Source: Platerodrilus igneus (taxonomy: Eukaryota > Arthropoda > Insecta > Coleoptera > Lycidae). From it: DNA of 64,000 bases. Location: NCBI GenBank assembly GCA_036346225.1, contig JARFIW010000108.1, positions 3,782,001 through 3,846,000 of the forward strand. Reading direction: 5' to 3'. Below are positions 1 through 64,000 of the stretch, in pieces. The position numbers and the translations under genes are program-made. The notes beneath the pieces were generated by a model. It made no database searches. It was given only the letters and a program-made list of their open reading frames with translations, and was not told the origin of the DNA. The first letter of the stretch is position 1, and each line of letters begins with the position of its first letter.

Positions 1-2619
1 TTTCCCACGGTTTGTAATACGTATACATCGTTTTACCGACCAATTAGGTTAGCAAACGAAGAAGGGCGATGGTTGGACTACTTGGAGAAACGAGCCGCGA
101 TATTCATTCTTGACGTGACCCGCATCTCTTTAATTACTTGTGCGAAGAGTGCATTATAGACAATGTAGTAAAGTTTTACTCATCGATTTCTTCACCTAAA
201 TCCCTTAATGTAACTCCAACTTGTGTTCCTGTTCATGTTTTAGATAAAGCCACAAACTTCGCTACTGAAATTTGAGCTTGAAGCGGTAATCTGCATCTAC
301 GCGGATAAACTGAGATAAACAACATCGTATTCAAAACTGAGCATTAATTTAGAAGGTAAGCGGAGTCAGAATTAATTTACATTGTTATTTTAAAACGTAA
401 ATCTGTTTTGTAAATTCTGTGTAATCTAGCACGCCCCCTGTGCAGACCCGCGAGTGATTAGCACCGTACCTTTGTAGTCAGTACCAGTGCGTTATCGTAT
501 AGGACGGTAGCACGATGGGTCAAAGCACCTCGGGCGGGTCGACATGAGATAGCGAACTTCTACAGCACAGGTCGGTCGTCTATTTCCCAATAGCAGACTG
601 ACTTTGTTAGGGGTCTTCTTTGCATAGACCATCAATGTAATATCTAGAAATTATCCGCGGAAGTTTGTTCTAGTTACCAAACGGTGTGGCACATTCCGAA
701 GAACTGTCTCAACACGAGGAAAGGAGAAAGTATCAACGCTAACTACTATTGTCAATTTATATAACACCATCTGCGTTCGCATATGCGACGCAAACGTTCA
801 CGTAGCAAAGAGAGTAACTCTATTCCGACGGTGACAGATCGAGGTGTTGGAACACCTTTCATATTTACCGGACATGAGTCTTTGTGACTTCGGCCTCCTT
901 CCTCAGTTGAAGACCCCTCTGAGATACCTGATTTTCTGACGTGACGTCTGTGATCTGAGCGATAGAGCTCGTCGCTGCCGTCAAACAACACCACTTAGCA
1001 AGAAATACCCTATGACTTCCCGCTTGCTAGTGGTTATATTGAAAGAATATTGCATGTTCCTAATAAACTTTATTATATCTGTGTTGCAACTACTTTATCT
1101 ACAACCCTTGTACATAAACTGCTACATATAAAATTATGATATTTCAAGGTTAATTTTAACATTTTAATATATTGAGATATTTTAACTTAAAAAATGTCTA
1201 CTTACAGTTTTACCTACGCGTCTTTACGACAATCTTCAGGGAGGCGTTTGTGGTTATACAAATCTACTGTACGATCCCTCGACAAGATAAATACAGAGAA
1301 GTAAGGACTAAGGTAAAATGCCCGCTTCTGCTGTTACACCTTAAAAGGTACGATTAGTTACTCGCTTGCACAAACACAAGGCGTGCTAGCTTACACCAAA
1401 TTTACAAATTTTACAATATAATTTATATTTCAAATAAACAAAGTAAATTAATTAATTTACACAGCTTATCTTTTAGACAAGCCATGTATCAAGTACCATA
1501 CATGGGTAGATCAGGGTTTATCGTGGATGCGGCTTGCCTCTTTAACCCATATTAGTAACAAAGCTCGCTGGTTTTTCTACAAAGTAAACAGTAACACATA
1601 TAAAAGTACGATATTAAAGGAACGGGTAGAAAATTAACACGTAAAACTCCACTACATTCAATAGTGCACTCCCACACAGGTCGTTCAAGATTGGTAGATG
1701 CGTCGAGAATGTCCATCATGGGTGCGTTTCCAACCGCTTGTTCGTTACGCGTCCTGATTAGTCGAACAAGGTCATGTGTCCGTTCCACGACCCGTAAAAA
1801 TTATACTCAAATTCCTTTCACACGATAAAAGATATCCCCAGAAAACATCGTCAGGGAACACCTAGACCACACTTAATATACGTAATACCCTAAATAATAT
1901 TTATACAAAAACTGCTGAGCAGTTTTTGGTGCGTAATACTGGCTACCTCACACTTCAAAGTACCGGCAAGGAGTGAAACGATCATCATGTGACCGTCGAG
2001 AATCGACCGCACAATAACCAACAGGAAGTAAGTGTTAAAAAAAGTCAATAAGTTAAATTTAACGTTATGAAACTATATATAAAATTTAATACTAAAGGAA
2101 TTAATAAGTGCGAAAATGACGGATAGAAAAATCGGCATCAGTTTCGACAACATGTAATCTTACTGAAAAGCATTTTATATACAAACGATAAACAAATTTT
2201 GAATTTCCACACAAACTCTGGTATTTAGAATACTAGTTCCATGCTGTACTTAATCCATTGAATAAACATCCGTTAAGTTATAGATGGACAATCAGAACCC
2301 CTATAGTGTAAGGTATAGGCAATACGTATACTTGAAATGAATGCTTATATATTTTCTAAGCGGTCACATTCGTATTTAAGTTTTATTTTCAACAAATCGA
2401 TTTCCTTGTCGTAATATTTCTTTTACGGCTGAAATGGAAGAGTTTCAATGCGCTACTTGCCTTTATTAGAAAATACTTCTGAAACTTGTACGTTATTAAA
2501 GTGTTTTCTTGTGTTAAAGTTTTATAGAAAGACTGTAGGTTTTTCTCTTACGGATAAGTATAGAAAAATTCACTTTTGTATTAAATTTCACTTGCTAAAA
2601 TATAAGTTTGCTATAGAAA
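1..2619. other. AT-rich non-coding flank
   Basis: I see no convincing coding region or RNA gene; the short reading frames here have no recognisable domain. Bases 98-215 resemble 31,150-31,270 and 36,845-36,960: the same run around 'attgcttgtgc', 'tagacaatgtagt' and 'cctaagtcctttat' occurs in all three, so this is a piece of an old dispersed repeat. Bases about 1,525-1,960 share scattered similarity (a 'ctgattagtcg' core and a 'taataccctaaat' core) with 12,620-12,960. Confidence 0.4.
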
Positions 2620-3010
2620 ATGTATGCTCTGTAAATCCTCAAACAACTTCAAAATGCCCACGGAGAAAAAGTCAGCAAACTCTATTCAGTTTGTTCTCTC
2701 AACCGCGCAATTAGTGCATTCAAACATGGAGTACTTTTCGATAGAAGCGTTTCCATGTCATCTGTTAGAGCAGTTTTATCTTTATCTAATTAATATATTC
2801 CAACCTCACAAGAAGCATCAGGGAAAGAAGCTAACCCTGATGTCGACTTCCAGCCTACATATGCTGACACTCGCAAGAACCCGGTTTATGAGCCTTTTGA
2901 AGTGGAGTCTCTTCCACGAAATACTGGTGTAAGACCAGTAAGAAAAAGTAACAAAAGAATTTAGCAATTTTTATAGGACTGAGAATTTTGCGTGTCGTGA
3001 TGTTTCGTTT

Positions 3011-3895
3011 GTGTCGCTTTTTGTGATTAAGAGAGCAGAAGGAGATTTCTTTAATGTGAATCCCTTTATTATTTCAAAAGTGGTAGAAAAAGAGATAAGA
3101 CAAGTAAGAGCCATTAAAAAAGTGAAAGCCGGCCTTTTGGTAGAGGTATCCGATTCAAAGCAAGCATCAAAAATAACCAGTCTCAAGCTTTTCCACGATA
3201 TGGAGGTAGAAGTAATCCCCCATCAAACTCTAAACTACTCTAACAGGAGTGATAACATGCACGGACTTACTAAATAGTCCAGTAGAGGATATTGTTCAAG
3301 TATTAAAATCTAGCGGTATAATAGACGTTAAAAGAATTCAAGTAGGAAGAGGGGATATAATGAACGAAACTGGGTCTATTATCTTGACGTTTCATGCAAT
3401 ACATTTCCCCGAAAAATTAAAGTGACTTTCTACAATTTACCGGTTCGTTCATATTTTCCATCACCAATGAGATGCTACCGCTGCCAAGAATTCGGTCACT
3501 CTTCAATCAGCTGTAAAAAAAAGTGCAAACTGTATATGCGGTCTCCTCATACATAATGAGGGCGAGTGCCGAAACCCACCAACCTGTATGAACTGTTCTG
3601 GTGACCATGTTGCTTCATTAAGAGAATGCACTACTTCCAAAAGAGAACAGGAAATAAAATATATTCAGACCATCAAGAAAATTAACTATTTCGAGGCAAA
3701 GAGAAAAGTAATAACAAAATATCCTAATCAAGAAACAACTTCCTTCGCGCAAATAGTGCGAAAACTAACCCAGCGATCACTAAATATAAACGATCTAGTG
3801 ACCAGATTGGTTCCAGAGTTAACAAAAGCGATGGCGAACACTTTTAATCTCCTCTTCAAGTATCACATGCTGTGGAAAGGGAAAGCATAGAGATT
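3011..3895 (+). pseudogene. LINE ORF1 (gag-like nucleic-acid-binding protein), broken
   Basis: Two pieces are readable. Bases 3,011-3,277 encode a domain resembling the RRM-like part of I/Jockey gag ('GLLVEVSDSKQASK' followed by 'PHQTLNYS'). From about 3,470 comes a zinc-knuckle region: CYRCQEFGHSSISC fits CX2CX4HX4C, followed by 'CMNCSGDHVASLREC'. The continuation at 3,588-3,890 contains 'KREQEIKYIQ', a conserved tail of this gag family. Frameshifts separate the pieces and a stop lies after the RRM-like part. In intact elements this protein coats the RNA and supports reverse transcription. Confidence 0.75.
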
Positions 3896-4206
3896 CGAAA
3901 CTAACAATCAATGAATGTTCTCCGAGAAATAGTCGTAACACAACCAACGCCCTCTATAGAACAAAAATTATTATCGAAAATAATTAAACTGGAACATAGC
4001 CAAGAAGAAAGTACAAAACAACAAGGGCAGCTAGATATCCCCCCTTCAAAAACCAGACCAGACGAGACCAGTAGCAACTAAACAAAAGCCCCAGCGTCAG
4101 TTAGCCAAAATCAAAAACGACAGTGATGTCTCTTACGAGGATAAAACCGAAAACGGACAAACTGTAGGAAAAAAAGGACGACCCTTTAGTAAGAATAAAA
4201 GCAGAA

Positions 4207-4798
4207 ATGTTAGTACTGATAAGAAAGAACATCAGTAAGCTCTATCTAAGACAAGCCACAAACGGGCCAATATCAACAGCATTCGCAAATATACAAACCA
4301 TACCTAACACAATGGACTCAATACTTCAATGGAATTGTAATGGATGTATTTTCCACCTGAATAATCTAAAAATTATAATGACCAATACCTCACTAATCAC
4401 AGTATGTCTCCAAGAAGCTCACTTCAATCCCACAACAAAATTTTCCCTAAAGGGCTACAAATGTCATCGAAAAGACGTTGCACCAACACATAGAACCAGA
4501 GGTGGAGTTTCTACCTTTACACAGAAAAACATTCCTTCAACCCAATCCCTCTTCAAACAAACCTGCAAGCAGTTGCTGTTAACTCTACAAACCAGTCAAA
4601 ATGACAATATGCAATCTATATCTACCTGATATCCACTGGACTAAGCAAGAACTAGCCAATCTCTTAAAAGAACTTCCCAAGCCCTTTCTGCTGCTAGAGG
4701 ATTTTAACAGTCATAATCCCATATGGGGATCCTCAACAATTGACGCTTTGAGTAGAATTACAGAAATTACTGAACACGGGCGAAGGGACATATCTTAA
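4207..4798 (+). pseudogene. LINE ORF2 endonuclease domain (APE-like), broken
   Basis: Translation from 4,311 gives 'SILQWNCNGCIFHLNNLK', the N-terminal start of APE-type LINE endonucleases, then 'VCLQEAHF' with the metal-binding glutamate. After a frameshift near 4,600-4,630 it continues with 'LLLEDFNSHNPIWGSS', equivalent to the conserved GDFNAHNPLWGS block; the usual G before D is E here. The C-terminal catalytic SDH block is not clearly readable. The domain nicks target DNA in working elements; here it is split over two frames. Confidence 0.75.
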
Positions 4799-5382
4799 TT
4801 CCAGATCTTAAAATTTCTCTAATATTAAGCTATCCCTATGCTCCTCCAAGATCGCACATCTATTCAATGGAAAGTACTAGAGAATTATCAATTCTCCGAC
4901 CAGCTTCCAATCGCTATTAGTCTTCCAGGCCGCAATCTAACCCCACCCCCCAAATGAACGCTGGAAACACCACTTAGCAAAATGGCCCAAATTTGCCAGA
5001 GTCATATCGCCTCTTCAGATCTAAGACATAGATATATCTACTGCAGCAATCTTGGAATCAATTAACGTAGCAGCACGTCAATCTATCGCTACAACCACTG
5101 GTTACAAGAAAGCAACTAGTGCGCCCTGGTAGAATGCACAAGTCGATCATGCTATAAAAGAAAAGAGAAAAGCGTTAAAAACGTTCAAGAACAACACGAC
5201 TATATCCAATTTCATCCAATTCAAACAAAGACGTATTATTGCAAAAACATATTATAACCACAAGTAAGCGCGAATCATGGGAAAAGTACGTTTCCTCCAT
5301 CACAAATGAAACTCTGACAACTGAAATATAGCACAAAATAAGATGCATATCGGGCAAGAAATTCTCTGTTCCGACTTCTCTC

Positions 5383-6158
5383 TTGAAAGTTGATGGAATA
5401 ATAGTTACAGAGGAAGCAGATATTGAAAATGCTCTGGCTGCATGCTTTCATCAAGTGTGCAGCTCTCAACACTTCCAGGGCCTTCAAATGAGAAAATTCG
5501 ATAGCAAACTTAAGCTTAAATTTTCAGAAGACAACGAATTTCCCTTCAACTCTGATATATCAATGTTCGAACTTACGCAAGCGCAAAGACTGTGCTCCTG
5601 GGTCAGATCAAAAAACGTATGAAATGATCCGCCAGCTCCCTCAAAGGGACAAGAATATCCTAATTAAGTTTTATAACCAAATATGCGACTCAAAATGAAT
5701 TAGCAGATATATCAGCACGGAATGCAGCCAATAACCTCTTGACAGATATTTCCTTGACGACCGCCATCGATCTAAAAGCCCATTATAAAGCATCTATGCA
5801 TCAAGCTTGAAGTAAACAGTGGGGCGTACGTTGCAGAAAGATCATAAAGCCACAAACGAGGGAAACCCATAAACTAGATCTCACCAGAAGGGAGCAAGTG
5901 GTACTAGCCCGTCTTAAAATTGGACACACAAACCTAACCTCAATGTACCTGCTTCGAGGTAGAGCCAAACCAACTTGCTTAAATTGCAAAACTAATCTAG
6001 ACCTACGACATATATTAATTGACTACCCTAAATATACCCGAGATCGTCAACGAACTTGTGTCGGTAAAAACTTAAACGAGTACATATACGAAAGCAAAGA
6101 TCAGATTACGAATACTCTTTCATTCCTAAAAGCCATCTCATTATTCAAATTACTATAG
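5383..6158 (+). pseudogene. LINE ORF2 pre-RT segment fused to RNase H/C-terminal tail
   Basis: Bases 5,383-5,622 match the segment just before the RT in I/Jockey elements ('ADIENALAACFHQV'). About 5,630-5,690 reads as the start of RT ('PQRDKNILIKFYNQI'). The frame then passes to the end of RNase H ('ELADISARNAANN', from about 5,697) and the conserved C-terminal block 'QVVLARLKIGHTNLTSMYLL' at about 5,896-5,955. The terminal CX2C...H...C finger reads 'CLNC', then 'RHILIDYP', where the usual last Cys is Tyr. Roughly the entire RT palm is absent, an internal deletion rather than point decay. Confidence 0.75.
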
Positions 6159-6835
6159 TCGAACACGATCGAAACACAGAATGAATTGTTATATGCCAAA
6201 ATGGAAATGTAGCATTTTTAGATTTAATTATAATTTATAAGTTAATTGCCGCGTATTTTTAAATTAATAACATTAACTTCCGTTGTCGCTGACAGTCGCG
6301 TCTGCGCAGAAGGAATGCGGATGTGCGCGAGTGTCGAAAGCGGGGATTAAGGCACGAGACCTAGACCAGGCAACAACTCTCTGAGTGGTGTGTGTGTGTT
6401 TCTTTAGGAATAGGTATGTAGGTCCTTGTACCTTACCTTTGTTGTACCTGGTACCTTATCTCCTTTCATCCCCCTACGAGCGCAGTAGAGGTGAAGGACG
6501 GATGGCAATTTGAAGTTCAACATGGCGTAACCCACAAATCACCGTTGGATCCTGAGATTAAGTTCCGAGACACCCATCACGTGAGTAATTTGATTTTACT
6601 TTAATCGTGTATGTAAATTTGACTCATATAGCGATTGTATCACCGGTAAAACGTGATCGGTATATGTTTCAAAATGACTAGTAATTATGCGACGTAATTA
6701 TAACAGAATACGTAATCCTAGCAAATCCCGAACTACAGGAGATAGAAACGAACGGAGAAACAAGGCAAATGACCAAGCTGTCGACGTCTACTTTTGAAAA
6801 AAATAACAAATATAATAAATATTAAAATTTAACTA

Positions 6836-7450
6836 TTAAAAATTCAAAAATAATATAAATTGGTAATGATAGGACACATGTATATGGATTAGGAATATAT
6901 ATTGCATTTTGAGAAATTTAACATTATTGTGTATAAGATTGTGGTATATGCGTGTAAAATGTTCACGATCGCTTTTAAAATTTATGCTATTGATTTCTCT
7001 TTGGTTGTGAATTATTTCCAGCGTGTTTCGTTTGGTATCTTCTCTTTCCATGTCAATTATACTAGCGTTTTCAAAGTCGAATGTATGAATTTCATTTAGT
7101 GCGTAGTTAGTGAGTGCTGTATCTCTTTTATGCGTTCGAACGGAGTATTTATGTTCATAAATTCTTTTTTCGAGATATTGTTTTGTATTAACGATATATG
7201 AGCTATCACATCCTGTACAGTCTATTTTGTATACACAATGGGTTTTATTTTTATAGGAGTAGGTAGCTTGAATTTTGTAAATAGGGCGTTAATTACTATT
7301 ATTGGGTTTATAAACTAATTTTATATTATACTGTTTTAAACAATTTTGGATTTTGTGTGATAGCTGTTTATATTATTTTATGCTTGCGTAATTAGTTTCT
7401 TGTCCTGTTTGTTGTTATTTTTTATCCTTGGTTTATTATATATTAAATGT
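6836..7450 (-). pseudogene. Penelope-like element: GIY-YIG endonuclease relic
   Basis: Read on the minus strand from about 7,260 downward, one frame gives 'CVYKIDCTGCDSSYI', 'NTKQYLEKRIYEHKYSV' and 'NASIIDMEREDTKRNTLEII', then 'QREINSINF' and a terminal 'IYHNLI'. This is the order and spacing of the C-terminal GIY-YIG endonuclease of Penelope-like elements (CxxC, YIGxT, R, EH and E-I motifs). The G of YIG is replaced by V, so the active site is compromised. Upstream (7,300-7,450) a linker-like fragment ('CLKQYNIKLVYKP') is readable with stops. No RT domain is visible. The fragment shows that autonomous PLEs have been active in this genome, relevant to the hammerhead-bearing copies at 51.4, 57.5, 60.2 and 63.7 kb. 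Confidence 0.72.
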
Positions 7451-8698
7451 ATTTTAGATTAAGAACTTATTTTTATGTTACAAATATTTAAATATTCTTA
7501 TAACTACAAACAAAGAACCAAAAATTATACTTGCAATTATTATGATAAAATAATACTTATCAAAGTTTCATTTCCATTATCATTAACGGCATTAAATACT
7601 TCCTGTTTCCATTTCCAATCCCCATTTAGAATATCAGTTTGCAAAGTGCATTTTTATTTTTAATCGATTTAACTCAGCAGTATTTCTTGTATCTGGATTA
7701 CTTATGTCAATCAACGTTCAATTTTCGTAGTATTTTACAAAATAATTATGCATAATAAATATGCAAAGTTCTATGTTACTTATTACACATCGTAAATTGA
7801 ATTATAAATTGCTCAAACTTACACATTCGCAGAATTAATCTTTACTCAAAATTAACATGTTCGACGCCGTGAAATGAATAAATGTCGAATATCGAATCCC
7901 TCCTCGTTAATATACAAAAATTAGCTCAACGCGTCATATTCTAAATCCTTCCTGTTCCATTTCAAAGCATGAGACACTCGGGTGATGTAATCTTTACGCG
8001 GATTTCACGGTTTTAGTGAGGCTAATTAGTGTTAAGTTGTGGCAGTTGTTCTGATTTATGCCTATCGTAAAGCATCGTTTATTCTTTTCTAGTGCACGAA
8101 GTTACTGTTCGCAGTCTCCTTCTTTCTTATTGTAATACATAGAGCAATTAAATCCTTCTTATTTAACTTTTATGGCTTCTTAATGGTTGCGGTTCCTTGA
8201 ATTGGAGTGTTCATTCTTTGATTAAAAATAGTTGGCTTTTAAAACATTTCTTGGTAAAACGACGTATTCTTTATTAATAATCAAAACTCGAACCTTTTGA
8301 ATTAATACGTTTTATAAAACTCATGAAGTATTATTTTTTAACGAGAATAAATATTTAATTTTTGATATATCTACACACGAAAATTTATCTAGTATTTTAA
8401 AAGTACATGCAACTCTTTTTCAGTCTGCAAAATAGTCTACACACAGATTCTTAATTAATTATTTGCCTATATGGTAAATAAAAACATGCTCTAATGAATA
8501 TTTTATATATGGAAATTGACTACATAGTTAATTAAAGCTCGCAATTGCTTTCCTAATGATTGATTTGCCTTCTAACAGGATACGGATGCATATTTTAAAG
8601 AAAATAGCTTACAGTCTAAGTAATTTTAGCATTTACAGAGCAATTATTTACAAGTAAATGGTTTGTGTATTTACATTTTAAAAGAAATTCGTTTAAGG
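7451..8698. repeat. AT-rich DNA, possible ancient repeat paired with 62.3-63.45 kb
   Basis: No coding signal was recognised. Short collinear matches with 62,300-63,450 ('tgcaaagt' followed by 'attatgc', 'ctatgttac', 'cctcgtt' and 'aaagctcgcaatt' in the same order) suggest a very old dispersed repeat. Identity is too low to set boundaries by eye. Confidence 0.25.
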
Positions 8699-8980
8699 TA
8701 TCGTTTCGCACTCAGCATTAAATGCAATACACGAGATTTAATTACACACGCGCGCGCGCGTACGCACGCACTCACGCACGCACAACCACACAAGATTTGA
8801 ACCTGCATTTTCAGGTTTCCAGGCTGATGAATTAACTAATTACCGGTAGTGTAATTAGTAAATTCATCAGCCTGGAAAGCTAAAAATGCAGGTCCAAATC
8901 TTTGTGTGTGTGTGTGTGTGCGTGCGTGAGTGCGTAATTAAATCCCGTGTATTGCATTTAATGCAGAGTATGAAAAGATA
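8699..8980. repeat. 282-bp inverted repeat (hairpin) with mirrored microsatellites
   Basis: Arms 8,699-8,843 and 8,849-8,980 are reverse complements with few mismatches, leaving a loop of about 5 bases ('cggta'). Both arms contain, in matching order, a 'gcattaaatgcaatacacg' block, an alternating C/G/A microsatellite (left: cacg/cgcg; right: tgtg/tgcg), an 'agattt' block and a 'ccaggctgatgaatt' block next to the loop. The left microsatellite is CG-rich and the right is pure GT, so the arms differ mainly there. No TA or other target duplication was clear. Probably a fold-back element or a tail-to-tail duplication. Confidence 0.9.
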
Positions 8981-9005
8981 CGAGTTTTTTACCAAATGTA
9001 AATAC

Positions 9006-9023
9006 ATATATATATATATATAT
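9006..9023. repeat. (TA)n microsatellite
   Basis: Short alternating AT tract of about 18 bases. Confidence 0.9.
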
Positions 9024-12000
9024 TGCAGTAAAATTGTACTAAACCATTCTAGTCGTTATGCAAATATATCGTATTCTAGCGCATACCGCAATGCATCTCA
9101 GCGTTTGCAACAAAATCGGGTATTGTAGAGTTAAATAACTATTAAAAATTATTAACAAGCTTTTTCTCTGGTAAAATAGTTGAAGGAAAATGCCTTTGTT
9201 ACTGTATGGAGAGTTACCTATATAGTTACCACAATACATATTGTGGTGCCGCTTGTTCTACCTGTGACCAGAATAATTACATAGAACGTAAACGAAAGGT
9301 TCTACTACAAAAGATGATTGACACGTTCTCCGGTGCGAGACTTCTTGATTGACAGGTACAAGACATTTAAAGATTACAATAGGTACATTCAAGAATGTCA
9401 TTTGTATAATTTTTGGTACGTTTTAGAATAATCTAGAAGTTTCTGAATATGTATATAAATTGCCGTCGTGAATATTGGAGTTCAGTTCTATTTGTAGCTT
9501 TGATTTTAATATTTGTTCTAATGTAGAGCTTTACTTACAATATATTCTAGTTGAAAGCTTTGGAAGTCGTAATGTGATATAAATTACTGTTAGTGATCAT
9601 GCAATTTGATATAAACTAATAATTTGTGCTTCGATATAAATTCATTATAGTGCCCCTACGGTAATTTAGAAATAGCATTGTACCTTTAGTGTTAAGAAGA
9701 TAATACTTGTACTGCTAGCAATTAGTTCGGAAAGTAAATAATGGTGAGAGCTTTTGGAGAATTCCATTGTAACTATGAATTGCTGAAACGGCTTGTAAAC
9801 CATTTTGTTTGTGTGAACAGAGTTTTCGTTGCAATATAATGCTTTTTCCTGTTGAAACTACTTGCACTTTGTTAAGTCCTTCAACTTCTGTAAATAATGT
9901 TCCAACTTCAGAACGATGTCTTGACTGCGTTTTAACAGATGAACATGTGAATAATCAATATTCTCAAGCCTGTACAGAAGGTACGACTGACAGTGCATGC
10001 AATTACCTTCATTTAGTGCTTTTTATTATGGTAGCACACAAAATTTTTATTGACGTTTAGTGTGGATAAATACGAGAGCCCCTTTTAAGGCTTTACAAAA
10101 GCTAGAAAAACATTTTTTGGAACAAACCTCGTTACGTGTGAAATTGAGGGTAACGACCTTAATAAAATATAGTTTACCACGAAAACGCAACAGTAAAAAT
10201 GCACCAGGTAGCTTACAGTGGCGAGGGGTTAATTCTAAGAAAACAAATGCAAAACTTTTAGGGTATTCGAACTTTATCACATTTTCCTACCTGGAAAAGT
10301 CGCTGAACTTTTTGTTCAATAAAATGCTGGGCACAAACCTACCTGAAATTTGATCTCAATAAACAGTGGGTGGTCTATGAAATGACTAAATGCTTATTTT
10401 GTCATATAGGTTGACGGAACTCTATGCACATGTTTTCTAGGTGATTTAAACTCAGAACAAATAATAATAAAACGCCACGCTGTTTACTTAACTTATACTA
10501 ACCATGAATATTTCAATATTGAACAACCACAATCAACACAAATAAACTAAATTCTACCCTAATTGACCAATTTGCGTGTATCTAAAAGAAAAGAAACATC
10601 TTAAATTTATTGAAGTATAATTATGCAACAGATTTGACTAGTACATGTAAATTTCTACAAATACAATTGTGGTGCTTATTTCTATTAAGTTAAGCTCTTA
10701 AAGTCTGTTGAATACTAATAAATTATGTAAATAATGGAATATTCTTCAACAGAAACTAAAATTCTATTACTACAGCTTTTGGTTCAAGTACAAGCTTCAA
10801 CCAATCATTTCAGTGCAGGATAAACTTGGGTTCCGTGAACCATATATCCAACCTCTGTTGCTGGAAAGTATTCATTACAGAAATTTTCACAATGTAGCCG
10901 TACTTGAATCGAATTCGCGAGTACCTTCGCATTTGGGGTTCGTTTATACAAATCCGATTTCAATGTACCACTACCGATTCATCCGCCCGACGATCGTACT
11001 TGTCACTCGACTGAAACTACAATCTTGTATTCAAAGATTTAAGTGAAGCTGAATGACGGCCTTCCATTATGCTATCGCGGTACTTATGAGCAATATTATT
11101 TCGTAGATTCTCACGGTTTGTACGATTTGAACTGAACTTGTGGTTGAGGTCAATGGTTTTTCGGTACATGAGAATATATGTATTGGTATTTTCACACTGT
11201 CCATTTAATACCACATCTGCGCCATCAGTTAGTCCCTACACATTAAATTTTATGACTATACTTTCTGATTATTTAAGTAATACAATAATTTCTGTGTCTT
11301 TGTAGTTTTCAAATACACGTTTGTAGAATGATTAGTCATGACTAGAGTACGTGCTATCTCTTATTGCTGGTTGTAAAGAAATGTACTAGGTACTTTTCCT
11401 GTTTATTTCGGTATTTTTTTAATAATATAATCGAACGTCGCTTCTTAAACTGTAAAATACCAAACTAACACTAACTTAAATTAATAATTGCTTTTCTATC
11501 TACAAATGTATGATTAATTAACGCATTAGCGTAATTACAACTGTTTTATTGTCTTTCAAAATATCCGGCTTTAAAGTTACATTTCTGTATACATCCTTAC
11601 CAATACGCAAAGCATTTTCTTCTCGTAAGTTGCTATCTGAAACCCATGTTTTTAAAGGTTCCTACAGTTCCTTGTCCTAATTTTACGAAAATAGTAACAC
11701 GCATCTCAATAGCGCTATCTAGTGATGGTTGGCAGACGTTAAAGTGGTGCTCATATCGTACAACACCTTTATAAAGCACGAGACACAAGTGCGATGGTAA
11801 AAGCAAATCTACATTTCAAAGGCTTTCTATTGTGATTTTGCGATCACACGTACTTAATTAAAGTACTTTTTAACAGCGTTGTAGTAAAGAACGCAAGTGT
11901 CTCGTAAAAGATCACCCAAAAATTACTTTAATATCAATAATGAAGTGGTTATTTGTAGAGTGTACTTAATAATTCATTGAAATTCACAAAGTGGGCAATG

Positions 12001-12984
12001 AACGTCAATCAATCTGTCCAAAGCACGCCATTAAAAATAAATCAGTGATCGAATTGTTTAATATATAAATAGACGCTTGTAAAAAAAGAGGTAAGTTTGG
12101 CTGAACAAATTTCGTGTTCTCTGTAATTTATTGGATAAAATTAATGGACACATACTAGCGGCTTTTACATTAGCCACATCCCACCTATTACGATCTTTAA
12201 ATATCAACAACAGCTTCAGTACCTCACTGTGTTAAGCAACGATCAATACTCATTTAGAAACTGCATCTTTGACAAATAGCAGCGCTCCTAGAATTACCAA
12301 AACTTCCAAACTATGTCAAAATTAGAATTTAATAAAGTTTGTCTGATTATAGTACAAACAAAAATATATTAGTTAATCGCGTGCTTGCATAGAGGCCGTA
12401 ATATACTGCACCGAATTTACAAATAAAATAAATTAAATCACTTTCAGATTTGTAATATAAATTACTAATTCACTGCTTACTTTTGGACTACTGCATATTA
12501 GAAGCTGACTACCAAATACGTGTGCTTAATCTCAGGGTTGTTTTTAAGTGTGTTCTCGATCCTTTTTTAGATCAGATGTCCAGTGAGGCTAGATGTTTAC
12601 ATAAAACGTAAACAGGAATAAACACAAGATCCTAGCGGTATTGGGAGATGTATAGGACTTCAGGAGACACTACCTTACCGTTTTATGATGCACTTTCCAC
12701 ACAAGTATTTTTTGATTGATAATCAGGTCAAGAATAAATAATAAGGCGCGCTTCCAAAATATGTTCACATAATGCCTTCTACATTACGTGTTCTGATTGG
12801 TCGGGAAAACAACTTGGTCGTGTCATTACTCTCTAAACCACAAAATTACTGGGAAACACTAAACCATATTTATACTGCCTAATACCCTAAATTAATTACA
12901 CAGAAATCCCTTAACATAATTATTTACTAAAATAACAGTCTACGCGTCACTACTTTACTCGTTACTTCTGATGTAAATAACCAT
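9024..12984. other. AT-rich non-coding DNA
   Basis: No recognisable gene, RNA or transposon. Small open frames at 9,809-10,060 and 10,060-10,353 overlap other frames, have no domain I recognise and have base composition like the surrounding DNA. 12,620-12,960 shares scattered blocks with 1,525-1,960 and, inverted, with 23,220-23,560. Confidence 0.4.
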
Positions 12985-12988
12985 GCCT
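12985..12988. other. Target-site duplication (left) of LTR-like element
   Basis: GCCT here is repeated as GCCT at 14,518-14,521 on the other side of the element. Confidence 0.5.
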
Positions 12989-14517
12989 TGTAACGTTCGG
13001 TTTAATTCAACGTGTAGTATTGTATAGTTTACTTTAGCGAGCATATTAAACATGCCAATTTGTGATAAAGGACAGTCAAGTAAACTGTACACTTTTTCAA
13101 AATTGCGAAGAAGGCTAGAAAGTGACAGTTGGGGATTGTCAAATTTATTAAAAAGTGTCGAGTCGCGTTTTACGTTTGGGGTGTTTTAATTAGTCTTTTG
13201 TAGGTCCACTCTAACATCCGATGTTATATACCGTCATTATTATACCTAAAAGATGCCAATTCATAGTGGGAGTTTATTTGGATGAAAGAAAAGTGACCTC
13301 AGATAACATTTGCCGTACGCTGTAATCAACCGATTTAGTCGGGAACCTGATGCATTAACAGATACCTATGATAAAGTTAGTTGGGCTGTTGCATTATACC
13401 GACACCCACTCTCCTCGCTGTGTCTATAGTGACCTGATTCACCCCACAAACCCTTCAAGGTAAGCGTTGCACTGTAGTAGTTACTAAGTGACCAAACTAG
13501 TTCGCACGCTGGTATTGGGATATTTTACCCTGAACTATAGAATGTTCTTTTGCATCTACCGTCAGTGAAGCTAAAACTAGATAGTGTGTTTCGCCCCGTA
13601 TTTACCCTACTTTCACTGTAGTCAACAGTGTAAAACAGGAAGCCGCTTGTGTGCGCATTGTATATCTATTAGTCCGTAAAATTTTAAAGCTGCGATACTT
13701 TTCCAAATTGTACAACTTGTTTCGTAACGTAAGACTGTACCAGTTGTAGCGCCTAGATAGTTCAAGTAGACTTACGTCTACCGTCCACATTGTTACCGGA
13801 GGTTTGCATGCACCCGGTGTAACACGCGTGATATTTCGGGCTATAATCTACACTCTTTTGGTCGTCAAACCTAAGAACCCATACTGCCGTGAGGCTCAGG
13901 TGCATTCAATCCTACCCCACCTTAGAAATAATTGTACTCACAAGTATATCTTTGGTAGCCCTGGCCAGTGCGAACTTACACCTAGTTGTTAGTTTTGGTT
14001 AGTTATCATAATTAATTTGATCGTAGTTGTGGCGTACTCAATATACGCCGTATCTACATTTGCTTATATACACCTTTGTTTATGTTACTTACTGTACTTA
14101 ATTAATGTGTTCTTTTCAGCCATGTGTTTGTAAATAGAGTTAAGAGTATAATCCAGGTGCATTATTCTGTTGTAGTAATTTGCGTGAGTAGGGTGAATCA
14201 GTACATTCTACACCGTGAGTTTTCTTTACTTTCATATTTTCTTATTATAACAAGTGCAGGGGCGTTTGCTCGACCAGTAACGAGACCCCGATTATATCTA
14301 ACACAGTGACATTACTGGTGGTGCCCACCTAATTTTGCCGTCATACCCGATTTTTGGCATACTACCAAGTTTACGACCCATTATAATTGTCATCTTAGGG
14401 CATTTAGCAATCCCGACCTACGACTTTTATCAAACCCACCCCTCACCGGCTAGAGCTAGGCCGCGCACGGATTCCGATCCGTCCCTTAGTGTCGTAGTGC
14501 TGAATTGGCCCGTAACA
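12989..14517. mobile_element. LTR-like element, copy 1 (probable solo LTR, 1.53 kb)
   Basis: Starts TGTAACG and ends CGTAACA, i.e. the TG...CA ends and short imperfect inverted terminal repeat of LTRs. It is flanked by a GCCT direct repeat. A second copy at 49,287-50,733 has the same two ends in unrelated surroundings, which fixes the boundaries. No protein domain is recognisable inside; small frames at 13,804-13,992 and 14,335-14,559 also occur in copy 2 but carry no known domain. A DNA transposon with TG-starting short TIRs is the alternative. Orientation is not determined. Confidence 0.6.
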
Positions 14518-14521
14518 GCCT

Positions 14522-14935
14522 ATGGAAAGAAAGTAGTCCAAATTTCTTATGAACAATGATATGCTTAGAATTTTGATTAAATTCCTTTTCAGTTGTCATG
14601 AATCGCTAAATCTGCAAATAAGTAAGTACGACTTGTATTTGTAAATGACAGTACAAACTTTATTAACGCTTCGTGAAAAATGGTTTGTAAGATCTTATAA
14701 ATCTTCAAGTTTGTTAGGTTTTATTAATACATACCACTGCTATTAAAGCTGCAAATTGGTACACTTGGAATAAATATACACAAATTCTTTTAGACTTAAT
14801 ATGTAATTAACATTCATTTTTTTAAAACCACCGGGACTGGTATTTAATATGGGGCGACTAGAAGCGGCTTGTAGTCCAATCGAGCCTACGTTAGGCGCCA
14901 TTTACCTATTACGCCGAAGATTTCTTGAATAGGCC
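14522..14935. other. Non-coding spacer
   Basis: AT-rich sequence with no recognised feature between the LTR-like element and the pentamer-based repeat. Confidence 0.4.
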
Positions 14936-15246
14936 AGTTGAGTGAGTTGAGTGATTTGATTGAGTTGATTAAGTTGAGTGAGTCGAGTGAGTCGAATGAG
15001 TCGAACAAATCGGGCGAGTCGAGCAAGTCAAGCGAGTTGAGTGGGTTGAGTGAGTTTAGGAAGTTGACCGAGTTAAGTGAGTCGAGCGAGTCGAGCGAGT
15101 TACGTGAGTAGAGTGAGTTGAGTGAGTTGGATAGACTGAGTGAGTTGAATAGACTGAGTGAGTTGAGTGAGCTGAGTGAGTTGAGTGAGTCGAGTGAATT
15201 GAGTGAGTTTAGTGATTTGAGTGATTCGAGGGAGTTGAGTGATTAG
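14936..15246. repeat. Degenerate 5/10-bp tandem repeat (gagtt/gagtc)
   Basis: About 310 bases built from variants of 'gagttgagtgagttgagtga': a 5-base period with G-A-G-T at fixed phase and a varying fifth base. Imperfections are spread throughout, indicating an old array. Strong purine/pyrimidine strand asymmetry: the plus strand has almost no C. Confidence 0.9.
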
Positions 15247-16736
15247 GAATTTTTTACAAACCGGATACGAATTTTGAAATCCAACTCAATCGTCGGTTTC
15301 TCTAGTACCAATTATAATCGACGCGTTGTCGTCGTTGTCGCACGACGCATTCGGGTTATGAGATAGGAAATTTTTTAACGATCCCCGTTTTTTTACACGT
15401 AAGCGAATACGTTGCTTCAATCTAATAAATTTCAGGAAAACTCCTATTTCTCCATTAGTATGGGGTTTTCGCGATCAAAACCATCCTATGGCACGCACGC
15501 AAAAATTCCCCACCAAACCACTACCCGCCCGTACCCCCCAACACAAACCCCCTCGGACAAAAATTCCGATTAACGATCGATTCGCGCCTCTCAACTTTAA
15601 CGCAAAGACGGGCTAACACGTTTTAAGATATGGGGAAAAATACACGTAAGGTAAATACGAGATGTGGCCGTTGATGTAAATCTTTTTAATTTTTTTCATA
15701 TTTAATTATTATCCTCTTCAATATACAGATAAATGCTTTTAAATTTATCTAAAATTCGAAGTGATATTTAAAAAAAGTACAGTTAAAGAATTTTAATAAA
15801 CAAAAGAGAAAAAATATTCCCTATAAAGCCCCGTTTATCAGCTTATTCCTACTCTCCAATCAATGATATTCTTGGAAGCCACATAAATTCGCCACGATCT
15901 CCTCCTATTGTTAAAATAACATTAAAATATGCTACAACCTGTCATAAATTTGATCACCTGCTGCTTCCTAACAACATCAAGCGCTTAAAGTATAGAACAC
16001 AAATTCCATTAATTAGGTGCAGGTGTACAGATAAAATCCCAAACTACCTTATATACACATGTTCAGTTTCTTATACATAGAAAAATCCCACTTCCTAGCA
16101 GATGATGTTATCAACTCTTGACTTTTTGGAAAATTATAATGAATAGAAATCTCGTTGTTTACCACAGCGAATGCGTTTAGAATTTCAAAAAGTATTATAA
16201 AATACCGAAAAACCTACTATTCTATACGTATACTTTATTAAATCAAAAAATTTAAAAAAAAATAAAGGATGGTCCTTAAACTTTCAGAATATTATTATAC
16301 TATTAAAATAAACTGTGTATAAACGTTTTAGGCACCGAGTTCAAATTTTATTTCGTAAAAGTCCTTTTAAAATAATCTATTAGATATTGTTTCTTATATT
16401 ATAAATATATAAACCTGATAAAATTTCCAAGACATAAATAAGAGATAAGAATTCAACAGAAATGTTATTTTAAATCAGATAGCATATTGTTGATCAACAA
16501 AGATGTTGTAGTAAAAGATGTAGCAATAATCTTAATTGTACGGGGTTTATTAATTTATTTATAATAAACTGATTCTAATTGGACAACAGCGTGATTTAGA
16601 GTAAAGTTTGAGGTTGTAAAGGATTTTTGATTTGAACTACGAAACTGATCGATTACATGACGTCAAAGTGGTGTGGTCTAAAAATAATAATTGAAAGGAA
16701 GTTCCTGTGGCGGTAAGGTCAGGCGGTACCACTTCT
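15247..16736. other. AT-rich non-coding DNA
   Basis: Nothing recognised. 15,480-15,560 is locally C-rich ('ccaccaaaccactacccgcc') but contains no gene-like frame. Confidence 0.4.
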
Positions 16737-16968
16737 GCAGATTCCATGTTGATGGAAGTAGAAATCAACACTTTTCAAAGCAGGTACCGTACTGTTAGAA
16801 TTGCAACCACACACCGAGATCTGGACCCCAGCTTTCTAGAATAGTACCTCTAGCTTCTTTCGTACCACCCTCCAGTCTAACGGATCAAACCCACAACTGA
16901 TTTTGGGTATGGCCAACTTGTCTCCAAATGTGATCATCTAGCGCCTTCCACTGATCCTGATTAAATAT
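16737..16968 (-). pseudogene. Second fragment of an OARD1/TARG1-like macro domain
   Basis: On the minus strand the segment reads 'DKLAIPKISCGFDPLDWRVV' followed by 'RKKLEVLF'. This is the C-terminal signature of OARD1/TARG1-type macro domains, normally a 'MPRIGCGLDGL.W..V' block. It aligns with 17,475-17,668 at the nucleotide level (shared 'attccatgttgat', 'taccaccctcca' and 'cgccttcca' blocks). Only the C-terminal third is present, so it comes from another, truncated copy of the same element. Confidence 0.6.
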
Positions 16969-17345
16969 TAAAGCACTATAATTAACTATGCAAGCATCAT
17001 CATTGATCTATATTATAACTACAATAATTTATACCGACAATAATTTATATGGCATATGCACAACTATCAAAACTTCAACTAGAAGTCATATCGTAATCAA
17101 AGCTGAGATTAGAACTGACCTGGCTAACGCTCATCTAGGTAATTTATATTTTATCCAATCGTTCGAGAATATGCAAATAACATTCTCAATAATTCCTATT
17201 GTAATCTAAAAATTCTTAAATACAAAACCCTTGTTGATCAAATCCATCGCCCGCAGAGGCCTGTCAATAATCTTTTGTGTACAAAGGCTTTGTTTATGTT
17301 TTAATGTAATTACTCTGGTCAGAGACAGACCAATGGCCACTACAC

Positions 17346-17357
17346 TGCCCCTTCTTA
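17346..17357 (-). promoter_or_regulatory. Candidate polypurine tract next to LTR start
   Basis: The minus strand reads AAGAAGGGGCAG and then TGTAGTGG. A purine-rich tract directly followed by TG is the plus-strand priming site and LTR start of Gypsy/mdg-type elements. The LTR itself could not be delimited because no second LTR copy was found. Confidence 0.45.
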
Positions 17358-17474
17358 AAGCTGTTCAATCCAGAATACTTTGTGACCCAGACGTTGAAAG
17401 GACAATCGAAACAATTTCTATAATTCCATGTTGATAAAAGCAGCAATCAACACCGTTCATTGCAGGCGCCGTAC

Positions 17475-17870
17475 CATTTGGACTGTAACCATACACCAAA
17501 GTCTGGACTCAGGTTTTCGGTAATAGTACCTCTAACATATTTTGTACCACCCTCCAATCCAACCCATTAAGCTCACAACCGATTATAGGTATGACCAACT
17601 TCATGTCTTCAAATTTGATCATTTGACCCTAGAGGTCCACTAACGCCTTCCACAGATCCTGGTAATTAAATTTATTACAAGCCTGTTGCTTAGTCAACAG
17701 GTAATAAATGCCCGAAAGTCGGTCCTTTAGCAGTATGATCTTTCCAACCTCCGATTGTTGATCCAGACCACAAAATTATTTTTAAACACCAGGACAAGTA
17801 CTTGGAAAATATATAGGTCAGCAGCATGACAGGGAGTATTCCAATCGAATAGATCACTCTGAATCTCTTC
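17475..17870 (-). pseudogene. Macro domain (OARD1/TARG1-like) downstream of Gypsy integrase
   Basis: Minus-strand pieces in family order: 'EIQSDLFDWN' (cf. the GDLF start), 'HAADLYIFQVLVLVFKNNF' (cf. the 'HC.A.D...G.G.AV.FK..FG' ligand loop), 'DQQSEVGKIILLKD', 'GIYYLLTKQQACNKFNYQDL' (cf. 'YYL.TK...KP.Y..L'), then 'KLVIPIIGCELNGLDWRVV' (cf. the 'MPRIGCGLDGL.W..V' block). Total length of about 130 codons equals a whole OARD1-type macro domain, a fold that binds or hydrolyses ADP-ribose adducts. At least two frameshifts and one stop make it a pseudogene, and the R and G of PRIGCG are lost. It lies about 60 bp after the pol stop and about 110 bp before the polypurine-like tract. Confidence 0.65.
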
Positions 17871-18059
17871 CGTGATCCCAAATCTCGCTTTGCCTGCACC
17901 GCTGCAAAGTGACATGAACTAATCATAGCTCGGTCTAGACTTTCGTTCATCCTCACGAGCGTAACTGTTTGTTCGTCTCACTGCTTGCCGTTCTTTGGCA
18001 ATATCGACGTCATCACCATCCTATGGTGCTAACCGGTCATCGTGTACACACTGTTGTTC

Positions 18060-18995
18060 TTCCTTTTGGGAGCTTACGAGTGCGACATACCACGCCGTTG
18101 ATCCTTTTTAGAACTTCGTAGTATCCTCCCAACGTCTTTGTAACTTTGACGACAGTCCACACATCCGTGTGGGCTTGTACAGCTAGACGCGTTCGCGCTC
18201 TTGAAAACCAGACTCCTGCGCTTTGATGTCATATCTGGTCTTCATCAGATCACTTGCGATCTGGATATTTTTCCTAATGTTACCATGGATGTCGTACATC
18301 TTGCGCTTGAGCTTCTCTACGTAACTCTTGTTCACGATGTTATTTCCGGGTTTACATCCAAACTAAAGATCACTCAGATAGATGTAAGTATTGCTCTCAG
18401 TCTCTCTGATGTTTGGAGAACACCTTGGAAAGGTACTTGCCTAAGATGCGGTTCATCCGATTGCGGGTGCAATAGTGTTGTGCGGGTTTTTGTCATACAC
18501 AGCAATAGGCAGGCTTCTAGGAACAACGATGACTCAAAAACTAAAACAGCATAACAGTTCCTTTACTAGCAAGTCAGCTACAGCTGCAGCTTCTTATTCA
18601 CGAAGTCGGTCTCAGGGAATGGACCGGCAATACCGATTGCCACTTTCTCAAAGGGGCTCCCAACGTTGTATTACCTCATAGGGATCCTACTGTTTCCCAA
18701 TGGTGTACATAGCTGACACTTGCGGTACCACTCTTTTACATCCTCCTTGCAGTCTATCCGGTAAAATCTTGCTTAGTATTTCCCTGGAGTCTTTTTAACA
18801 TCCAAGTGTCCTCCAGAAGTGTTATTATGCAAATATTCTAATACCTCCGACCATCGGCTTTTAGGAATCACCATTTGAAACGTACTCACGGATCCATTTC
18901 TATTCTCCAAGGATCGCACCAAGATTCCATTCTCTACTTTCAAGGAATCCCATTGTGCCCAGTATGACTTCAGGGTGCTGCTTAATAGGCTAATG
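18060..18995 (-). pseudogene. Gypsy integrase, fragmentary
   Basis: On the minus strand, starting near 18,960: 'SRWSEVLEYLHNNTSGGHLD', then 'VKEWYRKCQLC', i.e. the HHCC zinc finger of retroviral-type integrases. 'FEKVAIGIAGPFPETD' marks the start of the catalytic core, with the first catalytic D reading as G. The middle of the core is collapsed: about 18,480 reads 'PQSDGMNRILGKYLSKVFSK', the end of the core. The C-terminal part reads 'RKMYDIHGNIRKNIQIASD', 'MKTRYDIKAQESGFQE' and 'HDDRLAP' near 18,050. Typical of insect Gypsy pol. Several frameshifts and the missing core make it inactive. Confidence 0.75.
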
Positions 18996-18998
18996 TAC

Positions 18999-19155
18999 TA
19001 TCAAGAAGATGGAAAACTCCTTCAATCCTCTGTAACTGTAAGAAGGTTTGCAGGAATGCCTGTACGTGTAGGAAAACTGGTTTAAAATGTTCACCAGTCT
19101 CGATGAATTGTACCGGCCAGTCATGTGATAATGCGTCAGAACTAAACGACATCAC
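18999..19155 (+). pseudogene. Cys-rich C-terminal fragment of PIN-like/CXC repeat family
   Basis: The frame from about 19,000 reads 'ILCNCKKVCRNACTCRKTGL' and continues with 'KCSPVSMNC' and 'CDNA': a CxC...C...CxC...GLxCS...C...C pattern. This motif ends a multi-copy, uncharacterised insect protein family. The same motif is repeated at 26,130-26,300. It starts directly beside the Gypsy relic, on the opposite strand, and precedes (rather than follows) the middle part of another copy, implying two tandem family copies. Confidence 0.6.
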
Positions 19156-19339
19156 TTTCCTGGAACCTGTTGGCGAACAAAAAATGAGGAAACGGATGAA
19201 ACAAGCAGGAAGAATAAGCACATAGTGGCAAAATAAAGATTTATAGAACTTCAAACTCTGTACGGAAATGGATAAACGGCCAAGCTCTGGGTTCAACATT
19301 TTTACATGGCAAATTTCAATTATTGAAACAGAGACGATG

Positions 19340-19930
19340 GAAAACTGTATAAAAATTACCGCCATTTTTCCAAACAGCAGGTCATTCCTTCTGGACAAAG
19401 TGCGCACACCGATACTATCAAGAGATGTTGGGAGGAGGAATAATGGAACCTTTGAAATACCACAGGTTTACAACTGAAAGAAATTTCACAGTAAGACGTA
19501 CAAAGAAGTTCTGGTCTGGTTTGTGGTCAGATATGACGATAGGACAGACTTTGATGAGAACTATGAAAAGCTGTGGAAGATTAATTGACCAAGGGTCAAA
19601 GAATAACTGACAATGTACTTACATGATAGACTTTAAGAAGAGCGTACCTTCAGAACATATGCAATGAAATTGAGACCTCCTACGACTTTATCTTTGCAAC
19701 CTGAGCAACATGTTGATATGCGACGCTCTCGCAATACGAAAGATGCTGTAGACAGAGATCCTCAGTACCCTACATTACCCAAAACAGAATTGATAATGTC
19801 AATAAGCAGTGGGCTTGTTGAAGGTGATGGTATGAGCTATCACATGGCTCTACGGATCGGACGGTATTGACAAACACTTCGAACAGATAAAGTTCAAACG
19901 TGTTGTCGCTTTCTTCTGCTGTGAATGAAT
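19340..19930 (+). pseudogene. Middle part of PIN-like/CXC repeat family, copy A
   Basis: Pieces in order: 'CWEEE'/'YYQEMLGGG' area near 19,410; 'FTVRRTKKFWSGLWSDMTIG' (19,491-19,550); 'LMRTMKSCGRLI'; 'TSEQHVDMRRSRN' (about 19,690); 'LPKTELIMSISSGLVEGDGM' (about 19,775-19,834). From memory of annotated insect proteins, these blocks stand in the same order in an uncharacterised repeated family. Stops and frameshifts separate them. The downstream nuclease-like part is missing because the 13-bp satellite starts at 19,985. Confidence 0.55.
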
Positions 19931-21584
19931 TCTGTTGCTATTAGTGATTGAGGTGACTATCAACCCTTCCACATTGTTCCACAGGTTGTGGAAGGACAAC
20001 GATCAAGCGCAACATACAAATATAGGGTTCAAGAACAGCGCTCAAGGACAACATTCAAGAGTATAGCTCAAAAAGAATGGCCCAAAAACAGCTCTCAAGG
20101 ACAACCGTCAAAAACAACGCTCAAAGACAATACAAAAAGGCTACTTTCTAGACAAATGTCCAATAATAACGCTAAGAAACAACGCTCAAAAGCTACATTC
20201 AAAATAACGCTCAAAAACAACATTGAAAAACAATACTAAGGGCAATGATGTAAAAAGGGGTCCCACGCATCGCTCAAGCACAATATTCAAAGACACCTTT
20301 CCAGAACAATATTCAAATACAACACTTGAGGACAACATTCAAGGACAACAATCAGAGACTAGGCCTAAGTATAGCCTTCGAAGGCAACACGCAAAAACTC
20401 AAAGACGAAGCTTAATGACGATCAAGTGGAATAATTAGAGGCAACGTTCTAGGAAAAATTCCAAAAGTAACTTCCAAGAACATGGTTCCAAAAAAAAACC
20501 GTCCCAGAATATCATTCAAGGGTAATATTATAAAAGCAACGCTCTAAAGAAGTGGCCAAAAACTACGCTCAAGGACAACATTCAAGATCATTACTCAAGG
20601 ACAACACTCTAAGAAAGTGTCCAAAGCATCCCTCACGAGGAGCACTCGTGGATACCGTACCGATATACAACGCTCTTCGACCACACTAACGGACAATATT
20701 CGAAAGCGATGTTCAAAAACAGGGTTCCTGCACAGTGTCTAGGGCAATATTCTACAAAAATACTCAAGAACAATATTCAAGAGCAACACTCAAAGGCAAC
20801 GAACTAAGAAAACCCCAAAAACAACTCTTAAGGACAACCTTCAAAACTAACGCTTAGCGGCAATACGAAAGGGCTACACTCTTAAGGAAAGGGCAAAAAC
20901 GACGCTCAAGGGCAACATTCAAGAGCAATAGTCAAGGGCAATATTCTAGGAAAGTGTCCGGGGCACCCCTTACGAGCAGCACTCGAGGACACCGTTCAAG
21001 AACAAGATTGAAGGCCAACGCTATACGACCACACTACAGGACATAATGCGAGAGCAATATTCAAAGACAGGGTTCATGAACAGCGCTCAAGGCAACACTC
21101 AAGAGCAACGATCTAGGAAAGAACCAAAGATAGCTCTCAAAAACTATCCTCAGAAACAACGTTCAAGAGCGATACAAAAAGGTTGCGCTCTGGGAAAATG
21201 TCCAAAAATAACGCCCAAGGTCGACATTCAAAGACAACGCTCAAGAACAACATTCAAGAATAATACTCAAGGGCAATAATCTCGGAAAGTGTCAAAAACA
21301 TAGCTCAAGCACAACATTCGAAGACACCGTTCAAGAACAGTATTCAAACACAACACTTGAAGACAACGCTGAATGACAACATTCAAGGGCAACATTCAAA
21401 GACAGAGCCTAAATACTGCATTCAAAGGCAACATTCAAAGACTATACTCAAAGACGAAGCCCAAGGACAACGTACAAGCGCAATACTCAAGGGCGACACT
21501 CTAGGAAAGTGTCCAGGGTATCCCTTACGAGCAGCATTCGAGAACACCGTTCATGAATAGCATTGAGGGACAATGCTCTACGAC

Positions 21585-21598
21585 CACACTGAAGGACA
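21585..21598. other. SINE target-site duplication (left; right copy 21,899-21,912)
   Basis: CACACTGAAGGACA is present on both sides of the SINE and matches the local satellite sequence. Confidence 0.85.
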
Positions 21599-21898
21599 TT
21601 ACATTTGATTTTCCAATGCTCCACCCGAAGGTACTACATTGGCCAGGAAGCGAGTTTTTTTTTTTACCTGGAAAATTTGGAATTTTGCCGAACCCTTGCT
21701 GTTCCAAGCAAGGTAGGGATCTTTAACGTGCGTGACAACACTCACACACGGGACCTCCATTTTACCTCTCATCCGAACGAGGGTGTATTTTTGTGAAAAA
21801 TGCTCGCCTAACATTTTTCAAGCGGACCGTGTCGGGATTCGAACCCGGGACCTTGGGCGTAGTAGTCACACACATACCACTACGCCACGGAGCCGCCA
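21599..21898 (-). mobile_element. tRNA-derived SINE inserted in the 13-bp satellite
   Basis: On the minus strand the element starts with a tRNA-like head: A-box 'TGGCGTAGTGG' and B-box 'GGGTTCGAATCCC'. A body follows with a long inverted segment around 'GAAAAATG' and 'CATTTTTC', a 'GCACGTTAAAGATCCC' block and an A-run at 21,655-21,665. It is flanked by a 14-bp direct repeat, CACACTGAAGGACA (21,585-21,598 and 21,899-21,912), derived from the satellite. The insertion therefore occurred by retrotransposition after the satellite formed. Confidence 0.85.
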
Positions 21899-22109
21899 CA
21901 CACTGAAGGACAGCATTCGAAGGCGATATTCAAAGACAGGGTTCCTGCACAGTGTCTAGGGCAATATTTTACAAAAATACTCAAGGACAATATTCAAGAG
22001 CAACACTCAAAGGCAGAGATTTACAAAAACCCCAAAAGCAACTCGCAAGGAAAACCTTCAAAACCAACGCTCAGCGGCAATACTCAAGGGTAACACTATA
22101 GGATAGTGT

Positions 22110-22531
22110 CCAGGGCACACTCTACAAGCAGCATTCGAGGACACCGTTCAAGAACAACAGTGATGTCTAATAGATAGTTACAAAAGAGCTAGTACGATAT
22201 AAATAGTTTTCCTAGAAGACACCAACACGTTCATCAGCATAGATCCAAGTCGGAAAATTTCTAGAAGACCCTTCAGCTCCATAAAAAGAAAAAAACTATT
22301 AGCAATTATCTATGACCCGTAATATGAACATGATTCGTATTGAACCGAGTTAAAATAGATTATGAGGGACTTTAGACCTGTATCTCTCATGAGTTTCGAT
22401 TTTAACATGTCATAAGAGAATTTTGACCACTAAAATCTACAGAACGAAAAAAAGATAGATCAAAATCGCAAAAAAAAAAAAAAAAAAAAATTAAAACAGC
22501 AAATTAAAGTCACCGAAGAGGCAAGGAATTG

Positions 22532-22568
<37 letters not shown>

Positions 22569-22610
22569 CACGTACACTCCACCGAAAAGTTTGTTACATT
22601 TTATTACGCG
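22110..22610. repeat. Shared segment Z, copy A, with expanded A-runs
   Basis: Matches 27,480-27,994 nearly base for base ('tgatgtctaatagatag', 'cctagaagacaccaacacg', 'ggcaaggaattgaa'). A more diverged third copy lies at about 26,495-26,830. In copy A two A-runs have grown to 21 (22,470-22,490) and 35 (22,532-22,566) bases, while copy B has short mixed A-rich sequence at the same points. Confidence 0.85.
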
Positions 22611-23098
22611 AGTTAGGTTTTGGCCTTAGGGAGCTGTCTTTTAAAATGTCTTCTTCCAAAACACTTCTAACAAATTTTATTTATACAGAAATTACAAATT
22701 GAATTTACAAGTACTGTATCAAAAATTCTAAGTTGAACAACTAACAATGCTAAAGTTGTGGACTAACCTCCTTGGACTCTACAAGGTATTTATGTTGTCC
22801 CTGCCCCTCACATTGCTTGTGGGAACTGCAGAGCTCATGTCTGCTAATTTCTTTATTCATTAATACAAAGTAACAATCTTAATTCTAACAATAAGTTTCT
22901 TACAGTCTATTGTGACCTTCACCAGCAGAGTCAGGTTACGTCTAAAATACATTGTATTCACATCCGTCCTCATGTCTTCTGTCTGACTTCTATTAACCTT
23001 TTGTTATCTATCCTTGAATTATACAATGTTGCAAGTTAACTTAAGATTAAATAATTCCATTTAGTTATACCTATATTTGATTTGCGGGATATGTAACT
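22611..23098. mobile_element. 488-bp insertion with AGTTA/TAACT ends
   Basis: Absent from the paralogous site near 28,004, where the sequence runs directly from 'tgatacgcg' to 'ttcaaaaacc'. The insertion is flanked by CGCG on both sides (22,607-22,610; 23,099-23,102), which occurs once in the empty site, giving a 4-bp duplication. Ends AGTTA...TAACT are inverted. A relative lies at 50,805-51,359 (shared 'cgagtta', 'tttatacagaaatta', 'ctcacat' and 'tgtgggaact'). No coding sequence. Confidence 0.65.
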
Positions 23099-24783
23099 CG
23101 CGTTTAAAAACTGATCTGCAAAAAATTCTAGTAAATAATTATATTTAGGATATTTTTGTATAATTAATTTGAACAAGCCAGAGTAATTTGATAGGATGAG
23201 TGAACTGTTCTACCTATACCCATTCTAGGAAACATCAGATTGCCGTGGGATAGTACACGTACTATAGTTTTAGATTTAGGGTATTTATGCATAATATTGT
23301 GGCCTAGTTCCTTCAGCAATAGCCCTTATTATTATGTAATTTTGGGTGTAGATGGTTCTCGCGGTCGTGAAATGGACATGGTGTTTTCCCGACCAATCAG
23401 AACGCGCTACGTACATGCGAGTGTGTTTACAGGTTGGAAAGAACGAGACGCCATAATAAATTCTGAACGTGACTAACTTACCTGGAAGTACTAGTGTGAG
23501 CGCCTTATAAATAGTGTGGTGGAGTTTACCTGTTGATTTTCTTACCTAGGTCCTTTATCGTACCTTGTATTATCTGTATTCCCTGTTTAATATTGTAGGA
23601 AGTGGTAACGATCTCTGCTACTTAATCTAGTTGGGAAAAGAACTGAGAACCCACGAGCAAAACAAACCACAGAAGATAAACAATAATCGTACGTTGTCCA
23701 GCTAGCTAAAATGCAGTAACCCAAAGGATTATTAACTGGCTTTACCTTAGAAGGTCATAAGATAAGCATAGCCATAATTAATTTGCATGTTGATTTTGTA
23801 AAGTGAATTAAATAGTTCGTTTGTAATTTCTGTGAGACCTATTACGCCCTCTAGGCGAGTTGCGATTAACTACTGTATCTTTGTTTGTACTCTAATAATT
23901 TCAAAGCCAATTCTTGTATTTTAAAGGTCAACTTTGACGGTTATAAATTAAGCAACATTACACCATTTTAAAGATAAAATACCCCAAGGATACAATGACT
24001 AATTAGCAATCCTGTTACAAACGTATAACACCAAAGAAGTACCGTTATAAAAGCAAAATTTCTTTAAGAAAATCTAGAAGATGGGATCCGTGTCTAATTT
24101 ACTGCACACTAGTAGAAAGGCTAGGAAAAAATAAGGTCTTTTTCTGCACGGCTCATCACTTCAAGGTACCGTTAATTGTCCCTTTACTACCGGAGAAGAT
24201 GCTGTACTCCACACTCGCGCTGAGTCAATTCTTATAGACTTACGGCGGGCGTGCGACGTTCAAAAGCCATCACAATCTCCATCAAGAAGTCGCGTAAATA
24301 TGTAGAAAAGGCGTTCAATTAGACACAAATTGATGTGTATAAAAATAAAATACAAAAAGATTGAACACGTATCAATTTGAAACGTAAGAAGTTCTATATA
24401 TTTTTTTAATTGTAAGTAGTTTGAGTCCAACGCAGTTCAGGATGAGAGTTGTAAGCTCTTGTAACTAGCTTTTAGTATATTCATTAGCACGTAAAAACAA
24501 GGTTTATTCCCCCTCTATCGTCTATATTTCACACAACCGCATCTCGGGAAAATTTTATTATATACTAACTCAAAAAGTATTTTAAAGAAAAAGGAAGTAG
24601 CGCTCTGGGTCGGTTTCATTTCAAGCGTAAGAGAAACATTAAGGAGAGGAAATCGATTGGCAGAAAATAAAGTTGAACCGGAACTCACGGGAATTACACC
24701 TTTCAGCAAAATTAACATTTACGTCACGTAACATTATCCTATAAACCGTAGAATGTAGTGTTTCTAAATACCTCTCCCATAAT
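23099..24783. repeat. Duplicated 1.7-kb segment W, copy A
   Basis: Near-identical to 27,995-29,689 with scattered substitutions and small indels. Collinear blocks include 'cttcaaggtaccgttaattg' and 'cacactcgcgctgagtcaat'. No conserved reading frame: the small frames differ between the two copies by stops and shifts. Contains the old dispersed motif 'cctttatcgtaccttgt' (23,551-23,567), also seen at 28,471, 31,251 and 36,940. Confidence 0.9.
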
Positions 24784-24785
24784 TT

Positions 24786-25000
24786 CCTCCATTACCCAAA
24801 AGAGAATTGATAATGTCAATAAGCAGTGGGTTTGTTGAAGGTGATGGTATGAGCTATCACATGGCCCTACAGATCGGACAGGATTGGCAAAGACTTCGAA
24901 CAGGTAAAGTCAAACGTGTTGTCGCTTTCTTCTGCTGTAAATAAATTCTGTTGTTATTGGTGATAGAGGTGAGTATCAACCCTCTTACATTGTTCCACAG
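24786..25000 (+). pseudogene. Middle part of PIN-like/CXC family, copy B
   Basis: Translates as 'LPKRELIMSISSGFVEGDGM' then 'SYHMALQIGQDWQRLRTGKV' and 'KRVVAFFCCK', the same block as 19,775-19,920 in copy A. Here the nuclease-like and Cys-rich parts follow downstream in the expected order. Confidence 0.55.
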
Positions 25001-25285
25001 GTTGTGTATTTTGAAACAGCCTGATGAAAATTTAAAATAATTTCTCGCTTACGAACTGTCCCCTTTTTCCCATGTCTATTTAACAAAGAAGAAACGCAGA
25101 TAGGTACCTAGTCTTCTTTATACTTAGCATTCACGCGTATAAAATTAGAGAGTTCAAGCTGCAACTAAATTTGTGGTAGTTGACGGTAGAATCACTTTCA
25201 CAAAATTGTGTGACCTCGTTGTACTTTTTTTGGTTCGATAGTTATAGGGTATGTTCAATATTTAAAAACTCACAACGGCTCAAAT

Positions 25286-25955
25286 GTAGTTCATGGTGGC
25301 TATCCATCAGATAGAGCTCAGCGTTTCGGCGATCTAAGGTATCCTCATCACTTGAAGTTTTATTCGATGAAGCGACTACGGGACAAATTTTTAAGAATGA
25401 AAGCAAAAAAATATGTTTAAATGACATGCTAAAGACACATCTGAAAATAGCTAAAGTGCAAGCGCAAAAAGGCAGTCGAATATGCCGGCCGATACACTGA
25501 TTGTGACCACTGGCAATTTTATAGCCTCTCAATACGACATTATGGCAATTACCGGCGAAGACATTGATCTGTTACTCCTAGCAACAAGGTTGAAAAAATA
25601 TGAGCAGAACACATTCTTTCAAAAATGTGGTTGAGAAAAAACTTCAGATGTTTTTTATACTACAACTTCCTTGAGATGTGCGTCATTGGCTATACAGATA
25701 TTATTTATTCATACATTTAATGGATGCGACAGCACACCGGTATTTTTTGGCCGTCAAATAAATAATTTTCTCTCGACAATAAAAAAGCAGAAGACTTGTG
25801 TTTTCCTCGCCTCTGACCCCACACCGGAGCAGGTAACTGATGATGAAAGCTTCATAATCGCTCTATGTGGAGAAATTCAAACCAAAATCTCGATAAATAC
25901 GCTATCAGCCGTTTACGAGGGAAGCTGCAGCAAAAGCGAGAACACTGCTAACTAA
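25286..25955 (+). pseudogene. PIN/FEN-like part of an uncharacterised repeated family, copy B
   Basis: Starts with 'VVHGGYPSD' and 'KFYSMKRLRDKFLRMKAKKY' (25,286-25,420). After a frameshift it continues in one frame from 25,482: 'ADTLIVTTGNF', 'ITGEDIDLLLLATRL' and, after a single stop at 25,632, 'ILFIHTFNGCDSTPVFFGRQ' (25,689-25,748) and 'DDESFIIALCG'. The spaced acidic residues (ADTLIV, GEDIDLL) resemble the XPG-I/PIN acidic pocket, so a nuclease fold is my inference. The 'H.F.GCD.T' block is diagnostic of the family as I recall it. Host gene or mobile element cargo cannot be decided here. Confidence 0.55.
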
Positions 25956-26129
25956 GGATGGTGTACGACTCCACAACCTACGTCCTACAACCAGGTAAAA
26001 CAAACCTTTTCCTATTTCTGACAATTAACTTATACAGTTGATTTTTTCCAGGTACAAAAGTGATTAGGGACTGAGGTTCCCATTGGTTGGGGTTGGATAA
26101 GCACCCCAAAGCCTCAATACTAAGAATAT

Positions 26130-26300
26130 GAACAAATCCTCCAATCCTGTTGCAATTAACATCTTTTAACTGTAAGAAGGTTTGCAGGAATTCCTGTACG
26201 TGTAAGAAATCTGGCTTAAAATGTTCACCAGTCTCCACGAATTGTAGCGGCCAGTCATTTGACAATGCGCTATAACTAAACGACAACACTTTCATGGAAC
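26130..26300 (+). pseudogene. Cys-rich C-terminal fragment of the same family, copy B
   Basis: Reads 'SFNCKKVCRNSCTCKKSGLK', then 'CSPVSTNCSGQSFDNA'. One Cys of the first CxC pair is replaced (CNC to FNC). It follows the PIN-like part with a short gap at 25,985-26,130, which could be a decayed intron or linker. Nucleotides match 19,020-19,190 on the same strand. Confidence 0.55.
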
Positions 26301-26309
26301 CTGTTGGCG

Positions 26310-26974
26310 AAAAAAAATGAGGAAGAGGATGAAACAAATGGAAAGAACAAGCTTGTAGTGACAAAAGCATCCTGTGTCATCCTTCAAATAGGCGATTTCG
26401 AGATGCTTTGCCACCAGTGCGAAGAAAAAACAGAGTTTAGTAAAGTGTTTAGATTAGCTTCTTTGGGCTACACTTTCTAATGAATAGCCACAAAAAAGCT
26501 GGTATGATAAAAATAGTTTTTCCAAAAGATATCAACACAAGCATAGATCAAAGTTTGAAAGTTTCTAGAAACTTTTTAAGCCTTCATAAAAAAGAAAAAG
26601 AACAAATAACCTATTGACCCTTGATGTGACCATGGCCTGCAGGGGCTGAATTAAAATGAATTAGGAACTCCTAGATCTGTATCCCGTGAATTTTGATTTT
26701 AACATATGCTAGGGAATTTCCTGTACCTCGATATCGACCTCAAAACCAACTGAATGTAATAGGTAAATCAAACTCGTAAAAAACAACCTAGAAAAATTTT
26801 GAAAAGTTTTTAGAACAGCCAAATTTAGCATCGTGTGTTTAAAGTTTTTGAAGTGGCAAGTACCTGAGAAAGATAAACTGATATTAAAATTTATACTCCT
26901 GAAACATTCTGAGCTATGCCTCAAATGGGTGTTACCAGCGCGAAAACAAAATCGTTTAGTAAAACGTTTGGCTC
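26310..26974. repeat. Non-coding, includes diverged third copy of segment Z
   Basis: 26,495-26,830 matches segment Z ('catagatcaaagt', 'gtttctagaa', 'tgtatcccgtgaat', 'gattttaacat') at lower identity than copies A and B. No coding frame recognised. Confidence 0.55.
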
Positions 26975-27480
26975 AACAGGGTTCGTGGACAGCGCTCAAG
27001 GGCAACATTCAAGACTATAACTCAAAAAGAATGATCTAGGAAAAACTTTAAAACAGTACTCAAGGACAACCGTCAGAGACAACGCTCAAAGACAATACAA
27101 AAAAAGGCTACTCTCTAGACAAATGTCTAATAATAACGCTTAGAAACAACTCAAAAACTACATTTAAAGACAACGCTCAAAAACAACATTGAAGAATAAT
27201 ACTCAAAGGCAATGATCTAAGAAGGGGTCCAACGCATCGCTCAAGCACAACATTCGAAAACAATATTCAACCATAACACTTGAGGACAACATTCAACGAC
27301 AACAATCAGAGACTAGGCCTAAGTAAAGCGTTCAAAAACTCAAAAACGAAGCTTAATGACAGCGATCAAGTGGAATAATCAGAGGCAACGTTCTAGGGCA
27401 AAAACAACGATCGAGGGCAATACTCAAGGGCAACACTCTAGGAAAGTGTCCAGGGCACGCCCTACAAGCAGCATTCGAGG
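26975..27480. repeat. 13-bp satellite array, copy B
   Basis: Same 13-base unit as 19,985-22,160; its ordered variants match the start and the end of copy A, with about 1.7 kb of copy A missing (or copy A expanded). As in copy A it lies directly downstream of fragments of the PIN-like/CXC family. Confidence 0.85.
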
Positions 27481-27994
27481 ACACCGTTCAAGAACAACAG
27501 TGATGTCTAATAGATAGCTACAAAAGAGCTGGTACGATATAAATAGTTTTCCTAGAAGACACCAACACGTTCATCAACATAGATCCAAGTCGGTAAATTT
27601 CTAGAACTGGTATGATATTATTCTAAAGAAAGACACAAACACGTTTATCAACATAGATCGAAGTCGGAAAATTTCTAGAAGACCCTTTAGTCTCCATAAA
27701 AAGAAAAACTATAAGCAATTACCTATGACCCGTAATATGAACATGGTTCGTATGGAGCCGAGTTAAAATAGATTATGGGGGACTTTTAGACCTGTATCTC
27801 TCATGAGTTTCGATTTTAACATGTGATAAGAGAATTCCTGTATCTCAATTTTGACCACAAAAATCAACAGAACGAAAAAGGTATGTCAAAACCGCAAAAA
27901 ACAAGGAAAAAATTTTAAAACAGCAAATAAAAATCACCGAAGAGGCAAGGAATTGAAGAAGAAATAAACGTACAGACCACTAAAACGTTTGTTA
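27480..27994. repeat. Shared segment Z, copy B
   Basis: Matches 22,110-22,610; here a short inner part ('acacgtttatcaacatagatc' type, 27,600-27,670) is duplicated. Lacks the long A-runs and the 488-bp insertion of copy A. Confidence 0.85.
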
Positions 27995-29689
27995 CATTCT
28001 GATACGCGTTCAAAAACCGCTCTGCAAAAAATTCTAGTAAATAATTATATTTAGGGTATTTTTGTATAATTAATTTGAACAAAACAGAGTAATTTGAAAG
28101 GGCGAGTCAACTATTCTACCTATACCCATTCTAGGAAACAGACTGCCGTGAGATATTACACGTAATATAGTTTTAGATTTAGGGTATTTATGCATAATAT
28201 TGTGGTCTAGTTCCCTCAGCAATGTTTAAGAGGAATAACCTTTATTATTATGTAATTTTGTGGTGTAGATGGTTCTCACGGTCGTGAAACGGACATAGTG
28301 TTTTCGCGATCAATCAGAACGCGCTACGTACATGCGAGTGTGTTTATAAGTTGGAAAGAACGAGTAGTCATAATAAATTCTGAACGTGACTAACTAACTT
28401 AAAAGTACTAGTGTGAGCGCCTTATAAATAGTGTGGTAGAGTTTACCCGTTGATTTCCTTACCTAACTCCTTTATTGTACCTTGTGTTATCTGTATTTCC
28501 TGTTTAATATTGTAGGAAGTGGTAACGATCTCTGCTATTTAATGTAGTTAGGAAAAGAACTGAGAACTCACAAACAAAACAAACCTTAGAAGATAAACAA
28601 TAATCGTTCGTTATCAATCTAGCTAAAATGCAGTAACCCAAAGAATTTATTAACTGGCTTTACCTTAAGTAACATAGCCATAATTAATTTGCATGTTGAT
28701 TTTGTAAAGTGAATTAAATAGTTCGTTTGTAATTTCTGTGAGACCCATTGCGCCCTCTAGGCGAGTTGCGATTAACTACTGTAACTTTGTTTGTACTATA
28801 ATAATTTCAAAGCCAATTCTTGTATTTTAAAGGTCAACTTTGACGGTTATAAATTACGCAACATTACACCATTTTAAAGATAAAATACCCCAATGATAAA
28901 ATGACTAATTAGCAATCCTGCTACAAACGTATAACACCAAAGAAGTATCGTTATAAAAGCAAAATTTCTTCAAGAAAATCTAGAAGATGGAATCCGTGTC
29001 TAATTTACTGCACACTAGTAGAAAGGCTAGGAAAAAATAAGGTCTTTTTCTGCACGGCTCATCACTTCAAGGTACCGTTAATTGTCCCTTCACTACCGGA
29101 GAAGATGCTGTACTCCACACTCGCGCTGAGTCAATTCTTATAGACTTACGGCGGGCGTGCGACGTTCAAAAGCCATCACAATCTCCATCACGAAGTCGCG
29201 TAAATATGTAGAAAAGGCGTTCAATTAGACATAAATTGATGTGTATAAAAATAAAATACAAAAAGATTGAACACATCAAATTGAAACGTAACAAGTTCTG
29301 TATATTTTTTTAATTGTAAGTAGTTTGAGTCCACCGCAGTTCAGGATGAGAATTGTAAGCTCTTGTAAACTAGCTTTTAGTATATTCATTAGCACCTAAA
29401 AACAATGTTTATTCCCCCCTATCATCTATATTCCACACAACCCCATCTCGGCAAAATTTTATTATATACTAACTTAAAAAGTATTTTAAAGAAAAAGGAA
29501 GTAGCGCTCTGGGTCGGTTTCATTTCAAGCGTAAGAGAAACATTAAAGAGAGGAAATCGATTGGCAGAAAATAAAGTAGAACCGGAACTCCCGGGAATTA
29601 CACCTTTCAGCAAAATTAACATTTACGTCACGTAACATTATCCTATAAACCTTAGAATGTAGTGTTTCTAAATACCTCTCCCATAATTT
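27995..29689. repeat. Duplicated 1.7-kb segment W, copy B
   Basis: Paralogue of 23,099-24,783. Similarity stops at 'cccataattt' on both copies; copy A continues into the PIN-like family fragment, copy B into unique sequence. Confidence 0.9.
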
Positions 29690-30178
29690 AACATAACTCT
29701 GTTCGGGAAATTGTGCGGATATGAATGAACAGCATTTACAATGCGAGGAAAGCACGACACATAGAATGTATTACACCGCATAGAGAATAAAATAACCTCA
29801 TTTCAGCAAGTAAGATGTCTTCGATCAATGCTCTGGTTTCAGAATGGGCTCGTAGCTCATTAGGAAAAGTGAGAAGTGCGAAATTCTCTAACAAGGTCTT
29901 ATGCAAAAACTTTATGATACTGTAGTGCAGCACACTGAGATGAGAAGGATTGTTTTATACTAAAGTTTTTTATTTTAGTGCCGGTGCTTTTTAAGCAGAT
30001 TAAAGCTTGTCATAATTAATTTGGTGCGTCATTTGTAACAAATAAATCACTAATAAACGCATAAAAATAATCATGCACGTGAATCGTAACAAGAAAAGTG
30101 GCTTAATTCATATCAAATAAATATTACTTCAAATGTATGGTTTATTAAAAAAAAAATCATTATGTGCACAGTTATTTA
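29690..30178. other. Unique non-coding spacer
   Basis: No gene or repeat recognised between the 19-29.7 kb duplicated block and tandem unit P. Confidence 0.4.
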
Positions 30179-35744
<5,566 letters not shown>

Positions 35745-38589
35745 AGTAACGATTAATTTCATTAGCATATTTAAACATCACAAAGTTGTAGAACAATTCC
35801 AGCTACGTACAGAAATTTGTGTTACTTTGAAATAAGTACGTCGCCCTTGCGTTATATGAGGTTCAATTAATTTAGCCTTTATAAAAATGTAAACGTTAAA
35901 CCTTTAAACATAAGCACCCCATTGAAAATTTCCAACTCGCAAGCACCGCTGTGTTTTCATTACAACGAGAATAATATAGTCGAACCCCATACTTGAAATA
36001 TATCCATTTCTAACTACAACCCTTAGATGCTTGCATCAAATATAAGTTCGATTTCTCGATACTTTTAATCCAGGAAAAAATAAAATTTTGGTAACATTGA
36101 TAGAATCAAGAATTCAACTTTGAAACAGATCAGCATCAAAACCGTTGTCATTTAATCGAGACAAAGAATATAAAAACACTCCAGTTATGGGTTTCAAACT
36201 AAGAATAATGCGCTCACGGTGAGATGACATTTGCAAACCAAACGAGCCAGAAAGAGTTCAGCATAGACCCTATAGCTAATGCACCATCTTCCTGAATAAC
36301 AAGATCTCTAATCAAAATTTAAAAAGAATTCAAATATCTGCGCTGTACTTGGCGTGTGTTGATACAATTGCCCTAGGCCGCTGGAACTATCACTGAAACA
36401 CCTTTTCGGTAACCACGACGTTTTTTTTATTCCATTTACAACGGAATTAATAGCTCCGCCACTACAATTGTGTATACAACTCTATCCAAACATAAAGCGT
36501 TTAGCTTTCATGTTACATTATGTTTAAAATTTAATACGTAAATTGATGAAAGGATTTGATACGTGTCAGAATGACACGTTGTTGTGCGTTTAAAACGCTT
36601 CACAAAAGATTTGGAAAATACTTAATTGTAAGGGATTGTAGGGGATAACTTAGGTATATTACATATTTGTGTGATTTAATTACCTTTTGTCTTTACGTAG
36701 TAACCATTTTTATACCGTGGGAAGAAATGTTAAATATAACTTACCACGGTTGGTAATAAACATGTCGCCTTCCCAACTACTCCCGACGACGAACGATGAA
36801 GGATCATGGTTAACAAGTCGTTGGAAGCGCGCCAAGAGAAGATTCCTGTTTTGAATATCGCATCTTTAATTGCTTGTGCCGGAGTAGTGCACAATAGACA
36901 ATGTAGTGGAATGTTTACATGTCGTTTTCTTTACCTAAGTCCTTTATCGTACCTTATATATATTTTTTATTTTATTCGTTTATTGTTTTTTAAATAATGT
37001 ATTGGCCAAGGTCAATCATAGTTTGTACATACTAATTAAGAGTGAGCAGATGCGCTTGCTTTTGTTCTTCTATGGTCTATTACTTCGTGCCGATTGAAAA
37101 GGTGATGTAGTTCTAGTGTAGTGTGATCTGGATGGTGTGTGTGATGGTTAGGCTGGAGTGCAAGTACGGAAGTGTGTCTGTTAATGTATGTCCTTGCTTC
37201 AGGTTAATTCAAGTGCGAGGTTTAGAGGACACAATTTTCTAAAGGCAGGTGTTGAATTCCTTTGGGTAGTTTGAGACTAAGAAGGTAATATTTGGGAAAG
37301 GTGTATAGAGATGGTGTCCAATTGATGTTTTGAAGGGAGCTTGGAGGTGGATTGTGTTTGGACAGGAGTATATGAGATGTGCAACAATTTCGGGTTAAAA
37401 TAGCAGAGCAAACGAGCAGAATGCGAAAGCAGTGAAGTTAAAAGAATGTAACTTTCCTTGGATGTTTCCGTGGCCGGTCAGAAAGTGTTGAGGAATGTTG
37501 GAGATGGACGAAAATATTTCGAAGGTGTATTTGTCGAAGTTGGATCGGGTTCAGGGCTCGTGCAATGTGTAATTTGTAGAGCTATGTATTAGCAATTTTG
37601 TGTCAGTAAGGGGTTGGGTGCAGTAGTTGTCGTAGGTAACGATTCTATCGTGCAGATAAATGAGCCGATGGAATTTGAGGTTGCGTAATTGGACAATGAT
37701 GAGTAGGAGGATGTTTATGGGCGGAATCAAAGATAGTACATGTAGGGAGGTAGTACGATAGGCTCCCGAGACAAATAGAAGAAATGGCAGATGATGGGAT
37801 TTAGTGAACGTAGAACTGAGGCGATAGTTAGAGGAAACCGGGAATCTGTGGTGTATCTAATTGTTGAGATTGCGATGTAGTGTAGAATAATTCTACGGTT
37901 GAATTTGGATAATCTGACGAAGCGAAAAAGGGACTGATAAAGGTTATTATGGATGATTTTTGTTTTGGTCAAGAGTTTGAAAAGGTGAGTATACTATTTT
38001 AAACGGTGTGCCCATGTGTAAGCCTAGGTAAGCTGCAGAGTTCAAAAATGTGAGAAAGGTATACGGATTATTGGGCTTCTACGTAGATCAAGGCGGCCTT
38101 TAACGAGTAACATTTTGGACTTAAACGATGAGATAGATTGCCGATTGAGCAAGAACCAGGATTCGAGTTTGCTTCTTAGGGTGAAAGCGATATGTTCTAA
38201 AAAGGAGCGGGAGTTACTGTTGATGAGGAGAGCTAGACCATCAGCATATGCAAATGTGGATGTGTTGGGTATATCGTGATCGAGCAGATAATTTAAGGTT
38301 AAGTTCCAAAGGTTGGAGGAAAGGCGAGAGCCTTGCGAACTTCAGTAGGTAATGGGTTTGGTAAGTGTGGTAGATGGTTTTCAGAGTGGCTGATCGGTGT
38401 TCTGTTCTGTTGTTGTTGTAGACACCCCGCATGCTCCCCAACAAACATTTGTTCTAGAAAAGGCAATTTGCATCCACGCAGTAACTCTGAGATAACAACT
38501 AATTATCCGTTACCTAGCTTTCTAATATGCAATAATTTAGAAAGGTAAACGACTATTATTTATTTTACATTGTTAATTTGAAACATAAA

Positions 38590-38712
38590 ATATTATTCTA
38601 CTCGTAAGTTATGGTCATTACTCATTCGGATTACGCCGCTCGCTCTAACGGGCTCGCGGTGTAAACCTTCCGAATGAGTGATGGCTATCGTAACTCGCTC
38701 GTTGAATAATAT
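38590..38712. repeat. 123-bp hairpin (nearly perfect palindrome)
   Basis: Arms 38,590-38,630 and 38,669-38,712 are reverse complements ('attactcattcgga' against 'tccgaatgagtgat', 'atattattc' against 'gaataatat'). The inside continues the palindrome ('ttacgccgc' against 'gcggtgtaa'), leaving a small apical loop. GC-richer than its surroundings at the tip. Likely a fold-back MITE-like element; no clear target duplication. Confidence 0.85.
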
Positions 38713-38960
38713 AGTACTATTTTGTTTGCGATTTCTGTAAAACTTGGCACGTCCTCCATGCAAGCACGCGATTATCTACGGTATTTTTATCTTTATTTAG
38801 AAAGTAACAACGTAACATATTTTTCAAAGACTAATTTAATAAAGCCTTGTGCATATGAACGAGTGTTAACGGGCATGAGTAAGATAGGGCTCATTGGTCT
38901 TGTCCGACTGATGCCATTCGTAGAGCGATAACTTGTGGCTGTATTGGAAGTTTACAGATA

Positions 38961-39684
38961 CGAGGCTTGTTCAATTGAAACCCATCTTTGGTTCAGGAAA
39001 AATTTATTGACAAGTAAATTTACAAATAATTACCACTATGATTAAGGCACATATCCCCTTGTTTCGTCAACTTATGTATACCCTGCCTAAAGAAATCTTG
39101 TGGCTGCTGCTCGAAGATTTCTTTCACGGCGTTTTGTACTTTTTCGTCCAACTGAAAACGGTTACCTTTTAACGCTTTTTTCGGTGGCCCAAAGAGGTGA
39201 AAATCGCAAGGTGATAAATCGGGACTATAGGGTGGATGCTCTAATATTCTCCATTTCATTCGCTGTAAATTTTCTTTCACTATGTTAGCAACATCAGGTA
39301 GAGCATTGTCGTGAAGCAGAATGACACCACGTGAAAGCTTCCCTGGACGTTTTCGTCTTATTGCTTAATGGAGTTTGTTCAAAGTTTCGTTAAACAGGTT
39401 TGCGCTGATATGCACCCGAGTATATGTGTATGAATTTCCAATGATTGAAAACGTTTAGCACACAGAAATTGAATGACCCCACGCTGATCACATTTGGTCG
39501 GATTTTTAACAACAAACGTCATTTCAAAGTCACAATACTTAAAATCGCTGTCAAATATATACGAGAGAAACTGACCAGTGGGAAGTTTACGAACACCACT
39601 AACGTTGCAAAACATCAATTGAGTGATTACAATTGTTTCCAAGACTAACCTGACCAAAGATGGGTTTCAATTGAACAAGCCTCG
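38961..39684 (-). mobile_element. Mariner (DD34D) with internal deletion
   Basis: Terminal inverted repeats of about 35 bp start at 38,961 ('cgaggcttgttcaattgaaa') and end at 39,684, with one base missing in the right copy, and TA dinucleotides lie on both sides (38,959-38,960; 39,685-39,686). Full mariners are about 1.3 kb; this one is 724 bp. Transposase remains lie on the minus strand. A non-autonomous derivative whose ends look usable but whose protein is lost. Confidence 0.92.
39020..39560 (-). pseudogene. Mariner transposase, N- and C-terminal parts joined by deletion
   Basis: The minus strand from about 39,557 reads 'MTFVVKNPTKCDQRGVIQFL' then 'CAKRFQSLEIH' (the first helix-turn-helix). 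About 20 codons later it passes directly to 'AIRRKRPGKLSRGVILLHDN' (about 39,320) and on to 'HPPYSPDLSPCDFHLFG'. The two last catalytic Asp residues (HDN and PCD) are 35 residues apart, the DD34D spacing. The first catalytic Asp and the rest of the DNA-binding domain are gone, and a stop lies just before AIRRKR. Confidence 0.88.
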
Positions 39685-40021
39685 TATTATGAATTAACGA
39701 ATAGTTAAGAAATAAAAAGAAACATAGCAAAGCTGTAATTCCAATTAAAATTCGCTTTGACGTGTAACTAATTAAACCAATTAATCATGGAGTCAAAGTG
39801 CAGTTCGCTATGTACAGAACCTTTCACAAATAGCATCCGTAATAAAAGAAGGAAAATATTCATACGTCTTTAAAACCTCTGTAAATTAATTATTAGAAAT
39901 GGCCTTGACTAACTCAAGTTAAATACAATATTATGGAAAATGTTCATTTAATTAAAATCAAATTAAACAAAATACAAAAACCATTTAGAAAAATTATTAT
40001 CATTAGTGTGAACACCATTTC

Positions 40022-40314
40022 GAATGGACCTGCACCTTGTCGAAGTTCTAAATTACTAGAACAGGTGAAATGGCTTGCGTGTTCTAATGAGCTAAAGAGC
40101 CAAACTACAGGTCCAACCAAAGTAGTAGGGTCGTTAGTGAGGAACCAGACTAAAACAGGTCCCCGAAAGAGGGCAGCGGCTCTTTCGGTACTTAGATTGG
40201 CAGAGACCATAGGGGTCGGTATGGCAGTCTAAGACACACTACCGCGATGTGGAAGGCAACGGGAAACCACCACATTATCTCCCAAGTACACAGCGTACTT
40301 AAATTGTTACAAAC
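40022..40314 (+). other. RTE 5' UTR with strong predicted RNA structure
   Basis: The first bases GGACCTG (40,026-40,032) are complementary to CAGGTCC at 40,108-40,114 and again at 40,156-40,162. Inside are nested helices CACCT/AGGTG and GTTCTA/TAGAAC. A 9-bp hairpin CCGAAAGAG/CTCTTTCGG lies at 40,163-40,188. The same bases are kept in copy 2 (54,024-54,316). Such elements often carry a self-cleaving HDV-like ribozyme at the 5' end; I could not thread the full HDV fold. Confidence 0.5.
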
Positions 40315-41487
40315 ATGATGGCATTCTCTGGGATAAAAGATTCCGGAGTTAAAATAGTCCCCCATTCGGATCTCCGGGAGGGGACTACTTCGAAGGATGC
40401 GATTAGAAAGTTAAAAATAAGAGTCGGGAACATTCTGCGAGTCGGAGCGTGGAATGTTAGAAGTATGAAGCAAGTGGGTAAGCTAGAGAACCTAAAAATC
40501 GAAATGAATAGGTTATCACTAGACATAGTAGGGATCAGCGAAGTTCGGTGGCCTGAGGCGGGGGATTTTTGGAGTGGAGACTTCAGGGTAATTCATACAG
40601 CAGCAGAGGAAGGAAATTTGGGTGTGGGGATAGTTATGCGGAAAAAGATAGGATACTGTGTAGAAAATTACTTACAAAAGAATAAAAGAGTACTCATGGT
40701 TAGATTAGAATCTAAACCGGTAAACACAGTAATAATTCAAGTATACATGCCCACCTCTAGCTACAGTAACGAAGAGGTAGAAGCGATCTACAAAGATATC
40801 GAAGACATATTAAGACACGTAAAAGGACATGAAAATTTAATAATTATGGGGGATTTTAATGCAGTGGTAGGTGAGGGTAGGGAAGGAGCGGTAGTAGGTT
40901 TATTTGGTTTAAGCACGAGAAACGACAGGAGAAATAGGCTGGTAGAATTTTGCGACAAGAACAATTTAATCATCACAAACACATTATTTCAACATCATGC
41001 TAGAAGGCGATATACGTGGAAGATGCCAGGAGATATAGGAAGATATCAAATAGATTACATTCTTGTTAGACAACGGTTTAGGAATCAAGTAAAAGACTGT
41101 AGAAGCTACCCAGAAGCAGATATAGATACTGACCACAACATCGTAATTATGAAGGCCGCACTTAAATTTAAAAATCTGAAAAAAAGGAACGGAAAAAGGC
41201 ACTTGGACTTAGAGAAACTAAAAGATAAAGATATTCAAGAAAGATTCGAAAAAAAGTCAAATGAATTGCTGAATGATATCGGGAAAATATCTGATACTAA
41301 GGAAGTAGAAACAGAATGGAATAACATTAAATCCAGCCTAGACATGGCGGCCAGAGATATTCTGGGGTATACACAAAAAGAAAATAAGAAACCATGGATA
41401 ACAAAGGATATCCTGAATTTAATAGAAGAAAGACGAAAATACAAAAATAAATCAGACGAAACAGGAAACAGAGATACAAAACCATAA
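40315..41487 (+). CDS. RTE endonuclease domain reading frame (390 aa), copy 1
   Basis: Open from ATG 40,315. APE-type endonuclease motifs: GAWNVRS (residues 44-50), ISEVRWPEAG with the metal-binding Glu, MGDFN (178-182), 'QIDYILVRQRF' and DTDHN (271-275, catalytic Asp-His). The domain nicks the target and starts target-primed reverse transcription. The frame should run on into the RT, but a one-base loss near 41,466 ends it early; copy 2 keeps that base yet has a stop a few codons later. Start choice: the first ATG after the structured leader; a second ATG follows directly (MM). Confidence 0.8.
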   Translation: MMAFSGIKDSGVKIVPHSDLREGTTSKDAIRKLKIRVGNILRVGAWNVRSMKQVGKLENLKIEMNRLSLDIVGISEVRWPEAGDFWSGDFRVIHTAAEEGNLGVGIVMRKKIGYCVENYLQKNKRVLMVRLESKPVNTVIIQVYMPTSSYSNEEVEAIYKDIEDILRHVKGHENLIIMGDFNAVVGEGREGAVVGLFGLSTRNDRRNRLVEFCDKNNLIITNTLFQHHARRRYTWKMPGDIGRYQIDYILVRQRFRNQVKDCRSYPEADIDTDHNIVIMKAALKFKNLKKRNGKRHLDLEKLKDKDIQERFEKKSNELLNDIGKISDTKEVETEWNNIKSSLDMAARDILGYTQKENKKPWITKDILNLIEERRKYKNKSDETGNRDTKP

Positions 41488-41564
41488 AATGGGAAATTAT
41501 TCGAAAATGCAGGAAAGCTAAAGAACAATGGATTGATGAAAAGTGCAAAGAGGTACAAACAAAG

Positions 41565-43309
41565 ATGGAAATAGGAAAGACAGACGAAGCATACAAATTA
41601 ATTAGAATGAATTTTAGGGATATAAAACCGTATAGCAAAAATATAAGGGACGCACAAGGAAACGTCATCATACAAAACGTAGAGAAAGTGGGTAGATGGC
41701 AAGAATATATAGGGAATTTATATGCAGTAGAGGAACTAACTGCATTAGAACAGGAATCAGACATTGAAAATGATGACTTGGGATATCCTATACTTAGAGA
41801 CGAGTTTGAATTAGCATTAAAGAGTTTGAATTAGCATTAAAGAGTCTGAAAAATGGTAAGGCGCCGGGTACAGATAAGGTGCAAGCAGAAACTCTAAAAG
41901 CAGCTGGACAAGCGGTAACAGAACGTCTCTTCCAACTTGTAAGCTATATGTGTGAGACAGGCGAGATACCCAAAGATTTCAAACGTAGCATCATAGTAAC
42001 TATACCAAAAAAGAAAGGCGCGGATAGATGTGAAAATTTTCGAACAATAAGTTTGACAGCACACGTGTCAAAAATATTAACTAGAATTGTGCAAAGACGA
42101 ATGGAAAAACGGGCAGAAGAAATACTAGGAGAACACCAATTTGGATTTAGGCGAAACAGGGGAACACGGGAGGCTATTTTAGCTCTGAGAGTGATAATGG
42201 AGAAAACAATAGAAAAAGGGGAAAGCGTGTATATAGGGTTTGTAGATCTGGAAAAAACATTCGACGAAGTAAAATGGAAAAAAATGTTTGATATACTCAA
42301 AAAGATTGGAATGAGTTATAGGGATAGACGAATAGTACATAGCTTATACAAAGAGCAAACAGCAGTAATAGAATTAGAGCAGGAACATAGAGAAGTAAAC
42401 ATTAGGAAAGGAGTGAGACAGGGATGTGCCCTATCCGCATTGATTTTTAACTTGTACATAGAAGAGGCAATGAATACTGTCAAATGCAGGAAGACATTTG
42501 GAATTACTATGCAGGGACAAAAAATTGATATGCTTAGATTTGCAGATGATATAGCGGTATTAGCGTCTAGCAAGGAAGAGTTAGAAGCTGCTCTTAATGA
42601 AATGGAAACGGTTCTAACAGAGAGATACGGTATTAAAATTAACAAAACTAAAACTAAAGTTTTAGTATGCAAAGGTGGGGAAAATAAATCAAAAACAAGA
42701 ATACAAGTATGTAACACGAACTTACAAGAGGTTAAGGATTTCTGCTACCTAGGAAGCCAAATAACGCAAGATGGGAAAAGCACAAAAGATATAAAACAAA
42801 GATTAGCACAAGGTGGTGCTACATTTAACAAGAAAAAGCAACTACTGTGCTCAAAGACCACAAACATAGAAACAAGGAAAAGATTGCTTAAAACATATGT
42901 GTGGAGCACAGCACTGTACGGCTGTGAAGCCTGGACAGTAGGAGAAGCGGACAAGAAAAAGGTAGAAGCCTTTGAAATGTGGTGCTACAGACGTATGATG
43001 AAGATATCATGGACAGACAAAGTTAAGAACGAAGAGGTACTAAAAATGGCAGGGGAAGAAAGAAATATGTGGAAAACGGTAAAAAATAGGAGAGATAGGA
43101 TGATAGGCCACATACTACGGCATGAGGGAATAGTACGGAATATATTAGAAGCAGAGATAGGAAAAAAGAGAAGAAGAGGCAGACCTAGGTTAGACTACTG
43201 CACACAGATAGTAAAAGATGTAGGCTGTAGGGGGTTTAGGGAGATGTGTAGGCTAGCCCAGGATAGAAATCAATGGAGGTACGCATCCAACCAATCCCAA
43301 GATGGATAA
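41565..43309 (+). pseudogene. RTE reverse transcriptase and C-terminal domain, copy 1, frameshifted
   Basis: Frame 41,565-41,834 covers the linker before RT. A 20-bp tandem duplication (41,802-41,821 and 41,822-41,841) shifts the frame, after which 41,879-43,309 is open for 476 codons. RT motifs there: 'FRTISLTAHVSKI', 'FGFRRNRGTREAI', 'FVDLEKTFDEV' (first Asp at residue 123), RQGCAL (180-185) and RFADD (220-224). The C-terminal part has 'ISWTDKVKNEEVL' and 'GKKRRRGRPRLDY', probably nucleic-acid binding. The RT part itself looks intact in this copy; only the join to the endonuclease is broken. Confidence 0.85.
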
Positions 43310-44366
43310 ACTAATGACGAAAAGATAACTGTGCTTAAACATGATGTTTATTATAAGTAACTACAAGAATTGGTTGGGCAATATTCTCGAATAATGTTAA
43401 GTGTGTGAAAGGATTTACTGGAAAACCATTATTTCGGCAAATGTCTAAATGTTGGGGGATCTTGGTAGCCACAGGTTGCTTAACCTCCTTAACTGAATCC
43501 CGATAAAATAAGGCATAAAATAAGAAAACAATAGAAGGGGAACGAGCTGAATACACATGCTGTGTAAGAATTTCAGGGAACGATGTAGGCTAGCTCAGAA
43601 TATAAATAAGTGCAGGCACGTGTCCAACCAGTTTTGAGACGGAAAACCTAATGACGAAAAAATAAGCGCAGATAAATCTGATGATTAGTATAAACAACTA
43701 GTTGTTGGTTGCGAAATATCTCCAACTAATGTTGGCTGTGCGAAAAGATAAATTGGAAAATATATTAAATCGTTAAATGGTTAAGTGTTGGGGGAACTTG
43801 GCAGCCACAGGTTGCTTACCTCCCTTCACAACCACTAAAGGTCGGAAAAATAGGGCGTATAACTGTAAAACAATAGAAGGTGATCGAACTGCATCTAACA
43901 AGAAAGAACAGCGCCTATGAGGAAAGGCAACAAACATAGAACAAGAAGAAAATTGTTGAAAGCATAGGTGTGGAGCAAACCACAATATGCCTATGAAATA
44001 CGGGCAGTCTGAAACGCAGACAGACAAACGGTAGCAGCCTTTTGAAATGCTGTGCTTCAGATGTATGAGGACGATAGCATGGACACACAAAGATAATAAC
44101 AAATAAGTTATAGAAATAGTAGGGGAACAAGGATATCTGGGGAAAAAGAAAAATAGAAGGGCGGAAAACGTTCTAAGACATTTTGGAGAATAGTATGGGA
44201 TATATTACAAGCAGAGATAGGAAAAAAGAGGTAGATGTAGACCTAGATGAGATAGTTATAGATGCAAACTGTGCAAATTTCAGGGAAATCTGTAGGTTAG
44301 TTCAGAATAAGAAACAATGATGGTACGCGTCTAACCAGTTCTAGGACTGAAGACCTAATGATGATG
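43310..44366 (+). pseudogene. Fossil 3' tail of RTE copy 1 (older RTE 3' ends)
   Basis: After the stop the element contains two more degenerate 3' ends. 43,566-43,650 repeats the last codons and first 3' bases ('tttcagggaacgatgtaggc', 'ccaaccagttttgag'). 43,950-44,340 is a degraded copy of about 400 bp of the C-terminal coding region ('gtgtggagcaaa', 'agcagagataggaaaaaaga', 'tgtaggttagttcagaata'). Both are also in copy 2, so they were part of the parent element. Confidence 0.8.
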
Positions 44367-44375
44367 AGTGTGAAC

Positions 44376-47099
44376 GACTGCCTGATCTTTCGCATATTGG
44401 GACACATTCAATATTCAAATATGCAAAAAAAACAGTCAAATATTCACACTTAAAATACGTAATAATAAATATCTGTTATTTTTTCATAAAGAGAATGTGA
44501 TCGCTGAACCACTTCTAATATTTGTCTCGATTTATCAAAAAATAGGAAATTGTTACAAAATCTGCAAACAGGTATCAGAGGTCTAAATATGTCGAGAATT
44601 ATAAGCTAAATTCGTTAATCAATTTACTGCGTAGGGACTATTTACTACAAAACCTTGCGTTTCAATTAAAACGTTATCGACCAAAAAATTATTAAACGAA
44701 ACTTTTTCCATTATAAAGTTTACGCATAATAACCTTTGCTTTATTATAAGTAGCATAACGCCAACGTTACGTAAAAACCTTTATAACTTCAGGCTTTGAC
44801 TTGTGAAAGCGGCAGCACCTGTTTGTTCCAGAGCTTAATACGAAAAACTTGTAAGTATAAAATTTCTTTACCAATTTATAGAAGCTTACACCGAGAAAAA
44901 GCTCCGGGTGTTTATTATGGTACAATCAAAAAGTTATTCGAACTAAACCTCAAGTATCAAAGACGCGTTAAAGATAGACAATCGATTGGAAAAATAAAAG
45001 GCATGCGTGGGAAATATAAATTTCAGTATCATATGAATTTTCGTCACGTAGCGCAAACGTCCAATATTTGTAGAACACGTTCCTTAATCTTCCTCAGTAT
45101 TAAATAAGGAATTCAGAGAACACGAGCTAAAAAAATTAAGAATAACAATTGGGTTGGTTCTGTAGAAGAATGATCGTAGACCGTTTTCACTATGCATCAT
45201 GCATAAATACAGGGTTACCAAGCGGTCTAAAACAGAAAGAGGTTAAGTAACTCATCTAACAGTCAGGTGCGTGATGTGGCGTCTAATATCAACATTTTCT
45301 TAAAAATTTGACTTTACCAAGGGCCCATAAAGTATTTCAATTTTTTCGTTTAAGGCATAGAGTATATACGATGTCCCAACACCCTACAACGACTAAAAGG
45401 AATGCAACAGTAACGGATCTAAGGTCATACGCATATCAATGACCTTGGACCGATGACGTTGCCACTAAGTGCTGTTTTCAAGACGAATAGCTGACATCGC
45501 TCTTGTTTGTGACACTGTAATTCTGCTGATATTCATCAAGGTTTGTTTCTTTAGCAAGATACGATCAGAAAAACGCTTCGCATATCTGAAACTCGTTAGC
45601 TCTTAAAGGCGGGTCTTGAAATTGTGCGAATGGCTACCAAACAACCCAAATCAACAACAGAATGAGAAAAACTTGGTTGTAAAGCCAAACGAAATCGGGA
45701 AACTCCAACCCCACAAAATCTCGAATAAGCTCACGTCTACAGGGACCTTATTGCGCCTTCCTGGTCTCACCAAATTTTATTTCAATATTTAGATTTGGGG
45801 GATTTTTAAATCCAGCATGGAAAAGCTTTATTTCCATCATTATTGTAAGTTTCTACGTGTAAGTTTCACGTATATAGCTAAAGGAATGTAGATGTGGTTA
45901 ACGCAGTGGCCGTGAGAAACGTTGAATGGTGGGGTTACTACAGCTCGCAGGAGCGATGTATGTTAAAGCAGAGGACTTTATTATTGGCGATCAAAGACAA
46001 CGGACGAGTGTGCGGTTAGTTCGGCGAAGTAATGCCATCTTATCTCCGTATCTTCCCTATTACCTAAAACAAACTAAGTTGTGCTCCGCTACAGCGTAGG
46101 TACTTCACTTCGCTGAGCAAAATTGGAAAACACTGAAAAAAAACCTCCGGAGACGAACCTCACTCGAAAAGCAGGATGAACTAAGTTGTGCTCCGCCACA
46201 GCGTAGGTACTTCACTTCGTTGAGTAAAATTGGAAAACACTGAAAAGAAACTCCCGCAGACGAAAATGACTCGAAAAGCAGGATGCGGTCTTGATTTCCA
46301 GTGAAAACCAGGTAATCCACTGGCTTGTGGACTATACTCGTGACGGTAACCCATGCAGCCAAATTCGAGTACGTACCAATTACGACCAGGGCTAGACATG
46401 GTTTGCGACGCGAGGAAAATTAAATATACCTAAATTTACATTTTTATAACAACATTCTCTATTATATCCAGTCAAACAGTTAATCTTGAGAAATATATAC
46501 TCTCATCAAGCTAGATTACGATTCAATTTAAGTTACGTTACAGTGATTATGTAAAGTACAAGTGCTGCGTAACCAAACCTCAAACTGTTAAATAGTATTC
46601 TACTACAAACTGTCAAATAAACCGACTACAACCAGAACGAAGAGCTAATTAACAAAAACTGACGATAAGACCATGGAACGGAACGCCACGGCAGGCATTT
46701 ACTTTCCCGAGATCTAGATTGGTGTAACAGTTCCAGTTGTTATCTAGGTGACAGGTTTAGGACCGGATTGTACTGATACGCTACAATACGACAATTACTA
46801 AACACGAGAGTTAATAACCACCACAACGTAGAGATTTGAAGTATATTAAAAATATCATAGAGTGAAGTACGATGAAGCACATGTTTTATTTTAAACGTAG
46901 CAAGTTAAACAAAATAATCCTTATCGAGTCGTTAGACACATAAATCAAAAACCTATAAAAACTGATATTCAATTAAATTAAATTGGCAGTAAATCATTTG
47001 CAGGTGTTAGAGCGATAACAAACAACTCTTAATTATATGATTTAGTTAATTGCAGGTGTTAGAGCACTAACATACGCCTCATAATTACAAAATTTTATT
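44376..47099. repeat. Unit Q resumed: copy of 32,430-34,884
   Basis: Collinear with unit P at high identity; includes an extra 60-bp duplication at 46,140-46,245 ('ttgtgctccgc' twice) and about 150 bp (46,830-47,040) lacking in P but present in R (53,640-53,860). A 103-codon frame (44,796-45,107) exists only because of single-base differences from P and R, so it is not counted as a gene. Confidence 0.75.
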
Positions 47100-47945
47100 G
47101 TTTATTATATTTATTTATTATTTATTATTCATTATTCATTATTCATTATTCATTATTCATTATTCATTATTCATTATTCATTATTCATTATTGATTATTC
47201 ATTATTGATTATTCATTATTCATTATTCATTATTCATTATTCATTATTCATTATTCATTGTTCATTGTTCATTGTTCATTGTTCATTATTCATTATTCAT
47301 TATTCATTATTCCTTATTCATTATTCATTATTCATTAGTCATTATTCATTATTCATTATTTACTGATTATCGTTTATCTTTTATAGTTTATCGTCTTTCG
47401 TCTATCGTGTATTCTACCGTCTATCGCCTATCGTCTTTGGTCAATCGTCTTTCGTCTATCGTCTACCGTCTACCGTTTATTATCTATTGTTTACCGTCTA
47501 TCGTTTATCGTCTGTCGTCTGTCGTCTGTCGTCTGTCGTCTGTCGTCTGTCGTCTGTCGTCTGTCGTCTGTCGTCTGTCGTCTGTCGTCTGTCGTCTGTC
47601 GTCTGTCGTCTGTCGTCTGTCGTCTATCGTCTATCGTCTATCGTCTATCGTCTATCGTCTATCGTTTATCGTTTATCGTTTATCGTTTATCGTTTATCGT
47701 TTATCGTTTATCGTTTATCGTTTATCGTTTATCGTTTATCGTTTATCGTTTATCGTTTATCGTTTATCGTTTATCGTTTATCGTTTATCATTTATCATTT
47801 ATCATTTATCATTTATCATTTATCATTTATCATTTATCATTTATCATTTATCATTTATCATTTATCATTTATCATTTATCATTTATCATTTATCATTTAT
47901 CATTTATTATTTATTATTTATTTATTATTTTTTATATTATTTATT
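47100..47945. repeat. Heptanucleotide array in unit Q with stepwise blocks
   Basis: About 845 bp of 7-base repeats. ATTCATT-type units (47,126-47,360, with a short GTTCATT block), an irregular zone (47,360-47,508), then pure blocks counted directly: 16 x CGTCTGT (47,509-47,620), 6 x CGTCTAT (47,621-47,662), 18 x CGTTTAT (47,663-47,788), 17 x CATTTAT (47,789-47,907), then TATTTAT. Each block differs from the one before by one base. Long open frames are a by-product. Confidence 0.96.
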
Positions 47946-48104
47946 ATTTTTAAATAAAGAAAACTCAGAAAAATTTCAATTTGATTAGGTATCGAAGCAA
48001 TCTATCATTTTGAATAACTTTCAGGTTGTAGCGTGGGGCACGTGTTCATAGTTTGACGAGATCGTGATTTTCTCGTGATTAGAACAAAATCTGATTGGAA
48101 CAGA

Positions 48105-48842
48105 TACAAAAAATTATTAAACGAAACTTTTTCCATTATAAAGATTACGCATAATAACCTTTGCTTTATTATAAGTAGCATAACGCCAACGTTACGTAAA
48201 AACCTTTATAACTTCAGGCTTTGACTTGTGAAAGCGGCAGCAACTGTTTGTTCCAGGGCTTAATACGGAAAACTTGTAAGTATAAAATTTCTTTACCAAT
48301 TTATAGAAGCTTACACCGAGAAAAACTCCGGGTGTTTATTATGGTATAATCAAAAAGTTATTCGAACTAAACTTCAAGTATCAAAGCCGCGTTAAAGATA
48401 GAAAATCGATTGGAAAAATAAAAGGCATGCGTGGGAAATATAATTTTCAGTATCATAGGAATTTTCGTCACGTAACACAAACGTCCAATATTTGTAGAAC
48501 ACTATTCCTTAATCTTCCTGAATTTTAAATAAGGAATTTAGAGAACGCGAGTGGAAAATAAAGAATAACAATTGGGTTGGTTGTGTAGAAGATTGATCGT
48601 AGGCCGTTTCCGCTAGCAAAAACCGCAAAATAGCTTCTGCATACAGGATTACCAAGAGGTTTAAAATAGAAAGGGATTAAGTAACTCATTCAATAGTCAG
48701 GTTCGTGATTTGGCGCCTAATATCAACATTTTCTTAAAAATTTGACTTTACCGAAGGGCCACAAAGTATTTCAATTTTTTTCGTTAAGGCATAGAGTATG
48801 TACGATGACCTAACACCTTACAACGAGTAAAGGAAATGCGAC
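48105..48842. repeat. Tandem unit R, first piece
   Basis: Begins directly after unit Q and matches P from 32,755 to about 33,480. Further pieces of R are at 50,755-50,804, 52,500-54,023 and 59,296-59,430; the gaps are insertions listed separately. Confidence 0.75.
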
Positions 48843-49286
48843 AGTAGTTTAGTAGTTAGAGGGAAGCAGTCCTAAGGACCTCACCACAGACAGAAGCACA
48901 CGCACACACATACATGAAAACACACACACACACACACACAAACACCATTATAACACACCAAAACACGCACGCACACGCATACGCACACACATGCACACAC
49001 ACATACACTAGGACACGAACAATAATGCGAACTTCTCAGTTTCTGATTTCCGGTTATCGACGGTCGGAAGCTGAGGAAGGGAGGCAGTCCCAAGGACATT
49101 ACCACACACAGAAACACACACACGCGCGCGCGCACAGACACACACACCCGAGTATTTCCAAACGCAAATAATATAAGACTAACCAATATAACGTAAGGTA
49201 GCAAATAGTTCCGTTAGATTTCTAAGGAGTAACGGGTTTGCTGTAATTTTTAGGGAGCAGACTAATTGTAACGTTAGAATAAATAA
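48843..49286. repeat. CA/CG-rich compound microsatellite with duplicated flanks
   Basis: 48,890-49,020 and 49,100-49,150 are (CA)n/(CG)n-rich. Their left flanks repeat each other ('gggaagcagtcctaaggac' at 48,860 and 'gggaggcagtcccaaggac' at 49,079), so the block is an internal tandem duplication. Open frames on both strands here are low-complexity. Confidence 0.8.
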
Positions 49287-50733
49287 TGTAACGTTCGGTT
49301 TAATTCAACGTTTAGTATTATATAGTTCACTTTGGCAAGCATATTAAACATGCCGATTTGTGATAAAGGACAGTCAAGTAAACTGTACACTTTTTCAAAA
49401 TTGCGAGGAAGGCTAATCTTTTGTAGGTCCACTCTAACATCCGATTTTATATACCGTCATTATTATACCTATAAGATACCAATTCATAGTGGGAGTTTAT
49501 TTGGATGAAAGAAAAGTGACCTCGGATTACATTTGCCGTACGCTGTAATCAACAGATTTAGTCGGGAACCTGATGCATTAACACACACCTATGGTAAAGT
49601 TAGTGGGGAGGTTGCATTATCCCGACACCCACTCTCCTCGCTGTGTCTATAGTGACCTGATTCACCCCACAAACCCTTCAAGGTAAGCGTTGCACTGTAG
49701 TAGTTACTGAATGACCAAACTAGTTCGCACGCTGGTATTTGGATATTTTACTATAGAATGTTCTTTTGCATCTACCGTCAGTGAAGCTAAAAGTAGATAG
49801 TGTATTTCGCCCTGTACATACCCTGCTTTCACTGTAGTCAACCGTGTAAAACAGAAAGCCGCTTGTGTGCGCATTGTATATCTATTAGTCCGTAAAATTT
49901 TAAAGCTGCGATACTTTTCCAAATTGTACAATTTGTTTCGTAATGTAAGACTGTACCAGTTGTAGCGCATAGATAGTTCAAGTAGACTTACGTCTACCGT
50001 CCACATTGTTACCGGAGGTTTGCATGCACCCGGTGTAACACGCGTGATATTTCGGACCATAATCTACACTCTTTTGGTCGTCAAACCTACGAACCCGTAC
50101 TGCCGTGAGGTCCAGGTGCATTCAATCCTACCCCACCTTAGAAATAATTGTACTCACAAGTATATCTTTGGTAGCCCTGGCCAGTGCGAACTTCCAACTA
50201 GTTGTTACTTTTGGTTAGTTATCATAATTAATTTGATCGTAGCTGTGGCGTAGTCAATATACGCCGTACCTACATTTGCTTATATACACCTTTGTTCATG
50301 TTACTTACTGTGCTTAATTAATGTGTTCTTTTCAGCCATGCGTTTGTAAATAGAGTTAAGAGTATAATCCAGGTGCATTATTCTGTTGTAGTAATTTGCG
50401 TGAGTATGGTGAATCAGTACATTCTACACAGTGAGCTTTCCTTATTTTCATATTGTCTTATTATAACAAGTGCAGAGGCGTTTGCTCGACCAGTAACGAA
50501 ATCCCCGAATATATCTGACACAGTGACATTACTGGTGGTGCCCACCCATTTTGCCGTCATTCCCGATTTTTGGCATACTACCAACTTTACGCCCCACTAT
50601 AATTGTCATCTTAGGGCGTTTAGCAATCCCGATCTACGACTTTTATCATACCCACCCCTCGCCGGCTAAAGCTAGGCCGCGCACGGATTCCGATCCGTCC
50701 TTTGGTGTCGTAGTGCTGAATTGGCCCGTAACA
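49287..50733. mobile_element. LTR-like element, copy 2 (1.45 kb)
   Basis: Same TGTAACG...CGTAACA ends and collinear with 12,989-14,517; about 80 bp are deleted near 49,410. Flanked by ATAAATAA on both sides (49,279-49,286; 50,734-50,741), compatible with a 4-bp (ATAA) or an 8-bp duplication; copy 1 supports only 4 bp. Inserted inside unit R. Confidence 0.65.
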
Positions 50734-50804
50734 ATAAATAAAAAAAATAGTTGTTTAGAAATACAGATCTAGGGCCGATGACGTATTCTATGGCATTGCC
50801 ACTA

Positions 50805-51356
50805 AAGCGAGTTAAGGTTCGTGGCTGGGAGCGGTCCTTTTTAAAAAGATATTTCCAATTTCTTAACACATTTATTTGTTTATACAGAAATTAATATTGA
50901 ATTTTGACAAACTTGAACTGAATTATTCTAAGTCGAAATAAATTAATTAATTGTACAAAGGTGAGTAATCTAACGAACTGCAATGTTAAAGCTGAACGTT
51001 GGATTAACTGTCGTCGACTGGGGCTCCCGGGCCTTTTATAATATCCCTACCCCCTCACATGGCTGTGGGAACTTGTAGACCTGATACACTTGACTCTATT
51101 CATAATACAATGTTGCGATCTTAATTCTATTCATAATTACTTTGTTGCGAGCTTACTTTCTAGGTAATCTTGGTACGTGACTGTCTGTGACCGCCTGTGA
51201 CCTGACATCTGCAGTGTCACTTATCGTCTGTGCTACAAAGTAGCGCTTCCGTTCCCATGAACGTTAATAAACTGTATGAATTGTCCTTCATTTACATTGT
51301 TGCACATCACTTAGCGCATTTTCTAATACTTCTAATAATTTCCTAATTATTAGTTT

Positions 51357-51359
<3 letters not shown>
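50805..51359. mobile_element. Relative of the 488-bp insertion at 22.6 kb
   Basis: Begins with 'gcgagttaagg' inside unit R sequence and shares ordered blocks with 22,611-23,098 ('tttatacagaaatta', 'cccctcacat', 'tgtgggaact', 'acaatgttgc'). The right end is uncertain because a TA microsatellite starts at 51,360. Confidence 0.5.

Positions 51360-51399
<40 letters not shown>
51360..51399. repeat. (TA)n microsatellite, left of PLE
   Basis: About 40 bases of alternating TA; a second tract lies at 51,768-51,811, so the PLE fragment between them seems to have landed in one TA tract or to be bounded by TA-rich ends. Confidence 0.95.
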
Positions 51400-51403
<4 letters not shown>

Positions 51404-51763
51404 CCCAACGTACTTTTATAGTCATTTTCAAAATTTATTATGTAGTTTCGGTTCAATTCTGTACTTCCACACTTTAGTAGTGTTGGTGTTTTATCACCTG
51501 ATGGCGGTTTTATTTACTTTTGCCATAGTACAGTGATTGTTTCGAAATTATATCATTATAATAGCTTCGATTACTTCATAGGGTTCTTGGGAACAGTTCA
51601 CTCTGATGAGGCTAACAAGCCGAAACCATTGGTCAGTGGATGTTTCCTCCCCTATGAATTAATAAAGCTAATGTTTTGTTAATGGCTATATAACTACCAG
51701 CCCGATTTGTATTTGTCAATGGCTCTTATTATTTTCATAAGAGTTTGTTTACAGATACATCTT

Positions 51764-51767
<4 letters not shown>
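51400..51767 (+). mobile_element. Short Penelope-like element fragment with hammerhead ribozyme
   Basis: 368 bp with no coding capacity, homologous in order to the reverse complements of 60,200-60,570 and 63,690-64,000. Shared blocks: 'tagtgttggtgtttt', 'cctgatg.cggtttt', 'tgatgaggc', 'ccgaaacc', 'ttttgttaatggctat' and 'cgatttgtat'. Hammerhead motifs in terminal repeats are a known property of PLEs and derived non-autonomous elements. The copy is bounded by TA tracts. Confidence 0.7.
51596..51641 (+). ncRNA. Hammerhead ribozyme, type I, complete core
   Basis: All conserved parts are present in order. Stem I strand GTTCACT (51,596-51,602); CTGATGA (51,603-51,609); stem II GGCT/AGCC with loop AACA (51,610-51,621); GAAA (51,622-51,625); stem III ACC/GGT with loop ATT (51,625-51,633); cleavage base C (51,634) in a GTC triplet; stem I return AGTGGAT (51,635-51,641), pairing over 7 bp with two G-U wobbles. 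Predicted self-cleavage between 51,634 and 51,635 in the plus-strand RNA. Established for PLE terminal repeats; activity here is predicted, not shown. Confidence 0.88.

Positions 51768-51811
<44 letters not shown>
51768..51811. repeat. (TA)n microsatellite, right of PLE
   Basis: About 44 bases of alternating TA. Confidence 0.95.
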
Positions 51812-51812
<1 letters not shown>

Positions 51813-52499
51813 CAATTGGGGGATTACATAACTGGCGCTGTTTTAAAAACGAATACTGTTACACTTATGGTCTACACTCTAAGGTATACTTTTTAAAGTC
51901 CCGGCGGGTAATGTATGAGAGCCACTACAACAGTTGGTAACACAAAAGATATTTGCAAAATGTTGCGCAATAAGCGGTTATGTCATACTTATGATCAAAT
52001 TATTATCACATACAAAAAAATGTTTATTTTAATTATAAAAGAAAACAAAAGATACTCACGTAAACTGTAGGACTCACAACATTACAGTTATTTTGGCGGC
52101 AGCTGGGCGTCGTTGAGCATTGTGGGCGTGGATAGTCCTTTTGCCCTCGGTAGAATCCAAATTTAAAATTTGTTCTCTCTCTTCCGTAGCGGAACACAGG
52201 AATAGGGTGAGGGACGATACAAGGTAGAGATAAGGCAAAGGAATCTACATAATCTGAAAGAGAAGAAAAAACACACAGAGATAACCACTCAGTCGACGTC
52301 TGGCTGACTAGTCCCGACGTGACGGAAATCACCACTCCTTGCACACCCTGCGTCTGCGCAATCTCCAGCGCCGACGCGACTATCAAAAGAGACGGAAATG
52401 CACGCACAAGTCTTTTAAATTATTGGCGCGAAATCACTTGCAAATTAAAACTTAAATTAGAAGTATTTACAGGCTGATTTTCGGCATGTAACAATACGT
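51812..52499. other. Insertion in unit R with a GC-richer open frame
   Basis: Not present in P or Q. The minus-strand frame 52,033-52,407 (124 codons, start 'MRAFPSLLIVASALEIAQ') looks mildly signal-peptide-like and lies in sequence with more CpG than its surroundings. No domain is recognised and no homologue is present elsewhere in the window, so a chance frame inside a repeat is at least as likely as an exon. Confidence 0.2.
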
Positions 52500-54023
52500 G
52501 ACAACCCTCTTGTTTGTGACACTGTAATTCTGCCGATATTCATCAAAGTTTGTCTCTTTAGCAAGATACGGTCAGAGAAACGCTTCAGCTAGCTGAAACT
52601 AGTTGGCTCTTTAAGGCCGTTCTTCAAATTGTGCGAAAACTCTAAAACCACAAAGTATCCAATAAGTGCACGTCTACAGAGACCTTGTTGCACATTTATG
52701 GTTCCACTAAGGTTTATTTAAAAAAATTAGATTTAGGGGATTTCCCATCATTAATTTAGGTTTCTACAGCGTTATAGTTAAAAGAATGAGGATGTGGCTA
52801 GCGCAGTTGGCCGTGAGGAGCGTGGAATGGTGAGGTTAATACAGCTCGCGGGAGCGATGTATTTTAAAACTGAGGACTTTACTATCGGCGATCAAGGAGA
52901 ACGGGCGAGTGTGCGATTGGTTCAGCAAAGTGGTCCTATCCTATCTCCGTAACTTTGCTGTTACCTAAAAGAAACTAACTTGTGTTCCGCTACAGCGTAG
53001 GTACTTCCCTTCGTCGTCAGTGAAAACAACCTCCCTGAGACAAACCTGGCCCAAAAAGCAAGAGGTGACTTTCACTTCCAGTAAAAACCAGGTAATCTCC
53101 TCGCTTGTTTGTTAACTTGTGGGCTTCTCCTGTGACGGCAACCCATGTAGCCGAATTCGGGGACGCAATAACTTCGTCTAGGGTTATGCACGGTTGGCGA
53201 CGTGTGAAAAACTTAAATATACCTCAATTTGGATAGTTGCAACAAACTACTCTATTATAACCAGTCAAACAACTACTCTCATTAAGCCAGCTTATGAATT
53301 AATAATAACTACGGTGCAGTGATTATGTAAAGTACAAGGGCTGTGTAACCAAAAACTCAACCCCAAACAGTTAAATAGTATTTTACTACAAACAGTCAAA
53401 TAAACCGACTACAGCCAGAACGAGGAGCTAATTAACAAAAACTGACGATAAGACCATGGAGTGGGACGCCTACCGCAAGCGTTTACTTTCCTGAGGACTA
53501 GATACTCTCTTGGTGTAGCTGTTCCAGCTGCCATCTAGGTGACAGGTTAGAACCTAATTATTTGCGCTCACATATTAGACTAGCACTGATAAGCTACAAC
53601 AACGCCAAAATTAGTAAATACAGAAAGTTGATAACTACCACAATGTAGGGGTTTGAAGTATATTAAAAGTATCATAGAGGGATGTACGACAAAGCACAGA
53701 TTTTGTTTCAAACGTAGAAAGCAAATGGAAATAATTCTTATCGAATCGTCAGACACATAAATCAAAAACCTATGGAAATGTCAATTTAATTAGATTAAAG
53801 TGGGAATCAATCATTTTGCAGGTGTAAGAGCGATAACAAACAACTCTTAATTATGTAAAGTTAACTGGTCTCCAGACGCATAAATCTAGATAAGATCTCA
53901 TAATTTAGTTAATTGCAGGTGATAAAGCGCTAACAAACGCCTTCTAATTACAAAACTTTATTAAGTCGTCAGACGCTTAAATCAAGATAAGAACTCATCA
54001 AAATGTCAATTTAATTAGGTATA
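52500..54023. repeat. Tandem unit R, third piece, without heptamer array
   Basis: Matches P from 33,560 and Q from 45,495 to the unit end. At the place where P and Q hold their arrays, R runs from 'acaaaactttatta' through a short unrelated 40 bp to 'atgtcaatttaattaggtat', so this copy never had, or has lost, the array. Confidence 0.75.
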
Positions 54024-54316
54024 GAATGGACCTGCACCTTGCCGAAGTTCTAAATTACTAGAACAGGTGAAATGGCTTGCGTGTTCTAATGAGCTAAAGA
54101 GCCAAACTACAGGTCCAACCAAAGTAGTAGGGTCGTTAGTGAGGAACCAGACTAAAACAGGTCCCCGAAAGAGGGCAGCGGCTCTTTCGGTACTTAGATT
54201 GGCAGAGACCATAGGGGTCGGTATGGCAGTTTAAGACACACTACCGCGATGTGGAAGGCAACGGGAAACCACTACATTATCTCCCAAGTACACAGCGTAC
54301 TTAAATTGTAACAAAC

Positions 54317-55498
54317 ATGATGGCATTCTCTGGGGTAAAAGATTTCGGAGTTAAAATAGTCCCCCATTCGGATCTCCGGGAGGGGGGGACTACTTCGGAG
54401 GATGCGATCGGAAAGTTAAAAATAAGAGTCGGGAACATTCTGCGAGTCGGAGCGTGGAATGTTAGAAGTATGAAGCAAGTAGGTAAGCTAGAGAACCTAA
54501 AAATCGAAATGAATAGGTTATCACTAGACATAGTAGGGATCAGCGAAGTTCGGTGGCCAGAGGCGGGGGATTTTTGGAGTGGAGACTTCAGGGTAATTCA
54601 TACAGGAGCAGAGGAAGGAAATTTGGGTGTGGGGATAGTTATGCGGAAAAAGATAGGATACTGTGTAGAAAATTACTTACAAAAGAACGAAAGAGTACTC
54701 ATGGTTAGATTAGAATCTAAACCGGTAAACACAGTAATAATACAAGTATACATGCCCACCTCTAGCTACAGTGACGAAGAGGTAGAAGCCATCTACAAAG
54801 ATATCGAAGACATATTAAGATACGTAAAAGGACATGAAAATTTAATAATTACGGGGGATTTTAATGCTGTGGTAGGTGAGGGTAGGGAAGGAGCGGTAGT
54901 AGGTTTATTTGGTTTAGGCACGAGAAACGACAGGGGAAATAGGCTGGTAGAATTTTGCGACAAGAACAATTTAATCATCACAAACACATTATTTCAACAT
55001 CATGCTAGAAGACGATATGCGTGGAAGATGCCAGGAGACATAGGACGATATCAAATAGATTACATTATTGTTAGACAACGGTTTAGGAATCAAGTAAAAG
55101 ACTGTAGAAGCTACCCAGAAGCAGATATAGATACTGACCACAACATCGTAATTATGAAGGCCGCACTTAAATTTAAAAATCTGAAAAAAAGGAACGGAAA
55201 AAGGCACTTGGACTTAGAGAAACTAAAAGATAAAGATATTCAAGTAAGATTCGAAAAAAAGTCAAATGAATTGCTAAATGATATCGGGAAAATATCTGAA
55301 ACTAAGGAAGTAGAAACAGAATGGAATAACATTAAATCCAGCCTAGACATGGCGGCCAGAGATATTTTGGGGTATACACAAAAAGAAAATAAGAAACCAT
55401 GGATAACAAAGGATATCGTGAATTTAATAGAAGAAAGACGAAAATACAAAAATAAATCAGACGAAACAGGAAAACAGAGATACAAAGCCATAAAATGA
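54317..55498 (+). CDS. RTE endonuclease domain reading frame (393 aa), copy 2
   Basis: Same domain as copy 1 with GAWNVRS, ISEVRWPEAG, GDFN (preceded by T instead of M) and DTDHN. Three extra codons lie near residue 23 from a G-run expansion. It ends at a TGA that replaces a Trp codon three codons past the point where copy 1 is frameshifted. Confidence 0.8.
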   Translation: MMAFSGVKDFGVKIVPHSDLREGGTTSEDAIGKLKIRVGNILRVGAWNVRSMKQVGKLENLKIEMNRLSLDIVGISEVRWPEAGDFWSGDFRVIHTGAEEGNLGVGIVMRKKIGYCVENYLQKNERVLMVRLESKPVNTVIIQVYMPTSSYSDEEVEAIYKDIEDILRYVKGHENLIITGDFNAVVGEGREGAVVGLFGLGTRNDRGNRLVEFCDKNNLIITNTLFQHHARRRYAWKMPGDIGRYQIDYIIVRQRFRNQVKDCRSYPEADIDTDHNIVIMKAALKFKNLKKRNGKRHLDLEKLKDKDIQVRFEKKSNELLNDIGKISETKEVETEWNNIKSSLDMAARDILGYTQKENKKPWITKDIVNLIEERRKYKNKSDETGKQRYKAIK

Positions 55499-55571
55499 GA
55501 AAATAATTGGAAAATGCAGGAAAGCTAAAGAACAATGGATTGATGAAAAGTGCAAAGAAGTACAAACTAAG

Positions 55572-57282
55572 ATGGAAATAGGAAAGACAGATGAAGCATA
55601 CAAATTAATTAGAATGAATTTTAGGGATATAAAACCGTATAGCAAAAATATAAGGGACGCACAAGGAAACGTCATTATAGAAAACGTAGAGAAAGTGAGT
55701 AGATGGCAAGAATATATAGGGAATTTATATGCAGGAGAGGAACTAACTGCATTAGAACAGGAATCAGACATTGAAAATGATGACTTGGGATATCCTATAC
55801 TTCGAGACGAGTTTGAATTAGCATTAAAGAGTCTGAAAAATGGTAAGGCGCCGGGTACAGATAAGGTCAAGCAGAAACTCTAAAAGCCGCTGGACAAGCA
55901 GTAACAGAACGCCTCTTCCAACTTGTAAGCTATATGTATGAGACAGGCGAGATACCCAAAGATTTCAAACGTAGCATCATAGTAACTATACCAAAAAAGA
56001 AAGGCGCAGATAGATGTGAAAATTTTCGAACAATAAGTTTGACAGCACACGTGTCAAAAATATTAACTAGAATTGTGCAAAGACGAATGGAAAAACGAGC
56101 TGAAGAAATACTAGGAGACGACCAATTTGGGTTTAGGCGAAACAGGGGAACACGGGAGGCTATTTTAGCTCTGAGAGTGATAATGGAGAAAACAATAGAA
56201 AAAGGGGAAAGCGTGTATATAGGGTTTGTAGATCTGGAAAAAGCATTCGACAATGTAAATTGGAAAAAAATGTTTGAAATATTCAAAAAGATTGGAATGA
56301 GTTATAGGGATAGACGAATAGTACATAGCTTATACAAAGAGCAAACAGCAGTAATAGAATTAGAGCAGGAACGTAGAGAAATAAACATTAGGAAAGGGGT
56401 GAGACAGGGATGTGCCCTATCCCCGTTGATTTTTAACTTGTACATAGAAGACTGTCAAATGCAGGAAGACATTTGGAATTACTATGCAGGGACAAAAAAT
56501 TGATATGCTTAGATTTGCAGATGATATAGCGGTATTAGCGTCTAGCAAGGAAGAGTTAGAAGCCGCTCTTAATGAAATGGAAACGGTTCTAACAGAGAGA
56601 TACGGTATGAAAATTAACAAAACTAAAACTAAAGTTCTAGTTTGCAAAGGTGGGGGAAAATAAATCAAAAACAAGAATACAAGTATTTAACACGAACTTA
56701 CAAGAGGTTAAGGATTTCTGCTACCTAGGAAGCCAAATAACGCAAGATGGGAAAAGCACAAAGATATAAAACAAAGATTAGCACAAGGTCGTGCTACATT
56801 TAACAAGAAAAAGCAACTACTGTGCTCAAAACCACAAACATAGAAACAAGGAAAAGATTGCTTAAAACATATGTGTGGAGCACAGCACTGTACGGCTGTG
56901 AAGCCTGTACAGTAGGAGAAGCGGACAAGAAAAGGTAAAAGCCTTTGAAATGTGGTGTTACAGGCGTATGATGAAGATATCATGGACAGACAAAGTTAAG
57001 AACGAAGAGGTACTAAAAATGGTAGGGGAAGAAAGAAATATGTGGAAAACGGTAAAAAATAGGAGAGATAGGATGATAGGCCACATACTACGGCATGAGG
57101 GAATAGTGCGGAATATTTTAGAAGCAGAGATAGGAAAAAAGAGAAGAAGAGGCAGACCTAGATTAGACTACTGCACACAGATAGTAAAAGATGTAGGCTG
57201 TAGGGGTTTCAGGGAGATGTGTAGGCTAGCCCAGAATAGAAATCGATGGAGGTACGCATCCAACCAATCCCAAGATGGATAA
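55572..57282 (+). pseudogene. RTE reverse transcriptase, copy 2, multiply broken
   Basis: Frames 55,572-55,883, 55,934-56,503 and 56,950-57,282 hold linker, RT palm and C-terminus. Lesions relative to copy 1: one base lost at about 55,868; an 11-base deletion at about 56,450 just before the FADD block, which puts 'LRFADDIAVLA' (56,509 onward) in another frame; single-base indels near 56,650, 56,760 and 56,935. Catalytic residues are kept ('FVDLEKAFDNV', RQGCALSP, FADD). The lesions differ from those of copy 1, so the two decayed independently. Confidence 0.85.
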
Positions 57283-57531
57283 ACTAACGATGAAAAGATA
57301 ACTGTGCTTAAACATGATGATTATTATAAGTAATTACAAGAATTGGTGGGGCAATATTCTCGAATAATGTTAAGTGTGTGAAAGGATTTACTGGAAAACC
57401 ATTATTTCGGCAAATGTCTAAGTGTTGGGGGATCTTGGTAGCCACAAGTTGCTTAACCTCCTTCACTGAATCTCGATAAAATAGGGTATAAAATTAGAAA
57501 ACAATAGAAAGGGAACGAGCTGAATACACAT
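57283..57531 (+). pseudogene. Fossil 3' tail of RTE copy 2, first part
   Basis: Collinear with 43,310-43,555 of copy 1; continues at 58,528-59,295 after the nested insertion. Confidence 0.8.
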
Positions 57532-57840
57532 ACTCTCTGAAAAGAAGAAAACCACCAAAAACGCAAAATCAAAGTAGCTGCTTATATAACCCTACATAAA
57601 AATAACTGAGTTGCAAACGAATCCGTGACTTTCAGTAAACAATGGATTCCATTACTAAAAGAAATAACAAAAGAAATAACAAATGAAAATCAAATGCCCA
57701 CAATATCTAGGTAGCATTGCAAGTTTTTGCTAGGTTTTCCTTGCAATATTAACATGAAATACAGCCTACAGACATGATTTCTATTTATACATAAAATAAC
57801 TAATTACATAAAAATAAGCATATTAACAATCCTTGTAAAA

Positions 57841-58050
57841 CAGCATTGGTATCTGACAAGTATAAATCCACAATAAGGTTACCTCAAAACCATATACAAT
57901 CTCCGTTGAACAGTATTGGTATCTGACAAGTGTAAACCCGCCATAGGGTCGCCTCAGATCCATATACAATCTTCATAGAACAACATTGGTATCTGACAAG
58001 TGTAAACCCGCCATAGAGTCGCCTCAGAACCATGTTAAAATCTACCAAAG
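57841..58050. repeat. Three direct repeats of 70 bp
   Basis: 'cattggtatctgacaag' starts at 57,844, (57,914 with t for c) and 57,984: exact 70-base period. The second and third copies are closer to each other than to the first. Confidence 0.92.
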
Positions 58051-58440
58051 AGGTAACTTAAATCATAATGAATTTTCCCCCTCAAAATAAATATAAAAAA
58101 ACGACTACTTAAGCCTTTCAATAATGCAATCGCACACTTCTTTAATAACCATCCTCTCAATTGTATAAATAGAAACATGTTAAAAAATGTTTTCCAATTC
58201 CAAGTTGTTGAATTTGTATAAGGTTCGCCAATGAAAGTTAATCGGCTGATTTCACGTTAAGCGTATTGGCTACCTAAAGAAAGCTGATCCCAGCTCGCAA
58301 CACAAATTGAAGGCAGTCATTCTGTTAAACTTTGAAAATTTTTGCTTAGTGTACTCAAGCCAAATATTTCAAACATCAATGGATCGAAGTCACCTTCAAT
58401 TTATGTCATAAATGTCAAACTTGAAGTTTTTATTATTATC

Positions 58441-58474
58441 TTGACAACGATCCTAGGTCATGGATCGAAACGTA
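58441..58474 (+). ncRNA. Degenerate hammerhead-like motif at the end of the insertion
   Basis: TTGACAA (58,441-58,447) where CTGANGA is required, then stem GATCC/GGATC with an 8-base loop (58,449-58,466), then GAAA (58,467-58,470) and CGTA. Two core changes, both C->T or G->A, predict loss of activity. Confidence 0.5.
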
Positions 58475-58527
58475 AATAAAGTTGATTTTGAAAACTAAGA
58501 GTGGTTTAATTCCCAAAGAAGATTAAC

Positions 58528-59295
58528 CTGAATACACATGCTGTGTGAGAATTTCAGGGAACTATGTAGGCTAGCTCAGAATATAAATAAGTGCAGGTAC
58601 GTGTCCAACCAGTTTTGAGACGGAAAACCTAATGGCTGCGAAATACCTGCAACTAATGTTAACTGTGCGAAAAGATAAATTGGAAAATATATTAAATCGC
58701 CAAATGGTTAAGTGTTGGGAGAACTTGGCAGCCACAGACTGCTTACCTCCTTCACAACCATTGAAGGTCGGAGAAATAGGGCATATAACTGTAAAACAAT
58801 AGAAAGTGATCGAACTGCATCTAACAAGAAAGAACATCGCCTATGAGGAAAGACAACAAACAGAATAAGAAGAAAATTGATGAAAGCATATGTGTGGAGC
58901 AAAGCACATCATGACTATGAAATACGGGAAGTCTGAAACGCAGACAGGAAAACGGTAGCAGCCTTTTGAAATGATGTGCTTCAGATGTATGAGGACGATA
59001 GCATGGACAGACAAAGATAATAACAAATAAGTTACAGAAATAGTAGGGGAACAAGGATATCTGGGGAAAAAGAGAAATAGTAGGGCGGAATACGTTCTAA
59101 GGCATTTTTGGGGAATAGTATGTGATATATTACAAGCAGAGATAGGAAAAAAGAGGTAGATGTAGACCTAGATCAGACAGTTATAGATGCAAACTGTGCA
59201 TATTTCAGGGAAATCTGTAGGTTAGTTCAGAATAGGGAACAATGATGGTACGCGTCTAACCAGTTCTAGGACTGAAGACCCAATGATGATGATGA
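58528..59295 (+). pseudogene. Fossil 3' tail of RTE copy 2, second part
   Basis: Collinear with 43,550-44,366 of copy 1, including the degraded C-terminal coding copy (58,870-59,250) and the final (ATG)n end. Confidence 0.8.
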
Positions 59296-60199
59296 GAAGC
59301 AATCTATCATTTCAAATAATTTTCAGACAGTGGGGAGAGATCCGTGTTTAAAGTTTAATGAAATCGTGATTTTCCCGCGATCAGAACAAAATCTGATTAG
59401 AATAGACACTGTTTATTTTCGTGATATCGAGGCCTTTTAAATATAAACTGCAAGGGATTTCAGGAGGGGTCTTATGGCTTTTTGCTCTTCCATTTCTTCG
59501 TTGTAAGTACCACACAAAGAGGGTGTTTTAGGGTTGCTATATCCAAAGTACCTTAATTTGGAATTATGCTAAAGAGAAAAATTTAATACATACTTATGGT
59601 ACAATAAAAAAGAGTTATGTTAGGATTCAAAACTGATAGTAAAATAAAATCTGTTTTCGCTATCAGATCATGGAAATACTATCTTGGTAATTATTGAAAG
59701 TATTTTTTATGAGACTTAATTATATAAGATATTTTTATTTGATGTGACAAAGATGAATTTATTTTTGGCGCTTTATGTATGATGGTTAATTATAGTCATA
59801 GATTTTATTCTCTAATACAAGTTTTATTCTGATATCTGATCAGTATAAAATTAGGTACGTACTTTAAAAAAAAGGTGACCTTGTGTCATTTATGCTTGGA
59901 AATGATATAGCGTAAAATATTCAGGAGCAATATGGGAACAGTTGCTATTTAAGTTTTTGATTTTGTTAAACAACTATTTTTCTTGTTTCATATAATTTTC
60001 TTGATTTGAGAGACGTTAAGTAACACTATGAAAAAATTTTTTTTTTTATTTTGTGAGTAAGGATTTTGTTTTGTAAACAACAATTCTAATTTTGAAGATT
60101 ATGGTTTTGTATATAATTTTAAATTTTTGAGAGACTATATTTCTCGATGTTGTTCGTGTATAATCCTGTAAATAAATGATTCAGCATGTACACTCACAG
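59296..60199. other. End of unit R, then AT-rich non-coding DNA
   Basis: 59,296-59,430 equals 47,996-48,104. Beyond that, AT-rich sequence with no recognised gene or repeat. Confidence 0.5.
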
Positions 60200-60570
60200 A
60201 AAATCACAAAAGCAAATTTGCCTATACAAATCGAGCTAATATTTGCATAGCCATTAACAAAATAATAACTTGATTGTTTCATAAGGAGAAGAAACATGCA
60301 TTGTCCGGTTTCGGCCTTTTTGGCCTCATCAGAATGGATTAGTTTCTAACGCTCTTATGAAACAGTCGAAGCAATTATTGATATAAGCTCGAAGGAATCT
60401 TTGTCTGATGGAAGGAGTATAACAAAACCGGCATCAGGGGAAAACACCAACACTAGGTCGTGAAGGTACAAAAGTAGATTCAAAATTAAATCGTAATTTT
60501 ATAAATGGCCATGCAAATACGTTCAGCCATTTGTGATGACAGAACATACTTTTTATCGTAAAAGTACGTA
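60200..60570 (-). mobile_element. PLE fragment, second copy (minus strand)
   Basis: The reverse complement is collinear with 51,400-51,767. Contains the hammerhead-like core at 60,296-60,339. Confidence 0.65.
60296..60339 (-). ncRNA. Hammerhead motif with altered stem III
   Basis: Minus strand: stem I ATCCATT, CTGATGA, stem II GGCC/GGCC with AAAAA loop, GAAA, then CCGGAC, stem I return AATGCAT. Core and stems I and II are kept, but the stem III loop is lost and the triplet is GAC instead of GTC, so cleavage is not expected. Confidence 0.6.
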
Positions 60571-63500
60571 AACGTTCTCTAAATTAAAATTTAAAACGTC
60601 TGAGTTTGTGTCACCTTAATTAATAATATAAAAGAAAGGCATAAACATGTGAACTGAGCCAGAGTTTTAGGAATAATGTGCCTTAAGAACAATCGTTTGG
60701 TTTTAGCAATGTGTGTTTTGAGGAGTATAAATCACATAAAAAAAAGTATAAAATTTGGTAAATAACTAATTTAAATAGGGCAAAAAATTTGACGTAATTA
60801 AAACTATATCTTAGGAACTAGGTTGAAGAAACATTGGCCATCATACATAAAACACAAACACCACCATCTATAATTTTGATAGTGTGCAACTGAGCAAGCA
60901 TATCTCTTTCTAACGGCATTGCTCAGAAGCATAAGAAATACAGAATGTTCGTTTAGACAAACGTGCCCTACTTACGTACGTTTTAAACGTGAATTATACA
61001 TCAATCCGTACTAAAAAAAACCTTCCTGAGAATTTATTACAATACTTTTTTTATTTTAACTTCGACACATAACACCGTTTGCCATACGCTTCTACAGTTC
61101 AATTTTAAGATCTATCGCAGCAGCTGGCATAAAAAAGAATAAATTTATTTCAGCCTTTATAAAAGTTTAATTTAGCACGTGCAACCTGTAGTAAAATCAA
61201 ATAAAGCATCGAAACTGTTCAATTTTATGCATAAAAGAAGCATTCGAAGAAGAATATGAATAGGCAAATGTAAAACGAAACATCCATACAGCTATGGACG
61301 CTTGAGCAATATGAGTTTGAGAATCATAAATATTCCTGTCACGTACTAAAATTGTACAATATTTGTAACGCTCCTTTTCTGAAGAAATTTTCTTAATATA
61401 TTCAATTCGTTTTAAGAAATTCGAGCTATATTTAAAAGTAAATTAGATTCGTGTATCGAGTTGATAATACTTACCATGATACATACATTATTAAAACACG
61501 AGTATTTTTATTGTTAAATTTGATTAAATAGCAGTGCGTTGGGCGCCATTTTATCGATTCTCGAAAGACACATTCTACAGGGCTTCCAAATAGCAGTAAT
61601 GAATGTTCACAATTAATAAAAACAACCTGATTGGCAAAGCTTTATAAATTAAAATCTTCCCTATTATCTCTCGCCGCACACACTATGTATTATATATATA
61701 TATATATATATTAAATGTTCTGAATTTTTTTAGCTTACCGGCCCTTTTTCCTGCCTGGCTAGCTCGGTGGAAAATATTCTGTGAAATTTATGAAAATGAA
61801 ATGAAATACATAAATTTCAAGAAACAATCTTCTTTACGTTCAAATACATCTTCTTTTACACACATTATCTAAATAATTTCTTACACACACAGATACAAAC
61901 AACACTCATTAATACAATTTGCAGCTTAAGTTTAGGCAGAAAATTTTTTAAATGACTAATTACGTATTAAAATAATCTTTCCTTAAACCTTGTTAATAAT
62001 TGCAGAACCCCAAAAAACTCATATGTGTCGCAAAATTTATTTTAAGTTTTGCTGGATAATTTAAATATACTTGTATTACCCCGTCTTTCTCGGCGTAGTT
62101 GATCGACGACCTCGAGCGGAAGATTTTGTAAGGGTCAAAACGCTTCAGGCTCTGACTTCAAAATTACTGAACAATAAACTATCCAATGACAAATGGTTAT
62201 AGAATTATAAACTTATTTTAGCTTAATTTACTTAATAATACTTGAATATCTCTCTTAGGTTACAAAACAAATTTATACTTGCAGTCTATATCTTCAAATT
62301 CTTCTTTTGGCTACCTGTCTTCGATTATAATTACTACTTAAATGTTTTTCATTAAAACCAACTGCATTCAAAAGTTCCGATTCCATTGCAATTTTGCATT
62401 TTCAGACGTAGAAGTATCAGTTAGTTGCAAAGTACATTTATTAAATAGATTAAAATCAGCGTGTAACTTTGCACTAATATAATTTATTCTAAAGCAATAA
62501 ATTATGCCTAATAATTACATTCAAAAGTCTATGTTACACGTGAAACCCCACAGAATGAATTAATAAATGAATCGTTCCTCGTTCAATCCGTTCTTATATA
62601 ATATATAATCTTAATACGTCATCATTCGATTATGTTATCGAAGTATGACACGTCCACATGATGCAACGATTACTCACAATTTCGATTTCTTATCTGTTTA
62701 ATAAGCTGTCAGTTTTTAAAATTTATGGCGATAGTAAAAGTATCGCATCTTTTCTTAATGCATTAAAATCACGCGTTGCTATCGCTTTTCCACGACTTCT
62801 ATATTATAATTAAAGCTTTAAGCCTGTTATCTTATCTATTTTATAGCCTTTCCGGTAGTATTGTTTCGCGAATCGACGTATATTCATTGATAGAAACTAA
62901 TTGGCCTGTTGACGTATATATTTTTGAATTTTTCGAAGACTCTTGAAATCGTAGTTTGTTTAACCAAATAAATGCGGTGTTCTTTTATTGAATAACGTAA
63001 ATATAATTTATTCGAGAAATGTTTCGATATGAGCTTCTTTGAAATAAAGCTACCCTTTATTAAAAACGCATAAAAATAGTATTTTAACGAGGATGCATTA
63101 AAGCTCGCAATTATTTTGAGTAAATAATGTTTATCGTAAAGTACGGATTCAATCTTCGGATATTTTCAAAATCGAATTAATTAATGTTGTTAAAGTAGAA
63201 AAATGTAAATTTGGGTATTACGTTTATTAAATGATAGACCACGGCGTTATTTACTATTCTTAAAGTAGGTGTTTTTCAGTCTACATACGTGCAATAAAAC
63301 TTTTTTTTCAAGAAAAACATTATTTACACACGGATTTGAATGAATGGTAATTTTTAAATTGGGCTTCGTTCTTATAATTCATAAATGCAATAAGACTTGT
63401 ATTTTCTGCTGCAATAAAACTTTCATTGTTCAGGAGAATATTCACACGGATTAATGAATCAATACTTGATTGAGCTTCATTTTCAAATGGACGTGTCCTT

Positions 63501-63689
63501 GGTGTGTTATTTTACATGGAAATATTATTTTATGTGCTAATGGAATACGTTTATATGTTTATACATGGTAGAAATTAAATATTGGAAAATTTTAATTTTT
63601 CTCCGTTTTTCTTCCCTTTGTGTTTTCGCAGAATTTGGTGCTCAATGAGCTCTCGTGACCTCATTATCACATCTCTGTGTGTGTATCTG
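60571..63689. other. AT-rich non-coding DNA
   Basis: No gene recognised. 61,689-61,712 is a TA microsatellite. 62,300-63,450 shares weak ordered blocks with 7,500-8,700. Confidence 0.4.
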
Positions 63690-64000
63690 TAAAACTTATG
63701 AAAATCAAAAGAGTAAATTTACCTATACAAATCGTTATGCGGATAAGCCATTAACAAAACAATAACTTGATTGTTCATAAAGAGAATAAACAGGTTTTGG
63801 CCTTTTGGGCCTCATCAGAATGAAGTACTTTATAACCCTTATGAAACAATCAAGGCTATAACAATAATAAGCTCGAAATAACCTTTATACAATGGCGAGA
63901 AAAAATAAAACCACCATCAGAGAATAACAGAGATTAGTGAATATACAAAATTAATCAAAATTAAATCGTAATTTCATGGATGGTCATACAAATACCGTAC
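63690..64000 (-). mobile_element. PLE fragment, third copy, running off the window
   Basis: The reverse complement matches 60,200-60,560 closely and 51,400-51,767 more weakly; the window ends inside it. Confidence 0.65.
63785..63826 (-). ncRNA. Decayed hammerhead motif
   Basis: Minus strand CTGATGA, stem II GGCC/GGCC with CAAAA loop, then AAAA where GAAA is required. The core G is lost and stem III/cleavage triplet are not recognisable. Confidence 0.5.

What the first reader, a model, noticed from the sequence alone, without database searches (positions are those of the whole stretch)
51596..51641. Complete hammerhead ribozyme in a short PLE fragment
Every invariant hammerhead position (CUGAUGA, GAAA, GUC triplet) and all three helices are present within 46 bases, with a 7-bp stem I closing both sides. 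Seen directly; the link to PLE terminal repeats is established knowledge. The host fragment has no protein, so RNA self-cleavage may be its only active function.
Basis: partly seen in the sequence, partly recalled or inferred. Interest (0 to 1): 0.85.

Follow-up and report, generated by a model that had tools for sequence, protein, structure and literature searches.

The report
Hammerhead repeat inserted like Penelope elements
The short stretch holds a complete self-cutting RNA motif that belongs to a mobile repeat with over a thousand near-identical copies in this genome, and the way the copies read here are inserted points to the enzymes of Penelope-type jumping genes as what moves them.

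Summary
The hammerhead is real: all core bases and three helices lie at 51596-51641. A motif scan finds it alone in the window, and 0 of 200 random sequences match its stem lengths. No Rfam family reaches its gathering score. Helix III is only 2 bp plus A-U, so it may work best as a dimer.

It is not a decayed ORF-bearing Penelope-like element (PLE) but a 5'-truncated copy of a 511-bp non-coding tandem repeat with one hammerhead per unit (animal-retrozyme-like). The 2.7-Gb genome has 1,187 exact copies of a 40-nt piece of it. In the loci read, copies sit mostly in (TA)n tracts as two head-to-head arms. Of 28 head-to-head insertions with both ends typed, 25 have one arm ending at site 1 and the other at site 2, about 43 nt on; none has two alike. 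A resident autonomous PLE (reverse transcriptase, GIY-YIG nuclease) shows (TA)n targets, two 3' ends 38 nt apart and, by eye, a hammerhead-like motif. This supports PLE-driven mobilisation of animal retrozymes, proposed in print but unproven. The partner PLE was not found; no RNA was measured.

The parts
51360..51399 (.). (TA)20, left flank of the insertion (target tract)
   Evidence: paralogous sites without the insertion in L034 and L041 hold only a short TA-rich stretch here
51399..51773 (+). 375-nt piece of the 511-bp repeat unit ('core'); 5'-truncated single copy, 3' end at site 1
51575..51583 (+). outer extension of stem I, 5' arm (UUCAUAGGG)
   Evidence: (circular fold), helix 1
51590..51594 (+). 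middle extension of stem I, 5' arm (GGAAC)
   Evidence: helix 2
51596..51602 (+). hammerhead stem I, 5' arm (GUUCACU); window copy has a U.G wobble where the family has C-G
51603..51609 (+). hammerhead core CUGAUGA
51610..51621 (+). stem II GGCU-AACA-AGCC
   Evidence: two-sided changes in other copies, helix 4
51622..51634 (+). GAAA, helix III CC-AUU-GG, UC; cleavage after C 51634
51635..51641 (+). hammerhead stem I, 3' arm (AGUGGAU)
51642..51646 (+). middle extension of stem I, 3' arm (GUUUC)
   Evidence: helix 2
51650..51658 (+). outer extension of stem I, 3' arm (CCCUAUGAA)
   Evidence: helix 1
51768..51811 (.). (TA)22, right flank; site-1 3' end ...CTTACTTT|ATATAT
60199..60523 (-). old diverged copy (72%) of the same repeat, hammerhead damaged (U16.1 changed)
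63682..64000 (-). second old diverged copy (68-69%), hammerhead broken (GAAA changed, 3' part deleted)
6836..7288 (-). C-terminal fragment of a different PLE family (GIY-YIG-type nuclease region)
   Evidence: named by eye, no Pfam family at or above its cut-off; 150 scored own-genome matches, itself included, of 24,388 candidates

Best explanation
The site is a single-arm, 5'-truncated copy of a non-autonomous retroelement: a 511-bp, non-coding, tandemly repeating unit with one type I hammerhead per unit (animal-retrozyme-like). Proposed cycle. (1) Multimeric genomic copies are transcribed by read-through. (2) The hammerheads cut each unit, alone or as helix-III dimers, giving 511-nt monomers that may be closed to circles by a host RNA ligase. 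(3) The reverse transcriptase and GIY-YIG nuclease of a resident PLE take the RNA in trans, nick a (TA)n tract on both strands, and start reverse transcription internally at two fixed template sites, site 1 (134 nt after the cleavage site) on one strand and site 2 (about 177 nt) on the other. (4) The two cDNA arms run 5'-ward for a variable distance, through several units if the template is multimeric or circular, and are joined head to head. Shown by sequence: the motif, unit, copy number, and, in the loci read, the (TA)n sites, head-to-head arms, two end sites and their one-of-each use, plus like anatomy in a co-resident autonomous PLE. Inferred: transcription, cleavage, circularisation, and trans use of PLE proteins.
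For: Copies: 40 of 1531 own-genome candidates scored, all 40 full-length at 99-100%, the window copy included; 1,187 exact matches to a 40-nt piece (core to stem I 3' arm, without the 5' arm), reversed-pattern control 0. Of the 100 places listed there, 21 of 23 same-strand neighbour spacings are 504-511 bp, and 14 of 14 opposite-strand neighbours within 1.6 kb are head to head. Anatomy in the 33 loci that hold the other 39 copies, plus the window: 37 element groups, 31 head to head by script, one of these (in L016) likely an artefact of grouping. Of 28 head-to-head insertions with both ends typed, 25 pair site 1 with site 2, 0 pair like with like, 3 pair site 2 with an atypical end; in 24 of the 25 both ends meet a TA run. 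Autonomous PLE in the same genome: Pfam RVT_1 and GIY-YIG on L033 and L037 ORFs; the L033 family has 40 scored copies of its 3' region at 94-100%. In 13 aligned copies, 12 end in (TA)n, at two points 38 nt apart; 2 of 3 pairs fetched (C500, C1209) have one of each. Literature: PAc starts reverse transcription internally at two sites in AT-rich targets on both strands (PMC11167929); a 'tail' at one of the inverted pLTRs is a PLE trait (PMC3846280).
Against: No autonomous PLE sharing sequence with the 511-bp unit was found; the L033 and window-type PLEs share anatomy, not sequence. The L033 motif was read by eye: it departs from the hammerhead core (A3/U8, an extra A), the descriptor did not find it, and Rfam gave no hammerhead match in L066 or L073 at E 1. 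Three copies of the window-type family showed none. In the third PLE pair fetched (C869, L033/L071) both sides carry the longer sequence, but L071 has no TA run there, so its outer end was not reached. The window copy itself lacks the second arm. No RNA data exist here. A tRNA-containing tandem element without a hammerhead has the same kind of arrays and ends, so the hammerhead is not needed for such insertion in general. Letters were fetched only for best-scoring copies, which favours young, intact ones.
Confidence: 0.75

Rival explanations
1. It is a hammerhead-bearing satellite DNA (pDo500-like) spread by unequal exchange and segmental copying, not by retrotransposition.
For: Arrays of about 10 and 18 full cores exist (L016, L021), and pDo500 is an orthopteran hammerhead satellite (PMC2837043, PMC2808323, passages).
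Against: The 100 listed exact matches fall into 63 clusters, 42 of them single (mutated neighbours are not counted). In the loci read, outer ends sit at two fixed points, mostly in (TA)n, arms are head to head, flanks mostly differ, and related flanking repeats without the insertion exist.
Confidence: 0.08
2. It is the solo terminal repeat (pLTR) of an autonomous PLE whose ORF was lost; copies move as by-products of that PLE in cis.
For: Hammerhead, two 3' ends and inverted arms are pLTR traits (PMC3846280, PMC11167929).
Against: A tblastn with the window's PLE nuclease fragment rang in four of the repeat's loci (L027, L033, L037, L039), never between two units (with 33, 63); ORFs between units were not listed systematically. 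Listed exact matches are spaced by one unit, not by a PLE length; an older pair has a 505-bp same-strand spacing (C1566). Only a small part of the copies was inspected.
Confidence: 0.15
3. Tandem arrays come from template jumping by the PLE reverse transcriptase on linear RNAs; the hammerhead is a passenger without a part in mobility.
For: A tRNA-containing tandem element has the same architecture without a hammerhead found; PAc insertion in vitro does not need hammerhead activity; only 9 of 24 aligned old and young copies keep core and triplet.
Against: An intact hammerhead with different, still paired stem II letters sits in a 68% diverged copy (L040), and 77 family-type hammerheads passed a descriptor in the loci held. 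Retrozyme circles are documented in other animals (PMC7229834).
Confidence: 0.35
4. Chance hammerhead match.
For: Low Rfam score; MFE fold differs.
Against: 0 of 200 random sequences, 1,187 genomic copies of the 40-nt piece, pairing far above slid controls.
Confidence: 0.01

Closest known systems
Animal non-LTR retrozymes (Cervera and de la Pena 2020, PMC7229834)
   Same: Short tandem repeats with a type I hammerhead per unit, no ORF, low GC (0.35 here), dimers to long arrays, dispersed, reported for insects too.
   Different: 511-bp unit against 170-400 nt RNAs (150-450 bp repeats); the insertion anatomy (two coupled 3' ends, head-to-head arms, (TA)n) is not described in the passages I read; expression unknown.
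Penelope/Poseidon-type PLEs, e.g. PAc of Anolis (PMC11167929) and Adineta Pen families (PMC3846280)
   Same: Hammerhead upstream of the end (PAc), internal RT start at two sites with a 30-40 nt tail between, inverted arms, AT-rich targets.
   Different: No RT or nuclease ORF in the unit; ends lie 134 and about 177 nt after the cleavage site (L033-type PLE here 85/123, counted by hand; PAc about 85-92, worked out from its text).
PLE-associated minimal hammerheads cleaving as dimers (Cervera and de la Pena 2014; Lunse 2017; neither held, seen only as cited in PMC7761336, otherwise recalled)
   Same: Diminished helix III; the column majority of 24 copies reads GAAACCGGTC, a palindromic helix III without loop (exact in 4 of 24). 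The young family has ACCAUUGGU, which can pair with itself at -8.9 kcal/mol.
   Different: The young family has a 3-nt loop that permits a monomeric helix III.
pDo500 satellite of Dolichopoda cave crickets (PMC2837043, PMC2808323, passages)
   Same: Roughly 500-bp insect repeat (size recalled) with a hammerhead and a proposed extended stem I.
   Different: Described as satellite DNA; no sequence was compared, and no retroelement ends were reported in the passages read.

Membership tests
Hammerhead ribozyme, type I | Invariant core CUGANGA, GAAA, UH cleavage triplet | tested here: met
Hammerhead ribozyme, type I | Three helices, open at stem I, kept by compensatory change | tested here: met
   helices present; compensatory support is moderate, and helix III was left out of the pair count
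Hammerhead ribozyme, type I | Rfam gathering score | tested here: not met
   no hammerhead family at threshold for the window copy or the relatives scanned
Hammerhead ribozyme, type I | Self-cleavage | not testable with these tools
   needs in vitro transcription
Animal non-LTR retrozyme | Tandem repeats with one type I hammerhead per unit, no ORF, GC below 45% | tested here: met
   (GC 0.352; longest open stretch in the tripled unit 101 codons)
Animal non-LTR retrozyme | Unit of about 150-450 bp | tested here: not met
   511 bp; the range is descriptive, and the paper's discussion allows circles of 150 to over 1000 nt
Animal non-LTR retrozyme | Abundant linear and circular monomer RNA | not testable with these tools
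   no RNA data
PLE (autonomous) | ORF with telomerase-like RT and GIY-YIG nuclease in the element | tested here: not met
   the 511-bp unit is too short: longest open stretch 101 codons
PLE insertion machinery | Two internal 3' start sites (tail) and inverted arms in AT-rich target | tested here: met
   compared
PLE insertion machinery | Co-resident autonomous PLE with the same anatomy | tested here: met
   one-of-each seen in 2 of 3 pairs fetched, third not informative
PLE insertion machinery | Autonomous PLE whose terminal repeat shares sequence with the unit | tested here: inconclusive
   not found; only best-scoring copies and about 296 kb were inspected
pDo500 satellite | Sequence identity | not tested
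   no pDo500 sequence was available in the passages read

The most novel reading that the evidence does not exclude
PLE proteins in this genome insert RNA with an obligate asymmetric two-start reaction: one cDNA arm from template site 1, the other from site 2, about 38-55 nt apart, on opposite strands of a (TA)n tract. They do so in trans on unrelated non-coding RNAs: a hammerhead unit (511 bp), a tRNA-containing unit (402 bp) and their own mRNA. This would make PLEs the general driver of animal retrozymes and of a tRNA-based class of tandem elements, with (TA)n tracts as shared landing sites.
Probability: 0.5. Interest if true: 0.8.

Novelty: new member of a known kind. Interest (0 to 1): 0.63.

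Why it matters
A review says that metazoan retrozymes show no conserved motif from which their autonomous partner could be deduced (PMC7761336, passages), and the founding paper names PLEs as a strong candidate (PMC7229834, discussion). The paired, fixed 3' ends and head-to-head arms give such a signature. It can be scanned for in any genome and turns the question into a counting test. The one-of-each rule also constrains how PLEs integrate, a step that PMC11167929 leaves to be validated.

Tried and rejected
Chance motif: rejected. Decayed ORF-bearing PLE around the site: the ORFs of at least 100 aa between 50.3 and 52.5 kb were not recognised by eye as RT or nuclease and not scanned. PLE ORF between the old copies at 60.2 and 63.7 kb: none recognised by eye in 77 ORFs of at least 30 aa overlapping 59.4-64.0 kb. 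GIY-YIG relatives in the protein collection: one candidate, none scored. Hammerhead near the window-type PLE ends: none in L063-L065; the loose scan over all loci held found 77 family-type copies plus two relatives (L040, L047), against 2 hits in 6.4 Mb of random sequence. Equal TA tracts as a target duplication: tract lengths on the two sides are more even than a random split (25 site 1/site 2 insertions plus the window, KS p 0.011) but not correlated, so unresolved. A search with the flanking repeat L028:3040-3191 returned nothing, probably because very common words are skipped. The search for more copies of the L037 PLE end did not complete, so its G3/C8 variant core rests on one copy, read by eye. 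Strict regular expressions for the ends missed many and were replaced by the alignment-based typing. No paper describing (TA)n-targeted, PLE-anatomy hammerhead repeats was noticed in the listings of searches; subscription papers are mostly not held (two look-ups failed).

Full report
Observation. The 46 bases at 51596-51641 hold every invariant hammerhead base and three helices. A descriptor scan of both strands finds only this one; 200 random 64-kb sequences give 3 looser hits and none with comparable stems. Helix III is weak (CC/GG plus A-U, loop AUU). The 9-nt strand ACCAUUGGU can pair with itself at -8.9 kcal/mol, so a dimer is plausible. Rfam gives no match at gathering score and only weak ones below it. 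The local MFE folds computed are not the hammerhead fold.

What it is. Two diverged copies lie in the same window (60199-60523 and 63682-64000, minus strand). The own genome (2.7 Gb) holds at least 40 full-length copies at 99-100%, the window's included (40 of 1531 candidates scored), and 1,187 exact copies of a 40-nt piece running from the core through the 3' arm of stem I, 0 for the reversed pattern. The full unit is 511 bp, GC 0.352, longest open stretch 101 codons. The window copy carries 375 bp of it and one stem-I change (C-G to U.G). In the loci, 55 of 67 copies spanning the hammerhead (both old window copies included) share one sequence over 53 nt; 4 lack the CTGATGAG string.

Insertion anatomy. 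I read the 33 loci that hold the other 39 copies, plus the window. The script forms 37 element groups, 31 of them head to head; one of the 31 (L016, 9098-9464) looks like an artefact of splitting a diverged array. Two outer end points recur: site 1 (...CTTACTTT) and site 2, about 43 nt further. Of 28 head-to-head insertions with both ends typed, 25 carry one of each (14 with site 1 on the left, 11 on the right), none two alike, and 3 carry site 2 with an atypical end (L011, L022, L024). In 24 of the 25 the script finds a TA run at both ends; the exception is L035. Left out of the 28: L010 (one end not in TA), the L016 group, L021 (one end outside the stretch); and, as not head to head, the other L016 groups, L013, L033, the second of L035, and the window. 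The arms' inner junctions show overlaps of -13 to +9 nt (24 junctions). In the first 100 places listed, 14 of 14 opposite-strand neighbours within 1.6 kb are head to head and 21 of 23 same-strand spacings are 504-511 bp. Relatives of the window's flanks in L034 and L041 join left and right flank with only a short TA-rich stretch: paralogous sites without the insertion.

PLE comparison. L033 and L037 carry ORFs with RVT_1 and GIY-YIG. The L033 family has 259 candidates for its 3' region, 40 scored at 94-100%, and open frames of up to 797 codons around the nuclease. Of thirteen copies aligned (L033 and 12 fetched), 12 end in (TA)n, at two points 38 nt apart. Of the three pairs fetched, C500 and C1209 have one of each; in C869 both sides carry the longer sequence, but L071 has no TA run there and its end was not reached. 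Eleven of 13 (not L067, L069) keep TTATGATTAAGG...GAAACGTA, which I read by eye as a hammerhead-like motif with A3/U8 for C3/G8 and an extra A. The descriptor and Rfam (L066, L073) do not see it, and whether it cuts is unknown. By hand count its cut point would lie 85 and 123 nt before the two ends. In PAc the cut is 26 nt into the ORF and RT starts at 111-118 (PMC11167929, main text section read), that is about 85-92 nt apart. A tail on one of the inverted terminal repeats is described for PLEs (PMC3846280, passages).

Mechanism. The best reading is a retrozyme-like RNA taken in trans by PLE proteins. In vitro, PAc cuts and extends both strands and starts internally at two sites, and hammerhead activity is not needed for insertion; that paper saw no difference in start site between the strands. 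The coupling of the two sites seen here suggests one start per strand in each event. The hammerhead would serve upstream, by making monomers or circles as shown for other animal retrozymes (PMC7229834, abstract, passages and discussion). Against an essential role: a 402-bp tRNA-containing tandem element (L011, L012) has head-to-head arms and paired ends (2 of 2 arrays read) with no hammerhead found.

Evolution. Twenty older copies were fetched of the 40 scored. The column majority of the 24-copy alignment reads GAAACCGGTC, a palindromic helix III without loop, as in PLE minimal hammerheads (that comparison is recalled and from PMC7761336 passages). But only 4 of 24 copies have it exactly, 12 keep CTGANGA followed by GAAA, and 9 also a GUH triplet, as expected of dead copies. 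The 68% copy in L040 is intact with changed but paired stem II. Two-sided changes occur in stems I and II (9 of 27 pairs, 20 of 500 shuffles as high; pair types 135 of 500), so the covariation is moderate and related sequences can exceed the shuffles without structure.

Limits. 

Noticed in passing
L011:3994-5933, L012:1658-2793 (partly also L014, L032, L036, L064): A 402-bp tandem element containing a foldable tRNA (ARAGORN, anticodon ggc or ggt, in L011, L012, L064), arms head to head in L011 and L012, outer ends in TA runs at two points about 53 nt apart, one of each in both arrays read; no hammerhead found.
   Followed up: partly
L015, L025, L028, L030, L031, L032, L033, L042, L067: A further repeat (end TTACTCAAATTTGGACCAGGG...) abuts a TA run at most copies seen (exception L030:6415-6519, short run in L042), so TA tracts seem to be landing sites for several families.
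   Followed up: partly
L033:4981-5040 and L066-L077; L037:3025-3060: PLE terminal repeats carry motifs, read by eye, that resemble a hammerhead whose C3-G8 pair is replaced (A-U in one family, G-C in the single L037 copy) with an extra A before stem II; possibly core variants or relics.
   Followed up: partly
26 insertions, window 51360-51811 included: TA tracts on both sides average about 32 nt and are split more evenly than chance; paralogous sites without the insertion have only a short TA stretch. Tract duplication or TA synthesis during insertion is not excluded.
   Followed up: partly
window 6836-7288 (-): C-terminal PLE nuclease fragment, with 24,388 first-look candidates in the own genome; by their coordinates several matches lie head to head (e.g. 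C1438, C1564, C1715).
   Followed up: partly
window 40022-43561 and 54024-57534: Two copies (96%) of a LINE with endonuclease and RVT_1 reverse transcriptase (Pfam on the first copy); further large duplications in the window (e.g. 32429-34245 and 44369-46178, 94%).
   Followed up: no
window 34893-35692 and 47111-47907: Long 7-bp tandem arrays (TTTATTG, ATTCATC, TTATTCA, TTATCGT) within segments related to each other.
   Followed up: no
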